A stretch of DNA of 64,000 nt from Gemmatimonadota bacterium. GTDB taxonomy: Bacteria > Gemmatimonadota > Gemmatimonadetes > Gemmatimonadales > Gemmatimonadaceae. This document shows positions 1 through 64,000 of this stretch, in pieces (within the stretch, counting starts at the first letter, position 1; each line of letters begins with the position of its first letter). The DNA lies in contig BJHH01000001.1 of NCBI GenBank assembly GCA_014192065.1, forward strand, positions 620,001-684,000, written 5' to 3'. A program made the translations under genes and the position numbers. Under the pieces are notes generated by a model that saw only the letters and a list, made by a program, of their open reading frames with translations, did no database searches and was not told the DNA's origin.

Positions 1-818
1 CGGTAGGTGGCGTTGGCCGACTGCTCGCGATGCTTGAGTGCCCGGAGCGTCGGATTGGCGTCGGTCGCCATCTGGAGCAGTGAGGCGACGGTCAGTTTCG
101 GCTCGCTGACCTCGAACTTCGAGGTCAGCACGATCTGGTCGGGCTTGGCGACGCCGATCTGCTGGAACAGCTGGAGGATCGCCACGTCGGCCAGGTTATG
201 GGCGCGGAGCGCCGCCACCTGTTGTTGCCCGACGGCGACTTCGGCGCGGATTACGTCCAGCGAGGTCGCCGATCCGACGCCGGCCTTGGCGCGGGCGAGG
301 TCGAGCTGCAGTTGCGTTGAGACGATGAGGGAATCCTGAACCGCTGCGCGCGCGGCCGTTTGCAACACGAAGAGGTATTGCTGCGAGACCGTCGAAATCA
401 GTGCCTGCTCAGATGCCGCCGCATCGCTCTCCGACGCGTTCTCGTTGGCCTGGCTTCTGCGAAGGTTGGCGAAGGTGTTCGCGTTGAGGCTCGCCCTCAA
501 GTCGACTCCCCACGACGACGACATAATGTCGGAATTCGCGCCGAATGCGACGCCGCCGAAGAACTGCGGACGGCCCTGCCGGTATCCGAACCCGGCGCTC
601 GTGCTGGCGCTCGGAAGAAAGGCGCCATATGCGTTTCGCACGGCATACGTGGCCCGCTGGCGCGCGTTGAGCGCCTGGAGATACGCCGGGTTGTTCTGCG
701 TGGCCAAGCGGATCGCTTCCTCGAGTGTCAGCGAGGTCGGGACCGTCGGCTGTGCCGCGACTGACGCGGCGGGTGCGAGGAGGGCGAGCGAGAGGATGGA
801 CAACTTCAGCAGGCGCAT
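1..818 (-). CDS. TolC-family outer membrane efflux protein (C-terminus beyond window)
   Basis: Read on the minus strand from an ATG at 818, this frame stays open to the window edge, giving about 272 residues of an incomplete protein. It begins with a signal peptide (MRLLKLSILSLALLAPAASV, then AAQ), followed by the TolC-family entry motif LTLEEAIRLATQNNPAYLQA. After that come long Ala/Gln-rich helices (QANENASESDAAASEQALIS, DLARAKAGVGSATSLDVIRA) typical of the periplasmic alpha-barrel of outer membrane efflux proteins. In this family (OEP/TolC) the trimer forms the outer membrane exit duct of RND, ABC or MFS pumps or type I secretion. The partner pump genes would lie to the left, outside the window. 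The gene is 131 nt downstream of a secreted-protein gene on the same strand. The family call is firm; the substrate is unknown. Confidence 0.9.
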   Translation of the reverse strand, partial: MRLLKLSILSLALLAPAASVAAQPTVPTSLTLEEAIRLATQNNPAYLQALNARQRATYAVRNAYGAFLPSASTSAGFGYRQGRPQFFGGVAFGANSDIMSSSWGVDLRASLNANTFANLRRSQANENASESDAAASEQALISTVSQQYLFVLQTAARAAVQDSLIVSTQLQLDLARAKAGVGSATSLDVIRAEVAVGQQQVAALRAHNLADVAILQLFQQIGVAKPDQIVLTSKFEVSEPKLTVASLLQMATDANPTLRALKHREQSANATY

Positions 819-949
819 CGAGTTCGGTTCCAGATTAAGTGTTCGGTACCAATACGATGGCGGTACCGGTCGGGTTTCAGTTGGAGAGCAGTCGCGAAAG
901 GGTGGTGTGAGCGCTGAGCCGGACCGCCGGCAATCGCTCGTGCTTCGGT

Positions 950-1621
950 TCAGTCTCGGAGCGCAGTGAGGTGCAAGGCCGGGATCGAAGCCTTGATGAC
1001 CCGTCCGTCGGGACTGATCCAGAGTTCTCGCAGTGAACCGCCCGGGCCGTGCAGGGCGAGCCGCACTGTCTCGAACTGGCGGAGGTCGATGCTGAGTCGT
1101 TCCGCACCGACCCGTTCGACACGAACCGACTCGACGACGTTGCGCTGCGGCACCAGCACGGGCACCGTCGCGCCGGCGCCGCGCCGGGCGATGAACCAGA
1201 GCTGATGGACGATGTCGTCGTCCGCGACCACGGTTCCTGCCGTCAGGCGGAACTCACGGGCCGATTCACCGTCCGCCTGCCGAAGGAGCGAGGCATAGCG
1301 ATTGCGCGACGCCTGTCCGCTATACGACTCCACCACTTGGCCGGCTTCGCGGACCTCGCGTTGGTAGCGAACGGGAAACCCGTTCGTGTCGGCGTTGACG
1401 CCTGGTGCCGTGCGGCGCTGTCCGATGGCCTGGGTGGCCTGCGCCACGAGCATGCGGCCGTCGGCGCCTGGGGCAGAGCGGATTGAAAAATCCTCGCGCC
1501 CGATCCGTTCGCCGTCGCGGTACAGCGTAAAGCTGCCTTCGTCGAGCGACACGACCTGCGCCGCCGCTGACGTGGCGGTCAGGGTGACAATCGTCGAGAC
1601 AAGGAACGCAAGCCTCAGCAT
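950..1621 (-). CDS. Secreted protein of unknown function, 223 aa
   Basis: The protein starts with a clear Sec signal peptide (MLRLAFLVSTIVTLTATSAA then AQ). The mature part is beta-rich, with a pattern 'SFTLYRDGERIGREDFSIRS' near the N-terminus and a closing segment 'LWISPDGRVIKASIPALHLT'. This resembles proteins that measure or bind a ligand in a small beta-barrel (DUF3108/LolA-like architecture), but I do not recognise a defined family. It is transcribed on the minus strand just upstream of the TolC-family gene and may share its transcript. On the minus strand a TATCTT hexamer ends 6 nt before the ATG, so a leaderless mRNA is possible. The divergent neighbour is the NtrY-like kinase starting at 1694. 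That it is a real gene is well supported; its function is not. Confidence 0.8.
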   Translation of the reverse strand: MLRLAFLVSTIVTLTATSAAAQVVSLDEGSFTLYRDGERIGREDFSIRSAPGADGRMLVAQATQAIGQRRTAPGVNADTNGFPVRYQREVREAGQVVESYSGQASRNRYASLLRQADGESAREFRLTAGTVVADDDIVHQLWFIARRGAGATVPVLVPQRNVVESVRVERVGAERLSIDLRQFETVRLALHGPGGSLRELWISPDGRVIKASIPALHLTALRD

Positions 1622-1681
1622 CTGGGAAAGATAACCTGGTTGCCGCGGATGTTGAGGGCGGCCGATCCGGGTGGTGTTGGG

Positions 1682-1687
1682 TATAAT
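1682..1687 (+). promoter_or_regulatory. Consensus -10 box for the histidine kinase gene
   Basis: A perfect TATAAT lies here, and the GTG at 1694 begins 6 nt after its last base. Transcription would be expected to start about 7 nt after the hexamer, so the mRNA would start at or next to the GTG. I see no Shine-Dalgarno and no convincing -35 at 16-18 nt spacing. Confidence 0.55.
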
Positions 1688-1693
1688 CCGCTC

Positions 1694-4600
1694 GTGACTC
1701 GAGCCCGGACCCGGTGGTGGGCCTTGGCGGCATCGGCGGCCCTGCTCGCCGGCGCCGGCTGGCTGCGCACAGGCTCCGTCGCGTTGTTGATCGTCACCTG
1801 GGTGGCGGTCCTCGCCACGGGTGCGCTCACCTGGACCAGTCGGCGGACGCCTTCGGCGCTCTGTTGTGCAGCCCTGTTGCTGGCGTTTGTGGTGCTCGAC
1901 GCCGTTGACGGGAGCCGTGAAGCGAGATGGTCGGCGAACCCGACCGTCGTCGCTGCGAAGGTGACCGGCCGCGCCACGGCTGCGATGACGACCCGGCTTC
2001 GGGACGAGGCCGAGAACCTGCGCGCGCTCGCGGTCCGGGCGCTGGACGCGCCGGCTGATGCGGCCGAGGCGTTCGTCGCGCTGGACGCTATGCGTTCCAA
2101 CGAACCGACCCGGTCAGTGGCGCTTGCGCGCGGTGGCACGCTCGTCGCTTGGTCTGGGCATCATCTGGTACCGGTCGATTCGCTCGCCGGTCCGGTCGGC
2201 GTCATCGCGAGTGAGTTCTACCTCGCTCTCTACGCCATCGCGGGTAGGGGAGGCGACCGCGCCGTAGCCTCCACACTGATCCACGCCGAGCGGCCGGCCG
2301 ATGCGCTGGCCGACGCGCTCGACGAACCGGTGGCTGCCGAGTTCCATGTCGCCGGGTTCGCCTACCTCCCGGCTGCGTCGTCGCCAGCGGACTCGGCGCA
2401 GGTGGTCAGCGTGGCCGGCGTCCCGGTGATGTCGGTGCGCGCCATCGCGCTGGGGGCTCCGGAATTGCGCCAGCGCCTGACGGAAGCCGCGCGTGAGCGC
2501 GGCATGGCCATACTCGGCCTCGCCTTGCTGCTCTTCCTCGGCACGACCTGGCGAACGGGACGACTCGCCGAGCGGTACGGCGGGCTCGCGGTGTCGCTCT
2601 TGCTGATCGCGACACTGCCGCTGTCGGGGTTGTCGAACCGGACGGCGTTGCTCAATCCGGCATTCTACTACGTCGCCGCGGGCGGCCCGCTGACCGCGAG
2701 TATCGGCGCCATGGCGCTCGCCGGGGCGTGCATCTTGGTCGCGGTGCTGGCGACGCAGCGCGCGCACCGCTTTCCACGGGCTGGGTGGCGCGCCGCGGTC
2801 GTGATCGTCGCGGTGGCCGTGTTGGGGCCGTTTCTCCTCTCGAACATCTCCCGCGGGATCCGGTTTCCGGCAACCGGCGCGCCGCTCGTACTCTGGATCG
2901 CGTGGGAGACGGCGGTCTTTCTCGCTGCGGTCGTCGTGCTCTACGCTGGGGTCGCCGCCGGCGAGGCGGTGCTTGGGGCCCGCCGCGGCCTGCCCGGCTG
3001 GGTCGGTCCTCTGCTGGCGATCGTGGCTGCCGCGATGGCGCCATTCGTCGTCGAGCCGCGTGGCGGCCTCCCGCAATGGTACACGGCGCTCTGGGTGCTG
3101 GCGATCGTGACGCTGGCCGTCGCGCGTTACACACGCGGCGCACTCTGGGCGGCCGCGACGGTCGCCGCGTTTGGGGCGGTGACGCTCGTGTGGAGCGAAA
3201 CGGTGAAGGCGCGCGTGCAACTCGCGGAGCAGGACGTCGCGGCACTGAGCACCGCAGACTCGAGCGCGAGCGCCCTGGTGCGGCGGTTCCCGGGACAGCT
3301 CGACTCGATGACGGCGCCGCGGTCGCGCGTCGAACTGCTCGCGCGGTACGCCGCGTCGGACCTGGCGAGTAGCGACCTGCCGGTGGACCTGACGTCGTGG
3401 AACCCGCAGGGGCGGATCATCGCGAATCTCCGGGTCGGGATCGGGACAGGCACGGCGCGCGGCGTTGAATATTTCGCGCGCGAAGCGGCGAACGCGATGC
3501 AGCCGGTGCTGACACATGTGCCGGGCGAGCCGGGAATCCTCACGGTGATGGCGATTCCACACGCCGACCAGTCCGTGACCACCGTGGTCGTTGCGCCGCG
3601 CACGCGACTCGTCACGCCGGATCCGTTTCCGACGATCACCGGGCTCAGGCGCTCGCGCGACGCGGCCGGATATCCGCCGTACTCCCTCCAGTTCGCACCA
3701 GCGGGCATCGCACAGTACATCGCCACGGCGGCCCAGTGGACGCGTCGCAACGAAGAGTTGCACGGCGACTGGTTTCTTCCGCCGTCTGCCGGACGAGTGC
3801 TTCACGTACATGCACGGGTTCCGTTGAGTGGATACGGCGCGCTCGCGACGCGCGGCGGACTGATCGCCTTTCTCAACCTTGGCCTGCTCGGCGTCGTCTG
3901 GCTCCTGCTGATTGTCGCCGATGGGGGCGCGCTGCGCTGGGCCCGCGAACGGGGCCGCATCTGGTTGCGCAGCTACCGCGCGCGGCTCACGCTCGCGCTG
4001 TTCGGCGCGTTCATGCTGCCCGCACTCGCCTTCGCGGCGTGGAGTTACCGGCGGCTGCAGGACGAAGACGCCGTGACTCGCGACCTGCTCGTGCGCGAGA
4101 CGCTGCGCGGCGTGGCCGGCGCACAGAGCGCGGGGCTGGATTCGCTTGCCGCCCGCTTTGACACGCCGCTCTTTCTCTACGCGAACGGCGTCATGATTCT
4201 GACGAGCGATCCGCTCTTCGATGCGCTCGCACCCGTGGGCCGTCTGCTTCCCAACGTCGCGGCCCGCGCCTTGCTCGAAAACGACGACGGGTTTGCGACG
4301 GCCGAACTGCAGGTGGCGGGAGAGCCGATGCGCTTCGGGTTCCGCGTCCTCAACGACACGACGACGGCGACGAGTCTTGTGCTCGGTGCGCCGGCCCGAA
4401 CGGCCGAGTTGGCGCTTGACCCGCGCCGCCGCGATCTCGCGTTCTTCGTGCTCTTCGCGACGGTGATGGGCGCGTTGGGCGCCCTCGGACTGTCGGGCAT
4501 CGCGGGTCGGACCTTTTCGCGTCCGATCGGCGAACTCCGCGCCGGCGCATTGGCGCTCGCGGCGGGTGAACGCGAACCGCAACTCGCGGGCAATCCGCCG

Positions 4601-5356
4601 CCCGAGTTTGAGCCCGTGTTCCACGCGTTCCGCCAGATGGCCCGTGATCTCGAATCCGGGAGGGCGCGCGATGCGCGGGCGCAACGCGTGCTGGCGTGGG
4701 GCGAGATGGCGCGGCAGGTGGCGCACGAAATCAAGAATCCGCTCACGCCGATGCGGCTTGGCGTGCAGTACCTGCAACGCGCCAAGGACGACCCGCGCGT
4801 GGACTTCCGAAAAGCCTTTGACGAAAACGCCACACGTCTCCTCGACGAGATCGGCCGGCTCGACGAGATCGCGCGCGCATTCAGTCGGTATGGAGCCGGG
4901 CCTGATTCGGCGCCACCGGCGCAGGCCATGGACGTCGCGGAAGCGGTCCGCGACGTCGTCCGTCTAGAACAACTGGGCGCCGATGGTGTGCAGTGGGAGG
5001 CGACGGGAGTGGACGCGCCGGTCCTCGGCATGTCCCGCCCGGGCGAGTTGCGCGAAGTGCTGCTCAATCTGCTCGAGAACGCGCGGCTTGCCGACGCGCG
5101 CCGGGTGACGGCCTCGGTCGAGGCCCGCGACGGCCGCGTCATGGTCACGGTGCGTGATAACGGACACGGTGTGGCGCCAGAACTCCTTTCGCGCGTGTTT
5201 GAACCGCACTTTTCCACGCGAACGAGCGGGAGCGGACTTGGTCTGGCCATCAGCCGTCGCCTCATCGAGGGGTGGGGCGGCACGATCAGCCTCGAGAGCG
5301 GCGCGGGCGCGGGGACAACCCTGACGATCTCACTGGTTCCGGCAGTCTCCGGCTGA
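1694..5356 (+). CDS. Large NtrY-like membrane sensor histidine kinase, 1220 aa
   Basis: This is a membrane sensor kinase about 1.6 times the usual NtrY size. Two transmembrane helices at residues 10-70 precede a first extracytoplasmic domain (about 80-280). A polytopic block of roughly seven or eight helices follows (about 285-500), then a second extracytoplasmic domain (about 505-720), more helices around 730-790 and 905-935, and a HAMP-like linker. The HisKA segment contains 'MARQVAHEIKNPLTPMRLGV' with the phosphoacceptor His1011. The ATPase domain follows, with N box 'LLNLLENARLADA', G1 'VRDNGHGV', F box 'VFEPHFST' and G2 'GSGLGLAIS'. NtrY kinases phosphorylate NtrX/NtrC-type regulators; the NtrC-family regulator at 32945 is a possible partner, but it is not adjacent. 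I chose GTG 1694 over in-frame starts further upstream because a TATAAT box sits just before it. The kinase-like gene at 5371 follows after 14 nt. Confidence 0.9.
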   Translation: MTRARTRWWALAASAALLAGAGWLRTGSVALLIVTWVAVLATGALTWTSRRTPSALCCAALLLAFVVLDAVDGSREARWSANPTVVAAKVTGRATAAMTTRLRDEAENLRALAVRALDAPADAAEAFVALDAMRSNEPTRSVALARGGTLVAWSGHHLVPVDSLAGPVGVIASEFYLALYAIAGRGGDRAVASTLIHAERPADALADALDEPVAAEFHVAGFAYLPAASSPADSAQVVSVAGVPVMSVRAIALGAPELRQRLTEAARERGMAILGLALLLFLGTTWRTGRLAERYGGLAVSLLLIATLPLSGLSNRTALLNPAFYYVAAGGPLTASIGAMALAGACILVAVLATQRAHRFPRAGWRAAVVIVAVAVLGPFLLSNISRGIRFPATGAPLVLWIAWETAVFLAAVVVLYAGVAAGEAVLGARRGLPGWVGPLLAIVAAAMAPFVVEPRGGLPQWYTALWVLAIVTLAVARYTRGALWAAATVAAFGAVTLVWSETVKARVQLAEQDVAALSTADSSASALVRRFPGQLDSMTAPRSRVELLARYAASDLASSDLPVDLTSWNPQGRIIANLRVGIGTGTARGVEYFAREAANAMQPVLTHVPGEPGILTVMAIPHADQSVTTVVVAPRTRLVTPDPFPTITGLRRSRDAAGYPPYSLQFAPAGIAQYIATAAQWTRRNEELHGDWFLPPSAGRVLHVHARVPLSGYGALATRGGLIAFLNLGLLGVVWLLLIVADGGALRWARERGRIWLRSYRARLTLALFGAFMLPALAFAAWSYRRLQDEDAVTRDLLVRETLRGVAGAQSAGLDSLAARFDTPLFLYANGVMILTSDPLFDALAPVGRLLPNVAARALLENDDGFATAELQVAGEPMRFGFRVLNDTTTATSLVLGAPARTAELALDPRRRDLAFFVLFATVMGALGALGLSGIAGRTFSRPIGELRAGALALAAGEREPQLAGNPPPEFEPVFHAFRQMARDLESGRARDARAQRVLAWGEMARQVAHEIKNPLTPMRLGVQYLQRAKDDPRVDFRKAFDENATRLLDEIGRLDEIARAFSRYGAGPDSAPPAQAMDVAEAVRDVVRLEQLGADGVQWEATGVDAPVLGMSRPGELREVLLNLLENARLADARRVTASVEARDGRVMVTVRDNGHGVAPELLSRVFEPHFSTRTSGSGLGLAISRRLIEGWGGTISLESGAGAGTTLTISLVPAVSG

Positions 5357-5370
5357 CAGCTTTAGTCCCT

Positions 5371-7122
5371 ATGGAGAACGACGAACTCCTCGGCCCCGCC
5401 ACGCGGACGGTCGACATCCCCACGCACCTTGCGGCGTGGCAACTCCCACCGGGTTGGAAGTGGGGGGAAAGCGGGTTGCTTGTCGATCACCGGCACATCC
5501 AGGAGATCCGGGATTCGTTCGAGCGCTCCCTTGCTCTTGTGACGGCGCCCGCGCCAGCGCACGAACCGTGGCTGTTCAGCGAAGCAAAAGTTCTCGCACA
5601 TCGCAACCACCCGGCGATTCCCACTGCGTACCACCACTGGTCTGGGCATGCCGGCAACTGGCGCGGTCCAGGCTACCTCCGCCGATGGATCACGGGCGAA
5701 ACGGTTGGTACGCGCATTCGTCGGCTCGGCACGGACACGGTGCCATACATGCTTCGGGTCTTGCGCGCTGCCGGCTCGGCGATCGCCTACATGCACGACT
5801 CGTCGCATGTGCATGGCGCGATTTCACCCGAGTCGATCTACGTCACGCCAACTAACCGCGTCTGGTTGCTCGGCTGGCAGTGGGCCGTGCCGCGCGCGGA
5901 TATTCCCGCCGAGCTGGCGCCTGATCCGCGATGGACGCCGTCGCCGCCCGAGTGGGCCGCCAACCAATGGACGCCATCCGCGCTGAGCGATCAGTGGCAG
6001 CTTGCGGCTACCTGCTTTGGCATTTTGACCGGCGAACTCCCGCCGCGGCGCGAAATCCCGCCGATTCGCTGGCTTCGGCCAGACTGCCCCGCCAATGTCG
6101 CCGAGCTGATCGAGCGCGCGCTCAGTGTGAATCCGGTCGACCGGTTTCATTCGGTGGCGTCGCTGTTGCGGGCGATCGAGCAGATCTCATCGTCGGGTAG
6201 TTCGGCGATCACGGGACTCGACGTCGCGTCGGGCGAGTTCAAATCGATGAACGATGAGCAACGCCTCCGCTGGGCCACCGGGGACGACTACGAGGTGCTG
6301 TCGTCGCTCGGCTCGGGCACGTTTGGCTCGGTGTGGCGCGTGCGTGACCTCACGCTGCAGCGCGAAGTAGCGCTGAAGATTCTGCACCCCTCCGTCGCGC
6401 GGAGCGAGAATTCCCTCTCGCGTTTCAGGAAGGAGGCGCAACTTGCCGCACGGCTGCAGCATCCGGCGATCGTGCCGATCTACGCTTGGGAACAGAAGGG
6501 TGGCGTACACTGGTACGTGATGGAACTCGAGGACGAAGGCTCGATCGGTGACCTTGTCCGGCGTTCAGGGCCGCGTCCGATCGACGAAGTCGCGCCCCAG
6601 CTGGCGTTCCTGCTCGAAGGGCTGGCGGCCGCTCACCAGCATGGGATCATCCACCGCGACCTCAAGCCAGAGAACGTTCTGCTCAGTCGCTACCGGCACT
6701 GGCGCATCGCCGACTTCGGAATCGCGGCGGCCCTCGGTGAGGACGGCGCGGGCACCAGCGGCACGCCGGCTTTCGCGCCGCCGGAACAGCTCCTTGGCGA
6801 GCCGCAGGGCGTGGCCGCCGATCTCTTCGCTGTCGCGGCGATCGCCTACTTCGCGCTCGTGGGGGTGGCTCCGTTTGTTGGCGCCGATGCGCGCAGCATT
6901 CTCGCGCAGCAATTGGCGAGCAAGGCCGATCTCTCGAAGGTGCCAGCGGAGCTGCGCGACTGGTTCACGAAGGGACTGTCTGTCGATCCGGACGCACGGT
7001 TTGCCGATGCGCTCGTCATGCGCGACGCGTGGAACGACGCTGTGCGCCCATCGATGCGCGAGTCCGAAGATCCGTCGCTCGCCGCGCGCATCAAGCGCGC
7101 GGCGGCGCAGTTATTCCGGTAG
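5371..7122 (+). CDS. Tandem pseudokinase-kinase Ser/Thr protein kinase, 583 aa
   Basis: Two protein-kinase domains lie in tandem. Residues about 1-275 keep the kinase fold pattern ('EAKVLAHRNHPAIPTAY' for helix C/strand 4, and a C-lobe ending 'NPVDRFHSVASLLRAIEQ'). The catalytic loop there is HGAISPES instead of HRDLKPEN (A150 where the catalytic Asp should be), the DFG position reads LGW, and there is no Gly-rich loop or lysine. That domain is a pseudokinase. Residues about 305-570 form a canonical Hanks kinase: LGSGTFGSVW loop, VALKIL with K336, HRDLKPEN with D430, DFG with D448, and an APPEQ motif for APE. I see no transmembrane segment, so it is probably cytosolic. It starts 14 nt after the giant histidine kinase, which suggests co-transcription. 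I infer that the N-terminal domain is a regulatory or ligand-sensing module for the C-terminal kinase. Confidence 0.92.
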   Translation: MENDELLGPATRTVDIPTHLAAWQLPPGWKWGESGLLVDHRHIQEIRDSFERSLALVTAPAPAHEPWLFSEAKVLAHRNHPAIPTAYHHWSGHAGNWRGPGYLRRWITGETVGTRIRRLGTDTVPYMLRVLRAAGSAIAYMHDSSHVHGAISPESIYVTPTNRVWLLGWQWAVPRADIPAELAPDPRWTPSPPEWAANQWTPSALSDQWQLAATCFGILTGELPPRREIPPIRWLRPDCPANVAELIERALSVNPVDRFHSVASLLRAIEQISSSGSSAITGLDVASGEFKSMNDEQRLRWATGDDYEVLSSLGSGTFGSVWRVRDLTLQREVALKILHPSVARSENSLSRFRKEAQLAARLQHPAIVPIYAWEQKGGVHWYVMELEDEGSIGDLVRRSGPRPIDEVAPQLAFLLEGLAAAHQHGIIHRDLKPENVLLSRYRHWRIADFGIAAALGEDGAGTSGTPAFAPPEQLLGEPQGVAADLFAVAAIAYFALVGVAPFVGADARSILAQQLASKADLSKVPAELRDWFTKGLSVDPDARFADALVMRDAWNDAVRPSMRESEDPSLAARIKRAAAQLFR

Positions 7123-7125
7123 CCG

Positions 7126-8106
7126 CTACAGTCGGTAGAGCTTCGCGGCCGTCCCACCCATGATGGCGGCGCGTTCGGCGTCGGTGATCGCGAGCGCGGC
7201 CAGCGTCTCCTTCATGAGCGGAATGCTACCGATCGCGTGCGGGTAGTCGCTGCCAGCCATGATATGATCCGCGCCGGCGAACTCGATCGCTAGCTCCACC
7301 GCTTTCGGATTGAAGTTGACCGTGTCGTAGTACCAGGTCTTGAGGTATTCGCTCGGCAGCTTCTTGATGTTCGCGCGGCACTCGGGAAATGCGCGGTAGC
7401 CGCGATCGAACCGTTCGACGAGGTAGGGCACGGCGCCGCCGAGATGCGAGAGCACCCAGCGAATCTTCGGGTAGCGCTCCGCGACGCCGCTGAACACGAG
7501 CTTGCCGGCGGCGAGCGTGGTATCCATGAGGAATCCGACGAGCGGCATCAGCCAGTACTCGGTCATCGATTCGACGCCGACCGGGTTCGTCGGGTGAATG
7601 TGAAGCACGAGCTCGCGGTCGTTCGCGTACTCGTACAGCGGCCAGTAGCGCTCATCGGCAAGGGCGACGCCGTTGACGTTACTGAAGAGCATCGCGCCTG
7701 GTGCGTTGAGTTGCTCAACGGCGCGCCGTAGTTCCTTGAGCGAGGCCACCGGGTCATTGAGTGGCAGGGTGGCGAGCCACGTGAATCGTGGAGCCCGTTC
7801 GCGCGCGATCGTGGCAAAGTCGTCGTTGGTCAGCGCGGCGAGTTTCGCAGCGACAGCGGCCGTCTCGACGTGCGTGCCCGGTGTGGTGAGCGTCAGAATC
7901 TGTGTGTCCACGCCTTCTTGCTCGAGCACGCCCTGCCGGTACGCGATATCGCGGTGGCCCGCGACGGCGACGTTGTAGTCGCCCGGGTAGTGGATCTCGG
8001 GGTTGCCGTCCGAGTCGTACTTCACGACGATCGAGCTGTCGCCGCGCTTGAGCGCGTCGAGATAGGCCGGCGGATAGAAGTGGTTATGGACGTCGACAAT
8101 GCGCAC
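7126..8106 (-). CDS. ACMSD-type amidohydrolase (metal-dependent decarboxylase/hydrolase), 326 aa
   Basis: The protein begins MRIVDVHNHFYPP, the HxH metal-binding start of the amidohydrolase-2 family. It continues with conserved blocks 'LVLHIHPTNPVG', 'RWVLSHLGGAVPYLVERFDR' and 'HIMAGSDYPHAIGS', which carry the remaining metal and catalytic His/Asp residues. This is the layout of 2-amino-3-carboxymuconate-6-semialdehyde decarboxylase and related gamma-resorcylate-type decarboxylases. The natural substrate cannot be read from sequence. The start is GTG at 8106, preceded by GGAG 8 nt upstream. The open frame continues further upstream but only through sequence lacking family similarity. Its stop nearly abuts the convergent kinase gene (3 nt apart). 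The amino-acid permease upstream on the same strand makes a role in amino-acid-derived aromatic catabolism plausible but unproven. Confidence 0.88.
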   Translation of the reverse strand: MRIVDVHNHFYPPAYLDALKRGDSSIVVKYDSDGNPEIHYPGDYNVAVAGHRDIAYRQGVLEQEGVDTQILTLTTPGTHVETAAVAAKLAALTNDDFATIARERAPRFTWLATLPLNDPVASLKELRRAVEQLNAPGAMLFSNVNGVALADERYWPLYEYANDRELVLHIHPTNPVGVESMTEYWLMPLVGFLMDTTLAAGKLVFSGVAERYPKIRWVLSHLGGAVPYLVERFDRGYRAFPECRANIKKLPSEYLKTWYYDTVNFNPKAVELAIEFAGADHIMAGSDYPHAIGSIPLMKETLAALAITDAERAAIMGGTAAKLYRL

Positions 8107-8140
8107 GCGGACACTCCAAGACGGTGAAGAGCGGCGGTGG

Positions 8141-9475
8141 TTACGCGGAACGCGTGGGGCGCCGAACCCAAACGTAGTAAATGGGCAGCCCGATGAGAAC
8201 GATGCCGAGGCCAGTCGCTGCCTCGGCCGGCGTGCGAATGATCTGGTTGATGACGATGACCGCGGACGACACGATGAACAGCGCCGGCAACACGGGGTAG
8301 CCCCAGACGCGATATCGTGGCGAGTAGTCGTGGCGCCGCCGCAGCGTGAAGAGCGCGACGGCCAGCAAGGCGAAGAAAATCCACTCGGTGTACACGACGC
8401 GAGTGAACAGCGCCCGGTAGGTCCCCGTGGCAATGAGGACCGCGGCCCAGGCCGCCTGCAGCGCGATCGCGCGGTGCGGAGTGCCGAACGCCGGATGCAG
8501 CCCGGCCGCCCACTTGAAGAGCAGTCCGTCGACCGCCATCGCCTGATACACGCGCGGGCCGGCGAGGATGACCCCGTTCATCGCACCAAGCGCGGAGAGC
8601 ATGACCAGCGCTGAGACGACGCGTCCGCCCGCTGGGCCAAGGACCGCGTCGGCGAGCTCTGCAGCGACGCGCGTTGACGCGGCGACCCGTTCCATGCCGA
8701 GGGCATGCAGGTAGGCGGCGTTAGCCAGCACATAGAGGACGGTGACGGTCAGCGTCCCGATCATGAGTGCCTTCGGGATCGTGCGCGTCGGATCGACGGT
8801 TTCCTCGGCCGTATATGACACCATATGCCAGCCACCGTACGCGAAGAGCCCGGCGATGAGTGCCATCACGATGCCGTCAGCGGTCACGGCTCCCGTGGCG
8901 AGGGCGGGCGCCGTCGCCGGTGCGGCTGGATCGCCGAGTAAAAATGCCATGCCGATGATCAAGACCAACGCCATCACCTTCACGAGCGTGAGCGTGACCT
9001 GCACGGCACTGCCGTGCCGCACGCCGCGGTAGTTGACGGCCGACAGGACGATCATCGCCACAATCGCCATCACCTTGGTGCCGGTGGGTCCAACGGGTAC
9101 GAAGGTGGCGGCGTACCGAGCGAAGATCATCGCGATGATTGCGATGATCCCGGTGTGCATCGTCCAGAACATGGCCCAGCCCCAGAGAAACCCGACGGCG
9201 GGCGAGAAGGCGCGCTTGAGATACACATACACGCCGCCGCTCGCGGGCCAGGCCGACGCGAGCTCGGCGATGACCAGTGCGCCGATGAGCGTCAGCAGGC
9301 CGGCGCCGAGCCAGACCGCGATCGCGGCGCGGCCGTTCGGAACCGCAAGGAGGATTTCCGAGGGTTGCACGAAGATCGACGCGCCGATGATGATGCCGGC
9401 GACCATCGCCGAGGCGCGCCAGATGCCGATGGAGCGACGGAGTCCGCTGGTCGTGTTCGGAGGGGTGATGGGCAT
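8141..9475 (-). CDS. APC-superfamily amino acid permease, 444 aa
   Basis: A polytopic membrane protein with about 12 predicted helices. The first helix carries the APC signature 'MVAGIIIGASIFVQP' (GxG(I/A)xG-type substrate-binding break in TM1). Later elements include 'SGGVYVYLKRAFSPAVGFLW' (the conserved Y-L--F-P-G-F pattern after TM2/TM3) and 'FAYGGWHMVSYTAEETVDPT', the E-E--P motif before TM7 typical of LAT/CAT-type transporters. The family moves amino acids across the cytoplasmic membrane by proton symport or exchange. It sits 34 nt upstream of the amidohydrolase on the same strand. A TATGTT hexamer ends 5 nt before the ATG, so this gene may also be leaderless. It is divergent from the TonB-dependent receptor at 9545, with only 69 nt between the starts. 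Confidence 0.92.
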   Translation of the reverse strand: MPITPPNTTSGLRRSIGIWRASAMVAGIIIGASIFVQPSEILLAVPNGRAAIAVWLGAGLLTLIGALVIAELASAWPASGGVYVYLKRAFSPAVGFLWGWAMFWTMHTGIIAIIAMIFARYAATFVPVGPTGTKVMAIVAMIVLSAVNYRGVRHGSAVQVTLTLVKVMALVLIIGMAFLLGDPAAPATAPALATGAVTADGIVMALIAGLFAYGGWHMVSYTAEETVDPTRTIPKALMIGTLTVTVLYVLANAAYLHALGMERVAASTRVAAELADAVLGPAGGRVVSALVMLSALGAMNGVILAGPRVYQAMAVDGLLFKWAAGLHPAFGTPHRAIALQAAWAAVLIATGTYRALFTRVVYTEWIFFALLAVALFTLRRRHDYSPRYRVWGYPVLPALFIVSSAVIVINQIIRTPAEAATGLGIVLIGLPIYYVWVRRPTRSA

Positions 9476-9544
9476 GCCACAACATATGGCCGCCTCGCGC
9501 GGCCTCGCGAGCGTGCCGGACTTGGTGGGCGTTATCGTTCACCC

Positions 9545-11704
9545 ATGACGAACCATCCGCGAATACTCATCGGTACTGTTGCGCTGCTCTGCCTGGTGCC
9601 TCTGCCGACCCTGTCCGCGCAACGCGTGGTGACCGCCGCCGATTCCGCGCGCGCCGACTCCGTGGCACGGACGCTCTCGCAGGTGCGGGTGACCGTGACG
9701 CGGAGTGGCACCAGCGGTACCACCGTGCAGCGATCGCCGTGGGCCGTGGCGGTGCAGGACCGCGGTGACATCACGCGCGGCCAGTCCACGACCGGCATCG
9801 ACGAAGCGTTGAACAACGTGCCGGGTGTGATGGTTGCCAACCGATACAACTGGTCGGTCGACCAGCGGCTGTCGATCCGCGGCGCGGGTGCGCGCGCGAA
9901 CTTCGGCATCCGAGGCGTCAAGGTGCTGCTCGATGGCGTGCCGCAGTCGTTGCCCGATGGACAGAACCAGCTGACGAACGTGGACCTCGCTAACATCGGC
10001 CGCGTCGAAGTGCTGCGCGGCTCGGCGTCCTCGTTGTACGGCAATGGATCGGGCGGCGTCGTCGCGTTCGAGACCGATCGCTCGGCGCCCGACCGGCTCG
10101 GGGTTTCGGCTCGCCTGACCAGCGGGTCGTTCGGGATGTCGAAGGTGCAGGGTCGCTTTGCTGGGCGCGCGGGCGGTGCGACCGGTTCGTTGTCGCTCTC
10201 GCGCACGAAGATCGGCGGATTCCGAATGTTCGACAGCGCCGAAGTGCGTCAGGTGATGAGCACGGCAGATTTCGCGGCCGGTCCCGGCAACACCGTCGAA
10301 CTGCGGGCGAGCTTCGCCGACATGCCGACCTCGCTCAATCCCGGCGCGCTGACGGCTGCCGAGTACGCGAAGAACCGCGATTCTGCGTCGGCGACGAACC
10401 TGGCGCGGTACGCCAACAAGGTGCTCGCCCAGTCGCAGTTCTCGGCGCGCCTGAAGCACGCGGGCGAAGGCGCCGAGTGGGGTGTACTCGCGTATGTGCA
10501 CCGGCGCTTTGTCGACAATCCGCTCGCGACGCCGCCGCCCGGTACGACCGGCGTTGGCGTTGGCACGCTCTCCACACTGAACCGTTGGGTGACCGGTTCG
10601 CGCGCCGATCTCACGTTCTGGCGGCCGTCCGATGCGCGGCGGCCGCGCATCAATCTGGGTGTCGATGTACAGCGCTCGCTCGATATCCGCCGCAACTGGC
10701 GTGTGACGAACGGACGCCGCACCGTCGGCACCGACACGCTGCTCCTCGAGCAGGGCGAGAGCGTCATCGCCGTGGGCCCGTTTGCCTCGTTCCAGTGGTC
10801 GCCACTCGAGCCGCTCACGGTGAGCGCTGGCGTGCGTCGCGACCAGCTCACCTTCGATGTCACTGACCGATTCCTCAAGGACGGCGTGAACAACTCGGCC
10901 ACGCGGGACATGACGGCCCAAACCATGCATGTCGGCGGCAGCTGGGTGGCGTCGCGCGCACTCACGGCGTACGCCAACGTGGCGACCGCATTCGAGACGC
11001 CGACGACGACCGAGCTGTCGTCGCGGCCCGGCGGCGCCGGCGGGTTCAACCCGGACCTCGGTCCACAGCACGTGGGCACCATCGAGGCGGGGCTTCGGGG
11101 CGAGTTCAGTCGGATGACCTACACGGTGTCTGCGTTCCGGACGTCATACCGTGACGCCATCGTGCCGTACCTCGAGTCGAATGGCCGCGCCTATTTCAGG
11201 AACGCCGGCCGGACGCGCAACCAGGGGCTCGAGATGGGGCTCACGGCCGCCGTGGCGTCGTGGTTCGACCTGAACGTTGCGTGGACCGAGTCGTACTATC
11301 GATTTACCAGCTACCTTGCTCCGCGCACCGCGACGATCACGGACACGCTTGATGGCAAGCGGGTAGCGGGCGTGCCGGACCGGTTTGTGCGGATCGGCGC
11401 GCGCACGCGGTACCACGCCGTGACGCTCGATCTGGATCACACGTGGAGCGGCACGGTGTATGGTGACGACCGCAATACGGTGCAAGTGGACGATTGGGGG
11501 AAGGGCGCACTCAACGCGCGCGTCGCGTGGGCCGGCGACGTCGGTGCGGCACGGGTCTCGCCGTTTGTGGCAGTCAATAATGCGTTCAGTGTCGCGTACG
11601 TGGGGTCGGTCAATGTGAACGGCGCGTTCGGGCGTGTGCTCGAGCCAGCGCCGCTCCGCAACTTCTATGTTGGAGTCGAAACAGGATGGCGCGTCGTACG
11701 GTAA
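9545..11704 (+). CDS. TonB-dependent outer membrane receptor, 719 aa
   Basis: A signal peptide (MTNHPRILIGTVALLCLVPL, cleavage near LSAQ) is followed by a plug domain: 'DEALNNVPGVMVANR', 'SIRGAGARANFGIRGVKVLL', and 'IGRVEVLRGSASSLYGNGSG', the classic plug end. A beta-barrel of about 500 residues follows. The C-terminal strand ends 'NFYVGVETGWRVVR' rather than in aromatic Phe/Trp. TonB-dependent receptors import siderophores, cobalamin, nickel or sugars using proton-motive force via TonB-ExbBD, none of which is in the window. The ligand is not evident. The ATG at 9545 is chosen because the signal peptide starts there and a TATCGT hexamer lies 6 nt before it. The 3' end overlaps the SET-domain gene by 19 nt. 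Confidence 0.9.
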   Translation: MTNHPRILIGTVALLCLVPLPTLSAQRVVTAADSARADSVARTLSQVRVTVTRSGTSGTTVQRSPWAVAVQDRGDITRGQSTTGIDEALNNVPGVMVANRYNWSVDQRLSIRGAGARANFGIRGVKVLLDGVPQSLPDGQNQLTNVDLANIGRVEVLRGSASSLYGNGSGGVVAFETDRSAPDRLGVSARLTSGSFGMSKVQGRFAGRAGGATGSLSLSRTKIGGFRMFDSAEVRQVMSTADFAAGPGNTVELRASFADMPTSLNPGALTAAEYAKNRDSASATNLARYANKVLAQSQFSARLKHAGEGAEWGVLAYVHRRFVDNPLATPPPGTTGVGVGTLSTLNRWVTGSRADLTFWRPSDARRPRINLGVDVQRSLDIRRNWRVTNGRRTVGTDTLLLEQGESVIAVGPFASFQWSPLEPLTVSAGVRRDQLTFDVTDRFLKDGVNNSATRDMTAQTMHVGGSWVASRALTAYANVATAFETPTTTELSSRPGGAGGFNPDLGPQHVGTIEAGLRGEFSRMTYTVSAFRTSYRDAIVPYLESNGRAYFRNAGRTRNQGLEMGLTAAVASWFDLNVAWTESYYRFTSYLAPRTATITDTLDGKRVAGVPDRFVRIGARTRYHAVTLDLDHTWSGTVYGDDRNTVQVDDWGKGALNARVAWAGDVGAARVSPFVAVNNAFSVAYVGSVNVNGAFGRVLEPAPLRNFYVGVETGWRVVR

Positions 11705-12318
11705 AGAAGCAGCTGCCGCTGGATCAGCCCTTTGTCGTCAGGAAGTCACGCATTGCTGGCAAGGGCGCCTTTGCGAACCGAACCATCAAGAAGGGCGAGC
11801 GTCTCATCGAGTACCTCGGTGAACGGCTGACCCATGCCCAGTCGGACGCCCGCTATGACGATCACGCGGGCGGTGCCCATCACACCTTCCTGTTCAACGC
11901 GAATCCGTCGACGGTCATCGACGCCTACGTTGGGGGCAACGACGCGCGTTTCATTAATCACTCCTGTGCCCCGAATTGCGAGTCGGAGATCGAACGCGGT
12001 CGCGTGTTTGTCGACGCGATCAAGCAGATCCGCAAGGGCGACGAGCTCTTCTATGATTACGCGTACGGCCGTGACGGGACGGAGACGCCCGAGGACGAGA
12101 CCGGGCTCTACGGCTGCTGCTGTGGTTCCCGGAACTGCCGCGGCTCGATTCTCGAGGAAGTGACGAAGGCCAAGAAGGCGCGGCTTGAGGTGGGAGCGCG
12201 GCGCAGGGCGGATCAGGAGGAGCGCGCCGCGGCACGCGCGGCCTACACGGCCAAGGCGAAGAAGAAGTCGAAGTCAAAGACGAAAAAGAATACGACGAAG
12301 ACGAAAAAGAGGCGCTAG
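11686..12318 (+). CDS. Bacterial SET-domain protein-lysine methyltransferase with Lys-rich tail, 210 aa
   Basis: The SET core is complete: N-terminal 'IAGKGAFANRTIKKGERLIE' (SAM-binding GxG region), the pseudoknot motif 'RFINHSCAPNCESEI' (NHSC), and 'ELFYDYAYG' with the catalytic Tyr. A post-SET zinc motif follows, 'YGCCCGSRNCRGSI', whose three cysteines plus the NHSC cysteine normally bind zinc. SET enzymes transfer methyl groups from SAM to protein lysines, classically histone tails in eukaryotes. The last 60 residues form an Ala/Arg helix and then a Lys/Ser/Thr-rich tail ending KKRR, which could bind nucleic acid or be an automethylation target (inference). The gene starts inside the end of the TonB receptor gene in another frame. 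The substrate in this organism is unknown; no histone-like gene is visible nearby. Confidence 0.9.
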   Translation: MARRTVKKQLPLDQPFVVRKSRIAGKGAFANRTIKKGERLIEYLGERLTHAQSDARYDDHAGGAHHTFLFNANPSTVIDAYVGGNDARFINHSCAPNCESEIERGRVFVDAIKQIRKGDELFYDYAYGRDGTETPEDETGLYGCCCGSRNCRGSILEEVTKAKKARLEVGARRRADQEERAAARAAYTAKAKKKSKSKTKKNTTKTKKRR

Positions 12319-12385
12319 GCGGGGTGCGGCGTCTGATGTACAGGCGTTCGCGTGTCGTTACCGGAATCCACTACACGGAGTCGGA

Positions 12386-14731
12386 ATGATTGTAGGTGCC
12401 GTGATGATGATTGCCCTCCTGCAGGCTCCGGTCGTGCAGGGGTCCGCGAACGACGGACGTGCTCGGCAGCTTGAGGTGCGCCCTCCGCGCATCGAGGCGG
12501 AGGTCGTCGTGGACGGGCGGCTCGACGAGCCGGCTTGGCAGCGTGCTTCGGTGTTGTCAGGGTTTTCACAGTTCACGCCGCAGGACGACCTGCCCGCGCC
12601 GGATTCGACCCAGGTGCGCCTCTGGTACTCGCCGACGGCCATCTACTTCGGCGTGCGCGCGTTTCAGCCCGCGGGTACCGTGCGCGCCACGCTGGCCGAC
12701 CGGGACAAGATCACGAACGACGACAACGTCCAGCTGCTCATCGGGACCTTCAACGATCGTCGGCAGGCGACGGTGCTGATGGTGAACCCGCTGGGCGTTC
12801 AGGCCGACGGCAACCTCGTGGAGCGCGGGGGCGTGAGCGGTGGCGGATTCAATAGCACCGGTCAGGCAGCGCGCGAGCATGCAGACCTCTCACCTGATTT
12901 TGTCTTCACCTCCAAGGGACGCGTCACGGAGTTCGGATACGAAGTCGAAATCCGCGTGCCGTTCAAGAGTCTCAAGTACCAATCCGCCGACGTCCAGACC
13001 TGGGACATCAATGTCGTGCGTCAGGTGAACTACCGCGGGTATGAGTACAGCTGGGCTCCGGCGCGTCGTGGCAATGCGTCGTTCCTCGGCCAGGGTGGCA
13101 CCGTCGTCGGGCTCGCGGGGATCAGTCGCGGCCTCGTGATGGACATCACGCCCGAGCTCACGCAGCGGACGGAAGGCCTGCCGGATGCGGCGCCGGGACA
13201 ATGGCACTACACGTCGAAGCGTCCGTCGCTTGGCGGCAACGTGCGATGGGGCATCACAAACAACCTGACGCTCAATGGCACCATCCGCCCCGACTTCTCG
13301 CAGGTGGAGGCGGACGCAACGCCCGTCCAGTTCGATCCGCGGCAGGCCGTCTTGTTTCCCGAAAAGCGGCCCTTTTTCCTCGACGGTAGCGAGCAGTTTT
13401 CGGTGCCGAACAACCTCGTGTATTCCCGTCGGATCATCCAGCCGGACGCGGCGGTGAAGTTGTCGGGCAAGGTGGGATCTACCGGCATCGCGCTCCTTTC
13501 AGCCGTCGACGCGACGGCCGGCTCGGCGTCGCGAAAGGATCACCCGGTCTACAACATCCTGCGCCTTCAGCGTGACCTCGGTACGCAATCCCGGATCGGG
13601 ATGGCGTACACCGACAAGGTCGACGGCAGCAACTACAACCGGGTGCTCGACGTCGACGGTCGGTTCGTCTGGAACCGCGTCAACTCGCTGCAGTATCAGT
13701 TCGCCAGCAGCCTGAACCAAGTGGCTGGCCTCGAGACCGCAGGTCCGCTCTGGGACATCCGGTACAATCGCAGTGGACGCAACTTCTCGGCGCGCGCGAG
13801 CTTCAAGGGCATCAGCGACCGGTTTATCACGCAGACCGGATTCATTTCGCGCACCGGACAGACGCAGGAAAATATCGGCGTCCGCTTCACGCAATACGGT
13901 GAGCGCGGTGCCTTGCTCGAGCAGTACGCGTTCGATCTGATGGTCGACGGTCTGTGGGATTACCGGAATTGGCTAAACCACGGTGATGCCCGTGACAAGA
14001 AATCGCACTTCAGCATCCAGACGCAGTGGCGTGGTGGGTGGACCGCGAGCACGTCGCTGCTGCTCGAGGTGTTCGGATACGACCCTGCGTTCTACGGCCC
14101 CCGCTTCCGTGTGCTGCGCGCGCCAGGCGACACGATTCCGTTTACCGGAACGCCGCGTCTCCCGAATCGCGACTTATCGCTGTCGATATCGACGCCCAAG
14201 CTGAAGCATGTGACATTGTCGGGCACGTTCATCTATGGCCAGGACGAGAACTTCGCGGAGTGGTCGCCGGCAGAGATCTATTATCTCAACCTGTCCGCCG
14301 AGTTCCGGCCAACGGACCACCTGCGCATCACGCCGACGTTTGTATTGCAGGACTACCTGCGTGTCACCGACGGCTCGCGCGTGCAGCGCCAGCAGTTACC
14401 GCGGATCAAAGTGGAGTACCAGGTGAATCGCGATCTGTTCCTACGGGTGATCGGCGAGTACAGCGCCAACTACCTGGACCAGCTGCGCGACGATTCGCGA
14501 ACCAACGCCCCGTTACTCGTGAGGTCGGGGAGTCAGTGGGTGCTCACCAAGGCAACACGCACGAACAACGTGCGCGGGGATTTTCTCATCTCCTATCGCC
14601 CAACCCCGGGGACCGTGTTCTACGCCGGCTACAGTTCGCAGCTGCGTGAACCGACCGCATTCGCGTTCGAGGATCTGAATCGGACGAGCGATGCGCTGTT
14701 TCTGAAACTCAGCTACCTGTTCAGGTATTGA
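12386..14731 (+). CDS. DUF5916-type outer membrane protein with N-terminal CBM9-like domain, 781 aa
   Basis: A short N-terminal hydrophobic segment (MIVGAVMMIALLQAPVVQGS) is followed by a CBM9-like fold: 'VVDGRLDEPAWQRASVLSGF', 'VRLWYSPTAIYFGVRAFQP', 'FNDRRQATVLMVNPLGVQAD', 'VEIRVPFKSLKY'. About 550 residues of alternating beta pattern come next, typical of a membrane barrel, including 'IRPDFSQVEADATPVQFDPR' and 'LFPEKRPFFLDGSEQF', the signature of DUF5916 proteins. Members are abundant in the FCB group, and their physiological role is largely undetermined; polysaccharide or xenobiotic binding or export has been proposed. The ATG has a GGAG 5 nt upstream. The C-terminus is 'LFLKLSYLFRY', an aromatic-ended terminal strand as expected for BAM recognition. 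A paralogue lies at 46969. Confidence 0.85.
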   Translation: MIVGAVMMIALLQAPVVQGSANDGRARQLEVRPPRIEAEVVVDGRLDEPAWQRASVLSGFSQFTPQDDLPAPDSTQVRLWYSPTAIYFGVRAFQPAGTVRATLADRDKITNDDNVQLLIGTFNDRRQATVLMVNPLGVQADGNLVERGGVSGGGFNSTGQAAREHADLSPDFVFTSKGRVTEFGYEVEIRVPFKSLKYQSADVQTWDINVVRQVNYRGYEYSWAPARRGNASFLGQGGTVVGLAGISRGLVMDITPELTQRTEGLPDAAPGQWHYTSKRPSLGGNVRWGITNNLTLNGTIRPDFSQVEADATPVQFDPRQAVLFPEKRPFFLDGSEQFSVPNNLVYSRRIIQPDAAVKLSGKVGSTGIALLSAVDATAGSASRKDHPVYNILRLQRDLGTQSRIGMAYTDKVDGSNYNRVLDVDGRFVWNRVNSLQYQFASSLNQVAGLETAGPLWDIRYNRSGRNFSARASFKGISDRFITQTGFISRTGQTQENIGVRFTQYGERGALLEQYAFDLMVDGLWDYRNWLNHGDARDKKSHFSIQTQWRGGWTASTSLLLEVFGYDPAFYGPRFRVLRAPGDTIPFTGTPRLPNRDLSLSISTPKLKHVTLSGTFIYGQDENFAEWSPAEIYYLNLSAEFRPTDHLRITPTFVLQDYLRVTDGSRVQRQQLPRIKVEYQVNRDLFLRVIGEYSANYLDQLRDDSRTNAPLLVRSGSQWVLTKATRTNNVRGDFLISYRPTPGTVFYAGYSSQLREPTAFAFEDLNRTSDALFLKLSYLFRY

Positions 14732-14767
14732 GCCAACGGTGAGGAGCTGGTGAGCGGTCCGTTGCCT

Positions 14768-16372
14768 TCAGCGATCGACCTTTCCCACCACCATGTCGTG
14801 CACGGAGGCGTCCCACGCCTCAAGCGCTTGCTTGTCGCGCGTGAGGAGCGACACGACGATCCCGACGAGAAATGATCCCGGAATCGTGACGATGCCCGGG
14901 TTTCGCAGCGAGAACCAGGCGCCCGCTTCCTTGAGGATGTCCACTTGGATCACGGGGGAGAGGTAGATCAGGAGCAGCGTACCGATCGTGCCCGTAAGCA
15001 TGCTCGCCACCGCGCCGGCGGTGGTGTAGCGACGCCAGAAGATCGACAACACCAAGGCCGGGAAGTTGGCGCTGGCCGCGATCGCAAAGGCCAGGCCGAC
15101 CATGAAGGCCACGTTTTGTCCCTTGAATAGAATGCCGAGGAGGATGGCGACGATGCCGAGTCCAAGCGATGCGGCACGCGCCACCTTGAGCTCCTCTCCG
15201 TCCTTCGCCTTGCCCTTGCGGAATACGCTGGTCCAGAGGTCATGTGAGATCGCCGCCGCGCCGGAGAGTGTGAGTCCGGCCACGACGGCCAGGATCGTCG
15301 CGAATGCCACGGCCGCAATAAATCCCAGGAACGGCGTGCCGCCGAGAAACTCGGCGAGCAGCGGCGCCGCCATGTTGCCGCCCTTGTCGATCGCCTTGAT
15401 CGCGTCCGGGCCGACCAGCACCATCGCGCCGAACCCGAGGATGAAGGTGAGTAGATAGAAGAAGCCGATCAGGCCCGTCGCATAGAACACGGACTTTCGC
15501 GCCGCGCGCGCATCGGGCACCGTGTAGAATCGCATCAGGATATGTGGCAGGCCCGCAGTGCCGAACATCAGCGCCATGCCGAGCGAGATCGTGTCGAGCG
15601 GGTTCGAGACGAGTTTGCCCGGTGCGAGCACCGAGTCGCCGTACTGTGCGGCGGCAGTCCGGAACAACTCGATCGGGTTCATGTGGAACTTGAGCAGGAC
15701 CATGAACGCGAGGAGCGCGGCGCCACTGAGGAGCAGTGCGGCCTTAACGATCTGCACCCAGGTCGTGGCGAGCATGCCGCCGAAGAGCACGTACGCGATC
15801 ATGGCGGCGCCGACAACGATCACGGCTGATTCGTACGTGAGCCCGAACATCAGCTTGATGAGCGTCCCCGCGCCGACCATCTGGGCAATGAGATAGAGCG
15901 TGACCGTCGACAGCGTGCCCACGGCCGCAGCCAAGCGCACGGGTGTTTGCCGCAATCGGGTCGCCACGACATCGGCAAAGGTGAACTTGCCGAGGTTGCG
16001 CAGCGGCTCCGCAATCAGGAACAGCACCACGGGCCAGCCGACGAGCCATCCGGTCGAGTAGATCAGTCCATCGAATCCCGTCGTTGCGACGAGGCCGGCA
16101 ATACCGAGAAAACTCGCGGCGCTCATATAATCGCCGGCGAGCGCCCAGCCGTTCTGCCCCGCGGTCACGGTACGGCCGGCCGCGTAGAAGTGCTCCGCCG
16201 TTCGTGTTTGGCGCGCGGCCCAGTAGGTGATGCCAAGCGTGATCGAGATAAAGAGGAAGAAAAACACCATTGCGACTGGGTTGGGTTCGCCGATGGCGGT
16301 GGCGGGAGCCGCAGCGGTCTGCGTCGGTCCGGTCGCTGCCTGCACGAACGCGGCAAGGTGTGGCGCGATCAT
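14768..16372 (-). CDS. actP: Cation/acetate symporter ActP (sodium:solute symporter), 534 aa
   Basis: A sodium:solute symporter family protein with about 13 helices. Family signatures include 'NGWALAGDYMSAASFLGIAG' (sodium site in TM1/2), 'GLVATTGFDGLIYSTGWLVG', and 'GTAGLPHILMRFYTVPDARA', the SSF signature characteristic of ActP-type acetate/glycolate permeases. 'FATILAVVAGLTLSGAAAIS' and 'AIAASANFPALVLSIFWRR' follow. ActP takes up acetate and other short monocarboxylates with a cation. The start is ATG 16372, which overlaps the stop of the DUF485 gene in an ATGA, so the two are translationally coupled. A DUF485 (YjcH) gene directly upstream of actP is the conserved arrangement in many bacteria, which supports the call. 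The extra open frame upstream of 16372 is a shadow of the DUF485 gene. Confidence 0.93.
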   Translation of the reverse strand: MIAPHLAAFVQAATGPTQTAAAPATAIGEPNPVAMVFFFLFISITLGITYWAARQTRTAEHFYAAGRTVTAGQNGWALAGDYMSAASFLGIAGLVATTGFDGLIYSTGWLVGWPVVLFLIAEPLRNLGKFTFADVVATRLRQTPVRLAAAVGTLSTVTLYLIAQMVGAGTLIKLMFGLTYESAVIVVGAAMIAYVLFGGMLATTWVQIVKAALLLSGAALLAFMVLLKFHMNPIELFRTAAAQYGDSVLAPGKLVSNPLDTISLGMALMFGTAGLPHILMRFYTVPDARAARKSVFYATGLIGFFYLLTFILGFGAMVLVGPDAIKAIDKGGNMAAPLLAEFLGGTPFLGFIAAVAFATILAVVAGLTLSGAAAISHDLWTSVFRKGKAKDGEELKVARAASLGLGIVAILLGILFKGQNVAFMVGLAFAIAASANFPALVLSIFWRRYTTAGAVASMLTGTIGTLLLIYLSPVIQVDILKEAGAWFSLRNPGIVTIPGSFLVGIVVSLLTRDKQALEAWDASVHDMVVGKVDR

Positions 16373-16638
16373 CGCGTGCCCTCGCGGCGGATGGCTTCGA
16401 GCGTGGCGTCGTACGTCGTGTTGGCCCAGCGCACGTAGCCCCACGTGATCAGCCAGGAGAGCACGATCACCAGCGCGCCGAGCAGAATGCCGACAGACAG
16501 ACCCGGCGTGATCAACCGACCCATGATCTCCTTGTGGTAAGCGATCAAGAGAATGAACCCGAAGTAGATGAAGGCGACCAGTGTCGTGAGGACGATCGCG
16601 ATCTTCCAACGGCGAAGGTGCAGTGTGGCGGAATTCAT
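16369..16638 (-). CDS. DUF485 (YjcH-like) small membrane protein, 89 aa
   Basis: A small inner membrane protein with two transmembrane helices, 'WKIAIVLTTLVAFIYFGFIL' and 'SVGILLGALVIVLSWLITWG', and the family-typical charged C-terminus after 'YVRWANTTYD'. DUF485 proteins are almost always encoded directly before an acetate symporter, but their role (assembly or regulation of the transporter) is not settled. Here the stop codon overlaps the start of actP by 4 nt. Its own ATG overlaps the stop of the cyclophilin gene by 4 nt. The three genes therefore form a tightly coupled minus-strand operon. Confidence 0.9.
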   Translation of the reverse strand: MNSATLHLRRWKIAIVLTTLVAFIYFGFILLIAYHKEIMGRLITPGLSVGILLGALVIVLSWLITWGYVRWANTTYDATLEAIRREGTR

Positions 16639-17345
16639 CGTTTCCACTCCTTGGTTACGCGTGCGGTGATGACGTAGTCGAGTTTCGGAAAACCACGGAT
16701 GAGGTAGGCATTGCCCTCGCGGCCGATGCGGTCTTGCATGGGACCTTGGCCGCGTGGCGCGCCCTCGCCGTAGCCGTGGTGGATCGAGTCCACGACGGCG
16801 TCCATGCCAGCGATCACCTGGCCGAACACGGCGAAGCCGGTGCGATCGAGTCGCGAGTTGTCGCCAAAGTTGATGTACATCTGCGTGGTGCGGGTGTTCG
16901 GTCCGCCCGCGGCAAACGAGAGCGTGCCGCGCACGTTGCTCTTGACCGGCACGTCGTCCTGGATGCTTGTGCTGCGCCACGCGCGGCTGACGGCGGTGTC
17001 GCCACTCAGCCCGAACTGCGCAACGAACTTATCCACGACGCGAAAAAAGCGCACGCCGTCGAAAAACTTCGCCCGCGCGAGGTAGTAGACGCGGTCGGCG
17101 CCGCGCGGAGACCAGTCGCGGTGCACCCGCACGTCGAACGGCCCACGCGAGGTCACGAAGCGAATGGTGAAGCTGTCGGGGCTCTGCGTCTCGAGGCGCG
17201 TCGGCTCCGGCTTCGCTAACGGATACCGTGTCGCGCAGGCTCCGATGGCCGCGGCGATCACGAGTCCGGCGAACGCGCGGTGAGCGCGCGACGGTCGCTT
17301 GGCGTCGGGTGGGCGGCTGGCGTGGACGAGTCGGTGATTCGTCAT
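16635..17345 (-). CDS. Cyclophilin-type peptidyl-prolyl isomerase, probable lipoprotein, 236 aa
   Basis: The N-terminus (MTNHRLVHASRPPDAKRPSR, then a hydrophobic stretch ending VIAAAIGAC) looks like a lipoprotein signal with a lipobox Cys. The rest is a cyclophilin domain: 'VHRDWSPRGADRVYYLARAK', 'GVRFFRVVDKFVAQFGLSGD', 'RGTLSFAAGGPNTRTTQMYI', 'GFAVFGQVIAGMDAVVDSI'. The active-site Arg/Phe (FFRVV..FVAQFG) and the GxNxRxTQ motif are present. These enzymes catalyse cis-trans isomerisation of X-Pro bonds; lipoprotein forms act in the periplasm. Why it leads the DUF485-actP operon is not obvious; the 4-nt overlap argues for real co-expression. An in-frame extension upstream of 17345 lacks a signal peptide and was not used. 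Confidence 0.9.
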   Translation of the reverse strand: MTNHRLVHASRPPDAKRPSRAHRAFAGLVIAAAIGACATRYPLAKPEPTRLETQSPDSFTIRFVTSRGPFDVRVHRDWSPRGADRVYYLARAKFFDGVRFFRVVDKFVAQFGLSGDTAVSRAWRSTSIQDDVPVKSNVRGTLSFAAGGPNTRTTQMYINFGDNSRLDRTGFAVFGQVIAGMDAVVDSIHHGYGEGAPRGQGPMQDRIGREGNAYLIRGFPKLDYVITARVTKEWKR

Positions 17346-17444
17346 GGCGGGGAATGCTACTCCGCCGTGAGTCCGCGCGCGAGCGATCGGGCGCGCGGCG
17401 TCACGGCCGTCACGGCCGCGAACCCCTGCGTCGCGCAATGCCGG

Positions 17445-17954
17445 CTAGAATATTTTTGGGTCGTAAATCAGGAGGACGTTCGCACGTCGCGCGATGCGGC
17501 CGTTCTGGTAGTCGAACGGCACGGTGATGCGCTTGCCAGCGGCGGTGCCGGCGAGGATACGGAGCCCTTCGCCGCCACGCCGCGGGTCCGGCACGAACCG
17601 GACGGAGACGCCCTCGCGGACCCAGCTGCCGTAGACCGTCATCTTCTGCAGCGGCTCGTCGCTGGTGCGTTCCCCCTTTCGCGCGATGGTCTGCTTGTAA
17701 CGCAGTGAGGCGCGGAACTCGCCGTTTTCCTTGAGGCTGAGGACGAGTTGGGCGAACTCAATGAGGTATTGCACGCCCTGATCGTCCGTCGCGAGGTCCC
17801 GCACGGGCAGCGTCTTGCCGTCGAGCCGCGACGACACGAAGGTGCCCATCACGAGACCGGTGTCGGCGGCGGGCTTTGGGGTCGGTGCCGATTGCAGTGC
17901 GCTGGCGTCAGTCGAGGCTGATGCCAGCACAAAGAGCAGGCAGACTGCGCGCAT
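17445..17954 (-). CDS. Small secreted protein of unknown function, about 169 aa
   Basis: A signal peptide (MRAVCLLFVLASASTDASAL) precedes a compact domain with the segments 'VMGTFVSSRLDGKTLPVRDL', 'YLIEFAQLVLSLKENGEFRA', 'KMTVYGSWVREGVSVRFVPD' and 'VPFDYQNGRIARRANVLLIY'. The pattern of short beta-strands and 'L-L-ENG-F' suggests a lipocalin-like or DUF4488-like sandwich, but I cannot name a family. The start could also be the ATG 4 codons upstream (17966); I prefer 17954 because the signal peptide begins there. The gene is divergent from the M23 peptidase at 18028 and precedes the cyclophilin operon by 99 nt. Confidence 0.7.
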   Translation of the reverse strand: MRAVCLLFVLASASTDASALQSAPTPKPAADTGLVMGTFVSSRLDGKTLPVRDLATDDQGVQYLIEFAQLVLSLKENGEFRASLRYKQTIARKGERTSDEPLQKMTVYGSWVREGVSVRFVPDPRRGGEGLRILAGTAAGKRITVPFDYQNGRIARRANVLLIYDPKIF

Positions 17955-18027
17955 TAGGGAGCACATACACTGCTAAGCTAGCGTCCAGCCCAGCGCGGCA
18001 GGGGGTAGCCCAGGTAGTTTGCCACCT

Positions 18028-19284
18028 ATGCGTCGCATTCTCCCGTTGGCAGTTGCTGCCGTGGGCACGCTGGCCGTGGTGCTGCTGTTTCGGCCGTCCG
18101 AACCCGGCGGCATCTGGTTCGCTCGGTCGCTCGGCGAATCTGCCGTCACCGTGCCGCCTACGGATCCCGATACGCTCGGCCAAGGGGAGACACTCGATCT
18201 CCTGCTGAGGCGCGGCGGGCTCGACGGTGCCGCGGTAGCGCAGCTCGTCGCGGCCACGCCGATGATCGATCCGCGTCGCGTGCGCCCTGGGCTCGCCGTG
18301 GAATTCGTGCGCCCCAATGATTCGATGCCTGCGACGGGCGTCCGCTTCAAGCTCGCCATCGACCACGTCGTCCACGTCACGCGCGCCGACAGCGCGCATT
18401 GGGTAGTGCGCGAAGAACGTCTCCCCTGGGTCACCGACACCGTGGTCGTACATGGCGCGGTGATGTCCAACCTGTATGACGCGCTGGATGGTGCGGCCCA
18501 ACAGACCTTTCCCGGCTCATCCCGTAATGGCCTCGTGTTTGCGATCGCCGACGTTTACAAGTTCCGCGTGGACTTATCGCGCGAGTTGCAGGTGGGCGAT
18601 TCGGTGTCGGCTGTCGTCGAGCGGATGCGTGGCCCGGAATCCACGACGCGCGTGGCGCGCGTCCTCGCGACGCGGTTGTTCGTTGCCGGTCGCCCGCTCG
18701 AAGCCTTTCGGTACGAGACGCCGGCTACGCGCAATCTGTTTTACGACGGCGCCGGAAAATCGCTCGCGACGGCCTTTCTCCGTTCCCCTGTCGAGTTTGC
18801 GCGGGTCACGTCGGGGTTCGGCATGCGCTTTCATCCGATCCTGCAGATTCGTCGCGTGCATCAGGGCGTGGACTACGGCGCGGTGGGCGGAACACCGGTG
18901 AACGCCATCGGCGACGGTACGGTCATTCGCGTCGCGTATCAGCCCACGGGATATGGCAACGTGGTGGACGTCCGCCACCCGAACGGTATGGTGACACGGT
19001 ACGCGCACCTCAGCCGCTTCAGCGCCAAGGGACGTCAGGGCGCGCGCGTGATTCAGGGCGACGTGATCGGCTACGTCGGGAAGACCGGTCTCGCGACGGC
19101 GGCACATCTGCATTTTGAGATGCTCGTGAGCGGCCGGCAGACGAGCCCGACTGTGGCGCTTCGGAACGTGGATGGGACGCCGCTGCCATCCGCCGCCAAG
19201 AGCGCGTTCGCGCTTCAGCGGCGTACGATGCTCGAGTTGCTCGGTCAGGCGGCAGGCGTGGTGCGCCGGGCAGCGACCGACTAG
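18028..19284 (+). CDS. M23-family (LytM) metallopeptidase with N-terminal OapA-like domain, 418 aa
   Basis: A single N-terminal membrane anchor (MRRILPLAVAAVGTLAVVLL) is followed by a small LysM/OapA-like module around residues 50-95 ('LGQGETLDLLLRRGGLDGAA'). A middle domain containing 'YKFRVDLSRELQVGDSVSAV' comes next, then a C-terminal M23 peptidase. The zinc site is intact: 'GFGMRFHPILQIRRVHQGVD' supplies the first His and Asp, and 'TAAHLHFEML' the HxH. The layout matches MepM/YebA-type DD-endopeptidases that cut peptidoglycan cross-links during growth, or Csd3-like enzymes. The ATG at 18028 is preferred over a TTG three codons earlier. It ends just before a hairpin shared with the convergent dnaE2 gene. 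Confidence 0.9.
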   Translation: MRRILPLAVAAVGTLAVVLLFRPSEPGGIWFARSLGESAVTVPPTDPDTLGQGETLDLLLRRGGLDGAAVAQLVAATPMIDPRRVRPGLAVEFVRPNDSMPATGVRFKLAIDHVVHVTRADSAHWVVREERLPWVTDTVVVHGAVMSNLYDALDGAAQQTFPGSSRNGLVFAIADVYKFRVDLSRELQVGDSVSAVVERMRGPESTTRVARVLATRLFVAGRPLEAFRYETPATRNLFYDGAGKSLATAFLRSPVEFARVTSGFGMRFHPILQIRRVHQGVDYGAVGGTPVNAIGDGTVIRVAYQPTGYGNVVDVRHPNGMVTRYAHLSRFSAKGRQGARVIQGDVIGYVGKTGLATAAHLHFEMLVSGRQTSPTVALRNVDGTPLPSAAKSAFALQRRTMLELLGQAAGVVRRAATD

Positions 19285-19313
19285 CACCCGACTAGCGGGC
19301 GCTCGTCGGGTGC
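19284..19313. terminator. Inverted repeat between convergent M23 and dnaE2 genes
   Basis: The 9-bp arms GCACCCGAC and GTCGGGTGC are perfect complements around a 12-nt loop. They start at the last base of the M23 peptidase gene and lie 10 nt beyond the end of dnaE2. There is no U-tract on either side, so a role as a bidirectional terminator or 3'-end stabiliser is inferred from position. Confidence 0.5.
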
Positions 19314-19323
19314 GCGTGGGCCA

Positions 19324-22300
19324 CTACCGAAAATCCCTTGACTGCTTGGTGATCGCCGTCGCCTCGAGTGCAATGAACTCGTGGCCGACGACCGACAGCG
19401 CGTGCCCCTCGCGGCTCACCTGTCCGTGTACGAGGATGAACTGCGCGCGCTTCACGACCTCCTCGTTGGGTTCGACGTCGTCTTTCTTCACCACGACGTT
19501 GATGAAGCCGTGCTCGTCCTCGAGCAGCAGGAAGAGCACGCCGTTCGCGGTGTAAGGCCGCTGGCGGATCACGACGAGCCCCGCCACCGAGACATCCTTC
19601 CGGTTCGGTACGCCCTCCAAGGCCTTGCTGTCCTTCACTCCCTGGGCCTTCAGGCGGTCTCGGTACGCCATCATCGGGTGGCCGTGGATGGTCACGCCGG
19701 TGGTGGAGTAGTCGAGCTGGATCAGCTCGTCGCGCGTGAGTGGTGGCGGATGGTGTGCCGTCTGATGTGTGGGGGCGAGCGGTAGCGTGTCGTGCGCAGC
19801 GCGCAGCGCTTCCCACGCGGCCTTGTGCCGGTCGTGTTCCCACGCGGAGAAGGCGCCGGCCTGCGCGAGCAGGTTCACCTCCGCGCGCGTGAGATGGGCG
19901 CGCGAGGCCACGTCGGCAATGGAGGTGAATGGCGCCGCCGCCTTCGCCCCGCGGAGCGATTCCAGCGCGCGCTCGCTGATGCCGCGTACGAACCGCCAGC
20001 CTACGCGGAGCGCTGGGTGGGGGCTATTCACCGGCGGACCTTCACGTACGAATCGCCGTTGCGCGACGTGTCGTTCCGCCGTGAGTGGCGCCGCCATCTC
20101 GGTCGTGCATTCCCAATCCCCCGACTGCACACAGGGCGGTCGTACCTCCACGCCATGTCGCGTGGCTTCGTGGATCAGGGTGGCTGGTGAGTAGAAGCCC
20201 ATCGGCCAGGCGTTGAGGATTCCAAGAAAAAACTCTGCGGGGTAATGCACCTTGAGCCAGGCCGTCGCGTACGCGATGAGCGCGAAACTCCACGCGTGCG
20301 ACTCGGGGAATCCATAGTTCGCGAATCCTTTCAGGTCATCACACACCTGCCGCGCCATCTCCGGTGTGATGCGCGGGGTGATGTCGTGCGCGATCATCCG
20401 CTCGCCCAGCCGATCGAGCGCGGCCAGCAGCTGCGGTTCCTTCCGGACGTTGCCCATCGTGCGCCGCAGTTCGTCAGCTTCGCCACCGGTGTAACCGCCC
20501 ATCGCCATCGCCATCGCCATCGCCTGTTCCTGGAAGATCGGGATCCCCTGTGTGCGTGCGGTGATCGGCTCGAGGGCGGGATGGAGATAGATGGGCATCT
20601 CGTGCCCGCGCCGCCGGCGCGTGTACGGACGCACGAACTTCGCCTGGATCGGGCCGGGGCGAATCAACCCCACTTGCACGACGATGTCGTAGAGGCAGTC
20701 GGGCTTGGTGTGCACCACCGACGCGATCTGCGCGCGGCTCTCGATCTGGAACGTGCCCACCGTCTCGCCGCGCGAGATGAGGTCGTAGGTCTGCTTGTCG
20801 TCGATCGGGAGCGTGTACATCTCCGGGCGCGTGCCCGTACGCACCTCGATCGCGTCGAAGGCGCGGCGGAGCATTGCGAGCCCGCCGAGTCCGAGGAAAT
20901 CGAATTTCGGAATACCCACGGCGTCGAGATCGTCCTTGTCGAACTGGACGATGGTGCGGCCCATGGTGGTCTGCTCGATGGGGAGCCAGTTGCCGAGCGG
21001 TGCACCGGACAGCACGAATCCGCCGACGTGTGTGGCGCGGAGGCGTGGGAGCCGGTCGAAGCCTGCAATGGCGCGGAGGAGCGCACGCACGCGCGGCGTG
21101 TTGATGTCGAGCCCCGCCTGCACGGCGTAGCGTTCCTGCAACTTCACGGCGGCGTCGAGTGGGTCGTAGCGGTGGAGTTTCTTCGAGATGGACGTCGCGA
21201 GGTCGGCGGGGTACCCGAACGCGCGCATGGCATCCTGCACCGCGTTGGGCGCACGATAGGTCTGCACGATGCAGGCGATCGCCGCGTGCGGCCGCTGATA
21301 TCGCTCGTACATGTAGTCGAGCACCTCCTCCCGCCGGTCGTGCTCGAAGTCCACGTCGATGTCGGGCGCCTCGGCCTTGCCATCCACGCGCGTCTCGGAG
21401 AGGAACCGCTCGAAGAGGAGCCCGTTCTTCACCGGATCGACCGCCGTGATGCCGAGGCAGTAGACCACGGCGGAGTTGGCGGCGCTGCCGCGGCCCTGGC
21501 AGAGGATCTTCCGCGACTGGGCGAACCGGACGGCGTCCCACATCACGAGGAAGAATCCGGCGAAGCCCAACTGCCTGACGGTCGCGAGTTCGTGATCGAG
21601 TTGTTTGCGCTGTGCGTCGGATATGCAGTGGCCCCAGCGCGTGTGCGCGCCCTCGTACGTGCGTGCGCGGAGAAAGTCATTGGCCTCCACGCCGGCGGGC
21701 ATCGGGAAGGCGGGGAGGGGCGGCCGCATCCAGGAGAGATCGAATCCGCACTCGCTCGCGATGCGTGCCGCTTCGTCGAGCCCTGACTCGCATCCTTTCC
21801 ATCGGCGGTGGAGATCGGCTGGCGCGAGGAGTTTCCACTCGCCGTTGGGGTGCAGCACGCCGGCCTTGAGGGCGGCGTCGATGGTCAGGTCATGCCGGAG
21901 CGCCGTGAGTAGATCGTGCACGAGGCGGCTGGTGTCGTCGATGTAGCGCGGATCCTGTGCCGCCACCCACGGCACGCGCCCGCGCGCGGCAACGCGAATC
22001 AACTCGGCGGCGAGCGCGGCCTCGTGGCCGTCCACATGATGTAGGTGCACTTCCACCGCGAGCCGGTCGTCGAACACGGCCTTCCACTCGGCGACCTGCC
22101 GGTCGGCGCGGTCGCGCTCTCCGGCCCGAATCCGCGTCGCGCAGGCGCCCGACGCCGGGCCAGTGAGCGCGTGTAGCCCTTTCGAATGCTGCATTACCTG
22201 CGCCCACGTGACGTTCGGCTGGCCGCGGCGCATTCCGGCGTGCGCCTTCTCCCAAGTCTTCCAGATGCCCACGCGCGACTCGGTCACGAGCGCGGCGAGA

Positions 22301-22563
22301 TTGCGATACCCCTCAGCGGTGCGCGCGAGAAATGCGGCGGGATGCCCATCGACGTTGAGTTCGGCGCCTGCAATGATGCGGATTCCCTCGGCACGCGCCG
22401 TGAGCGCCGCGCGCACAATGCCGCCCACGTCGGCGGTGTCGGTGATGCCGACGGCTGAATAGCCGAGCGCGGCCGCGCGCCGAATGAGTGCCTCGGGCGT
22501 GAGCGCACCGTCGTTGAACGAGAAGGCGGTGTGGGCGCGGAGTTCGACTGTTGGGAAGGGCAC
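19324..22563 (-). CDS. dnaE2: Error-prone DNA polymerase III alpha subunit DnaE2, 1079 aa
   Basis: A full-length C-family polymerase. An N-terminal PHP domain ('VELRAHTAFSFNDGALTPEA', 'GIRIIAGAELNV') leads into the palm with 'FLVMWDAVRFAQSRKILCQG', 'RGSAANSAVVYCLGI' and the catalytic 'APDIDVDFEHDRREEVLDYM'. The finger segment contains 'FDFLGLGGLAMLRRAFDAIE' and 'LYDIVVQVGLIRPGPIQ'. Helix-hairpin-helix and OB-fold parts follow near the C-terminus ('KDVSVAGLVVIRQRPYTANG'). At about 1080 residues and with the ImuA/ImuB genes nearby it is DnaE2 (ImuC), not replicative DnaE. It performs lesion bypass and damage-induced mutagenesis with ImuA and ImuB. The start is GTG. Upstream lies the TTCGGC direct repeat also found before imuA, and no recognisable Shine-Dalgarno. 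Confidence 0.95.
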   Translation of the reverse strand: MPFPTVELRAHTAFSFNDGALTPEALIRRAAALGYSAVGITDTADVGGIVRAALTARAEGIRIIAGAELNVDGHPAAFLARTAEGYRNLAALVTESRVGIWKTWEKAHAGMRRGQPNVTWAQVMQHSKGLHALTGPASGACATRIRAGERDRADRQVAEWKAVFDDRLAVEVHLHHVDGHEAALAAELIRVAARGRVPWVAAQDPRYIDDTSRLVHDLLTALRHDLTIDAALKAGVLHPNGEWKLLAPADLHRRWKGCESGLDEAARIASECGFDLSWMRPPLPAFPMPAGVEANDFLRARTYEGAHTRWGHCISDAQRKQLDHELATVRQLGFAGFFLVMWDAVRFAQSRKILCQGRGSAANSAVVYCLGITAVDPVKNGLLFERFLSETRVDGKAEAPDIDVDFEHDRREEVLDYMYERYQRPHAAIACIVQTYRAPNAVQDAMRAFGYPADLATSISKKLHRYDPLDAAVKLQERYAVQAGLDINTPRVRALLRAIAGFDRLPRLRATHVGGFVLSGAPLGNWLPIEQTTMGRTIVQFDKDDLDAVGIPKFDFLGLGGLAMLRRAFDAIEVRTGTRPEMYTLPIDDKQTYDLISRGETVGTFQIESRAQIASVVHTKPDCLYDIVVQVGLIRPGPIQAKFVRPYTRRRRGHEMPIYLHPALEPITARTQGIPIFQEQAMAMAMAMGGYTGGEADELRRTMGNVRKEPQLLAALDRLGERMIAHDITPRITPEMARQVCDDLKGFANYGFPESHAWSFALIAYATAWLKVHYPAEFFLGILNAWPMGFYSPATLIHEATRHGVEVRPPCVQSGDWECTTEMAAPLTAERHVAQRRFVREGPPVNSPHPALRVGWRFVRGISERALESLRGAKAAAPFTSIADVASRAHLTRAEVNLLAQAGAFSAWEHDRHKAAWEALRAAHDTLPLAPTHQTAHHPPPLTRDELIQLDYSTTGVTIHGHPMMAYRDRLKAQGVKDSKALEGVPNRKDVSVAGLVVIRQRPYTANGVLFLLLEDEHGFINVVVKKDDVEPNEEVVKRAQFILVHGQVSREGHALSVVGHEFIALEATAITKQSRDFR

Positions 22564-22593
22564 TGTGATTCTCTAGTCGGATGGGAAATCAAA

Positions 22594-22610
22594 GCCGAAG
22601 AAACGCCGAA
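22594..22610 (-). promoter_or_regulatory. Direct-repeat operator upstream of dnaE2 (TTCGGC-N5-TTCGGC)
   Basis: On the minus strand two identical hexamers TTCGGC are spaced by GTTTC, giving an exact 11-bp period, 31 nt upstream of the dnaE2 start. The same element, TTCGGC-TTTTA-TTCGGG, lies before imuA at 27241-27257. Because both belong to the mutasome, I infer a shared damage-responsive regulator site. The 11-bp direct-repeat geometry is reminiscent of the alphaproteobacterial LexA box GTTC-N7-GTTC, but the sequence differs. Confidence 0.6.
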
Positions 22611-22615
22611 GATAA

Positions 22616-22879
22616 CTCTATGCCGGGGCGCCCGCCGAGTTGGCGTTCATCCGCGCGGTGTCGGCCGGCGAGTTCACCGTCGAGCCGATCGAGTCCGACG
22701 ACATCGAGCGTGCAGTGGAGGTGATGGAGGCCTACGCCGATTTTCCACTGGGGTTTGTCGACGCGTCGTTGGTCGCAATCGCCGAGCGCTTCGAAACGCT
22801 CGAACTCCTCACCACCGACCGGCGGCACTTCAGCGCCGTGCGGCCGCGGCACGCACGGGGGTTCCACGTGGTGCCGTGA
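22616..22879 (+). pseudogene. 5'-truncated VapC-type PIN-domain toxin remnant
   Basis: This frame opens right after a TAA and reads 'LYAGAPAELAFIRAVSAGEF', then 'GFVDASLVAIAERFETLELL' and 'TTDRRHFSAVRPRHARGFHV'. These match the C-terminal two-thirds of VapC PIN toxins, including the conserved FVDASLVAIAE and the TTDRRHF motif near the end. The N-terminal 40-50 residues, which carry the first catalytic Asp and a conserved Glu, are absent, and the first in-frame start is a TTG at 22640. No VapB-like antitoxin is visible. I call it a dead fragment. It abuts the dnaE2 regulatory repeat, so the truncation junction lies in the dnaE2 promoter region. Confidence 0.7.
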
Positions 22880-23002
22880 ATCGCGTGCGCAACTTGCCCG
22901 GCGTCGCCCGATGCGCGAAGATGATCGTTTCTGGGCCGAGCCACGCAGCCGCTCCGACCTTCCCGCAACACAACAGCCAACACAACCGCAGCGGAGACGA
23001 CG

Positions 23003-24949
23003 ATGAACGTGCGTCACGAGCTTGAACTGCTCGACCAGGTGCAGACCGAAGCCGAACTGATGGGTGAGGAGGCAGAGGAGCTCACCGGTCTCGCGCGCCG
23101 CGAGTTTGTATTTCTCTCCCTCGTGAGTGCGGCGGCGAGCACTTTCGGGTTCGGCGCGCGCGCACTGGCGCAGGGTGGCGCGGCCGGCGCGGTCACCGGC
23201 GCACCGCAGGCCGCACCGCAGGCTCCACTCCCTCCACTCGGCAATGGCGAGCCGATGTCGTGGACCTTTCAGCCATGGCCCGGCGGTACCGGTGACCTGA
23301 TGGAGACGCTGATCCGTGAGCGCGGTGCGGCGGCGTTCAAGCGCTCCAAGTTCGTGGTGCAGCCGTGGACGGGCCCGGTGCCGAGCGACCCGGAAACGAT
23401 TGCGTTTCTTCCTGCGCATCGTCTCGCGGCGCTGATCGCCGCGAAAAAGATCACGTCGACGCAGCTCACGAAGATCTATCTCGATCGCATGAAGCGACTC
23501 GACCCCACGCTGCTTTGCGCCGTGACGATCATGGAAACACAGGCGGTCGCCGAGGCCGCGCGCGCCGACGCCGAGATCAAGGCGGGCAAGTACCGCGGAC
23601 CGCTCCATGGCATCCCGTACGGCATCAAGGATCTCTTCGCCACGAAGGGCGTGCGCACGACGTGGGGGTCGAAGGACTTCGAAAATCGGATCATCGACGA
23701 GGATGCCGAAGTGGTCGTGCGGTTGCGCGACGCGGGCGCGGTGCTGATCGCCAAGCTGTCCACCGGACTGTTCGCCCAAGGCGACCAGTGGTATCGCGGG
23801 CGCACGAACAACCCGTGGGACGTCCGGCGCGGCTCGAGCGGTTCGTCGGCGGGCCCGTCGTCAGCGACGGCGGCTGGATGCGTCGCGTTCGGCATCGGGA
23901 CGGAGACGTCGGGTTCGATCGTCTCGCCGGCGCGAGAATGCGGACTGAGTGCGCTCCGTCCGACGTTTGGGCGCGTCAGCCGCGCGGGCGGCATGGTGCT
24001 CGCTTGGTCGCAGGATCGGGTGGGGCCCATCTGCCGGACGATCGAGGACTGCGCGATGGTGTTCAACGCGATTCATGGCGTGGACACCAAGGACCCGGGA
24101 ACGGTGACCACGCCGTTTCAGTTCGATCGCAACATCAAGCTGGCGTCGCTCCGCATTGGCGTGGACGCGACGGCGCCGAAGGAGTTCGTGGACGGACTCA
24201 AGGCGCTCGGTGCTACACCGACGCCGCTCGGTCCGCGGCCGCAGTTGGCGGGCGGCGGATTCGGTGGTGAATCGTCTGCGGCGTTCGACTCATACGTTCA
24301 GATGAAGGCGAAGGAACTCGGCGTCGATCTCGCCACGCTTCCGGAGCCGCAGCGCGGTGGTGGTCGCGCAGGTGGTGGTGCTGGTGCTGGTGGTGGTGCT
24401 GGAGGCGGTGCTGGTGGGCGCGGTGGTCCGCCGGATACGTCGGCAGCTGGGCGGGCGGGCGCTGGCGCCGCGGCGGCAGGTGCTGCCGCTGGAGCAGCAG
24501 GCGGTGGTGGCCGTGGAGACGCGGGGAATCCTACGGGAATGGCGTCGCTCACGCGCTGGACCGGCGGGCGTTTTCCGCGTGCGTTCGACTTTATCAACCA
24601 GCAGCGTCGCCGCTATATCCTCATCAGCGAGATGGGCACGCTGCTCAAGAATCTCGACATGTACGTGCCGGGCACCGGATACGACGTCGGTCTGCACGCA
24701 CAGACGGGGCATCCGTGCGCGGTGGTGCAGTACAAGTTTGAACCGCAAGCGTCGGGTCGTGGCGGTGGAGCGGGCGGCCGCGCCGGCGGGGACACCGCAG
24801 GGCGTGGCGCCGTGGAGCAGGTGGTGTACAACCCACAGCCGATCTGCGCGGTGCTCGCGGGCAATCTGTACAACGACGACAAGATTCTCTCGGTCGCGCA
24901 CCAGTTCCAAGCGCATTCGGAGTGGCATCTGAAGCATCCAAAGCTCTAG
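23003..24949 (+). CDS. Exported amidase-signature enzyme with Gly/Ala-rich insertions, 648 aa
   Basis: The N-terminus is an acidic pre-region followed by 'LARREFVFLSLVSAAASTFG' and 'ARALAQ', a Tat-like twin-arginine signal. The amidase signature domain is recognisable: 'LHGIPYGIKDLFATKGVRTT' with the catalytic Lys, 'RRGSSGSSAGPSSATAAGCV' with the cis-Ser, and 'GIGTETSGSIVSPARECGLS' with the nucleophile Ser. The family hydrolyses amide bonds; the substrate here is unknown. Residues about 450-515 form a low-complexity Gly/Ala/Arg tract, and a second short tract lies near 590, so the C-terminal half is spread by insertions compared with ordinary amidases of about 500 residues. The ATG has GGAG 6 nt upstream. 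It lies between dnaE2 and imuB on the opposite strand. Confidence 0.85.
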   Translation: MNVRHELELLDQVQTEAELMGEEAEELTGLARREFVFLSLVSAAASTFGFGARALAQGGAAGAVTGAPQAAPQAPLPPLGNGEPMSWTFQPWPGGTGDLMETLIRERGAAAFKRSKFVVQPWTGPVPSDPETIAFLPAHRLAALIAAKKITSTQLTKIYLDRMKRLDPTLLCAVTIMETQAVAEAARADAEIKAGKYRGPLHGIPYGIKDLFATKGVRTTWGSKDFENRIIDEDAEVVVRLRDAGAVLIAKLSTGLFAQGDQWYRGRTNNPWDVRRGSSGSSAGPSSATAAGCVAFGIGTETSGSIVSPARECGLSALRPTFGRVSRAGGMVLAWSQDRVGPICRTIEDCAMVFNAIHGVDTKDPGTVTTPFQFDRNIKLASLRIGVDATAPKEFVDGLKALGATPTPLGPRPQLAGGGFGGESSAAFDSYVQMKAKELGVDLATLPEPQRGGGRAGGGAGAGGGAGGGAGGRGGPPDTSAAGRAGAGAAAAGAAAGAAGGGGRGDAGNPTGMASLTRWTGGRFPRAFDFINQQRRRYILISEMGTLLKNLDMYVPGTGYDVGLHAQTGHPCAVVQYKFEPQASGRGGGAGGRAGGDTAGRGAVEQVVYNPQPICAVLAGNLYNDDKILSVAHQFQAHSEWHLKHPKL

Positions 24950-24964
24950 TCGAATCGCCGTGTC

Positions 24965-24999
24965 ACCGACGCGCTGCGCCTCTGGCGCAGCGCGTCGGT
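24965..24999. terminator. 16-bp perfect hairpin between amidase and imuB
   Basis: Arms of 16 bases (24965-24980 and 24984-24999) are exact complements around a TCT loop. They are followed on the plus strand by TGTATAT. Placed between two convergent genes, it is the best terminator candidate of the window and could serve both directions. Confidence 0.75.
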
Positions 25000-25074
25000 T
25001 GTATATGCGCATGGGGCTTTCCCTGGCCGGCATCGGCACTGACTGTCGCAGGCCCACCAACCGTCGTGAGTTGG

Positions 25075-26571
25075 TCAGTCCCACCAGCCGTGGAGGAACC
25101 AGCGATTTCCGGCTGGCGTGGATGCATGTGTGCGTGCGGTTGTTCCGGGAACGCGCGCGTTGGCGTCGCGAAAGATCCAGACAAGCACGCCTTGCTTCGT
25201 GACGCAGCGGAAATACTCGCGCGCGTAGGCGTGGTCGGCGTCCCAGTGACGGCCCGAGACGCGCTCGGGGCCAGCGACATTCACAATCTCGTGCCAGCCA
25301 TTGGCATCGCGGTAGCGCACGGGAACTAGATGATCGCGCCGGGGCGCGGTCTCAACGCTGATCGCAAGCGGGGCGGGGGCGAGTTGCAGCAATAGCTGTG
25401 GTCTCGTTGGCGCGCGGCTGCCGGTCGCGACGGTCGCGTAGCCATTCGCTGGAGTGAGCCGCTCCCGCACGGTGTCCACTGATGTGCGCGGCACCCACGT
25501 CGTGCGTTCGTCGAGGAGTGGATGCGCCGAGTTCTGCGGCACGACGACGACATCACCCTGGTCCTCGATCAGCCGCGCGACGGCGTCTTCGGTGGACTGG
25601 CTGCTCGCGAGTCCCTTGTCGAACAGGTCACCCTGCGGCGCCTCGCGCTCGGCGATTCGTGACGCGTGTACGGTGATGCCCGTGACGGCCGCCGCGAGGG
25701 TGATGCGCTCGAGGCGCGCGCGCGTGATGCGTCCCCAGGTGCGCCGATTGGCCGTCGCACGTGCGGCGCGGATCACTTCGATGTGCACCTGGGTGTTCGT
25801 GAGCGCGAACTCGACCGTGAGTTCGCGTGCGCCTTCGCCAGTCGTGGCGAGCGTGGTGCAGACGCGCTCGATGAGGTTGTTGAGTACGAAGAGGAGCCGC
25901 ATGGGATCCTTGAGCGCGTATTCCACCCAGTCGAGTGAGGCGTGCGGTGCGTCGGGCGGCGTGCTCGAGAAGATCAGCCGCGGATCATCCGCGCGGGCGA
26001 GGCGCCAGAGCGGCACGGCGGTCGCGCCGAGCCGTACTTCGATGGATTCGCGATCCAGTGCCGCAAGTTCGCCGCAGGTGGTGACGCCAATGCCGAAGAA
26101 GAGCGGACGGAGTCGCGGGTCGTGATGGAGCGTGGTGAGCGGGAAAAGGGCGACGTATGCGCGATCGGTGCCGGGGGGTACGACCACCAGCGGACGCGCA
26201 CCGTACACCGCCGCGAGTTGCGCTGCGACCGGGGTGTCGGCCACGCCTGCATGAACGTCGGCAATTCCGCGGCGTTCGAGTATGACGATGAGTTCCGCGG
26301 CGAGCGCGGCCTTGCCGTGCACGGAAAAGCCGTGCGCGTCGGCCCAGATCACGCCCTGCTCGCCGGCCTTGCCGATGGCCACGCGTGGTGCGCGGGCCAG
26401 CAGCGTGGCAGCGATTTCAGGGAGAGGAGGGTGGCTTGGCGGGTAGGCTCTTGCTTGCGGCGCTGACGACGCGGCGCCGGGACCGGCTGTTGCCAGTTTT
26501 GGATTGACCAGGCCTGATGGTCCGACCACGACGGTCAGCCAGGCCGGACTCCAGAGACAGACGAAGCTCAT
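25075..26571 (-). CDS. imuB: ImuB, catalytically inactive Y-family polymerase-like protein, 498 aa
   Basis: The protein starts MSFVCLWSPAWLTVVV, the usual ImuB/DinB-like opening in which the catalytic Asp pattern of Y-family polymerases is lost. It contains a degenerate palm ('GVIWADAHGFSVHGKAALAA'), the little-finger-like middle, and a characteristic ImuB C-terminus: 'RPQLLLQLAPAPLAISV', 'VAGPERVSGRHWDADHAYAR', 'YFRCVTKQGVLVWIFRD', 'RWFLHGWW'. ImuB is the hub that connects ImuA, DnaE2 and the beta clamp during mutagenic lesion bypass. The chosen ATG at 26571 overlaps the end of imuA by 155 nt; the frame is open further up but only antisense to or within imuA. A clamp-binding motif was not identified with confidence. 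Confidence 0.85.
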   Translation of the reverse strand: MSFVCLWSPAWLTVVVGPSGLVNPKLATAGPGAASSAPQARAYPPSHPPLPEIAATLLARAPRVAIGKAGEQGVIWADAHGFSVHGKAALAAELIVILERRGIADVHAGVADTPVAAQLAAVYGARPLVVVPPGTDRAYVALFPLTTLHHDPRLRPLFFGIGVTTCGELAALDRESIEVRLGATAVPLWRLARADDPRLIFSSTPPDAPHASLDWVEYALKDPMRLLFVLNNLIERVCTTLATTGEGARELTVEFALTNTQVHIEVIRAARATANRRTWGRITRARLERITLAAAVTGITVHASRIAEREAPQGDLFDKGLASSQSTEDAVARLIEDQGDVVVVPQNSAHPLLDERTTWVPRTSVDTVRERLTPANGYATVATGSRAPTRPQLLLQLAPAPLAISVETAPRRDHLVPVRYRDANGWHEIVNVAGPERVSGRHWDADHAYAREYFRCVTKQGVLVWIFRDANARVPGTTARTHASTPAGNRWFLHGWWD

Positions 26572-27208
26572 GCGACTGCACCGGAAGAGTGAACTCGGCG
26601 CGCGCGTTCCATCCCAGGGCGCGCACCTCAGCGTGAAGCCGGACATCGTGCGCCTCGGCGGGATCGCCGAAGGGGTCGTGATGCCAGCGGTATGACTCGG
26701 GCGCGATGCGTACCGAGAGACGGAGCGCGGCGACGTTGGCTTTCGTGGCCACCACCACCAGCGCGCCACCGCCTTCATGCGCAGCGCGAACGAGGCGCAG
26801 GCTGTCGGCGCTTTCGAGATCGACGCCGGCGAGGACGACAATCCGGAATCCACCGGAACGGAGGAGGAGGTCCGCTGCGCCGATGGCCTGCTTGTCGCCG
26901 CGCGGGCGGACGAGCAGGGGGCCATCATCCCAGAAGGCGCCAGTGATGGTGAGCGAACCGTCGATCCACGCGGCGCGATCGCCGGCGGTGATGCACGCCT
27001 GACAGGCTGCGCGAAGAATCGACGTCGATCCGCCCTGTGGTTCGCAGGCGGAAAGTTTGCCAAGCGGGAATCCGCCGTTTGGGAGCGCGCGATCGAGTTC
27101 CGCGATGCCGGTGGATGCCGGACGCGAGGTACGGCGCGCGAGGGGCATCGCATCGGGAAACTTCTGCTCGAGCAGTGCTCGGAGTTCGGCGAGTTGGGCG
27201 GCTGCCAT
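26417..27208 (-). CDS. imuA: ImuA, RecA-like mutasome protein, 263 aa
   Basis: A RecA/SulA-like protein. 'STGIAELDRALPNGGFPLGK' matches the start of the RecA-type core. The Walker A region is degenerate ('ACEPQGGSTSIL'), and 'GGFRIVVLAGVDLESADSLR' sits at the Walker B position. ImuA works with ImuB and DnaE2 in translesion synthesis and has been described as binding RecA. The ATG at 27208 lies 25 nt after a perfect TATAAT on the minus strand, and I see no Shine-Dalgarno. The last 50 residues, rich in Arg, Lys and Ser, are encoded in the stretch that also encodes the ImuB N-terminus in another frame. A direct-repeat element precedes the -10 box. Confidence 0.85.
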   Translation of the reverse strand: MAAAQLAELRALLEQKFPDAMPLARRTSRPASTGIAELDRALPNGGFPLGKLSACEPQGGSTSILRAACQACITAGDRAAWIDGSLTITGAFWDDGPLLVRPRGDKQAIGAADLLLRSGGFRIVVLAGVDLESADSLRLVRAAHEGGGALVVVATKANVAALRLSVRIAPESYRWHHDPFGDPAEAHDVRLHAEVRALGWNARAEFTLPVQSHELRLSLESGLADRRGRTIRPGQSKTGNSRSRRRVVSAASKSLPAKPPSSP

Positions 27209-27221
27209 CTATAAGAAGGAG

Positions 27222-27257
27222 ATTCGGGACTGGATTATAACCCGAATAAAAGCCGAA
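27222..27257 (-). promoter_or_regulatory. imuA promoter with direct repeat and palindrome around TATAAT
   Basis: On the minus strand TTCGGC (27257-27252), TTTTA, TTCGGG (27246-27241) form a direct repeat of 11-bp period. One base later comes TATAAT (27239-27234). The second hexamer also forms one arm of a perfect palindrome ATTCGGG-N12-CCCGAAT (27247-27222) that encloses the -10 box. A protein bound here would cover the promoter. The direct repeat matches the one before dnaE2. Confidence 0.65.
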
Positions 27258-27279
27258 AGTAAGCGCGGGGGGTTGGAAG

Positions 27280-27303
27280 AGCTGTAGCTGTAGCTGTAGC
27301 TGA
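27280..27303. repeat. Short tandem repeat (AGCTGT x3 + AGCTGA)
   Basis: Three exact copies of AGCTGT followed by AGCTGA lie between the divergent imuA and comM-like genes. The tract is too short to classify, but hexamer tracts can vary in copy number. Confidence 0.7.
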
Positions 27304-27415
27304 GGCGGTCAGTCGCCCGTCCCTCCCCAACGCCTTCCCGCGCACGGCGGCGATTCGATGCGGATGGGAATACACCGGTGATGCGCTCGGACGGGCTAGT
27401 CGCAATTGTGCCCCC

Positions 27416-28948
27416 ATGCTCGCCTCCATTCGGTCCGCTTCCGTCATCGGCATCGACGCAATCGACGTCACAGTCGAAGTCGACGTGGTGCCCGGGCTCC
27501 CGTCCTGGACCATCGTCGGCCTAGCATCGAACGCGGTGAAAGAGGCGCGCGAGCGGGTGACCGCCGCGCTCGCCAACTCGGGATTCGATGTGCCGTCGAG
27601 GCGGATCACGGTGAACCTCTCCCCGGCCGACGTGCGAAAGGATGGCACATCGTTCGACCTGCCGATCGCGCTCGCACTGCTGGCCGCGACGGGCGCGATC
27701 GACCCCGCGAAGCTCACCGGACTTATGGTCGCGGGAGAACTCGGGCTGGACGGCAGCATTCGCCCAATTCGCGGCACGCTTTCGCTCGCACGTGCGGCGG
27801 CTCGCGCCAAGGCACGGTTGCTCGTGCCGGAAGCGAACGTCGCCGAGGCGATGCTCGTGAGATCTCGCGGTGTCGCCACCGCGGCGATGCTGGCGACACT
27901 CGTCGCCGAACTACGAAATGGCGGACCAAGTCCCGTGAGCCCCGATTCCATGGCGGGTGCGAGCAGCGCGGCAGGTGCTGAGTCGCCCGACTTCACCGAC
28001 GTGGTGGGCCAAGCGTCGGCCAAGCGCGCGCTCGAGATCGCGGCGGCCGGCGGGCACAACGTGCTGATGATGGGGCCGCCGGGTACCGGAAAGACCATGC
28101 TCGCGCGGCGACTCCCCGGCATTCTCCCCGCGCTCACGGAGGACGAACTCCTCGAGGTCGTCGCGATTCATTCGGTGGGTGGCCTCGTCATGCCTGGAAC
28201 CATTCCGTCGCGCACGCCGCCCTTTCGCGCGCCGCATCACACCATCTCACTGGCGGGCCTCATCGGTGGCGGACCGGGGCCGCGGCCGGGTGAAGTGAGT
28301 CTCGCGCACCGCGGCGTGCTCTTCCTCGACGAACTGCTCGAGTTGCCGCGTCACGTACTCGACGCCATGCGGCAGCCGCTCGAGGATGGCCGCGTCGTGA
28401 TCGCACGCGCGGCGCATGCAGTGGCGTTCCCGGCGCGATTTCAACTCATCGCCGCGGCGAATCCCTGCAAGTGCGGATATGCCGCGAGTCAGGACGGCCG
28501 GTGTCAGTGCAGCACGACCGACATCGAGCGCTATCGATCGCGCCTCTCGGGCCCGCTCGCCGACCGTATCGACCTGCATGTGCATGTCGGCACGGTCGAG
28601 ATCGCCGCGCTCGGCGTTGCGCCGAACGAAGAGTCGTCAGCCGCCATTCGCGACCGTGTGGCTATTGCGCGCGATCGGCAGCGCACGCGGTATGCAGACC
28701 TCGCGGGAGCGTGGACGAATGCGGAGGTGCCGGGGCGCTGGCTGCTGGCGCACGGCGGCGTGAGCCGCGACGCGCACGCGCAGATTATCGATTCGGCTCG
28801 CCAGCTCGGCATGAGCGCGCGTGGGTTCCATCGTGCACTCCGTGTGGCGCGCACGATCGCCGATCTGGACGGAGAGAGCGGCGTGGGCGCCTCGGCGATG
28901 GCCGAGGCGCTCCACTACCGAGGATCAGCGATGACGCGGGGCAACTGA
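27416..28948 (+). CDS. ComM/YifB-family Mg-chelatase-like AAA+ protein, 510 aa
   Basis: The three-part layout of the family is complete. An N-terminal ChlI-like Lon-type domain ('VPGLPSWTIVGLASNAVKEA', 'RRITVNLSPADVRKDGTSFD') is followed by an AAA+ core with Walker A 'GPPGTGKTMLARRLPGILPA', Walker B 'GVLFLDELLELP' and the zinc-like 'NPCKCGY....CQCS' insert. The C-terminal Mg-chelatase domain ends near 'ARTIADLDGE'. ComM is a hexameric helicase that drives branch migration when single-stranded DNA is integrated during natural transformation; YifB homologues are widespread. Competence genes are not otherwise visible here. It is divergent from imuA, with 207 nt between the starts, and convergent with the btuB-like gene. 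Confidence 0.93.
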   Translation: MLASIRSASVIGIDAIDVTVEVDVVPGLPSWTIVGLASNAVKEARERVTAALANSGFDVPSRRITVNLSPADVRKDGTSFDLPIALALLAATGAIDPAKLTGLMVAGELGLDGSIRPIRGTLSLARAAARAKARLLVPEANVAEAMLVRSRGVATAAMLATLVAELRNGGPSPVSPDSMAGASSAAGAESPDFTDVVGQASAKRALEIAAAGGHNVLMMGPPGTGKTMLARRLPGILPALTEDELLEVVAIHSVGGLVMPGTIPSRTPPFRAPHHTISLAGLIGGGPGPRPGEVSLAHRGVLFLDELLELPRHVLDAMRQPLEDGRVVIARAAHAVAFPARFQLIAAANPCKCGYAASQDGRCQCSTTDIERYRSRLSGPLADRIDLHVHVGTVEIAALGVAPNEESSAAIRDRVAIARDRQRTRYADLAGAWTNAEVPGRWLLAHGGVSRDAHAQIIDSARQLGMSARGFHRALRVARTIADLDGESGVGASAMAEALHYRGSAMTRGN

Positions 28949-29007
28949 CGCGTGTGTCCAGCACGGCGGCACCTCCACCCGCGCTCGTCAGCGTGTGATG
29001 GGTTTGT

Positions 29008-30963
29008 TTAGTGTTGGTAGTGGACGCCGATCACCGCGATCGTGCCGGGTGCCCGAAAGCGAGCCACTTCGTCGTATCGAGCCGCGAACAGGTTGTCGAT
29101 CCGGCCCGTCAGCGAGAGCCCGTGCCCGCGCACCGGAACGTTGAATGACAGGTCCACCTTGGTGTGCGCAGGGAGTATGACAGACGCCGCCGGGTACGCA
29201 GAAAAATCGCGATCTGATCGCTCTCCCACCCGTCGTGCGACAAGTTGAACGCTGCCGTCTTTGGCGAACGCGCGTGCGACGGACGCCGAGATCGTGTGTG
29301 GTGGCCGACGAATGAGTCGCTCATCCTTCACCTACGACGCCGATGCGCTGGTGTCGAACCCGGTCGCGGTGACTCGGGTGTCGGTCCAGCTGTATCCGGT
29401 GGCGACGGTCGTCTGCGCCGAGAGTCGCCACGATGCCTCCAGCTCCAATCCATTGGCATTCGCCCCAGCGACGTTGAAATAATTCGGCGCGCCCGGTGAG
29501 GGTGTCGTTGCGCTGTACTGGATGACGTCACGAAGCCGCTGCACGTACCCGGTCAGCTTGATGGCAGCCGCTCCACCGGCAGTGGTCAGGTCGAGTCCGA
29601 GTTCGGCACTCTGCGATCGTTCGGGCTTGAGCGCTGCGTTCCCGGTCACATAGCCGGTCGCGAAGTTTTCGAAGAAACTCGGCGCCTTGAAAGCCGTGCC
29701 GACTGCCGCCCGCGCACGAATCAAGCGATTCGGCGCGTAGGCCACACTGGCACGCTCTGTCATGAAGCGGCCGAACGCGCTGTTCGCGTCGAGGCGCGTG
29801 CCGACGGCAAACGAGACGCGAGTCGTCGCGTCGCCCATCGCCTGTGCGTACCAGCCGGTGTTGTGGCGCGATGCCTCAAAGCCACCGGCATTGGGGCCGT
29901 ATGCGCTCAAGGAGAGAGAGCTGCTGCGCTCCCGGTCGCGCGCGACCTCGGCGCCCACCGTCACCGTGGTGTGGCCACCCACTCGCGCGTTCACGCGTAG
30001 ATCAGCAGACCGGTGCGTGCGAACGGAGCGCGAGTAGAATCCGAAGAATCCGACTGTGTCGCCGGCGGTGTCCGGCCCGTCGTTCGATCGCGGCAGGAAC
30101 TCGTGCGACGCTAGTGTGACGCGCAGGCCGAGCCGGTCGGTGATGCGCCGGCCCGCGTCCACGCTGAGCGTGAGGCGATGATCGGATTGTTCGGCGTTGC
30201 GATCGTTGACGGTCCCATCGAAATCCGTCGGATACTGGTATGTGCCCGCAGACCATCGGGCGGCGAGGCGCGCGTCGGTCATCGTGTCGGGCGCGATGCG
30301 GACGGAGCCACTCAGCACGTCGTTCACGTAGCGGTTGTTGAATGGCAGTATGCCGTCGGTCGAGTGCCGGGCAGCCGAGAGTGAGCCACCGGCACGCGCA
30401 GTGCCACCGGACAGCGAGGCCGTGGCATGTCTCGATTGCGCTGTGCCGTTCTCAGCTCCGGCGCGGAATGCCAAGGGGCCGCTGCCGTCGTGCGTGAAGA
30501 TCTGGATGACGCCGGTCACGGCGTCGGAGCCGTACAAGACGCTGCCCGGTCCACGCACCACTTCAATACGGTCGATGTTGTCTGTGGTGAAGTTTGCGAG
30601 GTCGACCGATCCGCCGGCGTCGTTCACTGGGACACCGTCCACGAGTACGCGCACGTAGTTGCTGTTTCCGCCACGGAGAAACAACGCGGTCTGCGAGCCG
30701 ATCGGTCCGCCCGAAACCAGTGTCGCGCCCGGCACGAGACGCAGCGCGTCCTGCACCCGCGTGATGCCCTGTGCCCGGAGGGCGTCGCCGCTGAGGATCG
30801 TCGTGGTCGACGTCGGTGCGACTGTCGTGATCGCCACTCGAGTTGCCGTGATGACGGCCGGCGTGAGTGTGTCGCGTGGAGAGGCGGTCCTGAGCGGTGA
30901 CTGCGCACCGATGGCCGTACCCACGACGGCGATCGCCAGTCCCGCGGTGCTCCTGAAAAACAT
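29008..30963 (-). pseudogene. btuB: BtuB-like TonB-dependent cobalamin receptor interrupted by an in-frame amber codon
   Basis: A signal peptide (MFFRSTAGLAIAVVGTAIGA) is followed by a plug ('ILSGDALRAQGITRVQDALR', 'FLRGGNSNYVRVLVDGVPVN', 'IDRIEVVRGPGSVLYGSDAV') and a barrel. At codon 544 the frame meets a TAG (29334-29332), directly after 'TGFDTSASAS'. The same frame then continues with 'VKDERLIRRPPHTISASVAR' and 'SLTGRIDNLFAARYDEVARF' to a normal TAA/TGA-type end at 29008, giving a receptor of about 650 residues. RRP-H and GRIDNLF are the conserved last-strand motifs of BtuB barrels, so the downstream part belongs to this gene. The single stop removes the last four or so strands. It may be a nonsense mutation (one base from TAC), a sequencing error or a read-through site. 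A cobalamin riboswitch precedes it. Confidence 0.85.
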
Positions 30964-30966
30964 AAA

Positions 30967-30992
30967 GGCTCCTATCTACTGGGAAAGGAGCC
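30967..30992 (-). promoter_or_regulatory. Hairpin sequestering the btuB ribosome binding site
   Basis: On the minus strand GGCTCC (30992-30987) and GGAGCC (30972-30967) form a perfect 6-bp stem. The second arm contains the GGAG Shine-Dalgarno, 5 nt before the ATG at 30963. This points to translational rather than transcriptional control by the riboswitch upstream. Confidence 0.65.
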
Positions 30993-30996
30993 GCAA

Positions 30997-31040
30997 CGTC
31001 CGGGGGAGTCGCGGGAGAATTCCCACGACAGGTCCGGACG
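30997..31040 (-). promoter_or_regulatory. Long hairpin of the riboswitch expression platform
   Basis: Outer arms CGTCCGG/CCGGACG and inner arms GTCGTGGGA/TCCCGCGAC (one G-U pair) nest into one long stem between the cobalamin aptamer and the SD hairpin. There is no U-tract, so I read it as a structural part of the switch rather than an intrinsic terminator. Confidence 0.5.
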
Positions 31041-31075
31041 CCACCATCCCTCCCCCGAGGAACTGAAAGTGTGGC

Positions 31076-31224
31076 GCAAGCGTGGGTCGTCTCCTGGCTC
31101 CGGGCCGCTCACTCGCCTTCCCGACACGAACGGTCAGTGGCTTGCTGAGTGAGCGTGGTGTGAGCGCCCGATACAGTGGCGGGGCCGCGCCGGTTTCGAA
31201 CCGGCTTCCGTGTCCCGCGCTTGC
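31076..31224 (-). promoter_or_regulatory. Cobalamin riboswitch aptamer
   Basis: Read on the minus strand, the region contains the conserved cobalamin-aptamer blocks. A GGAAGCCGGTTCGAAACCGG hairpin leads into CGGCCCCGCCACTGT, and the B12 box AGCCAGGAGAC lies near the 3' end. The ends pair perfectly as P1 (GCAAGCG with CGCTTGC, 31224-31218 with 31082-31076). Such aptamers bind adenosyl- or methylcobalamin and switch off uptake genes when B12 is plentiful, which fits the btuB-like gene 113 nt downstream. Confidence 0.9.
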
Positions 31225-31401
31225 AATTCGATTGTGCGATGAACCTAATCGGTGCGCGGCATCGAACGCAAACAGGTCGGTGTGAAGTCGGTGTGGCCGC
31301 GCTGTCGGCGGCTACGGTGCGAGCCGGTGCTCCCCCATACCCTAGGCTGGCGCCGTCGCATAGGTTCCCGTTAGTCGGCGATTTCACGCATCGGAGAGCC
31401 C

Positions 31402-32271
31402 TTGACGTCCCGCGAATCGACTGCCCCTGAGGGTCCCGCTGTCGAGCGCGAACGCGCGCTGGTGGAATGGCTCGTTGCGCGCGGATCGGTGCTGATCGGC
31501 TACAGCGGTGGCGTAGACTCGGCCTATCTGGCCGCCGTCGCGCTTGATGCGCTTGGGCCCGATCGCACGATCGGCGTCATCGGACGCAGCCCGTCGTACC
31601 CGGAGGCGCAGTGGGTGACGGCGCGGGAAATCGCCGCGACGATTGGCCTGCCGGTGCGTGAGATTGCGACGCAGGAGATGAACGATCCGCGGTACGCCGC
31701 GAATCCATCGAATCGCTGCTACTTCTGCAAGACGGAACTCTGGTCGCTCCTCGCGCCGCTCGCTCGCGAGCTCGGCTTCAGTACCGTGGCGGATGGCACC
31801 AACGCCGACGACCTGCACGGGCATCGCCCCGGTGCGCGCGCGGCGCGCGAATGGGACGTGGCCTCTCCGCTCGCGGAGGTTGGACTCACCAAGGCGGAGA
31901 TCCGCTTGCTCTCGGCGCTGCGCGGACTCCCCACCTGGGACCAGCCGTCGTCGCCCTGCCTGAGTTCGCGCCTGCCGACCGGCACGGCGATCACGCCGCT
32001 TCGGCTCGCGAAGGTCGAAGCGGCCGAACGCGCCGTGCGCTCGCTTGGCGTGTGCGGCGACCTCCGCGTGCGGTATCACGGAGAGACGGCGCGCGTCGAG
32101 ATGAATGCAGGTGAACTCGAGGCGTGGCGCACCGGCGATTCCCGGCGTCTCCTGCGCGACCGCGTGGTGGCTGCCGGATTCACGACGGTGGAACTGGACC
32201 TCCGCGGATTCCGTTCTGGAATGACGAACCAGCCTATCGATGCGGGCTCGCTCGACATACTGGAGGCCTGA
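31402..32271 (+). CDS. larE: LarE-type ATP-dependent sacrificial sulfur transferase, 289 aa
   Basis: A PP-loop ATPase with 'LIGYSGGVDSAY' (SGGVDS at residues 35-40) and 'SPSYPEAQWVTAREIAATIG', the LarE-specific S-Y-P-E-E-like motif. 'NPSNRCYFCKTELW' follows, then 'DQPSSPCLSSRLPTGTAITP', whose Cys186 corresponds to the sacrificial cysteine of lactobacillar LarE. LarE converts the dicarboxylated nicotinic acid adenine dinucleotide to its thio-acid form during nickel-pincer nucleotide synthesis for lactate racemase-type enzymes. LarB and LarC are not in the window. The start is TTG with GGAG 5 nt upstream; no better ATG exists. The stop overlaps the next gene's ATG (TGATG). It is divergent from the B12-controlled receptor. 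Confidence 0.9.
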   Translation: MTSRESTAPEGPAVERERALVEWLVARGSVLIGYSGGVDSAYLAAVALDALGPDRTIGVIGRSPSYPEAQWVTAREIAATIGLPVREIATQEMNDPRYAANPSNRCYFCKTELWSLLAPLARELGFSTVADGTNADDLHGHRPGARAAREWDVASPLAEVGLTKAEIRLLSALRGLPTWDQPSSPCLSSRLPTGTAITPLRLAKVEAAERAVRSLGVCGDLRVRYHGETARVEMNAGELEAWRTGDSRRLLRDRVVAAGFTTVELDLRGFRSGMTNQPIDAGSLDILEA

Positions 32272-32948
32272 TGTTCGGTTGTATGCGACGGATCGTGGTG
32301 CTCGTGGTGTTCGGCCTCCTCTTGGTGGTGGGCATTGTCGCCTACATCACGCGGAGCCGGTGGGAGCCAGCGGTGCGTGAGAAGCTTGGCATTCGTCCGG
32401 TGGCCACGACGACGGCGCCAGCGTGGGAGCCGGTCACAGCGGCCGGCGTCGCTCGCGTGCGGACGGCGATCGCCACGTTGCGCCGTCCGACCGGTCCGGC
32501 GTTCATCAATGTGCAGGTGGGTGATCTGGTCGCGTTTGCTATCGACTCGGCGTTCCGTGGCACCGTATCGGCGCGAAGAGAGGCCAACGGCGCCGAAGCG
32601 CTGGCCGGCGAGAACATGATCTCCATTCGGACCATCGTCAACATGAAGGACGTCGGTGGTGACGGAGCGTTTGGACCGCTTGGCAGCCTGCTCGAAGGGG
32701 ACCAGCGTGTGGAGGTCCGCGGCCGAATCGAACTCACCGGCCGGGGCAACGGACAGCTGCGCATCGAACGGATGGCGCTGGGCAACCTCGTGCTACCGGC
32801 CGCTGCGATCGGACCGTTGCTGCAGCGCATTGCGCCGCGCAAGGGAACTCCGGGTTCGACCGCCGCGATCGCTTTTGTACTCCCGGCCGCCATCGCCGAC
32901 ATCCGCGTGGCGCCGGGGCGCATCACGCTCTACCGAGGCACCAGGTGA
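32271..32948 (+). CDS. Single-pass membrane protein of unknown function, 225 aa
   Basis: One N-terminal transmembrane helix (MRRIVVLVVFGLLLVVGIVA, residues 5-24) is followed by a globular extracytoplasmic part of about 190 residues. That part contains 'INVQVGDLVAFAIDSAFRG', 'SIRTIVNMKDVGGDGAFGPL', 'RVEVRGRIELTGRGNGQLRI' and 'VLPAAIADIRVAPGRITLYR'. The alternating pattern recalls LmeA/DUF2993- or AsmA-like lipid-binding folds, but I do not recognise the family. The start overlaps the larE stop by one base, and the stop overlaps the GTG of the NtrC-family gene by 4 nt, so all are co-translated. Confidence 0.8.
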   Translation: MFGCMRRIVVLVVFGLLLVVGIVAYITRSRWEPAVREKLGIRPVATTTAPAWEPVTAAGVARVRTAIATLRRPTGPAFINVQVGDLVAFAIDSAFRGTVSARREANGAEALAGENMISIRTIVNMKDVGGDGAFGPLGSLLEGDQRVEVRGRIELTGRGNGQLRIERMALGNLVLPAAAIGPLLQRIAPRKGTPGSTAAIAFVLPAAIADIRVAPGRITLYRGTR

Positions 32949-34312
32949 GCCGCCGAATCCTGGTCGTCGACGATGATCAGGGGGTCCGCGCGGCGCTCAC
33001 GCAGCTACTCGACTACGAAGGCTACGAGACGCGCACGGCAGCCAATGGCACCGAGGCGCTCGCGACGACGGAGCAATGGAAGCCACAGCTGGTCTTCCTC
33101 GACGTGAAGATGGCCGGCATAGATGGTCTCGAAACGCTCAAGCGCCTTCGCGAGCGCGACCCGGCACAGATCGTCGTGATGATCAGTGGCCATGCGACGA
33201 TCCAGAATGCGGTCGAGGCCACGCAGCTTGGCGCCTACGACATCCTCGAGAAGCCGCTCGATACGGATCGCATCCTGGTCACGCTCCGTAACGTGCTGGG
33301 CCGGATCGAGCTCGCAGAAGAAAACGCGCAGCTCCGCCAGCATATCGAGTCGCGTTTCGAGATCGTTGGCCAATCGCCACGTATCCGGGATCTCATTGCC
33401 CAGATCGAGCGCGTGGCCGCGACGCCGGCGCGCGTGTTGATCACCGGCGAGAACGGCACGGGCAAGGAGCTCGTCGCCCGTGCGCTGCACAAGAATTCGC
33501 CGCGCGCGCGAAAGCCGTTTGTCGAAGTGAACTGCGCCGCGATTCCGTCGGAGTTGATCGAGAGCGAACTGTTCGGCCACATGAAGGGATCGTTCACTGG
33601 AGCGGTACAGGACCGCACCGGAAAATTCGAGCAGGCCGACGCGGGGACCCTCTTCCTCGACGAGATCGGCGACATGGCGCTCGCCGCTCAGGCCAAGGTG
33701 CTGCGCGTACTGCAGGACGGTGACGTGACGCGCATCGGCGGTGTGAAGTCGCGCCGCGTGGACGTTCGCGTCATCGCCGCGACGAACAAGCGGCTCGAGG
33801 AGGAGATCGGCGGCGGTCGGTTTCGCGAAGATCTGTTTTACCGACTCAATGTCGTGCCGCTCCACGTGCCGTCCCTGCGCGAGCGGCGCGAAGACATTCC
33901 GCTACTGGTGCAACACTTCATGGGCCAGTTCGCCAATGAGGGGGCCAGTACGCGCATGGAAATCGCACCCACGGCGCTCGACCGACTCACATCATTTGAC
34001 TGGCCGGGCAACGTGCGCGAATTGCGCAACACGGTCGAGCGGCTCGTTATCCTGTCGACCGGACCGGTCGTGACCGTGTCGGACGTGGACCGGTTGGTCG
34101 GGGCACGCCACCTCGATGTCGTCACGACTGGTGTGATCCAGTCGGCCGGCACGTTCGAGGAATTCAAGCGGTCCGCCGAGCGGGTGTTTCTGACGGCCAA
34201 GTTGCGCGAGTATGACTGGAACGTTGCCGAGACCGCGCGGGCGTTGCAGATGCCCCGGTCGAACCTCTATAAGAAGATCGAACGCCATCGCCTCGAGCGG
34301 GAGGCCTCATGA
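32945..34312 (+). CDS. NtrC/NtrX-family sigma-54-type response regulator, 455 aa
   Basis: An N-terminal receiver ('[18 protein letters not shown]', phosphoacceptor D53 in 'LVFLDVKM') leads into an AAA+ domain with Walker A '[20 protein letters not shown]' and the sigma-54 contact loop 'GSFTGA' at residues 215-220. Walker B is '[16 protein letters not shown]', with '[20 protein letters not shown]' and '[20 protein letters not shown]' after it. The C-terminal Fis-type helix-turn-helix reads '[20 protein letters not shown]'. It would activate sigma-54 promoters. The contact loop has Ser in place of the usual Ala of GAFTGA. No histidine kinase is adjacent; the orphan NtrY-like kinase at 1694 is a candidate partner on family grounds. 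The start is GTG, overlapping the previous stop. Confidence 0.93.
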
Positions 34313-34752
34313 CTGATCGAAACTGGGACGCCGAACTGCAGAAGATCGACCGCGCGATGGAGACGGTCTCCGACGAAGCGATGTTTCCAGCCAAGGTCGC
34401 GACCTCACCGGAGGCCAAGTCGGCCGCTGCCACCGCGCAGCGCACGACGTCCACGCTCGGCGTCTTTGCGCGACTCACGCTGGCCGTTGTCCTTGGCATC
34501 TCCATGGTGTTCTGGCCGTATTCGACTCGCTGCGGTGTTGGGCTCGCCGCGTATCTCGGTGCCGTCGGCACCCTCATCACCGCAGGCGTCTGGAGTGCGA
34601 TCTGGACTTGGCGGCATCGTACGGCCAAGGGGCACACGCTCGCGCTATTGTTAATTTTGTGGGGGCTCGTGCTTGGCACGGTCGATGTGTTGCCGCGTAC
34701 GGGCTATGCCGTTCCAACCGCCAATCACCCGGTCCACTGGACCTGTTCCTGA
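34309..34752 (+). CDS. Small membrane protein of unknown function, 147 aa
   Basis: An N-terminal soluble segment of about 50 residues rich in Ala, Glu and Thr ('[20 protein letters not shown]') precedes three likely transmembrane helices: 'FARLTLAVVLGISMVFWPYS', 'GLAAYLGAVGTLITAGVWSA' and 'HTLALLLILWGLVLGTVDVL'. A short tail ends in a Cys-Ser. I do not recognise the family. Its ATG overlaps the stop of the response regulator by 4 nt, which ties it to that gene; the aldehyde dehydrogenase starts 7 nt later. Confidence 0.8.
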   Translation: MTDRNWDAELQKIDRAMETVSDEAMFPAKVATSPEAKSAAATAQRTTSTLGVFARLTLAVVLGISMVFWPYSTRCGVGLAAYLGAVGTLITAGVWSAIWTWRHRTAKGHTLALLLILWGLVLGTVDVLPRTGYAVPTANHPVHWTCS

Positions 34753-34759
34753 GCGTGTC

Positions 34760-36238
34760 ATGAAGACGTGGCAGAATTTCATCGGTGGCGCTTGGGTGCC
34801 GCCCGTTGCGGGAAACTACCGCGACAACACCAACCCGGCCGACACGCGCGATCTCATTGGGCGATTTCCGCTGTCAGGCGAGGCCGATGTGGAACGTGCG
34901 GTGGCCTCGGCGCAGCGCGGGTTTCAGCAGTGGCGTCGCACGCCGGCCCCCGCCCGCGGCGACGTCTTGCGTCGGGTAGGCGACCTGCTCGTCGCGCGCA
35001 AGGAAGAGCTGGCCGAGCTGATGACGCGCGAGATGGGCAAGCCGCTCGCGGAGACGCGCGGGGACGTGCAGGAGGGCATCGATACGGCCTTCTACGCGGC
35101 GACTGAAGGCCGCCGACACTTCGGCCACACGGTACCGAGCGAACTCGCGAATAAGTGGGCGATGAGCTACCGCCGCCCGATCGGAGTCGCCGGACTGATC
35201 ACGCCATTCAATTTTCCGCTCGCCATCCCGACCTGGAAAGCATTCCCCGCGCTGTTGTGCGGCAACGCCGTGATCTTGAAGCCCGGCGAGGACGTGCCGC
35301 ATACGGCCACGGTGTTTGTTGAGATTCTGCTCGAGGCCGGGCTGCCCCCAGACGTCATCCAACTCGTGCACGGTGAGGGCGAGGCGGGCGCGGCGATCGT
35401 CAAGCATCCCGACGTGGCGTTGGTCTCGTTCACCGGCTCGACCGAGACCGGCAGCCAGGTCGGCGAAACCTGCGGCCGCATGCACAAACGCCTATCGCTC
35501 GAAATGGGTGGCAAGAACGCGATGATTATCCTCAACGACGCGGACCTTGAGCTCGCGCTCGAGGGGGCGCTCTGGGGCGCCTTTGGCACCACCGGCCAGC
35601 GCTGCACGGCCACCAGCCGGCTGATCATCCAGGACGGCGTACACGATGAGTTCGTCGCGGCGCTCGTGAAGCGCGCGAGCACGCTCGTACTCGGCGACGG
35701 GCGCTCGAAGGGCACCGATCTGGGTCCGCTGGTCAACGCCGATGCCCTGAACAAGGTGGATCGCTACGTCGCGATCGGCGGAGCGGAGTGCGACCTCCAG
35801 CTCGGCGGAGCCGCGGCCAAGGGGCAGGGGCTCGAGCACGGATTCTTCTACCAGCCAACGATTTTCACGAATGTGGCGGCGGGTGCGCGCGTCGAACAGG
35901 AGGAGATCTTCGGTCCGGTGCTCTCCGTGGTGAAGGTGAAGGACGTTGCGGAAGCGTTCAGGGTGAACAACGGTGTCCGCTACGGCCTCTCGTCGTCGGT
36001 GTACACGCGAGATGTCAATGTGGCGTTCCGGGCGCTGACGGAGCTCGACAACGGCATTACGTATATCAACGCCCCAACGATCGGGGCCGAGGCCCATCTC
36101 CCGTTTGGTGGCGTCAAGCAGACGGGCAATGGCCACCGCGAAGGTGGCTGGGAAGTGTTTGAGTTCTACTCCGAAACGAAAGTTGGCTACGTGGATTTCA
36201 GTGGCCGGCTGCAGCGTGCGCAGATCGACAATTATTAA
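34760..36238 (+). CDS. NAD(P)-dependent aldehyde dehydrogenase, 492 aa
   Basis: A complete ALDH. The Rossmann-fold cofactor region reads 'PIGVAGLITPFNFPLAIPTW', with 'NAVILKPGEDVPHTA' and 'VSFTGSTETGSQVGE' after it. The catalytic Glu248 is in 'LSLEMGGKNAMIIL' and the nucleophile Cys282 in 'GTTGQRCTATSRLI'. 'EEIFGPVLSVVKV' and 'GGVKQTGNGHREGG' complete the fold. It oxidises an aldehyde to the acid with NAD(P)+. The exact subfamily is open; similarity to the ALDH7/AASADH and KGSADH-like branch is my impression from the motifs. ATG 34760 is chosen from the conserved start 'MKTWQNFIGGAWVPP'. It follows the operon of larE and the response regulator by 7 nt. Confidence 0.93.
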   Translation: MKTWQNFIGGAWVPPVAGNYRDNTNPADTRDLIGRFPLSGEADVERAVASAQRGFQQWRRTPAPARGDVLRRVGDLLVARKEELAELMTREMGKPLAETRGDVQEGIDTAFYAATEGRRHFGHTVPSELANKWAMSYRRPIGVAGLITPFNFPLAIPTWKAFPALLCGNAVILKPGEDVPHTATVFVEILLEAGLPPDVIQLVHGEGEAGAAIVKHPDVALVSFTGSTETGSQVGETCGRMHKRLSLEMGGKNAMIILNDADLELALEGALWGAFGTTGQRCTATSRLIIQDGVHDEFVAALVKRASTLVLGDGRSKGTDLGPLVNADALNKVDRYVAIGGAECDLQLGGAAAKGQGLEHGFFYQPTIFTNVAAGARVEQEEIFGPVLSVVKVKDVAEAFRVNNGVRYGLSSSVYTRDVNVAFRALTELDNGITYINAPTIGAEAHLPFGGVKQTGNGHREGGWEVFEFYSETKVGYVDFSGRLQRAQIDNY

Positions 36239-36303
36239 GGGCGTGTGCGTTTCGACGGCGACGATGTGTGCCGTGCTGTCCCACGGAGAGCAAGTGAGAG
36301 CGT

Positions 36304-37110
36304 GTGACCACTGACCAACCGATGGGCGAACAGGGTGGTGAACCGTCCGAGTCCCCGCCACCAGACGATGTGGCAGCTTTCGTCGCGCCACCCCGGAAGC
36401 ACGGAGGGCGGCGGATGGCCCGCCGCATGGCAGGCGGACTGCTCGAGTGGGCCAAGTCGGTGTCGCTCGCCCTGCTGCTCTTCCTCGTGATGCGGGCGTT
36501 TCTCGTTGAGGCGTTCAAGATCCCCAGTGGGTCCATGGAAGGGACCTTGCTCGTCGGCGACTTCCTGCTCGTGAACAAGCTCGTCTACGGGGCGGAAGTA
36601 CCGTTCACGGGCAAGCGACTCCCGGCGTACCGCCACCCGCAGAACGGCGACATCCTCGTCTTTCAGTGGCCGGCGGATCCGACCAAGAATTTCGTGAAGC
36701 GTCTCGTCGGCGTGCCTGGCGACACGATCTCGATGACCGACGGCGTGCTCACGCGCAATGGCGCACGGCAGGAAGAGCGGTACACCCGGCACCTGGAGCC
36801 AAACTACGATCCGGTCGGGGATGAATTTCATTGGCAGCGCGGGTTTTTGGTGCCGCAGGCAGGGGCGGCGCGAACGTATCATCCCTCGAGGAACAACTGG
36901 GGGCCGCTCATCGTGCCGCAGCAACACTACTTCGTGCTTGGCGACAACCGCGATAACTCGCTCGACAGCCGTTACTGGGGCTTCGTGCCGGATTCGATGG
37001 TGCGCGGCCGGCCCCTCTTCGTCTATTACAGCTACGTGCCGGACAGCACCGATTCGCTGGACTGGCTGACGCATGTGCGCTGGAAGCGACTCTTTGCCCG
37101 GCCCGAGTAG
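36304..37110 (+). CDS. lepB: Signal peptidase I (LepB), 268 aa
   Basis: An N-terminal cytoplasmic extension of about 45 residues, rich in Pro, Gly and Arg, is followed by one transmembrane helix ('SVSLALLLFLVMRAFLVEAF'). The catalytic Ser77 lies in 'FKIPSGSMEGTL' and the catalytic Lys132 in 'KNFVKRLVGVPGDTI'. The box E motif is 'GDNRDNSLDSRYWGFVP'. The enzyme removes signal peptides from Sec and Tat substrates on the outer face of the cytoplasmic membrane. With a single anchor it resembles Gram-positive and FCB-type enzymes rather than E. coli LepB, which has two. The start is GTG. It lies between the aldehyde dehydrogenase and the sigma factor on the same strand. Confidence 0.93.
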   Translation: MTTDQPMGEQGGEPSESPPPDDVAAFVAPPRKHGGRRMARRMAGGLLEWAKSVSLALLLFLVMRAFLVEAFKIPSGSMEGTLLVGDFLLVNKLVYGAEVPFTGKRLPAYRHPQNGDILVFQWPADPTKNFVKRLVGVPGDTISMTDGVLTRNGARQEERYTRHLEPNYDPVGDEFHWQRGFLVPQAGAARTYHPSRNNWGPLIVPQQHYFVLGDNRDNSLDSRYWGFVPDSMVRGRPLFVYYSYVPDSTDSLDWLTHVRWKRLFARPE

Positions 37111-37211
37111 CCGCGCCGAGAGCAGCCCTCAACTACGACCTTTCGCCGCACCACTCCGCGCCGCACATTCTTAAACGTCCTCCCCACCTTCGTCCGGGCT
37201 CCACGACCTCC

Positions 37212-38069
37212 ATGGCTGTCACGCCACACCGGCGGCATGCGTTCGAGCCGGGCTCGCTCGACCAGTATCTGCGTGACATCAGCATCTATCCGCTGATCAA
37301 TCGTGTGCAGGAAGTCGAACTGGCGCTGCGCATCCGGGAGAACGACCAGGAGGCCCTCGACACGCTCGTGCGCTCCAATCTGCGCTTCGTCGTGTCGGTG
37401 GCGAAGAAGTACCAGAATCAGGGTGTGTCGCTCAGCGACCTGATCAATGAGGGCAACCTCGGCCTGATTCGCGCGGCGCACAAATTTGACGAGACGAGGG
37501 GGATCAAGTTCATCTCCTACGCCGTCTGGTGGATCCGCCAAGCGATTCTGCAGGCGCTCGCCGAGCAAAGCCGCATCGTCCGGGTTCCGCTCAACCGCGC
37601 GGGTACACTGCACCGGATCGGCAAGCGCGCGAGTGCGCTGCTGCAGGAGCTGGGGCGTGAGGCCACACACGCGGAGATCGCCGAAGGAATGGAGATTACT
37701 GAGGAAGAAGTCGCGAAGACGATGTCGATCTCGCAGACCCACCTCTCGCTCGACGCGCCGATGAACGCGGGCGAGGACAATCGCCTGCTCGACTACCTTC
37801 CCGACCTGAACCACCTCACGCCCGACGAGGAGGTGTTCAGTAAGGCCCTTACGCAGTCCATCCACGAAGCGCTCGGCGGACTCAAGGAGCGCGAGGCCAA
37901 GATTCTGCGGCTCTATTTCGGACTCGACGCGGAGGAGCCGATGACGCTCGAGGAGATCGGCGCGGCGCTCAACATTACGCGCGAGCGCGTGCGCCAGATC
38001 AAGGAAAAGGCGCTCTCGCGCCTCCGTCACCTCTCGGGTGCCCGCGCGCTCGAGTCCTACCTTGGCTGA
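37212..38069 (+). CDS. rpoD: Primary-type sigma-70 factor without region 1.1, 285 aa
   Basis: Region 1.2 begins almost at once ('SLDQYLRDISIYPLINRVQE'). Region 2 contains 'LVRSNLRFVVSVAKKYQNQG', 'LINEGNLGLIRAAHKFD' and the -10 recognition helix 'GIKFISYAVWWIRQAI'. Region 3 reads 'HAEIAEGMEITEEEVAK', and region 4.2 'TLEEIGAALNITRERVRQIK' followed by EKALSRLRHL. The residues for TATAAT and TTGACA recognition are those of housekeeping sigmas. There is no region 1.1 and no non-conserved insert, giving the compact primary sigma known from Bacteroidota and relatives. It could alternatively be a group 2 sigma; a longer RpoD elsewhere in the genome would decide. It is followed by yajQ after 24 nt. 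Confidence 0.88.
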   Translation: MAVTPHRRHAFEPGSLDQYLRDISIYPLINRVQEVELALRIRENDQEALDTLVRSNLRFVVSVAKKYQNQGVSLSDLINEGNLGLIRAAHKFDETRGIKFISYAVWWIRQAILQALAEQSRIVRVPLNRAGTLHRIGKRASALLQELGREATHAEIAEGMEITEEEVAKTMSISQTHLSLDAPMNAGEDNRLLDYLPDLNHLTPDEEVFSKALTQSIHEALGGLKEREAKILRLYFGLDAEEPMTLEEIGAALNITRERVRQIKEKALSRLRHLSGARALESYLG

Positions 38070-38093
38070 CCCCGGCCGCATCCCGAGACTCCG

Positions 38094-38594
38094 ATGGCCA
38101 AGGACGCATCGTTCGACATCACCACCGGCGTGGACCTGCAAGAGGTCGACAACGCCGTGAACCAGGCGCAGAAGGAGATCGCGCAACGGTACGACTTCAA
38201 AGGTGCCGACGTCGAGATCGAGTTCAAGCGCGCCGACGGGCTGATCAACCTCTCCGCCGACAGCGACATGCGGATGCGCGCCCTGTTCGACGTGGTGCAG
38301 GCGAAGCTCATCAAACGCGGCGTGCCGGTGAAAAATCTCGACATCGGCGAGATCAAACCGGCTGGCGGCGACATCCTGAAGCGCGAAGTGAAGCTCAAGC
38401 AGGCCCTCGACAGCGAAACGGCCAAGAAGGTCGCGGCTGCCATCAAGGAGCAGAAGTTCAAGAAAGTGCAGGCGTCGATTCAGGGCGACCAGGTGCGAAT
38501 CACGGCCCCTTCGCGCGACGAACTGCAGGCCGTGATCCAGTTCATTCGGTCCGGCGATTATGGCGTGGATTTACAGTTCGGAAACTATCGGTAA
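38094..38594 (+). CDS. YajQ-family nucleotide-binding protein, 166 aa
   Basis: A full-length YajQ/DUF520 protein: 'SFDITTGVDLQEVDNAVNQA', 'EIAQRYDFKGADVEIEF', 'VKKIKEQKFKKVQASIQGDQ'-type C-terminal repeat and the end 'DYGVDLQFGNYR'. It has two ferredoxin-like domains. Members bind nucleotides; some bind cyclic di-GMP and act with transcription factors, while others were linked to tRNA or phage transcription. No partner gene is evident here. It sits 24 nt after the sigma factor gene. Confidence 0.93.
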   Translation: MAKDASFDITTGVDLQEVDNAVNQAQKEIAQRYDFKGADVEIEFKRADGLINLSADSDMRMRALFDVVQAKLIKRGVPVKNLDIGEIKPAGGDILKREVKLKQALDSETAKKVAAAIKEQKFKKVQASIQGDQVRITAPSRDELQAVIQFIRSGDYGVDLQFGNYR

Positions 38595-38620
38595 CATCGG
38601 GCGATCTGAGCGAACGCCCC

Positions 38621-38648
38621 CTAGCGAGCGCCCACTAGCGAGCGCCCA
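38621..38648. repeat. Two tandem copies of a 14-bp unit
   Basis: CTAGCGAGCGCCCA occurs twice head to tail in the gap between the yajQ-like and acetyltransferase genes. A partial third copy with CCCC replaced lies immediately upstream. No function is evident. Confidence 0.7.
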
Positions 38649-38693
38649 CTGCCCGAAACGCCGAACCAGCCGGCCCGTGCCTTAGTTTCAGGG

Positions 38694-39281
38694 ATGGCCA
38701 AACCGCTCGTTCCCGTCACGCTGACGGGCAAGTTCACTCGTCTCGAACCTCTCAGCCGCGCTCATCTGGAAGCACTGGCGGAGGTGGCATTCGAGCCGGA
38801 GATTTTTCGCTGGTTCCCGATCCGGATCGATGCGCGCGCGGACCTCGAGCGGTGGGTGGACGACGCAGTGGCGGCGCAGGCTGCGGGGACGGCGCTCCCG
38901 TTCGCGACCGTATTGCCCGATGGGCATCGCGTGATCGGTTCGACCCGGTTCATGAACGTTTCCGTCGGCGACGGCCGGTACGAGATCGGCTCGACCTGGA
39001 TCGCCCCATCGCACCAGCGGTCGGCGGTCAATACGGAGACCAAGTACCTGATGCTCCAGCACGCCTTCGAAACCCTCGGCGCACGGCGCGTGGAACTCAA
39101 GACACACGAACTGAACGACAAGTCGCGGCGCGCCATCGAACGCCTCGGCGCGCAGTACGAGGGGATGCACCGCAATCACATGGTCATGCCGGACGGGTCG
39201 ATGCGGAACACCGTCTGGTACTCCATCATCGATTCCGAATGGCCGGCCGTGAAAGCGCGCCTCGCAGGATGGCTGAAATGA
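38694..39281 (+). CDS. GNAT-family N-acetyltransferase (RimJ/RimL-like), 195 aa
   Basis: The sequence has the RimJ/RimL layout. It opens 'LTGKFTRLEPLSRAHLEALA'. The acetyl-CoA-binding core reads 'YEIGSTWIAPSHQRSAVNTE' and 'KYLMLQHAFETLGARRVELK', and the end contains 'NDKSRRAIERLGAQYEGMHR'. These enzymes acetylate N-termini of ribosomal proteins, small amines or antibiotics; the substrate is not clear. Its stop overlaps the ATG of rimO by 4 nt, so the two are translationally coupled, which fits a role around ribosomal protein modification but does not prove it. Confidence 0.9.
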   Translation: MAKPLVPVTLTGKFTRLEPLSRAHLEALAEVAFEPEIFRWFPIRIDARADLERWVDDAVAAQAAGTALPFATVLPDGHRVIGSTRFMNVSVGDGRYEIGSTWIAPSHQRSAVNTETKYLMLQHAFETLGARRVELKTHELNDKSRRAIERLGAQYEGMHRNHMVMPDGSMRNTVWYSIIDSEWPAVKARLAGWLK

Positions 39282-40636
39282 AGGTCGCCCTGATCACGCT
39301 TGGCTGCGACAAGAACACCGTCGATTCGGAGCGCTACCTCGGCGCGCTCCTCGAGCACGGCGCGGAGCAGGTCACCGACCCGGCTCACGCCGACGTCGTG
39401 GTGGTGAACACCTGCGGCTTTATCGATGCCGCCAAGCGCGAGTCGATCGACGCCATCGTCCAGGCCACGAAGCTCAAGGACACGAGCGGTGTGCAGGCCG
39501 TCATCGCGGTGGGATGCCTGGTGCAACGGCACGAGGCGGAACTTCGGGAGGCGCTGCCGGAGGTGGATTTCTTCCTCGGGGCCGCCGACGTCGAACAGCT
39601 CGTGCCACGGCTGCAGGAACGGGGACTGCTGGGTGCGAGCGATGTCTTGCATCCGGGTGTACGCACCTATGCGGGCGACACCCCGCACGTGCGCTACTTG
39701 AAGCTGAGCGAGGGGTGCGACCACGGGTGCGCGTTTTGCGCCATTCCGTTGATGCGCGGCAAGCATCGGTCATTCGCGCTCGACGACGTCGTGCGTGAAG
39801 CGCAGCTCCTCGAGTACCAGGGCGCGCGCGAAGTGAACCTCGTGGCGCAGGACCTCGCGCACTACGGGCGCGATCGCCGCGACGGGATCGGGCTTCCGGA
39901 AGCGCTTGAAGCGCTCGTGCGCGACACGACGATTCCCTGGATCCGCCTGATGTATCTCTATTCGGCCGGCATCACACCGCGCCTGCTCGACGTCATCGCG
40001 CGCGAGCCCCGCATCGTCCGCTACCTCGACATGCCGATCCAGCACGCGTCCGACCCGGTGCTCGCCCGCATGCGCAGGCCCGAACGGCAGAAGACGATCC
40101 GCGAGAAAGTGGCGAAGTATCGTGAGGCCGTGAGCGGGGTGGCCATTCGCACGACCTGCATCGTCGGGTTTCCGGGCGAGACGGACGAAGACTTCGACAC
40201 CCTGATGCACTTTCTCGAGGACATCCGGTTCGAACGCGTCGGGGCGTTTACCTATTCGGAGCAGGAAGGCACGCGGGCCGCCCTCCTTGACGACGACGTC
40301 TCCGAGTCGATCAAGCGCGAGCGCCTCGAACTACTCACGGAGCTGCAGCGCGGCATCACGGAGGAACGGTACGGCGAACGCGTCGGCCAGCGCGCAATGG
40401 CACTCGTCGAGCAGGGACGCCGCGCCCGTCTCCCCTGGCAGGCCGACGACATCGACGGGATCACCGAACTCGACATCGAGGTCGAATCCGGAGCACTCGT
40501 CGAAGTCGAGGTGACCGACACCGATGACTATGACTTCACCGCAACGGTGCGACGCGTGGTGAGTACGGTGCCGGTCGTCGCAGCCAAGGGGCCGCGCTTC
40601 CTGCCGGTGGCTTCGATGGGCGCGTTCGGACGGTGA
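39278..40636 (+). CDS. rimO: Ribosomal protein S12 methylthiotransferase RimO, 452 aa
   Basis: The UPF0004 domain starts 'MKVALITLGCDKNTVDSERY' with cluster cysteines also in 'VVNTCGFIDAAKRESID' and 'AVGCLVQRHEAEL'. The radical SAM core has 'LKLSEGCDHGCAFCAIPLMR', the CxxxCxxC for the second 4Fe-4S cluster. A C-terminal TRAM domain ends near 'VEVEVTDTDDYDFTATV'. RimO adds a methylthio group to an Asp of ribosomal protein S12. The 'GCDKN' and 'RGKHRS' motifs favour RimO over MiaB. It is coupled to the upstream acetyltransferase and overlaps the next gene's ATG by one base. Confidence 0.95.
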   Translation: MKVALITLGCDKNTVDSERYLGALLEHGAEQVTDPAHADVVVVNTCGFIDAAKRESIDAIVQATKLKDTSGVQAVIAVGCLVQRHEAELREALPEVDFFLGAADVEQLVPRLQERGLLGASDVLHPGVRTYAGDTPHVRYLKLSEGCDHGCAFCAIPLMRGKHRSFALDDVVREAQLLEYQGAREVNLVAQDLAHYGRDRRDGIGLPEALEALVRDTTIPWIRLMYLYSAGITPRLLDVIAREPRIVRYLDMPIQHASDPVLARMRRPERQKTIREKVAKYREAVSGVAIRTTCIVGFPGETDEDFDTLMHFLEDIRFERVGAFTYSEQEGTRAALLDDDVSESIKRERLELLTELQRGITEERYGERVGQRAMALVEQGRRARLPWQADDIDGITELDIEVESGALVEVEVTDTDDYDFTATVRRVVSTVPVVAAKGPRFLPVASMGAFGR

Positions 40637-42000
40637 TGGAGCGGCAGCAACGGCGTGCGTCGGCGTGCGTAGCACGGAGCGCCGCCCGTCGAGTCAGCCC
40701 CAGCACCGCCAGTTCCATCGCCTGCATCGCCCTGGCCACCACATTACTGGTCACGGCGTGCGTTACGCGGCAGATACCAAGTTCTGGGACGACGACGAGT
40801 ATCCGGCCGCCGGCTGATGCGGTGCCCGAGGTGCGCGTGGCACTCGCGACGGCCGTTCAGGATGCGCCAGTCACGGCCACCGGACCCTGGCGACTCTACG
40901 ATGGCGGCAACGGCGTCATCGTTCGCGGGCGCGCGACGGACGCCTATACGGTCCGTCGGAGAGGGAATACCCTCCGTGCGGTGCCCCGACGCGGCGCCGC
41001 CACGCCATGGGTCGAGAGCCCGCTGACACTGCGGCCGGACTCCGGCGCGCAGTTCGTGATCTTCGCCGGCCGCCGGTACCGTGGCGCGCTGCGTCTGGTC
41101 GCCAGCGACTCGGGGCTCACGGTCGTGAACCTGCTCGGCGTTGAGGACTATTTGCGCGGCGTGGTGCCGCTCGAGATCGGGGTGAATCGTGGCCCGTCCG
41201 ACCAGGCGGCTGTCGAGGCGCAGGCGATCGCGGCACGGAGCTACACCTGGGTGCGCCTGAATTCGGGACAAAGCCGTTCGTCGCGAACCACCGCCTATGA
41301 CCTGACCGCCACCGTGGCCGATCAGGTGTACGGCGGTGCTGACGCCGAGCGCGAAGCGACCGACCGTGCGGTGCGGACGACAGCCGGGCTCGTGCTCAAG
41401 TTCGGTGGTCGGGTCGTGGACGCCCCGTATTCGTCATCCTGCGGCGGCGAAAGCGCAGCCCCAGACGAAGTCTGGCGCGTGGGCGGGACGTCGGCGTATC
41501 TGCGTCGTGTGAGCGACCGCGTCACCGGCTCGACAGACCGCTACTACTGCGACATCGCGCCGCGGTTTACCTGGACGCGCGAGTTCACGGCGGTGGAGCT
41601 CGACGCCGCCGCGCGCACCTATCTGCGCCAGTACACCGAGGGCTTGTCGGGCGCGCCCGGACAGGTCCGTCGTATCTCGGTTGAGTCCCGCACGCCGAGC
41701 GGCCGGGTCGCGCGAACTGTTTTCCTCACCGATCGCGGCTCGTACGCCGTCCGCGGCAACGACGTCCGGTCCGTATTACGGACCGCCGGTGGCGAGATTC
41801 TCAACAGTACCTATTTTTCCATCGACACCGAATCCGCGCGGAATGGTGCGTTGCTTCGGGTGGTCCTCCGTGGAAAAGGTTACGGGCACGGCGTCGGCAT
41901 GTGCCAATGGGGAGCCATCGGACGCGCGCGCGCCGGCCAGACAGCACGCACCATCCTCGCCGCGTACTATCCCGGCACCACCGTCGGCCCAGCCTCCTGA
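40636..42000 (+). CDS. SpoIID/LytB-domain lipoprotein, 454 aa
   Basis: An unusually long basic N-terminus leads into a hydrophobic stretch ending 'ALATTLLVTACVTR', a lipobox with the lipidated Cys. The SpoIID domain follows: 'LLGVEDYLRGVVPLEIGVNR', 'AVEAQAIAARSYTWVRLNSG', 'YDLTATVADQVYGGADAERE', 'PYSSSCGGESAAPDEVW' and 'GKGYGHGVGMCQWGAIGRAR'. In Bacillus SpoIID is a lytic transglycosylase acting on peptidoglycan stripped of side peptides; here, in a non-sporulating organism, it is probably a cell-wall remodelling lipoprotein. The ATG overlaps the rimO stop. The next gene, a DUF4105 membrane protein, starts 11 nt later. Confidence 0.9.
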   Translation: MERQQRRASACVARSAARRVSPSTASSIACIALATTLLVTACVTRQIPSSGTTTSIRPPADAVPEVRVALATAVQDAPVTATGPWRLYDGGNGVIVRGRATDAYTVRRRGNTLRAVPRRGAATPWVESPLTLRPDSGAQFVIFAGRRYRGALRLVASDSGLTVVNLLGVEDYLRGVVPLEIGVNRGPSDQAAVEAQAIAARSYTWVRLNSGQSRSSRTTAYDLTATVADQVYGGADAEREATDRAVRTTAGLVLKFGGRVVDAPYSSSCGGESAAPDEVWRVGGTSAYLRRVSDRVTGSTDRYYCDIAPRFTWTREFTAVELDAAARTYLRQYTEGLSGAPGQVRRISVESRTPSGRVARTVFLTDRGSYAVRGNDVRSVLRTAGGEILNSTYFSIDTESARNGALLRVVLRGKGYGHGVGMCQWGAIGRARAGQTARTILAAYYPGTTVGPAS

Positions 42001-42011
42001 TCCTCCGCCCT

Positions 42012-43352
42012 GTGATCCAGCACCATCATCGCCGAGACGTCGCGCACCGGCTGCGCATCGGAATGCTCGCCGTGCTGGTCGCGCTCGCGCTGCCGACTGT
42101 TGCGGGCGCACAGGGAGCTGGCGCGTCAACGGCGCGTGCCGGCGGCCTTGCCGAAGGCCTTGCCGGACGCGTTGCGGGTCGCGACTCGCTGGTGGTCTCG
42201 GTGCTCACCATGGGCCAAGGTGCGGCGTTGTTCGACCGGTTTGGGCACGCATCGGTGCGTCTGCGCAACCTCACGACCGGTCTCGACTCGGCGTGGAACT
42301 GGGGGATGTATGACTTCAGCGCGCCTGGGTTCATTCCCCGATTCCTCGCTGGCGACACGCGCTACTGGATGGAGGGCTTTCCGTCCGGCGCCCTGATCGA
42401 CTACTACCGGCGGTCGGGACGCGCGGTCTGGGAGCAGGAGTTGTCGTTCAATGCAGAGGAAGCCGATTCGCTGCTGACCTATCTGCGATGGAACGCCCTG
42501 CCAGAGAACAAATTCTATCGGTACGACTACTTCCGTGATAACTGTGCGACGCGCGTTCGCGACCTGCTCGACGGAATTCTCCATGGTGAGTTGACGCGTA
42601 CGATCACCGGCGATGGGTACGGTGTGACGTGGCGTGGTGAGACCATTCGCCTTGTCGATGAGTTTCCGGTCATCGGATTCGGCATGAATTTCGCGCTCGG
42701 TGCGCCCGCGGATGCCACCGTTTCCGCGTGGGAAGCGTTGTTCATCCCGATGCGGCTGCGCGATGCGATCCGCACGGTCAAGGTTCGCAGGGCCGGCGAG
42801 GCGGACCGCGCGCTGGTCAGTCACGAGGTCGAGTTGGCCCCTGTTGGGCTGTATGTCGAGGCGGCGGCGCCGCGTTCGTTTTTTGCCGGAGCGTTGACGC
42901 TTGGTATGGCGCTCGCCCTCGCCGTGTTGTTGACGGGCAATGCAGCCGCAACCTCCGCTGTCGCACGGAATTTCGTCCGGGTGATGGGCATGACCTGGCA
43001 CTTCGTGGCCGGAATGAGCGGGACGCTGGTCCTGCTCGCCGGGCTGATGACGCATCACCTCTTCATGGGCGCCAACACGGGCGTACTGCTCGGCACGCCG
43101 GTGTCGCTGGCGCTGGTCGTCCTGATGATTCCCGCCTGGTCGCACACGCCTGACACCCGCCGGCTTCGGTTGGCCGCGACGCTTTCGTTATTCACCTGTG
43201 GTGCGGCGATCCTTGCGCTCATCGCGCATGCCGTGCCGTCGGTTGCACCAGCCAATCTGGCCGCCGTCGCGCTGGCACTGCCAGTGCATGCGGCGTTCGC
43301 GTACCTGCTCCGCCTGCGCGCAGCGTCGCTGCCCACTGGAGTGGCCGCATGA
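42012..43352 (+). CDS. DUF4105 (Lnb-like) membrane protein, 446 aa
   Basis: After a signal sequence ('MLAVLVALALPTVAGAQ') comes a periplasmic DUF4105 domain: 'TMGQGAALFDRFGHASVRLR', 'WNWGMYDFSAPGFIPRFLAG', 'NKFYRYDYFRDNCATRVRDL'. The FGH and NCAT motifs are the conserved putative catalytic His and Cys of an NlpC/P60-like peptidase fold. From residue about 290 there are several membrane helices ('FFAGALTLGMALALAVLLTG', 'WHFVAGMSGTLVLLAGLMTH', 'LGTPVSLALVVLMIPAW'). The function is undetermined in this family. GTG 42012 gives a basic n-region; an alternative start is ATG 42063. The stop overlaps hyuA by 4 nt. Confidence 0.85.
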   Translation: MIQHHHRRDVAHRLRIGMLAVLVALALPTVAGAQGAGASTARAGGLAEGLAGRVAGRDSLVVSVLTMGQGAALFDRFGHASVRLRNLTTGLDSAWNWGMYDFSAPGFIPRFLAGDTRYWMEGFPSGALIDYYRRSGRAVWEQELSFNAEEADSLLTYLRWNALPENKFYRYDYFRDNCATRVRDLLDGILHGELTRTITGDGYGVTWRGETIRLVDEFPVIGFGMNFALGAPADATVSAWEALFIPMRLRDAIRTVKVRRAGEADRALVSHEVELAPVGLYVEAAAPRSFFAGALTLGMALALAVLLTGNAAATSAVARNFVRVMGMTWHFVAGMSGTLVLLAGLMTHHLFMGANTGVLLGTPVSLALVVLMIPAWSHTPDTRRLRLAATLSLFTCGAAILALIAHAVPSVAPANLAAVALALPVHAAFAYLLRLRAASLPTGVAA

Positions 43353-45253
43353 CGCTGTCGGTCGGCGTGGATGTTGGCGGTACGTTCACCGACCTCGCCG
43401 CGGTCGGAAGCGACGGCCGAGTGGTGACGCGCAAAGTATTGAGTACGCCGTCCGACCAGAGCGAGGGCGTGGCAAGGGCGCTCGCCGCGCTTGGCCACGC
43501 CCCGTCCGATATTCACCGTATCGCGCACGGCACGACCGTCGTGACGAATCTGCTGCTCGAGCGAAAGGGCGCGCGCGTGGTGCTCTGCGCCACCCAGGGT
43601 GCCGCAGACCTCCTCGAGTTGCGTCGCCAGGAACGTGCCGGCCTGTACGATCTGTCGCTGCACCATCCAGCGCCGCTCGTGCCACACGACCGCGTGGTGC
43701 CGACCAATGAGCGCATCACGGCCAATGGGGTGCTGACGGCGCTCACCGACGCTGAAGCTGCGCGCGTCGCGGACGACGTGGCCAAGTTGGCGCCAGACAT
43801 TGTCGTCGTTTCACTGCTCCACTCGTACGCCAACGACGCGCACGAGGCCAAGCTCGCTGCCGCCATCGCGAAGCGCCTGCCCGGGGTGGACGTTGTGCGC
43901 GGCGCCGCCGTCCTTCCGGAAATCCGAGAGTATGAGCGAACCGCTACTGCGGTTGCGGAGGGGTATGCGCGGCCACGCGTGCATCGCTACATCGAGCACC
44001 TCGCGACGCGACTGAAGCTGGGCGGATATCCGGCCCCCGATGTGATGACGAGTGGTGGCGGCATGCTCCCGGCACACGAGGCTGCATCGAGGGCCGCGTC
44101 GCTGGCGCTTTCCGGGCCGGCTGGCGGTGTCGTCGGTGCGGCGGCAGTGCTCCGCGCGGCGGGCCTCGGCGACGCCCTCACGATCGACATTGGAGGCACC
44201 AGCGCCGACGCGGGCCTGATCCTCGGTGGTGAGCCGATGGTCGAGCCCGGCGGCAGCGTGGCCGGTGTGCCGATCGCGCTGCCCCGCGTACTCGTCGAAA
44301 CGGTGAGTGCTGGTGGTGGCAGTATTGCCTGGGTCGATGACGGTGGTGCGTTGCGAGTCGGGCCGCACAGCGCCGGTGCGGTTCCTGGGCCCGTGGCCTT
44401 CGGCCGCGGTGGCATGGATCCGACGGTGACCGATGCGCACATCGTGCTCGGCCGGCTCGACGCCGCGGAGCTCTCGGGTGGCGTGGCGCTCGATCGGCCG
44501 GCCGCCCGTTCCGCCATCGCCGCGCTCGCGAAGAAGATGCGCGTCACCACCGAACGCACCGCCGAAGCGATCGTCGCCATTGCCGACGCCGCCGTCGCCC
44601 GCGCGCTCCGGCGCGTGAGTGTCGAGCGAGGCGTCGATCCGCGACAGTGCGTGCTGGTGGCGTTCGGTGGTGGCGGACCGCTACACGGTTGTGCGCTCGC
44701 CGACCTATTGGGGATGACCCGGATCCTCGTTCCGCCGCACGCGGGCGTGCTCAGTGCGCTTGGCCTCGCCATTGCGCCCGAGCGCCGCGAAGCGGCAACG
44801 AGCGTGATGCGTGCCGCGTCCGACATGACGAAGCCCGACATGGCGCGACTTCACCATGCGCTCGCGACCAATGCACAGGGCACGATGCGGGCAGCACGTG
44901 TGACGGCCCACGCGCGCGTACGCTACGCGGGCCAGGGCTACGAACTCGACGTGCCGTTCACCGGCCGCGATGATGGGGGCACGCTCGCACGCCGCTTTCG
45001 CTCGCTGCATGTGGCGCGATACGGTTTTACGCTCGATCGCGCGGTCGAGATCGTCGCGGCGCGCGCCGCGGCGCACGGCAAGCCGTTGAAGCTCAAGCTG
45101 ACGGCGACTGGGCGCTCGCCGATGCCTCGGAAGTCCGTCGCGCCGATGCGCGGTCCGCGCGTCATCACGCTTCCCGATGCCACGATGGTCGTTGCGCGTG
45201 GCTGGACCGCCAAGCCGCTTCCAATCGGCGGCTGGCTCCTGGAGCGTACATGA
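43349..45253 (+). CDS. hyuA: Hydantoinase/oxoprolinase subunit A, 634 aa
   Basis: The ASKHA-type N-terminal motif 'MTLSVGVDVGGTFTDLAAVG' and 'IHRIAHGTTVVTNLLLERKG' open the protein. 'VMTSGGGMLPAHEAASRAAS', 'LSGPAGGVVGAAAVLRAAG', 'LTIDIGGTSADAGLILGG' and 'VLVAFGGGGPLHGCALADLL' follow, all hallmarks of HyuA/5-oxoprolinase-like subunits. These ATP-dependent enzymes open cyclic amides such as N-methylhydantoin, 5-oxoproline, acetone- or acetophenone-derived carboxylation substrates, working with subunit B. The exact substrate cannot be assigned. It overlaps both its neighbours by 4 nt, and hyuB follows directly. Confidence 0.92.
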   Translation: MTLSVGVDVGGTFTDLAAVGSDGRVVTRKVLSTPSDQSEGVARALAALGHAPSDIHRIAHGTTVVTNLLLERKGARVVLCATQGAADLLELRRQERAGLYDLSLHHPAPLVPHDRVVPTNERITANGVLTALTDAEAARVADDVAKLAPDIVVVSLLHSYANDAHEAKLAAAIAKRLPGVDVVRGAAVLPEIREYERTATAVAEGYARPRVHRYIEHLATRLKLGGYPAPDVMTSGGGMLPAHEAASRAASLALSGPAGGVVGAAAVLRAAGLGDALTIDIGGTSADAGLILGGEPMVEPGGSVAGVPIALPRVLVETVSAGGGSIAWVDDGGALRVGPHSAGAVPGPVAFGRGGMDPTVTDAHIVLGRLDAAELSGGVALDRPAARSAIAALAKKMRVTTERTAEAIVAIADAAVARALRRVSVERGVDPRQCVLVAFGGGGPLHGCALADLLGMTRILVPPHAGVLSALGLAIAPERREAATSVMRAASDMTKPDMARLHHALATNAQGTMRAARVTAHARVRYAGQGYELDVPFTGRDDGGTLARRFRSLHVARYGFTLDRAVEIVAARAAAHGKPLKLKLTATGRSPMPRKSVAPMRGPRVITLPDATMVVARGWTAKPLPIGGWLLERT

Positions 45254-46797
45254 CAGCCAAGGCCACAGGCTTCGATGCGCTCACGCTGTCGGTGATGTCC
45301 AACGCGGTCGCGATGATCGCCGAGGAGATGGGCACCGTGTTGGAGCGCGGTGCGCTGTCACCGAACATTCGGGAACGACGCGATGCGTCGTCGGCCATTT
45401 TCGACGTGCGCGGACGGATGATCGCGCAGGCAGCGCACATTCCCGTGCACCTCGGCGCCATGCCCGAGTCGGTGCGGGCGGTGATCGCGCGCCGCCCGGC
45501 GCCAGGCGATCTGTTCCTGCTCAATAGCCCGTACGACGGTGGTTCGCACCTCCCCGATCTCACGATGGTCGAGGCCGTGGCAGAGCGCGGTCGAATCGTC
45601 GGCTACACGGCGGTGCGTGCGCACCACGCCGACGTTGGCGGCATGAGCCCGGGTTCGATGCCTCAGGGCGCGACCGAGCTGGTACAGGAAGGACTGCACC
45701 TTCCGCCGGTGCGCCTCGCTCCCAAGGGAATTCTCGATGAAGCACTGCTCGAGCTGATTCTGGCTAACGTGCGGACGCCGGGTGAGCGTCGAGGCGATCT
45801 CGAGGCCCAGCGCGGTGCGTGCGCCGCCGGGGCTGCCGGTTGGCGCGCGCTGTTGGCGCGCGAAGGTTCCGCCCGCATGGCGACGGCCTGCGACGCGCTG
45901 CTCGACTACACGGAACGCCGCGCGCGCGCACGGCTACGCGAAATCGGGAGCGTGTCTGGCCGTGCCGAAGACATTCTGGAAGGCGATGGCCTGAGCGACA
46001 CGCCCGTGCCGTTTGCCGTGCACCTTCGCGTCAAAAACGGCAATCTGCACCTCGACTTCGCCGGCACGTCACCGCGCGTTCGCGGCAACGTCAATACGGT
46101 CAAGGCGGTGGTGCGCGCGGCGGCGATTTTCGTGCTCCGCTCGCTGCTCGACGACGACGTGCCCACCAACGAGGGTATGGCCCGGCCGGTGCATATCGTG
46201 ACCCCGGACGATTGCGTGCTCGATGCGCGCTGGCCCGCGGCGGTGGCGGCGGGAAATGTCGAGACATCGCAGCGTGTGACCGACCTGCTCTTTGCCGCGT
46301 TCGCCGACGCCGGCGTTGCGGTGCCGGCGCAGGGGCAGGGCACGATGAACAACGTCACATTTGGCGGCAATGGCTGGACCTTTTACGAAACGCTTGGCGG
46401 CGGACAGGGCGCGTCGGCTCGCGGCCCGGGACCCAGTGCCGTGCACGTGGGCATGAGCAACACGCGCAACACGCCGATCGAATCGCTTGAGCGGTCGTAC
46501 CCGATGGAAATCGCCGAATACGCGATCCGGCGCGGCTCAGGTGGAACCGGCGCGCAGGTGGGCGGCGACGGTCTTGTGAGGCGCTATCGCGTCCTCGAGC
46601 GCTGCACGGTCACGCTCGTCACGGAGCGGCGCGTGCGCGCACCGCGCGGCGCGATGGGTGGAGCGGATGGGGCCGTCGGCGTGAACCGGCTGAATGGGAC
46701 GGTGCTCCCAGCGAAGTGCCGGCTCGAACTCAGCGCCGGCGATGTCGTGTCGATCGAGACCCCCGGTGGCGGCGGCTGGGGCCACGTCGTCGGCTGA
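45250..46797 (+). CDS. hyuB: Hydantoinase/oxoprolinase subunit B, 515 aa
   Basis: A complete HyuB: 'ALTLSVMSNAVAMIAEEMGT', 'SPNIRERRDASSAIFDVRGR', 'MIAQAAHIPVHLGAMPESVR', 'DLFLLNSPYDGGSHLPDLTM', 'VRAHHADVGGMSPGSMPQGA' and a C-terminal 'FYETLGGGQGASARGPGPSA'. Conserved acidic and His residues in the N-P-D/GG-HLPD and AHH-D segments are thought to form a metal site in this family. It forms the functional enzyme with subunit A, which ends 4 nt after this gene's ATG. It is the last gene of a run that starts with the acetyltransferase-rimO pair. Confidence 0.92.
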   Translation: MTAKATGFDALTLSVMSNAVAMIAEEMGTVLERGALSPNIRERRDASSAIFDVRGRMIAQAAHIPVHLGAMPESVRAVIARRPAPGDLFLLNSPYDGGSHLPDLTMVEAVAERGRIVGYTAVRAHHADVGGMSPGSMPQGATELVQEGLHLPPVRLAPKGILDEALLELILANVRTPGERRGDLEAQRGACAAGAAGWRALLAREGSARMATACDALLDYTERRARARLREIGSVSGRAEDILEGDGLSDTPVPFAVHLRVKNGNLHLDFAGTSPRVRGNVNTVKAVVRAAAIFVLRSLLDDDVPTNEGMARPVHIVTPDDCVLDARWPAAVAAGNVETSQRVTDLLFAAFADAGVAVPAQGQGTMNNVTFGGNGWTFYETLGGGQGASARGPGPSAVHVGMSNTRNTPIESLERSYPMEIAEYAIRRGSGGTGAQVGGDGLVRRYRVLERCTVTLVTERRVRAPRGAMGGADGAVGVNRLNGTVLPAKCRLELSAGDVVSIETPGGGGWGHVVG

Positions 46798-46862
46798 GCG
46801 CCCGAGGTCCGGAGCGGGCGCGGTTCGCGCCGCTGCGAGGCAACGAGTTTCGATCTGGCGCG

Positions 46863-46868
46863 TATACT
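46863..46868 (+). promoter_or_regulatory. Candidate -10 box before the second DUF5916 gene
   Basis: TATACT lies in the 171-nt gap after hyuB. No clear -35 is seen at normal spacing, so the call is tentative. A promoter is expected here because the downstream barrel gene is not overlapped by the operon before it. Confidence 0.35.
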
Positions 46869-46968
46869 TCCTTGCTGACGTTATTCAGCTCATGAGTGCG
46901 CCTCCGGGGGGTGGTTGGCGGTACCCTCGGAGGCGCGTCTTACGTTCGCGACCCCCACCTCCGTATAC

Positions 46969-49611
46969 GTGCCCCGTCCATTCTGGCGCATCGCTTCGCG
47001 CATGCTTCTCGCCGCACTCGCTTTCCTCGCTTCCGCCTCCGCGTTGGACGCGCAGGCATCACCCAAGCGTGCGACCGCGGTTCGCCTCGCCGGTCCGGCG
47101 CCACGAATCGACGGACGTCTTGATGACGCGGCGTGGACGGGGGTGGCGCCGCTCGAGGACTTCAATCAGCAGCGGCCGACCGAGGGGGGTGTGCCGTCGG
47201 AACGGACGCAGGTCTTCATCCGCTACGACAACGACGCGCTCTACCTAGGTGCGCGGATGTTTCGGGCCCAGCCGTCCGATATCCTGCGCAGCCTTTCGCG
47301 CCGCGACGGTTCTGCGACGGCTGAGCACCTGCAGGTTACGTTCGACACGCATCGCGATGGGCGCACCGGCTACGCATTCAAGATTTCGGCCGCCGGTGTG
47401 CAAGGCGACTTCCATCACGCGCAGGACAACGAAATGCGCGGGCGCGAAGCGCAGTACGATCCGGTCTGGGAGGCGAGCGCCGCTATCGATTCGCTTGGAT
47501 GGGTCGCCGAAATGCGGATCCCGTTCTCGCAGCTCCGTTTCCCGGCCGCCGATCGGCAGGAATGGGGATTCCAGCTCGACCGGTGGATGCCAGACAAGAA
47601 CGAAGACCTCCAGTGGATCGTGATCCCAACCAAGGAGACGGGGTACATCTCCAGGTTTGGCACGCTCACTGGTATTGCGGGGGTCAAGGCAGTCCGTCCC
47701 GTGGAGCTGCTGCCGTATGTGGCTTCGGACGCGGTTCGGGCCGCGGTGGTGGACCAGGCCAATCCGTTTCGCAATCCAACGCGAACGCGAGTCGGCATGG
47801 ACGCCAAATTTGGAATTGGGTCCAACCTGACGATCGATGCAACGATGAACCCAGACTTCGGTCAGGTGGAGGCCGATCCGGCCGAGGTGAACCTATCCGC
47901 GTTCGAGACCATCGTCGAAGAACGCCGCACCTTCTTTACCGAAGGAGCGCAACTCCTTCGTATCGAGGGCCCAAACTACTTCTATTCACGGCGTATCGGT
48001 GCAGCGCCGCATCTGAGTGTGAGCGGCGATTACGTCGACCAGCCACGGGCTAGCACCATTCTCGGCGCCGCCAAGCTCACGGGGCGCACGGCCTCGCGCC
48101 TCTCCGTCGGTGCGCTGCTCGGCATGACCGGCCGTGCTAATGCGCGGGTGTTCTCTGTGGACAGCAATCGTACGACGAGTACGGTCGTCGAACCACGAAC
48201 GGAATACGCGGTGGTTCGGCTGGAGCAGGAACTTGGCAAACAGGCGTCCACATTCGGCGGCATGCTCGTGGCCATGCGACGCGATCTGGGAAGCGATCCG
48301 AAGCTTACCGCGCGCCTGGCGAGCCAAGCCTACTCGGGCGGCGTGGACTGGCGTATCCGATGGCAGCAGGGCAAGTACGCGGTCAGCGGGTACGCGGGGT
48401 TCAGCCACGTCGAGGGTGACTCACTCGCGATCGGTCGGGTCCAACGGTCCAGCGCCCACTATTTCCAGCGTCCAGACGGCGCCTATCTCGATTACGACCC
48501 GTCGCGCCAGTCGCTCACGGGCTACACCGCTTCCATCCGCGCCGACAAGGACGCGGGCCGCCGCATCCTCTGGGGCGCGCAGGTGTCGACTGAGACGTCC
48601 GGGTATGAAGTGAACGATGTCGGCCGGCTGCAGTCGGCCGAGGACGTTGACTACAACGCCGACATCCAGATTCGGGAAACCGAGCCGGGGCGATACCTCC
48701 GCAACTGGCGGCTCGGGTTCGTCTCCCGTGGCTCGTTCAACTACGGAGGAAACCACACTAACGCGGAGTGGCAGCAGAGCGCCAACCTCACCTTTCTCAA
48801 CTTCTGGTCGTTGAACCTGAATACGCGGCTCGACGCATCGACACTCGACGACGCGCTCACGCGGGGCGGGCCGCTGATGCGGACCGGCTTGAGCTGGGGA
48901 CAGGACTACCGCCTCAACAGCGCGATGGGAGCACGGACAGGCTGGCGGGCGAATTACAACTGGGGCAGGGATGCGTTGGGCGGCTGGCGCAGCGCCTTCG
49001 GTGGCGGTATCACCGTGCGGCCGTCGCCGCGCTGGCAGCTCTCTCTCGATCCCAACTATCAGCGGAGCACCGACTCACGCCAATACGTGACAACTGTCAC
49101 CGATGCGGCGGCGACCGCCACCTACGGCGCCCGATACCTCTTCGCGTATGTGGATCGTGTGACGACGTCGCTGAAGACGCGGGTCAACTACGCCTTCTCA
49201 CGGTCGTTGACCCTCGAGGGATACGCCGAGCCATTCGCGGCGAGCGGGCGTTACCACGGGATCGGCGAACTGCGTGCGCCCCGCACCAGCGAGCTGCGCC
49301 GTTACGGCGCCGAAGGCACGACGATTACGCGACTAGCCGACGGTTCGTATGCGGTCACCCCGCAAGGGGCGGCGTTCACCCTCAGCAACCGCGACTTCAA
49401 CGTGCTGTCGTTCCGGTCGAACGTCGTGCTGCGTTGGGAATGGCACGCGGGCAGTACGCTCTACGTGGTCTGGCAGCAGAATCGGCGTGCCTCCGAAGCG
49501 CTCGGCGAGCCGGTCAGCGCGGCCGACCTGCTCAACACCACGCGTGCCGCTGGCGACAATTTTCTTGCGCTGAAGATGAGCTACTGGCTGCCTGTTAAAG
49601 GCCGCTCGTAA
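46969..49611 (+). CDS. DUF5916-type outer membrane protein, second copy, about 880 aa
   Basis: A signal peptide ('MLLAALAFLASASALDAQA') follows a short basic lead. The CBM9-like domain reads 'RIDGRLDDAAWTGVAPLEDF', 'VFIRYDNDALYLGARMF', 'FDTHRDGRTGYAFKISAAGV' and 'VAEMRIPFSQLRFP'. The barrel has the DUF5916 blocks 'MNPDFGQVEADPAEVNLSAF' and 'EERRTFFTEGAQLL', and ends 'FLALKMSYWLPVKGRS'. It is a paralogue of the protein at 12386, about 100 residues longer. GTG 46969 is chosen because it adds an Arg-rich n-region to the signal peptide; ATG 47002 is the alternative. The function of the family is not established. It stands alone after the hydantoinase genes. Confidence 0.85.
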   Translation: MPRPFWRIASRMLLAALAFLASASALDAQASPKRATAVRLAGPAPRIDGRLDDAAWTGVAPLEDFNQQRPTEGGVPSERTQVFIRYDNDALYLGARMFRAQPSDILRSLSRRDGSATAEHLQVTFDTHRDGRTGYAFKISAAGVQGDFHHAQDNEMRGREAQYDPVWEASAAIDSLGWVAEMRIPFSQLRFPAADRQEWGFQLDRWMPDKNEDLQWIVIPTKETGYISRFGTLTGIAGVKAVRPVELLPYVASDAVRAAVVDQANPFRNPTRTRVGMDAKFGIGSNLTIDATMNPDFGQVEADPAEVNLSAFETIVEERRTFFTEGAQLLRIEGPNYFYSRRIGAAPHLSVSGDYVDQPRASTILGAAKLTGRTASRLSVGALLGMTGRANARVFSVDSNRTTSTVVEPRTEYAVVRLEQELGKQASTFGGMLVAMRRDLGSDPKLTARLASQAYSGGVDWRIRWQQGKYAVSGYAGFSHVEGDSLAIGRVQRSSAHYFQRPDGAYLDYDPSRQSLTGYTASIRADKDAGRRILWGAQVSTETSGYEVNDVGRLQSAEDVDYNADIQIRETEPGRYLRNWRLGFVSRGSFNYGGNHTNAEWQQSANLTFLNFWSLNLNTRLDASTLDDALTRGGPLMRTGLSWGQDYRLNSAMGARTGWRANYNWGRDALGGWRSAFGGGITVRPSPRWQLSLDPNYQRSTDSRQYVTTVTDAAATATYGARYLFAYVDRVTTSLKTRVNYAFSRSLTLEGYAEPFAASGRYHGIGELRAPRTSELRRYGAEGTTITRLADGSYAVTPQGAAFTLSNRDFNVLSFRSNVVLRWEWHAGSTLYVVWQQNRRASEALGEPVSAADLLNTTRAAGDNFLALKMSYWLPVKGRS

Positions 49612-49648
49612 GCCCTTGTGCCGCAACCCCTTGCAAGTCGGGCGAGAC

Positions 49649-49677
49649 TTGAAGCCGAGCCTGTAACTCACTATATT
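49649..49677 (+). promoter_or_regulatory. Promoter of rpmE
   Basis: TTGAAG (49649-49654) and TATATT (49672-49677) are separated by exactly 17 nt, close to the sigma-70 consensus. Transcription would start near 49684 and give a leader of about 33 nt, with GAGG 6 nt before the rpmE ATG. Confidence 0.7.
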
Positions 49678-49716
49678 CATGGGCTCGCCCAAGATCTGTT
49701 CATTCCGAGGCATCAC

Positions 49717-49932
49717 ATGAAAGCCGAAATCCATCCCGTGTACGCCACCGCGAATGTGAAGTGCGCGTGCGGCAACACGTTCGCCACGCGGTCCACGCAG
49801 TCGGAAATCCACACGGATATCTGCGCGGCGTGCCACCCGTTCTACACCGGCAAGCTGCGGCTCGTCGACACCGCCGGCCGCGTCGAACGGTTCCGCCAGA
49901 AGTACGCGACGACGCCGAAGCCGACCGCGTAA
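49717..49932 (+). CDS. rpmE: Ribosomal protein L31 (zinc-binding form), 71 aa
   Basis: '[20 protein letters not shown]' and '[20 protein letters not shown]' give the L31 fold with the zinc-ligand pattern CxC...CxxC (C+ form). Its length is normal for L31. The ATG is fixed by the family start and a GAGG upstream. L31 bridges the two ribosomal subunits on the 50S central protuberance side. It leads the prfA-prmC cluster, a common arrangement. In-frame sequence upstream of 49717 is leader, not coding. Confidence 0.96.
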
Positions 49933-49944
49933 GGCTCGTTCCGC

Positions 49945-51021
49945 TTGGCGCTCCGCGACCTACTCGCCGACGCGGTCTCCCGCGCGGCGGCCGTCGAAGG
50001 GCAACTCCTCGATCCAAAGACGGTCCGCGACGCGAAGCTTATGGCGTCGCTGGGGCGCGAGCACCAGCGACTCGGCAAGGTCGTTGAGCGCGCAGAGGCT
50101 TTGAAGAAGCTGGACGACGAGCTCGCCTCCACGGGCGAGCTCGCGTCGTCTGACGACGCAGAGATGGCCGCCGAGGCGCGCGCAGAGACCGCCGTCCTCG
50201 AGATCTCGATCAAGGCGCTCGAGGAAGAACTCAAGCCGCTGCTCCTGCCGCCGGACCCTCTCAACGACCGCAATTGCATCCTCGAAATCCGTGCCGGTAC
50301 CGGCGGCGACGAGGCCGCGATCTTTGCGGCGGACATTTGGCGCATGTACACGCGCCACATCGAACGCATCGGCTGGAAGATCGAGATCCTGTCGATGTCG
50401 GAAGCGACGCTGGGCGGCGTGAAGGAAGTGATTTTTAAGATCGTCGGCGCGAGCGCATTCGGAGAGATGCGGTGGGAAAGCGGCGTACATCGCGTGCAGC
50501 GGGTGCCGGCCACGGAAGCCGCCGGCCGCATTCACACCTCTGCTGCGACGGTGGCCGTACTCCCGGAAGCCGAGGAAATCGACCTCAGGATCGAGGACAA
50601 GGACCTGCGCATCGATGTGTTTCGCGCCAGCGGTCCCGGTGGCCAGAGTGTGAACACGACGGACAGCGCCGTCCGCATCACGCACCTTCCCACGGGCCTC
50701 GTCGTCTCGCAGCAGGACCAGAAGAGCCAGCTGCAGAACAAGCTGAAGGGCATGGAAGTGCTTCGCGCTCGGCTGCTCGACGCGAAGGTCGCAGCGCAGG
50801 AAGCCGAGCGCTCGCGCATCCGGCGCTCGCAAGTGAGTACCGGCGACCGATCGGCGAAGATCCGCACCTACAACTACCCGCAGAGTCGCGTCACCGACCA
50901 TCGGATTGGGTTCACGACGCATAACCTGACTGGCATCATGAGCGGTGAGCTCGGCCCACTCATCGAAGCGCTGAAGCTGGCGGACCTCGACGAAAAGTTG
51001 GCTGGTGGCGGCTCGCAATGA
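49945..51021 (+). CDS. prfA: Peptide chain release factor 1, 358 aa
   Basis: RF1 is recognised by '[20 protein letters not shown]', the central '[17 protein letters not shown]', '[20 protein letters not shown]', the catalytic GGQ (residues 232-234) in '[20 protein letters not shown]', and the C-terminal '[17 protein letters not shown]'-like region. The length is typical of RF1, and the absence of an RF2 frameshift supports that assignment. It releases peptides at UAA and UAG. The start is TTG, 12 nt after rpmE, with no strong Shine-Dalgarno in the gap. RF1 is relevant to the amber codon inside the btuB-like gene, since it would terminate there. The stop overlaps prmC by 4 nt. Confidence 0.95.
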
Positions 51022-51902
51022 CGCCGAGCGCCGTGATCGCGACTGTGGGGACGCTCCTCGACGAGATCGCGGTGGCGCTTGCCGGCGACGGCGCACCTCC
51101 CGATCGGGGTAGCGCGCGCGACCTGATTGGCGCCGTGCTCAACCAACCGCGATTTTGGCCCACGGCGCACCGCGATCATCCGCTCGACGACACGACGTGT
51201 CAGACGATCCATCGTGCCGCCGACGCGCTGCGAACGGGAATGCCGTTTGCCTACGCGGTCGGCCAGGCCGCGTTCAGAAACCTCACGCTGAAGGTCGACC
51301 GCCGCGTGCTGATCCCGCGGCCTGAAACCGAATTGCTCGTGGACCTCGTCCTGGCCGCCACCGGTGGGCACGGCCGGGTTGCCGACATCGGCACCGGTTC
51401 CGGTGCGATCGCGCTGTCGCTCGCCGCCGAAGGCCAGTTTGAGCGGATCTTCGCGACCGACCTATCCGCCGATGCCTTGGCGCTGGCGTTCGACAATCTG
51501 CAGGCGATTCCGGCGGACCGTCGCGCGCTCGTGGACTTTCGGCAAGGCGACCTGACGGCGCCGCTTGCCGGCGAATCGGTCACGGTCATCGTATCCAATC
51601 CGCCCTACATTGCGAATACCGAACGGGACGCCCTTCCCCCGTCGGTTCGCGACTGGGAACCGCACCTGGCCCTCTTCTCCGGTGACGGCGGGATGACCGC
51701 CATCAACGGCCTGATCGTGGAAGCGGCTGAGGTGCTAGCGCCCGGCGGACTATTGTTTGTTGAACTCGACTCGCAGCGCGCGCAGCTGGCGCGTTCGGCT
51801 GCGGAAACCGATGGCCGGTGGAGCGACATTCAGATCCGGCCTGACCTGACGGGACGCGAGCGCTTTCTCGTTGCCCGACGCACCCACGATATCACCGGGT
51901 AA
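51018..51902 (+). CDS. prmC: Release factor glutamine methyltransferase PrmC, 294 aa
   Basis: An N-terminal helical domain precedes a class I SAM methyltransferase: '[16 protein letters not shown]' for SAM binding and the catalytic '[11 protein letters not shown]' (NPPY at 194-197). '[20 protein letters not shown]' follows. PrmC methylates the Gln of the GGQ motif in release factors, and its gene directly follows prfA with a 4-nt overlap, the conserved pairing. The N-terminal domain is somewhat divergent, but the motifs are clear. Confidence 0.95.
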
Positions 51903-51911
51903 CCGCGACCT

Positions 51912-52265
51912 ATGCTGAACGAACGAGCGACCGAACTCGGCCGGATGATCGGCCAGACACCTGAGTACAAGGCGGTCAAGCGCGCTAGTGACACCCTCAA
52001 CGACGACAAGGAAGCGGTCGCGTTGCTGGAGACGATGGAGCGGCTGCGCCAGGAGGCGCAGCGTACGATTTCGAGCGGCGGCCAGCCAACTGCCGAGATG
52101 GAACAGCAGCTCGACACGCTGCTCGGGCAGATCCAGACGAATGGGACCTACCAACGGGTCATGGTCGCGAACGAGAACTTCGACAAGATCATGGTGCAGG
52201 TGAACCAGTGGATTCTCGAGGGTATCAAGAAGGGTGCCACGAGTTCCATCATCACACTGGGGTAG
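51912..52265 (+). CDS. YlbF/YmcA-family helical protein, 117 aa
   Basis: The all-helical sequence includes 'ATELGRMIGQTPEYKAVKRA', 'EAVALLETMERLRQEAQRTI' and 'NGTYQRVMVANENFDKIMVQ', the pattern of the YlbF/YmcA/YheA family. In Bacillus, YlbF, YmcA and YaaT form a complex that steers RNase Y-dependent mRNA processing and development; in other phyla the role is untested. Its place between prmC and tmk suggests a housekeeping function here. I am fairly sure of the family and not of the function. Confidence 0.8.
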   Translation: MLNERATELGRMIGQTPEYKAVKRASDTLNDDKEAVALLETMERLRQEAQRTISSGGQPTAEMEQQLDTLLGQIQTNGTYQRVMVANENFDKIMVQVNQWILEGIKKGATSSIITLG

Positions 52266-52272
52266 CACGCGA

Positions 52273-52950
52273 ATGACTGTCGCGGTCGGGCGGCTGGTCG
52301 TGTTCGAGGGGGTCGAGGGGGTCGGCAAGACCACCCAGCTCGACCGTCTCGTCGCGCGCCTCGCTGCCGCCGGAGTCAACGTCGCGCGCTTTCGCGAGCC
52401 GGGTGGCACGCCGGTGGGCGACCGTATCAGGCAGGTGCTGCTCGACCCAGGCACGTTGATGGACGCCCGCACCGAGGCGCTGTTGTTCATGGCATCGCGT
52501 GCCGAGCTGGTGGCGACCGCCGTGCGCCCCGCACTGGCCGCTGGCTCGATCGTCTTCCTCGACCGTTTCTTCCTTTCGACGTATGCCTATCAGGTCGACG
52601 GTCGAGGACTGCCCGAGCAGGATGTGCGCGCCGCAAACGCGACCGCCACGGGCGGCCTCATACCCGACCTGACGATCCTGTTCTCCTTGCCAGCCGGCCA
52701 AGGGCTCGCGCGCGCGAACCAGCGTGGCGCATCCGACCGCATGGAACGATCAGGCCAGCTGTTTCACGCACGTGTCGAAGCGGCCTTCTCGCGGTTCGCA
52801 ACGCCGGCCTGGCAGGGCGCGCACCCGGAAGCCGGTCGCCTAGTGTTGGTGGATGCGACGGGAAGTGCCGACACCGTGGAGCAGCGGATTGCCGCGACGC
52901 TCGCGGATACGTTGCATGAGGTGCGCGCCGCGCTGGGGCGCGACGCGTGA
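52273..52950 (+). CDS. tmk: Thymidylate kinase, 225 aa
   Basis: The P-loop 'LVVFEGVEGVGKTTQLDRLV', the DR motif region 'VFLDRFFLSTYAYQVDGRGL' and the lid 'RMERSGQLFHARVEAAF' identify thymidylate kinase, which phosphorylates dTMP to dTDP. 'REPGGTPVGDRIRQVLL' is the dTMP-binding segment. It starts 7 nt after the ylbF-like gene and its stop overlaps the protease gene by 4 nt. Confidence 0.95.
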   Translation: MTVAVGRLVVFEGVEGVGKTTQLDRLVARLAAAGVNVARFREPGGTPVGDRIRQVLLDPGTLMDARTEALLFMASRAELVATAVRPALAAGSIVFLDRFFLSTYAYQVDGRGLPEQDVRAANATATGGLIPDLTILFSLPAGQGLARANQRGASDRMERSGQLFHARVEAAFSRFATPAWQGAHPEAGRLVLVDATGSADTVEQRIAATLADTLHEVRAALGRDA

Positions 52951-54551
52951 AATATTGGAAACAGATCCTTGCCGGCGCCGCCCTTGGGATTGGGTTGACC
53001 GGCGGAGCCGTGCTCATCTGGCGAGGCGTGCGGCACGAGGAGACTTCCCGCGCGCTGAGTGCGGCGCAGGGCCAGCAACTGCTTGAAGCCGTGATGCGCC
53101 GCATCGAGCACTCGTGGGTCGACTCGCTCTCGCTCGACGAGATCTACCGGCGAACGGCGCTCGGCCTCGTCGACGAACTCGACGATCCGAACTCCGAATA
53201 CCTGACGCCCGCCCGACTGAAGCGGCTGCGCGAGTCCACCACGGGCACCTACTCCGGCGTCGGCATGTCGCTCGACTCTCGTGACAGCTGGCTCGTCGTC
53301 ACCCACGTGCGGGTCGGCACGCCCGCCGAACGCGCGGGCATCGCGATTGGCGACCGGCTCGTCGAGATCAACGGACAGTCGATCCGTGGATGGACCCTCG
53401 CCGAGGCGATCACGGCGATTCGCGGTGACGTCGGTACCAAGTTCTCGTTGAGCATTCAGCGCGGCTCCACTTCGGCGCGGATCCCGCTGCAGATCGAGCG
53501 CCAGGAAATCCACGTAAGTGCCGTCACACGCGCGACCCGCATCGGCGAGGACATCGGCTATTTCCTCGTCTCGACCTTCAACGACTCCACCGCGCGTGAC
53601 GTCGAGCACACCGTGGATTCGCTCGTCACCGCTGGTGCGCACGGACTGATCATCGACGTGCGCGGCAATCCGGGCGGGCTGCTGTCGCAGGGCGTCGAAG
53701 TCGCGGACCTGTTCCTCGATAAGGGCGTGAAGATCGCGTCCACCAAGGGACGGCAGGCGACGGCGAACGCCGATTTCCTCGACAAGGCCGCGCAGCGATG
53801 GCCTGGGCGACCGATCATTGTGCTCGTCAATGGCAACACGGCGAGCGCCGCCGAGATATTCGCCGGAGCGCTGCAGGACAACGATCGCGCCGTGCTCGTC
53901 GGGCGCCAGACCTACGGCAAGGGCAGCGCGCAGACCGTGCTGCAGCTCGAGGATGGTGGTGGCCTCAAACTGACGAGCGCGCGCTGGTATACGCCGCTCG
54001 GCAGGAGTCTCGAGCGCGCACAGGTGCCCACGGGTGCCGACGACGACGATCCGGCCGACACCGTGCGGGCGACCTATCGGACCGGCAGTGGCCGGATGCT
54101 GACGGGGGGTGGCGGGATTCGGCCGGATATTGTATCCGGTGACAGTGCGCTCTCGCCGGCCGAGCGTGCTTGGGTGAAATCGGTGGGCGCGAAGGTGACG
54201 GAGTTTCGCCGGGCCCTCACGTCAGCGGCGGAGCGCGTGCACCGCGACGGGCGCATCCGGGACCCGTTGTTCATGGTGGACGCGCCGATGCGCGACCTGC
54301 TCTTTGCCGCGATGCGCGCGCGCGGCGTCGAGGTGCAGCGACCGATTTTCGACGATGTTCGCGAATCGATCGATCGGCTCCTCGGTCAAGAAATCGCACG
54401 GATCGCGTTTGGCATTCCCGGCGCGCAGCTTCGTGCGGTGCGAACCGATGCGGTCGTCGCCCAGGCCGCGGCACTGTTGCAGGGTGTCGAATCAGCAGAC
54501 GCGCTGGTCAAACGCGTGCCCAAGCCGACAGCGACCGCCAGCCGGATCTAG
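52947..54551 (+). CDS. S41-family C-terminal processing peptidase, 534 aa
   Basis: An N-terminal membrane anchor ('QILAGAALGIGLTGGAVLIW') leads into a PDZ domain ('TYSGVGMSLDSRDSWLVVTH', 'GIAIGDRLVEINGQSIRGWT') and the S41 core. The catalytic Ser300 is in 'VLVNGNTASAAEIFAGALQD' and the catalytic Lys325 in 'RQTYGKGSAQTVLQLEDGGG', 25 residues apart as in Tsp/CtpA. The C-terminal 150 residues are a helical extension unique to part of the family. It degrades or processes periplasmic proteins from their C-termini. The start is GTG, coupled to tmk. Confidence 0.92.
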   Translation: MKYWKQILAGAALGIGLTGGAVLIWRGVRHEETSRALSAAQGQQLLEAVMRRIEHSWVDSLSLDEIYRRTALGLVDELDDPNSEYLTPARLKRLRESTTGTYSGVGMSLDSRDSWLVVTHVRVGTPAERAGIAIGDRLVEINGQSIRGWTLAEAITAIRGDVGTKFSLSIQRGSTSARIPLQIERQEIHVSAVTRATRIGEDIGYFLVSTFNDSTARDVEHTVDSLVTAGAHGLIIDVRGNPGGLLSQGVEVADLFLDKGVKIASTKGRQATANADFLDKAAQRWPGRPIIVLVNGNTASAAEIFAGALQDNDRAVLVGRQTYGKGSAQTVLQLEDGGGLKLTSARWYTPLGRSLERAQVPTGADDDDPADTVRATYRTGSGRMLTGGGGIRPDIVSGDSALSPAERAWVKSVGAKVTEFRRALTSAAERVHRDGRIRDPLFMVDAPMRDLLFAAMRARGVEVQRPIFDDVRESIDRLLGQEIARIAFGIPGAQLRAVRTDAVVAQAAALLQGVESADALVKRVPKPTATASRI

Positions 54552-54557
54552 CAGCGT

Positions 54558-54582
54558 CCGGACGGGCGGATGCCCGTGCCGG
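54558..54582. terminator. Hairpin between convergent protease and lolA genes
   Basis: CCGG-A-CGGGC and GCCCG-TG-CCGG form an imperfect 9-bp stem around GGAT in the 36-nt gap. There is no U-tract; it is a possible bidirectional terminator on position alone. Confidence 0.4.
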
Positions 54583-54587
54583 CCTGG

Positions 54588-55295
54588 TTAGCGTGGCGGT
54601 TTGATGCCGCCCAGTAGCCCGGACGCGTCGAGCACTTTCACGCCGGCGGGCACGACGAACGTCAGCATCGCAGTCGGCAGTTCTCCGTCCGTGCGAACGT
54701 TGGTGAATCGGATGCGCCGGACAAGGCCGCTCAGTTCCACCGCCTCAAGTTGGCGCACGACGGCATTGTCGCGGTCAATCCAGAGCGTTGCCTTCGTGAA
54801 CGGCGCATTCGCTGCCTTGGGGGTCAACACGAACACGGACACCGCGTTGCCGCCGATCTCGCCCACGGGCCGTTCGGTCACGGCGTAGTTGGCGCGCGGG
54901 AGGGTGAGCAGGTTCGTGATCAGGTCGAGCTGTGCGCCCTGCGCGATGGGAAGCTTCAGGACCTGGCCGCGCGCCGAGCTGGGGAGGTAGACCCAGATCG
55001 CGGCGCCGTCGGCGACGATCGCATCGCCTGCCGGGTCGGTGAAGCGAAAGGCGAACTTCGACGGCCCCTGCTGCGCGAATTCTCCGCGCGCGGTCCGGCT
55101 TTGCCTGACGTCAGGGTTGGTGAGCGTCTGTTCGAAGTTGGCGCGAACCGGCCGGCCGGCCGAGAGCGTCTGCGCCGCGCGGTCGAGGAGCGAATCACCG
55201 GCGGTTGACTGCGCCGCCAGCGGGGTCAGGTACGCTGTGCAGGTGAGTGCGATCGCCACCAGCGCGACGCTCCGGCGCTGTAATCGTCCGTTCAC
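54588..55295 (-). CDS. lolA: Outer membrane lipoprotein carrier LolA, 235 aa
   Basis: A signal peptide ('[20 protein letters not shown]') is followed by the LolA fold: '[20 protein letters not shown]', '[20 protein letters not shown]', '[20 protein letters not shown]' and '[20 protein letters not shown]'. LolA carries lipoproteins from LolCDE through the periplasm to the outer membrane, which fits a diderm organism. The start is GTG and overlaps the stop of the DAHP synthase gene by 4 nt, an unusual partner with no known functional link. Confidence 0.85.
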
Positions 55296-56332
55296 GCCGC
55301 TCCTGCTGGCGTACCGCTGACCTGACGGTCTACCGCTTCCGCGACACGCCGCAGCTGCCGCATCAGCTCAGTGAACTGATCCAGCGTCAGCGACTGCGCG
55401 CCGTCGCTCAGCGCGCGTTCGGGATGCGGATGCACTTCCACGATGAGGCCGTCGGCGCCGGCGGCGACGGCCGCGCGCGCCATCGGCGTCACCTTGTCGC
55501 GACGTCCCGTCCCGTGGCTCGGGTCAGCGACGATTGGCAAGTGCGAGAGACCGTGCACGACGGGAATGGCCGTGAGGTCGAACAGATTGCGGGCCGTGGC
55601 GTCGAAGCTCCGGAGGCCCCGTTCGCAGAGAATCACCTGCTGGTTACCTTCGCTCAGGATGTACTCGGCCGAGAGCAGTAGGTCTTCGATCGTCGCCGCC
55701 ATGCCGCGTTTGAGCAGCACCGGCTTGCCGATCCGCCCGACCGTCTTGAGCAGCGAGTAGTTCTGCATGTTGCGGGCGCCGATCTGGATCAGATCAGCCA
55801 CTTCGGCCACGAGGTGGGCGCCTTCGTCGTCCATCGCCTCCGTGACGATAGCCAGGCCCGTCTCCCGCTTGGCGAGCGCCAGCAGCTCAAGCCCCTGTTT
55901 TCCCATGCCCTGGAACGAGTAGGGCGAACTGCGTGGCTTGAACGCGCCGCCGCGCAACGCGACCGCTCCGGCCGCCTTCACACCGCGGGCCGCTTCGAGG
56001 ATCTGCGCTTCCGACTCCACCGAGCAGGGGCCGGCGATCACAGGAACCGCTGCGCCGCCGAAACTCACGCCCGGTGCGATGGTGACAATGGTGCCGTCCG
56101 ACTTCCATTCGCGCGACACCTGCTTGTACAGGTTCGAGACGTGGATGACCTGCGCGACGCCCGGCAGTTCAGCCACCAGCGAGCTGTCCACCCGCCGGTC
56201 ATTGCCGATCAGGCCGACCGTCGTGCGCGAGGACCCCGGCATGGCCACAGGGGTGTATCCCATGGTCCGGATCGTTTCACAGACCCGATCGATGTCAGCT
56301 TTTGTGGCAGTATTGGACATCACGACCAGCAT
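55292..56332 (-). CDS. aroF: DAHP synthase (type I-beta with N-terminal regulatory domain), 346 aa
   Basis: The N-terminal 70 residues ('[20 protein letters not shown]', '[10 protein letters not shown]'-like core) form the ferredoxin-like regulatory domain known from Thermotoga DAHP synthase. The catalytic barrel shows '[20 protein letters not shown]', '[20 protein letters not shown]', '[16 protein letters not shown]', '[20 protein letters not shown]' and '[19 protein letters not shown]'. It condenses PEP and erythrose 4-phosphate, the first step of aromatic amino-acid synthesis; the N-terminal domain usually mediates Tyr/Phe feedback. ATG 56332 has GGAGGG about 9 nt upstream. The gene is divergent from the beta-propeller protein and coupled to lolA. 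Confidence 0.93.
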
Positions 56333-56359
56333 ACGGCTTCGCCCTCCGGAGGAACCCGA

Positions 56360-56367
56360 AATATATT
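56360..56367. promoter_or_regulatory. Shared AT-rich -10 element between aroF and the beta-propeller gene
   Basis: The self-complementary AATATATT offers TATATT on both strands (56362-56367 plus, 56365-56360 minus). The distances are reasonable for both divergent genes: 35 nt to ATG 56403 and 27 nt to ATG 56332. No strong -35 is seen on either side. If both promoters use it, they would compete for polymerase. Confidence 0.5.
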
Positions 56368-56402
56368 CCAGCGCAGCGGTGAAACCCCACTCAGGGATAC
56401 CA

Positions 56403-59400
56403 ATGACCCGTGCGACCCGTCTTGCCTCATTCCTCGGCGCCGTGGGCCTTATTGCCCTCGCTGCCTCCCCCATGGCCGCCAGACTCCAGCAGCGCGCGAC
56501 GTACGAGAAGTCGCTCTGGGCTGGGCTCCGGTACCGCATGATCGGTCCGTCGCGTGGCGGTCGCGTCACGACCGTGACCGGTGTGCCCTCTCAGCCACGG
56601 ACCTTTTATATGGGGTCCACCGGCGGTGGCGTCTGGAAGACCGGCGATGCCGGCGCGACTTGGCAGAACATTTCCGACGGACAGATTCCGCTCGGTTCAA
56701 TGGGCGCCGTCGACGTCTCGCTCTCCAATCCGGACATCGTCTACGTCGGCACCGGGTCGTCCAAGATCCGGAGCAACGTTTCGATCGGACGGGGGATGTA
56801 CAAGTCCACCGATGCGGGGCGAACCTGGGCCTTCGCGGGACTGCGCGACGTTGGCCAGGTCGCGACGGTCCGCGTCAGTCCGACCAATCCTGACCTCGTG
56901 TTCGTCGCGGCGCTCGGCAACCCGTTTGCACCGAACAGGGCACGCGGGATCTACAAGAGCACGGACGGTGGCAAGAATTGGAAAAATGTCCTCTTCGTGA
57001 CCGACAGCACCGGCGCGGCCGACCTCGAGCTGCAGCCGGGCAATCCCAACGTCGTGTTTGCCGCCATGTGGCGTGGTCAGCGAAAGCCGTGGACCATTGT
57101 CAGCGGCGCACGTGAAGGGGGCATCTACAAGAGCGCCGACGGCGGCGAGAATTGGACGAAGCTGGGTGGGGGGTTGCCGAACCAGATCTTTGGGCGCGCC
57201 AATGTGGCGATCTCCAAGGCGATGCCGAACCGCATCTACGCGCTCATCGAGGCCAAGCCGGGCGGTGGACTCTATCGTTCCGAGGACGGCGGCGTGAGTT
57301 GGAACCTGATCAACGCCGCGCAGAACCTCTGGACACGTCCCTTCTACTACACGACCCTCGGCGTCGACCCGAACAACGCCGACGTCGTCTGGGTTGGAAA
57401 TGAAGGTTGGTTCAAGAGCATCGACGGCGGGAAGAGCTTTCGGAGCTCGCCCGTTCCGCATGGCGACAACCACGATGTCTGGATCAACCCGAACAATTCG
57501 GATCTGATGGTGCAGGCCAACGACGGCGGAGCGAACGTCTCGCAGGACGGCGGACGCACCTGGAGCCCGCAGTCCAACCAGCCGACCGCAGAACTGTACC
57601 AGGTGTACGTGGACAACCAGTTCCCATACCGCGCCTACGGGGCGCAGCAGGACAACAGCACCCTGATCGTCCCATCGGGGCCGACGGGCGCCGGCTACGG
57701 TGACGAATGGCGCAGCGGGCCGGGTTGCGAAACGGGGCCGATCATGCCGCATCCGACCAACCCCGACACCGTCTACGGTTCGTGCAAGGGGCAATTCAGC
57801 CGAAAGTCGATGCGCTCGGGCCAGGAGTGGCAGTCGTGGATTGGCGGAGAATCGCTCTATGGCAATGGCGGTGCAACGCTGATCTACCGTTTCCAGCGCG
57901 TCTCGCCAATGGAAATGTCGCCCTTCAACTCAAAGGTCATCTACTACGGTTCGCAGTACCTGCACCGCTCGTTGGACGAGGGTATTAGCTGGAAGAAGCT
58001 CAGCCCAGACCTGACGGCATTCCCACCGGGTGAGCCGCAGCTGTCGAGCGGCACGCCGATCACGATCGACGCGACCGGCGAAGAGATGTACAGCGTCGTG
58101 TATGCGATCCGTGAATCGCCGGTGCAGAAGGGCGTGATCTGGACGGGCGCGAACGACGGTCCGTTCTGGGTGACGCGTGACGACGGCAAGACGTGGACGA
58201 ACGTGACGCCCAAGGACCTGCCCCCGGGCGGCCGCGTGCAGAATATCGAGCCGAGTCCGCATCGCGCGGGCACGGCCTACTACGCGGTGTATCGCTACCT
58301 GCTCGGCGACTTCCAACCGTACATCTACCGCACCGACGACTTCGGCAAGACGTGGAAGCGACTGACCGATGGCACCAACGGCATTGCCGCAGACGAGCCG
58401 ACGCGGGTCGTGCGCGAAGATCCGAAGCGCGCGAAGCTGCTGTACGCCGGGACGGAGTTCGGGATGTACATCTCGTTCGACGACGGCGCGCACTGGCAGA
58501 GTTTCCAGCAGAACATGCCCAACACGCCCATCACCGACATCAAGGTCGTGAACAACGACCTGGTGATCTCCACGATGGGGCGCTCGTTTTGGGTGCTCGA
58601 CAATTTGACGCCGCTACACCAGCTGTCCGAGAAAGTGGCGACGGAGCCGATCACGCTCTTCAAGCCGCGCGAGGCCGTGCGCAACATCGCCGGTGGACGC
58701 GGTGGTGGGCGCGGCGGTGCGGGCGCGCAGTATCTCCCGGTTGGCGCGCAGATTGACTACAACCTGCTGTCGGTACCGGCCGGTGAATTGCGCTTCGATG
58801 TGCTGGATTCGGCTGGGCGAGTGATTCGCTCGATCTCCAGTGCCGCTGGCTCGGCGCCGCAACCGGTGGCGGAGGTGGCGCCGCCGGACGACGAAGATGG
58901 CGGTGGCGGCGGTCGCGGTGGCGGTGCGCCGGCGCGGCTTCCGAAGAGCGCGGGCATGAATCGATTCACGTGGGACCTCCGCTACCCCGGCTCGTGGCAG
59001 AGTGCCGCACGGCCCGAAGGCCCCAACGGCCCGCTCGCGCCACCGGGCAACTACACGGTGCGCCTCGTGTCCGGCACGACGACTCAGACGCAGCCACTCC
59101 GTCTGTCGGCCGACCCGCGGGCCACGCGCGACGGGATCTCGCTCGCCGATCAGAAGGCGATGTTCGCGCACAATATCCGAGTGAGAGACCTCGTGAGCGA
59201 GGCCAACCGAACGGTCGCGCGCGTGCGGGCGACTCAGGCACGGCTTCGGAATGCCACCGGCGCGGCGGCCGATACGCTCGCGAAGATCAACGACATCGCG
59301 AGCAAGTTGATCACGCCTTCGATCCGGTATAGCAAGCCGGAGCTACAGACGCACATCACCTATCTCGCCTCGATGACTGGGCAGGCCGACCAACGTGTCC

Positions 59401-59492
59401 CGAAGGATGCGGCCGACCGGCTCGTCGTGCTCAAGAAGCAACTCGACGACATCCATCAGCTGCTGTCGAAACTGCTTGGGCCCGCGATGTAA
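56403..59492 (+). CDS. Exported VPS10/BNR-type beta-propeller protein, 1029 aa
   Basis: A signal peptide ('[20 protein letters not shown]') is followed by 650-700 residues of BNR/Asp-box repeats: '[14 protein letters not shown]', '[14 protein letters not shown]', '[14 protein letters not shown]', '[14 protein letters not shown]', '[14 protein letters not shown]' and more, the pattern of sortilin/VPS10-like 10-bladed propellers. The C-terminal third has a Gly/Arg-rich linker ('[20 protein letters not shown]'), a beta domain with a second Gly-rich loop, a FlgD/FN3-like domain ('[20 protein letters not shown]') and a helical tail. Similar proteins, annotated as glycosyl hydrolase-like or sortilin-like, are numerous in this phylum; the catalytic activity is unproven. 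An AGGG lies 6 nt before the ATG. It ends before a 16-bp hairpin. Confidence 0.88.
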
Positions 59493-59515
59493 CACCGTGC
59501 CGGGTCGAGAAGACG

Positions 59516-59555
59516 GCGCGGGCGCGGCGGGGTGAGATACCCGCCGCGCCCGCGC
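59516..59555. terminator. 16-bp perfect hairpin between convergent genes
   Basis: The arms 59516-59531 and 59540-59555 are exact complements around an 8-nt loop, in the 66-nt gap between the beta-propeller gene and the minus-strand FlgD-like gene. It is followed by TCGTT. It is a good candidate for a bidirectional terminator even though the U-tract is short. Confidence 0.7.
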
Positions 59556-59558
59556 TCG

Positions 59559-60620
59559 TTAGCGACCCCGGAAGAGTACTTTTTTGATGTTGGTGTAGCC
59601 GTCGCCTGTGAACCTGATCAGGTAGACACCCGGTCTGACCACGCGGCCCCGGTCGTCGGTGCCGTCCCAGCTCAGTCGCTCGTCGCAGCCCGTGTCGCTG
59701 CCAATCGTCGCGCGACCGTACCGCCCTGGCGGCAGTGTGCCGCCAAGCCCGCGGCCCGGCAGTATTCGCGCCACGCGATTGCCTCGAAGATCAAGAACTT
59801 CAAGCCTCACGTCGGACTGCTTCCGCAGGTCGAACCAGATGCACGTGGCGTTCAGCCGTTCGGTAGGGAACGGGGTGGGGAAGCTCTGGAACATCACGGT
59901 CGCGATCGGCGCGTTGGGGCTCGTGATCACGAAACTTGATGCACTCATCACGCGCACGGTGTCACCGGTGCCGGCGACTGCCGACACCGCCCAGCGATAG
60001 GACGTGTTGTACTCGAGGTCAACGAACGGACGGTATACCGTCTCCGAGAGCGTGGTGGTGAGGGCCGCGAGGCCATCGGAAGACCGCGAGATCACGATCG
60101 TATAGCGCCATGGTGCCACCGGCGACAGCAGGGCTGCTGAGGTCCAGAGGAATTCCGGTCGCGGCGAATCGACAGTCGAACCGTTCAGATTGTTCGGTGA
60201 AATCAGCGTAAGCCAGGGCGGACTCCGCCGGGGGCCATCGGCGTTCGAAATCACCGGTTGACCCTGCGCGGTGCGCGCGATGACGCGCCACCAGACGTTG
60301 ACCAGCGGGGGCAGCAGCCGCGGCACGACGATGGTGGCCGACGATCCCACGACGGTGGTGTCGGCCCATAGGGGCGCCGCGAAATCCGGCGAGAGCGCCA
60401 CCTGGAGTCGAAGCTGCAGCGGCAGGTCTGCTTGGGTGAATCCGGTCGCGGCGATGGTGAAGCGTGGTGTGCCTTCGCGAAGCAGCGCGCCGGCGGGACC
60501 GGTCACGGTGATGTCGCCAGACTGCGCGCTCGCCGTAGCCACCATCACGCAACCGACGATGGCGGTCGCGACGATTCTCCGCGGCGTACCGCTCGCGCCT
60601 ACGCGACCGCGCCGGAACAT
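59559..60620 (-). CDS. Secreted protein with FlgD-Ig-like C-terminal domain, 353 aa
   Basis: A signal peptide ('IVATAIVGCVMVATASAQ') is followed by two Ig/FN3-like domains ('RFTIAATGFTQADLPLQLRL', 'PRPEFLWTSAALLSPVAPWR', 'YNTSYRWAVSAVAGTGDTVR'). The C-terminal domain reads 'FQSFPTPFPTERLNATCIWF', 'VRLEVLDLRGNRVARILPGR', 'LSWDGTDDRGRVVRPGVYLI' and 'YTNIKKVLFRGR'. The last block is the FlgD-Ig fold, which in FCB bacteria commonly ends type IX-secreted and surface proteins. The ligand is unknown. Its ATG overlaps the smc stop by one base, so it is expressed with smc. Confidence 0.8.
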   Translation of the reverse strand: MFRRGRVGASGTPRRIVATAIVGCVMVATASAQSGDITVTGPAGALLREGTPRFTIAATGFTQADLPLQLRLQVALSPDFAAPLWADTTVVGSSATIVVPRLLPPLVNVWWRVIARTAQGQPVISNADGPRRSPPWLTLISPNNLNGSTVDSPRPEFLWTSAALLSPVAPWRYTIVISRSSDGLAALTTTLSETVYRPFVDLEYNTSYRWAVSAVAGTGDTVRVMSASSFVITSPNAPIATVMFQSFPTPFPTERLNATCIWFDLRKQSDVRLEVLDLRGNRVARILPGRGLGGTLPPGRYGRATIGSDTGCDERLSWDGTDDRGRVVRPGVYLIRFTGDGYTNIKKVLFRGR

Positions 60621-63600
60621 CAGGCCGCGGCGCCCGGCTCCGTGCTGTCCACCGCGGGGCCGCGCATCCGTACGCTGACGAGCGACGACACGCCGGGCTC
60701 CTGCATCGTCACGCCGTAGACCGCATCGGAGGCCTCCGTGGTCGTGCGTGGGTTGTGCGTGATTACGATGAACTGCGTGTGCTTCTTGAACTCATTCAAC
60801 ATGCGCACGAAGCGGCCCACGTTTGCGTCGTCGAGCGGCGCGTCCACTTCGTCGAGCAGGCAGAACGGACTGGGCTTCGTGAGGAAGATGCCAAACAGCA
60901 GCGAAAGCGCGACCAGTGCCCGCTCGCCGCTGGAGAGCAGGTGGATACGCTGCGTCTTCTTGCCGCGCGGCGACGCATGGATCTCGATGTCGCAGTCGAG
61001 CGGGGCGTCGGGATTCTCGAGGCGCAGGTCGCATTCGCCGCCGCCGAACAGCGTGAGGAAGATGTGGCGGAAATGGGTGCGCACTTCGTCGAACGTCTTG
61101 AGGAACATCTCGCGCGCCGTGACATCAATTTCCCGAATCGCCTGCTGCAGTGACTCGCGGGCCTGTGTGATATCGCTGCGCTGGGCGTCGAGCAGTTCGA
61201 GCCGTCGCTGTTCCTCGGTGTGCTCCTCGATCGCCAACGGATTGACGAGGCCAAGCGATTCGACCTGCGCGCGCAGTGCCTCGGCTTCGGCGCGCAACGA
61301 AGCATCGTCTGCGTCGACGGGGACGTACGTCGCGAACAGGTCGTCGAGCGGGCGACGCCACTCCGTTTCGAGTCGCTCACGGATCGCGGCGCGGCGGCCC
61401 GAGAGCTCCGTGTGCCGAAGTTCGGCGTGGTGGAGGTCCTCGCTCAGCGCCGATGCGGTGCGCCGTGTGGCGTCCAGCCGCTGGTCGGCTTCGGTGAGGG
61501 CCGTGTCGGCGGCGCGCACGGCTGCCTCGGCAGCCGCGAGGGCCGCTTCCGCCTCGCTGAGCGACAGGTTGCGCGAATCGAGTTCGGTTTTCCACGTCGC
61601 CATCTCGCTGGCGAGTTCGGCGTCGTCCGTGGAAAGATTCAACAGCTCTAACTGCAGTGACGCGAGTTTGCTGCTGGCAAATTCGCGCTCACGCGCCAAC
61701 CGTTCACGCCGTTCCCCTGCCACGACACGCCGCGCCTCAGCTTGGGCGAACGCCACCTGCGATGCCGAGCGAGCCTCTCTGGCCAGGTCGAGGCGTTGTT
61801 CTGACGCGGCGACCGCCGACTGGGTCTCGGCCAGCTTCGCTCCGGCCGCGGAGATGGCGGTGGTGGCCTCCTGCAGCCTCCCCGCGCCCTCACCTACCCG
61901 AGCGGTGAGTTCGTCACGGCGCCCGTTGAGCTGAGCGCTGAGTGAGACGGCGTCGGCCAGCGTGCGCGCCGCCTGCTGGCCTGCGCGTTCAGTCTCGCCA
62001 CGACGCCGCGCGGCAAGCTCGCGCTGGCCATGGGCCAACGTGGCGGTCTCACGCGCCGACGTCACGCTGCGCTCCGCGACGCCCAGTGTGTCCTGGGCCG
62101 CGGCGATCGTCGCCGTTGCGGCGGCACGACGCGAATCCACTGCCGCGACTTCGACACGGAGCGCGACCAACTCTGCGCGGCGACGCAGCGGACCTGCCGA
62201 TGCACCGGTGCCTGGCAACCAGACGGCTCCGCGGGCATCCACGAACGCCGCGCCGTTGTCGAGCGGGCGGACATGTCCCAACAGCGCGCGCACCCAGGCG
62301 CTTGCCGCGCCTTCGCTCTGCACGAGTGCGGCGAGGGCTTCGGGCTCCGTCGCGTCGCGCAGGGCGGCGGCGTCGAGCGGAAGGAGGAGCAGGGCGCCCG
62401 GGTTGGTGTTGGAGTGCCAGCGCCGGATTCGTTCCGCTACCTCAGCGTCGCGAACGATGACGGCGTGCGCTGTGGCGCCAAGAAAGCGCTCGACCTGCGC
62501 GGCCGTGGCTGGGTCGGCTCCGATGAAGTCGGTCAGCGGCCCAATGATCGCACCGTCGCCGAACTGTGCACGATCGCGAAGCAGGCGCGCGGCGGCGGGG
62601 GCCAGTCCCACACGTTCGCGTTCGAGTGCCTCGAGTCCATCTACTTTGCCAGCGAGTGCCGTGTGTTCTTCTTCGACCCGGCGTGCGGCCATCCGTGCAC
62701 CAGCCTCCGCCTCGTGCGCGGCGGCAGCCGCGCGCTGCGCCTCGGCGAGCGCGCCGTCGGCGACGATCGAGTCGCGGTCAGACTCGGCGAGCGCCGCTTC
62801 AGCGGCGGCATGCGTGGTCGACGCGACCCGCTGGGCGTCGGCGAGCGCGGCATGTTCCTGTCTCAGTGTCTCGGAGCGCTGCACGACGTCTGCGAGTTCG
62901 CGGTCCGCCGCTTCCAGCTCGAGTTCAAGCCTGCGCAGGGCATCTTGCAGTTCCCGCACAGCACGGTCGGACCGCGCCATCTGCTCACGCGACTGCGCCA
63001 CGGTGCCGCGGGAAGCCTCTTCTTCTCCTACGGCGCGTTGCCGTTCCGCACCCGATTCCCTCAGCGCGGCGTCAAGCGCCTGTTCTTCAGACTGCGCGGC
63101 CTCGAAGTCGGCCACCACGCGTGCGCCATGGGCCATGCCTTCTGATCGTTCCTGCTCAGCCCGACCGAGGCGCTCCAGCGCGTTGCGATGCCGTTCTTCG
63201 GCCACGGCGATTTGGCCCTGCAGCGTCATCGCGCTTTCGCGGTAGTCGGCCGCGCCGCGCGTGCGATCACCGCGGGTCTGTTCGGCATCGCCACGCGCCG
63301 CGTACGCCCCTTCGCGCTCGCGCTCGGTGGTCGCCTGCGTGTCGTGGGCTTCCGGCAGCCGTGCGCGAAGCGACACCACCCGCTCATCGAGCTGGGCCAA
63401 CTCATCGTGCCATGCCGACATCTCGCGCGACGCGAGCGTGAGATCGACGGCGAATCGGCGCGTCATGATCTCGTCATGGCGCTCGGCGCGCTTGCGTTGA
63501 CGGGCCAGGGAGCGCACCTGCGTGGTGACTTCGGTGATCAGGTCGTCAAGGCGCTCAAGGTCCGCGCTCGTTTGCTCGAGGCTGCGCTCGGTGCTGCGCC

Positions 63601-64000
63601 GCCGGTCACGATAGAGCCCGACGCCAGCGGCTTCCTCAAAGAGTTCTCGCCGGTCATCGGGGCGGTCCGAGAGGAGCGCGTCGATCATCCTGCTCTCAAT
63701 CACCACGCCGCTGTCGGCGCCGAGGCCGGTGCCGCGTACGAGGTCGTGAATGTCGCGCAGCCGGCAGGGCGCGCGGTTGAGCAGATACTCGCTTTCACCC
63801 GAACGCGACAGGCGCCTGGTGATGACGACTTCTTTGAACGGCACCGGCAGTCCACCGTCGTCGTTCGCAAAGTGCAGCGACACCTCAGCGATGTTGACCG
63901 CTCGTCGGGCGGACGACCCCTGAAAAATCACTTCTTCCATCTTCGCGCCGCGCAACAGCCGCGCGCGCTGTTCGCCGAGGACCCAGCGAACGGCGTCGGA
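60620..64000 (-). CDS. smc: Chromosome segregation protein SMC (N-terminus beyond window)
   Basis: The frame is open to the window edge and begins mid-protein at 'SDAVRWVLGEQRARLLRGAK', the conserved stretch shortly after the Walker A loop. That leaves only some 50-60 residues, including Walker A, outside the window. 'GTGLGADSGVVIESRMIDAL' and 'FEEAAGVGLYRDRRRSTERS' follow. A long coiled coil rich in Ala, Glu and Arg leads to a hinge around residues 460-590 ('GPLTDFIGADPATAAQVERF') and a second coiled coil. The C-terminal ATPase half has the signature 'LLSSGERALVALSLLFGIFL' and Walker B 'FCLLDEVDAPLDDANVGRFV'. SMC dimers with ScpAB compact and segregate the chromosome. The signature motif has SSGE where SGGE is usual. 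Confidence 0.95.
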   Translation of the reverse strand, partial: SDAVRWVLGEQRARLLRGAKMEEVIFQGSSARRAVNIAEVSLHFANDDGGLPVPFKEVVITRRLSRSGESEYLLNRAPCRLRDIHDLVRGTGLGADSGVVIESRMIDALLSDRPDDRRELFEEAAGVGLYRDRRRSTERSLEQTSADLERLDDLITEVTTQVRSLARQRKRAERHDEIMTRRFAVDLTLASREMSAWHDELAQLDERVVSLRARLPEAHDTQATTEREREGAYAARGDAEQTRGDRTRGAADYRESAMTLQGQIAVAEERHRNALERLGRAEQERSEGMAHGARVVADFEAAQSEEQALDAALRESGAERQRAVGEEEASRGTVAQSREQMARSDRAVRELQDALRRLELELEAADRELADVVQRSETLRQEHAALADAQRVASTTHAAAEAALAESDRDSIVADGALAEAQRAAAAAHEAEAGARMAARRVEEEHTALAGKVDGLEALERERVGLAPAAARLLRDRAQFGDGAIIGPLTDFIGADPATAAQVERFLGATAHAVIVRDAEVAERIRRWHSNTNPGALLLLPLDAAALRDATEPEALAALVQSEGAASAWVRALLGHVRPLDNGAAFVDARGAVWLPGTGASAGPLRRRAELVALRVEVAAVDSRRAAATATIAAAQDTLGVAERSVTSARETATLAHGQRELAARRRGETERAGQQAARTLADAVSLSAQLNGRRDELTARVGEGAGRLQEATTAISAAGAKLAETQSAVAASEQRLDLAREARSASQVAFAQAEARRVVAGERRERLAREREFASSKLASLQLELLNLSTDDAELASEMATWKTELDSRNLSLSEAEAALAAAEAAVRAADTALTEADQRLDATRRTASALSEDLHHAELRHTELSGRRAAIRERLETEWRRPLDDLFATYVPVDADDASLRAEAEALRAQVESLGLVNPLAIEEHTEEQRRLELLDAQRSDITQARESLQQAIREIDVTAREMFLKTFDEVRTHFRHIFLTLFGGGECDLRLENPDAPLDCDIEIHASPRGKKTQRIHLLSSGERALVALSLLFGIFLTKPSPFCLLDEVDAPLDDANVGRFVRMLNEFKKHTQFIVITHNPRTTTEASDAVYGVTMQEPGVSSLVSVRMRGPAVDSTEPGAAA

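Follow-up and report, generated by a model that had tools for sequence, protein, structure and literature searches.

The direct repeat TTCGG-N6-TTCGG is very probably the operator at which the LexA repressor of the Gemmatimonadota acts; LexA would be its binder, direct-repeat binding its mode of recognition and DNA damage the inducing signal. LexA acts as the master switch for the response of bacteria to DNA damage (the SOS response), LexA boxes vary sharply among bacterial groups, and the Gemmatimonadota are a widespread phylum of soil and freshwater. Judged on sequence, the element is a predicted LexA box in every feature tested, being located at lexA, recA and the translesion polymerases, overlapping promoters and accompanying a canonical LexA, and every relative sampled from the phylum's main body has this site, to which LexA almost certainly binds.

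Two copies of the element lie on the minus strand of the window, the whole 64,000-nucleotide stretch that was analysed, at exactly the positions before dnaE2 and imuA which a preliminary description had given. Pattern matching places TTCGGCGTTTCTTCGG at 22610..22595, ending, when its trailing C is included, 31 nt short of the dnaE2 GTG at 22563, and TTCGGCTTTTATTCGG at 27257..27242, followed by a 2-base gap and then TATAAT (27239..27234). The window contains three matches to the pattern where shuffles predict 0.19, with none of 100 shuffles reaching three; the third match is within coding sequence. Sites were also scored with a PWM derived from the lexA promoters of relatives (maximum 26.5), according to which the full repeat unit is yTTCGG-N4-T-N-TTCGG. 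The features of the region are:

19324..22563, minus strand: dnaE2 (imuC), error-prone DNA polymerase, GTG start; NCBIfam NF004225 (1025 bits, above cut-off) and Pfam DNA_pol3_alpha, PHP, finger and OB
22595..22610, minus strand: dnaE2 operator, predicted LexA box; exact match, PWM 20.0
23003..24949, plus strand: amidase gene interrupting the imuAB-dnaE2 cassette; match to Pfam PF01425 (Amidase), E 2e-64
25075..26490, minus strand: imuB, start approximate; Pfam IMS_C and weak DNA polymerase IV models
26417..27208, minus strand: imuA; NCBIfam ImuA_translesion, E 2.6e-11, under the curated cut-off
27234..27239, minus strand: imuA -10 box TATAAT, from the sequence; relatives have CTTG and TATA on the two sides of the box at matching positions
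27242..27257, minus strand: imuA operator, predicted LexA box; exact match, PWM 21.4
27262..27257, minus strand: putative imuA -35 TTACTT, given a 17-nt spacer

In relatives, tblastn matches to imuB (residues about 20-471) are found immediately 5' of dnaE2, and imuA homologues are positioned before imuB/dnaE2. The ImuA/DnaE2 cassette (19324-27208 in the window) occurs in two divergent types within one genus, with about 62-85% and 32-48% identity to that of the window, which suggests that the cassette may have been replaced by transfer. Between dnaE2 and the amidase gene (22620-22880, plus strand) there is a short frame that looks like the C-terminal portion of a VapC-like (PIN-domain) toxin and may be a remnant, the listed ORF having no Pfam match; the amidase gene itself carries a low-complexity insert rich in Gly, Ala and Arg (24340-24520, plus strand), and a short tandem repeat, AGCTGT x4, is situated just 5' of the imuA promoter (27279-27302).

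Within the window's own genome of 2.45 Mb there are only nine matches to TTCGG-N6-TTCGG, four of which precede lexA (two), imuA and dnaE2. The two lexA copies are in tandem, 26 bp apart, directly 5' of the ORF, and were all nine matches background, the probability that each of three pre-named 200-nt upstream regions (lexA, imuA and dnaE2) held one would be about 4e-10. A one-mismatch copy, TTCGTATTATGTTCGG, is found at the genome's own recA, and the SOS regulon here seems to be minimal, with lexA, recA, imuA(B) and dnaE2 as its predicted members. The sites at C2:78286, C2:110840, C4:204570, C5:150857, C9:26376 and C9:49464 were rejected as operators, as they are mostly coding or beside unrelated genes, and were treated as chance occurrences. 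The ORF which follows the tandem boxes, with MPLTRRQRQILD near its start, encodes LexA (TIGR00498, 204 bits against a cut-off of 111 bits); alignment to the E. coli protein, in which the corresponding residues are Ala84-Gly85, Ser119 and Lys156 (PMC3091678), indicates that it is intact, with an Ala87-Gly88 cleavage site, Ser122, Lys160 and the wHTH.

Among relatives the element was conserved at lexA: an exact copy was present no more than 150 nt upstream in all 74 named Gemmatimonadota lexA loci and in none of 707 control windows, bearing in mind that the sampled genomes are mostly metagenome-assembled and that the locus counts ignore kinship. Two exact copies within 200 nt were found at 53 of these loci, and N6 was the sole half-site spacing present in all 74. 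The lexA genes of families f4-f8, which are outside the order, have the box too, usually doubled. For recA, a PWM scan detected a TTCG(T/C)-N6-TTCGG-type site at all 27 loci of family f1 whose available upstream sequence was 250 nt or longer, and the box was also present in families f5-f8, the f7 and f8 copies being on the opposite strand and read from the printed sequence. The same scan found a site at 27 of 29 imuA loci of relatives. A lineage-specific damage-response operator, as the preliminary description had proposed, is thereby supported at the level of sequence, since the motif is far above background, both in the nine sites of the 2.45 Mb genome and at lexA, and is conserved upstream of the lexA, recA, imuA and detached dnaE2 orthologues. 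The palindrome ATTCGGG-N12-CCCGAAT, to which attention had likewise been drawn, does exist around the imuA -10 box; however, CCGAA is absent from the matching interval at every other imuA site, including that of the closest relative (81% identical), and the palindrome, being confined to the window genome, was rejected as a functional element and attributed to chance.

Aligned lexA promoters of relatives read CTTGCgC-[TTCGG-N6-TTCGG]-n-TAncgT and aligned imuA promoters CTTG-[box]-TATA, such that the box takes up the 17 bp between -35 and -10 in promoters of the sigma70 type, a position from which repression by occlusion would be the natural mechanism; the second lexA box is most often 24-27 bp downstream of the first. 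A consensus promoter scan of the region passed no promoter, that of imuA included, and the -10 of dnaE2 itself (TTTGAT) is weak.

The distribution of the box at dnaE2 follows the structure of the transcription units. Where dnaE2 has no adjacent imuB, it has a box of its own at eight of ten loci of relatives, in contrast to none of the 17 loci at which imuB is just upstream on the same strand (Fisher p 2e-5, kinship ignored); the two detached loci without a box are L085, from a fragmented assembly, and L094, where imuA and dnaE2 are about 3.3 kb apart. The window is a split case, with the opposite-strand amidase gene between the two halves and a box at both imuA and dnaE2. The operator tracks transcription-unit structure, which would not be expected from chance or gene phylogeny alone: once the mutasome operon has been split, dnaE2 as a separate unit has a predicted LexA box to itself. 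Kinship among the counted loci is offset only in part by this transcription-unit test and by the reach of the element across eight families.

In the mechanism we propose, two half-sites in the same orientation and one helical turn (11 bp) apart fill the spacer between -35 and -10, and LexA bound to the box in undamaged cells would block RNA polymerase at lexA (with its two boxes), recA, imuA(B) and dnaE2. Upon damage, RecA filaments would form and provoke the self-cleavage of LexA, and those genes would be derepressed, raising ImuA, ImuB and DnaE2 together.

A second, divergent LexA-like protein is encoded in the Gemmatimonadaceae (G000:C7:8431-9000, L152, with relatives L153-L170), with about 25-38% identity to the first. 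An SOS box was found upstream of its gene at none of the 19 family loci read, and this paralogue was consequently rejected as regulator or target; in several genomes the upstream sequence is, by eye, the end of a gene resembling glutamyl-tRNA synthetase.

The presence of this protein could be taken to mean that some other damage regulator, whether a second repressor or a PafBC-type WYL activator, binds the repeat and that LexA is merely one of its targets, and a direct repeat in a promoter spacer combined with a weak -35 could indeed suit an activator. We consider this very unlikely. Every family of the class that was examined has the box, mostly in two copies, at its own lexA, which argues for autoregulation, whereas the second lexA is boxless; the well-spaced -35-like CTTG and -10 TATA around the box make an activator unneeded; and the sequence of the box shifts together with the recognition helix of LexA. 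It is the doubling at the lexA promoter and this covariation which identify LexA as the probable regulator.

Short two-copy repeats do often arise by chance, as the imuA palindrome proved to have done, and the likeness between two promoters might have been a compositional coincidence; the probability of this is negligible given the 74 lexA loci against 707 empty control windows and the four of nine genomic sites which precede lexA, imuA and dnaE2, and a chance origin was regarded as refuted. Just as improbable is a recognition sequence for an alternative sigma factor, of the ECF or another kind, which the proximity of the element to the start codon and its overlap with the promoter might bring to mind, but the box forms the spacer, with distinct TTGC/TTGAC and TATAAT-like elements on either side, and the second copy at lexA is downstream of the promoter.

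Further evidence on LexA recognition is provided by family f9 (L315-L320 and L346), which is inside the phylum and outside the class. Its lexA boxes are TTCGC-N6-TTCGC, flanked by TTGAC and TATAAT, and the same sequence precedes an UmuD-like gene. Neither a TTCGC nor a TTCGG box was found at the recA of this family, and the make-up of the regulon hence differs within the phylum; as the genome-wide count of TTCGC-N6-TTCGC in f9 did not exceed that of a reversed-pattern control, credit is limited to the sites at lexA and the umuD-like gene. Three lexA loci titled Acidobacteria have TTCGC-N6-TTTGC, although one of them, at a contig end, only appears to; each of these three genomes has a single such site, and no wider regulon emerged from them. 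All 74 in-class LexAs and that of the window genome combine TTCGG boxes with Glu44 in the recognition helix (SLATVHEHL), while the f9 and Acidobacteria-titled LexAs combine TTCGC/TTTGC boxes with Lys44 (S-ATVHKHL). In E. coli LexA the position equivalent to residue 44 is Glu45, which contacts DNA (PMC3091678). A tree of the LexAs is compatible with either Glu44 or Lys44 as the ancestral state. It is conceivable, with a likelihood we would place just short of even, that Gemmatimonadota LexA reads the direct repeat and that the single change of Glu44 to Lys turns G into C at position five of both half-sites; pairing of Glu with a bottom-strand C and of Lys with a bottom-strand G would explain such a swap, the chemistry being inferred. 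Two deltaproteobacterial-type LexAs also have Lys and yet have other upstream sequences, so that Lys by itself is not what determines the box. Were the switch real, an entire SOS regulon would have been rewired in nature through one residue, with the direct-repeat geometry kept throughout, and it offers a testable residue-to-base specificity switch.

Seventeen LexA motifs have been reported (PMC8565304), and many are also reviewed in PMC9578287. The closest in geometry is the alphaproteobacterial GTTC-N7-GTTC (PMC8565304, PMC9578287, PMC3323433), which is bound by LexA and controls lexA, recA and imuA-imuB-dnaE2; the earlier comparison with it was apt, in that both are direct repeats with an 11-bp period, but in the Gemmatimonadota each half-site reads TTCGG, with a variable base ahead of TTC. 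The Gram-positive box, CGAAC-N4-GTTCG (PMC9578287), has the TTCG core in common, but is inverted with a 4-bp spacer, and the E. coli box, CTGT-N8-ACAG (PMC3323433), shares the protein family and the operator-over-promoter logic but has a different half-site and is palindromic. The lexA upstream regions contained GTTC-N7-GTTC at two of 74 loci (against 11 of 707 control windows) and GAAC-N4-GTTC and CTGT-N8-ACAG at none of the 74, so the boxes of other groups, none being above background, were rejected for Gemmatimonadota lexA. The reported mismatch to known LexA boxes consequently holds, although what it denotes is probably a LexA-box variant and not a non-LexA element. Mycobacterial PafBC-controlled promoters (PMC6789036) are also damage-responsive; PafBC is an activator, whereas the Gemmatimonadota box is located at lexA itself, within an otherwise sigma70-like promoter. 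No Gemmatimonadota LexA box was found in the open literature searched, and one may have been described elsewhere; the in silico evidence for a new LexA-box variant is strong. It would add a predicted phylum-wide direct-repeat LexA operator outside the Alphaproteobacteria.

With this box in hand, SOS regulons should be readable from sequence throughout the Gemmatimonadota. The small genome of the window apparently has only lexA, recA, imuAB and dnaE2, while larger genomes apparently include more repair genes. In seven relatives, exact extended sites numbered 49 as opposed to 11 for reversed-pattern controls, and further genes preceded by sites encode Ku, a photolyase and two kinds of radical SAM protein, one of PA0069/Rv2578c type (in two genomes) and the other linked to UDG. 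A site was also present 5' of gyrB in relatives (the gene being judged from sequence), and some exact sites were within coding sequence (mutM, pepP). In one relative (L264, G028:C1:192634) an exact box is situated 5' of a cytosine-5 DNA methyltransferase gene, the product of which has an N-terminal HTH.
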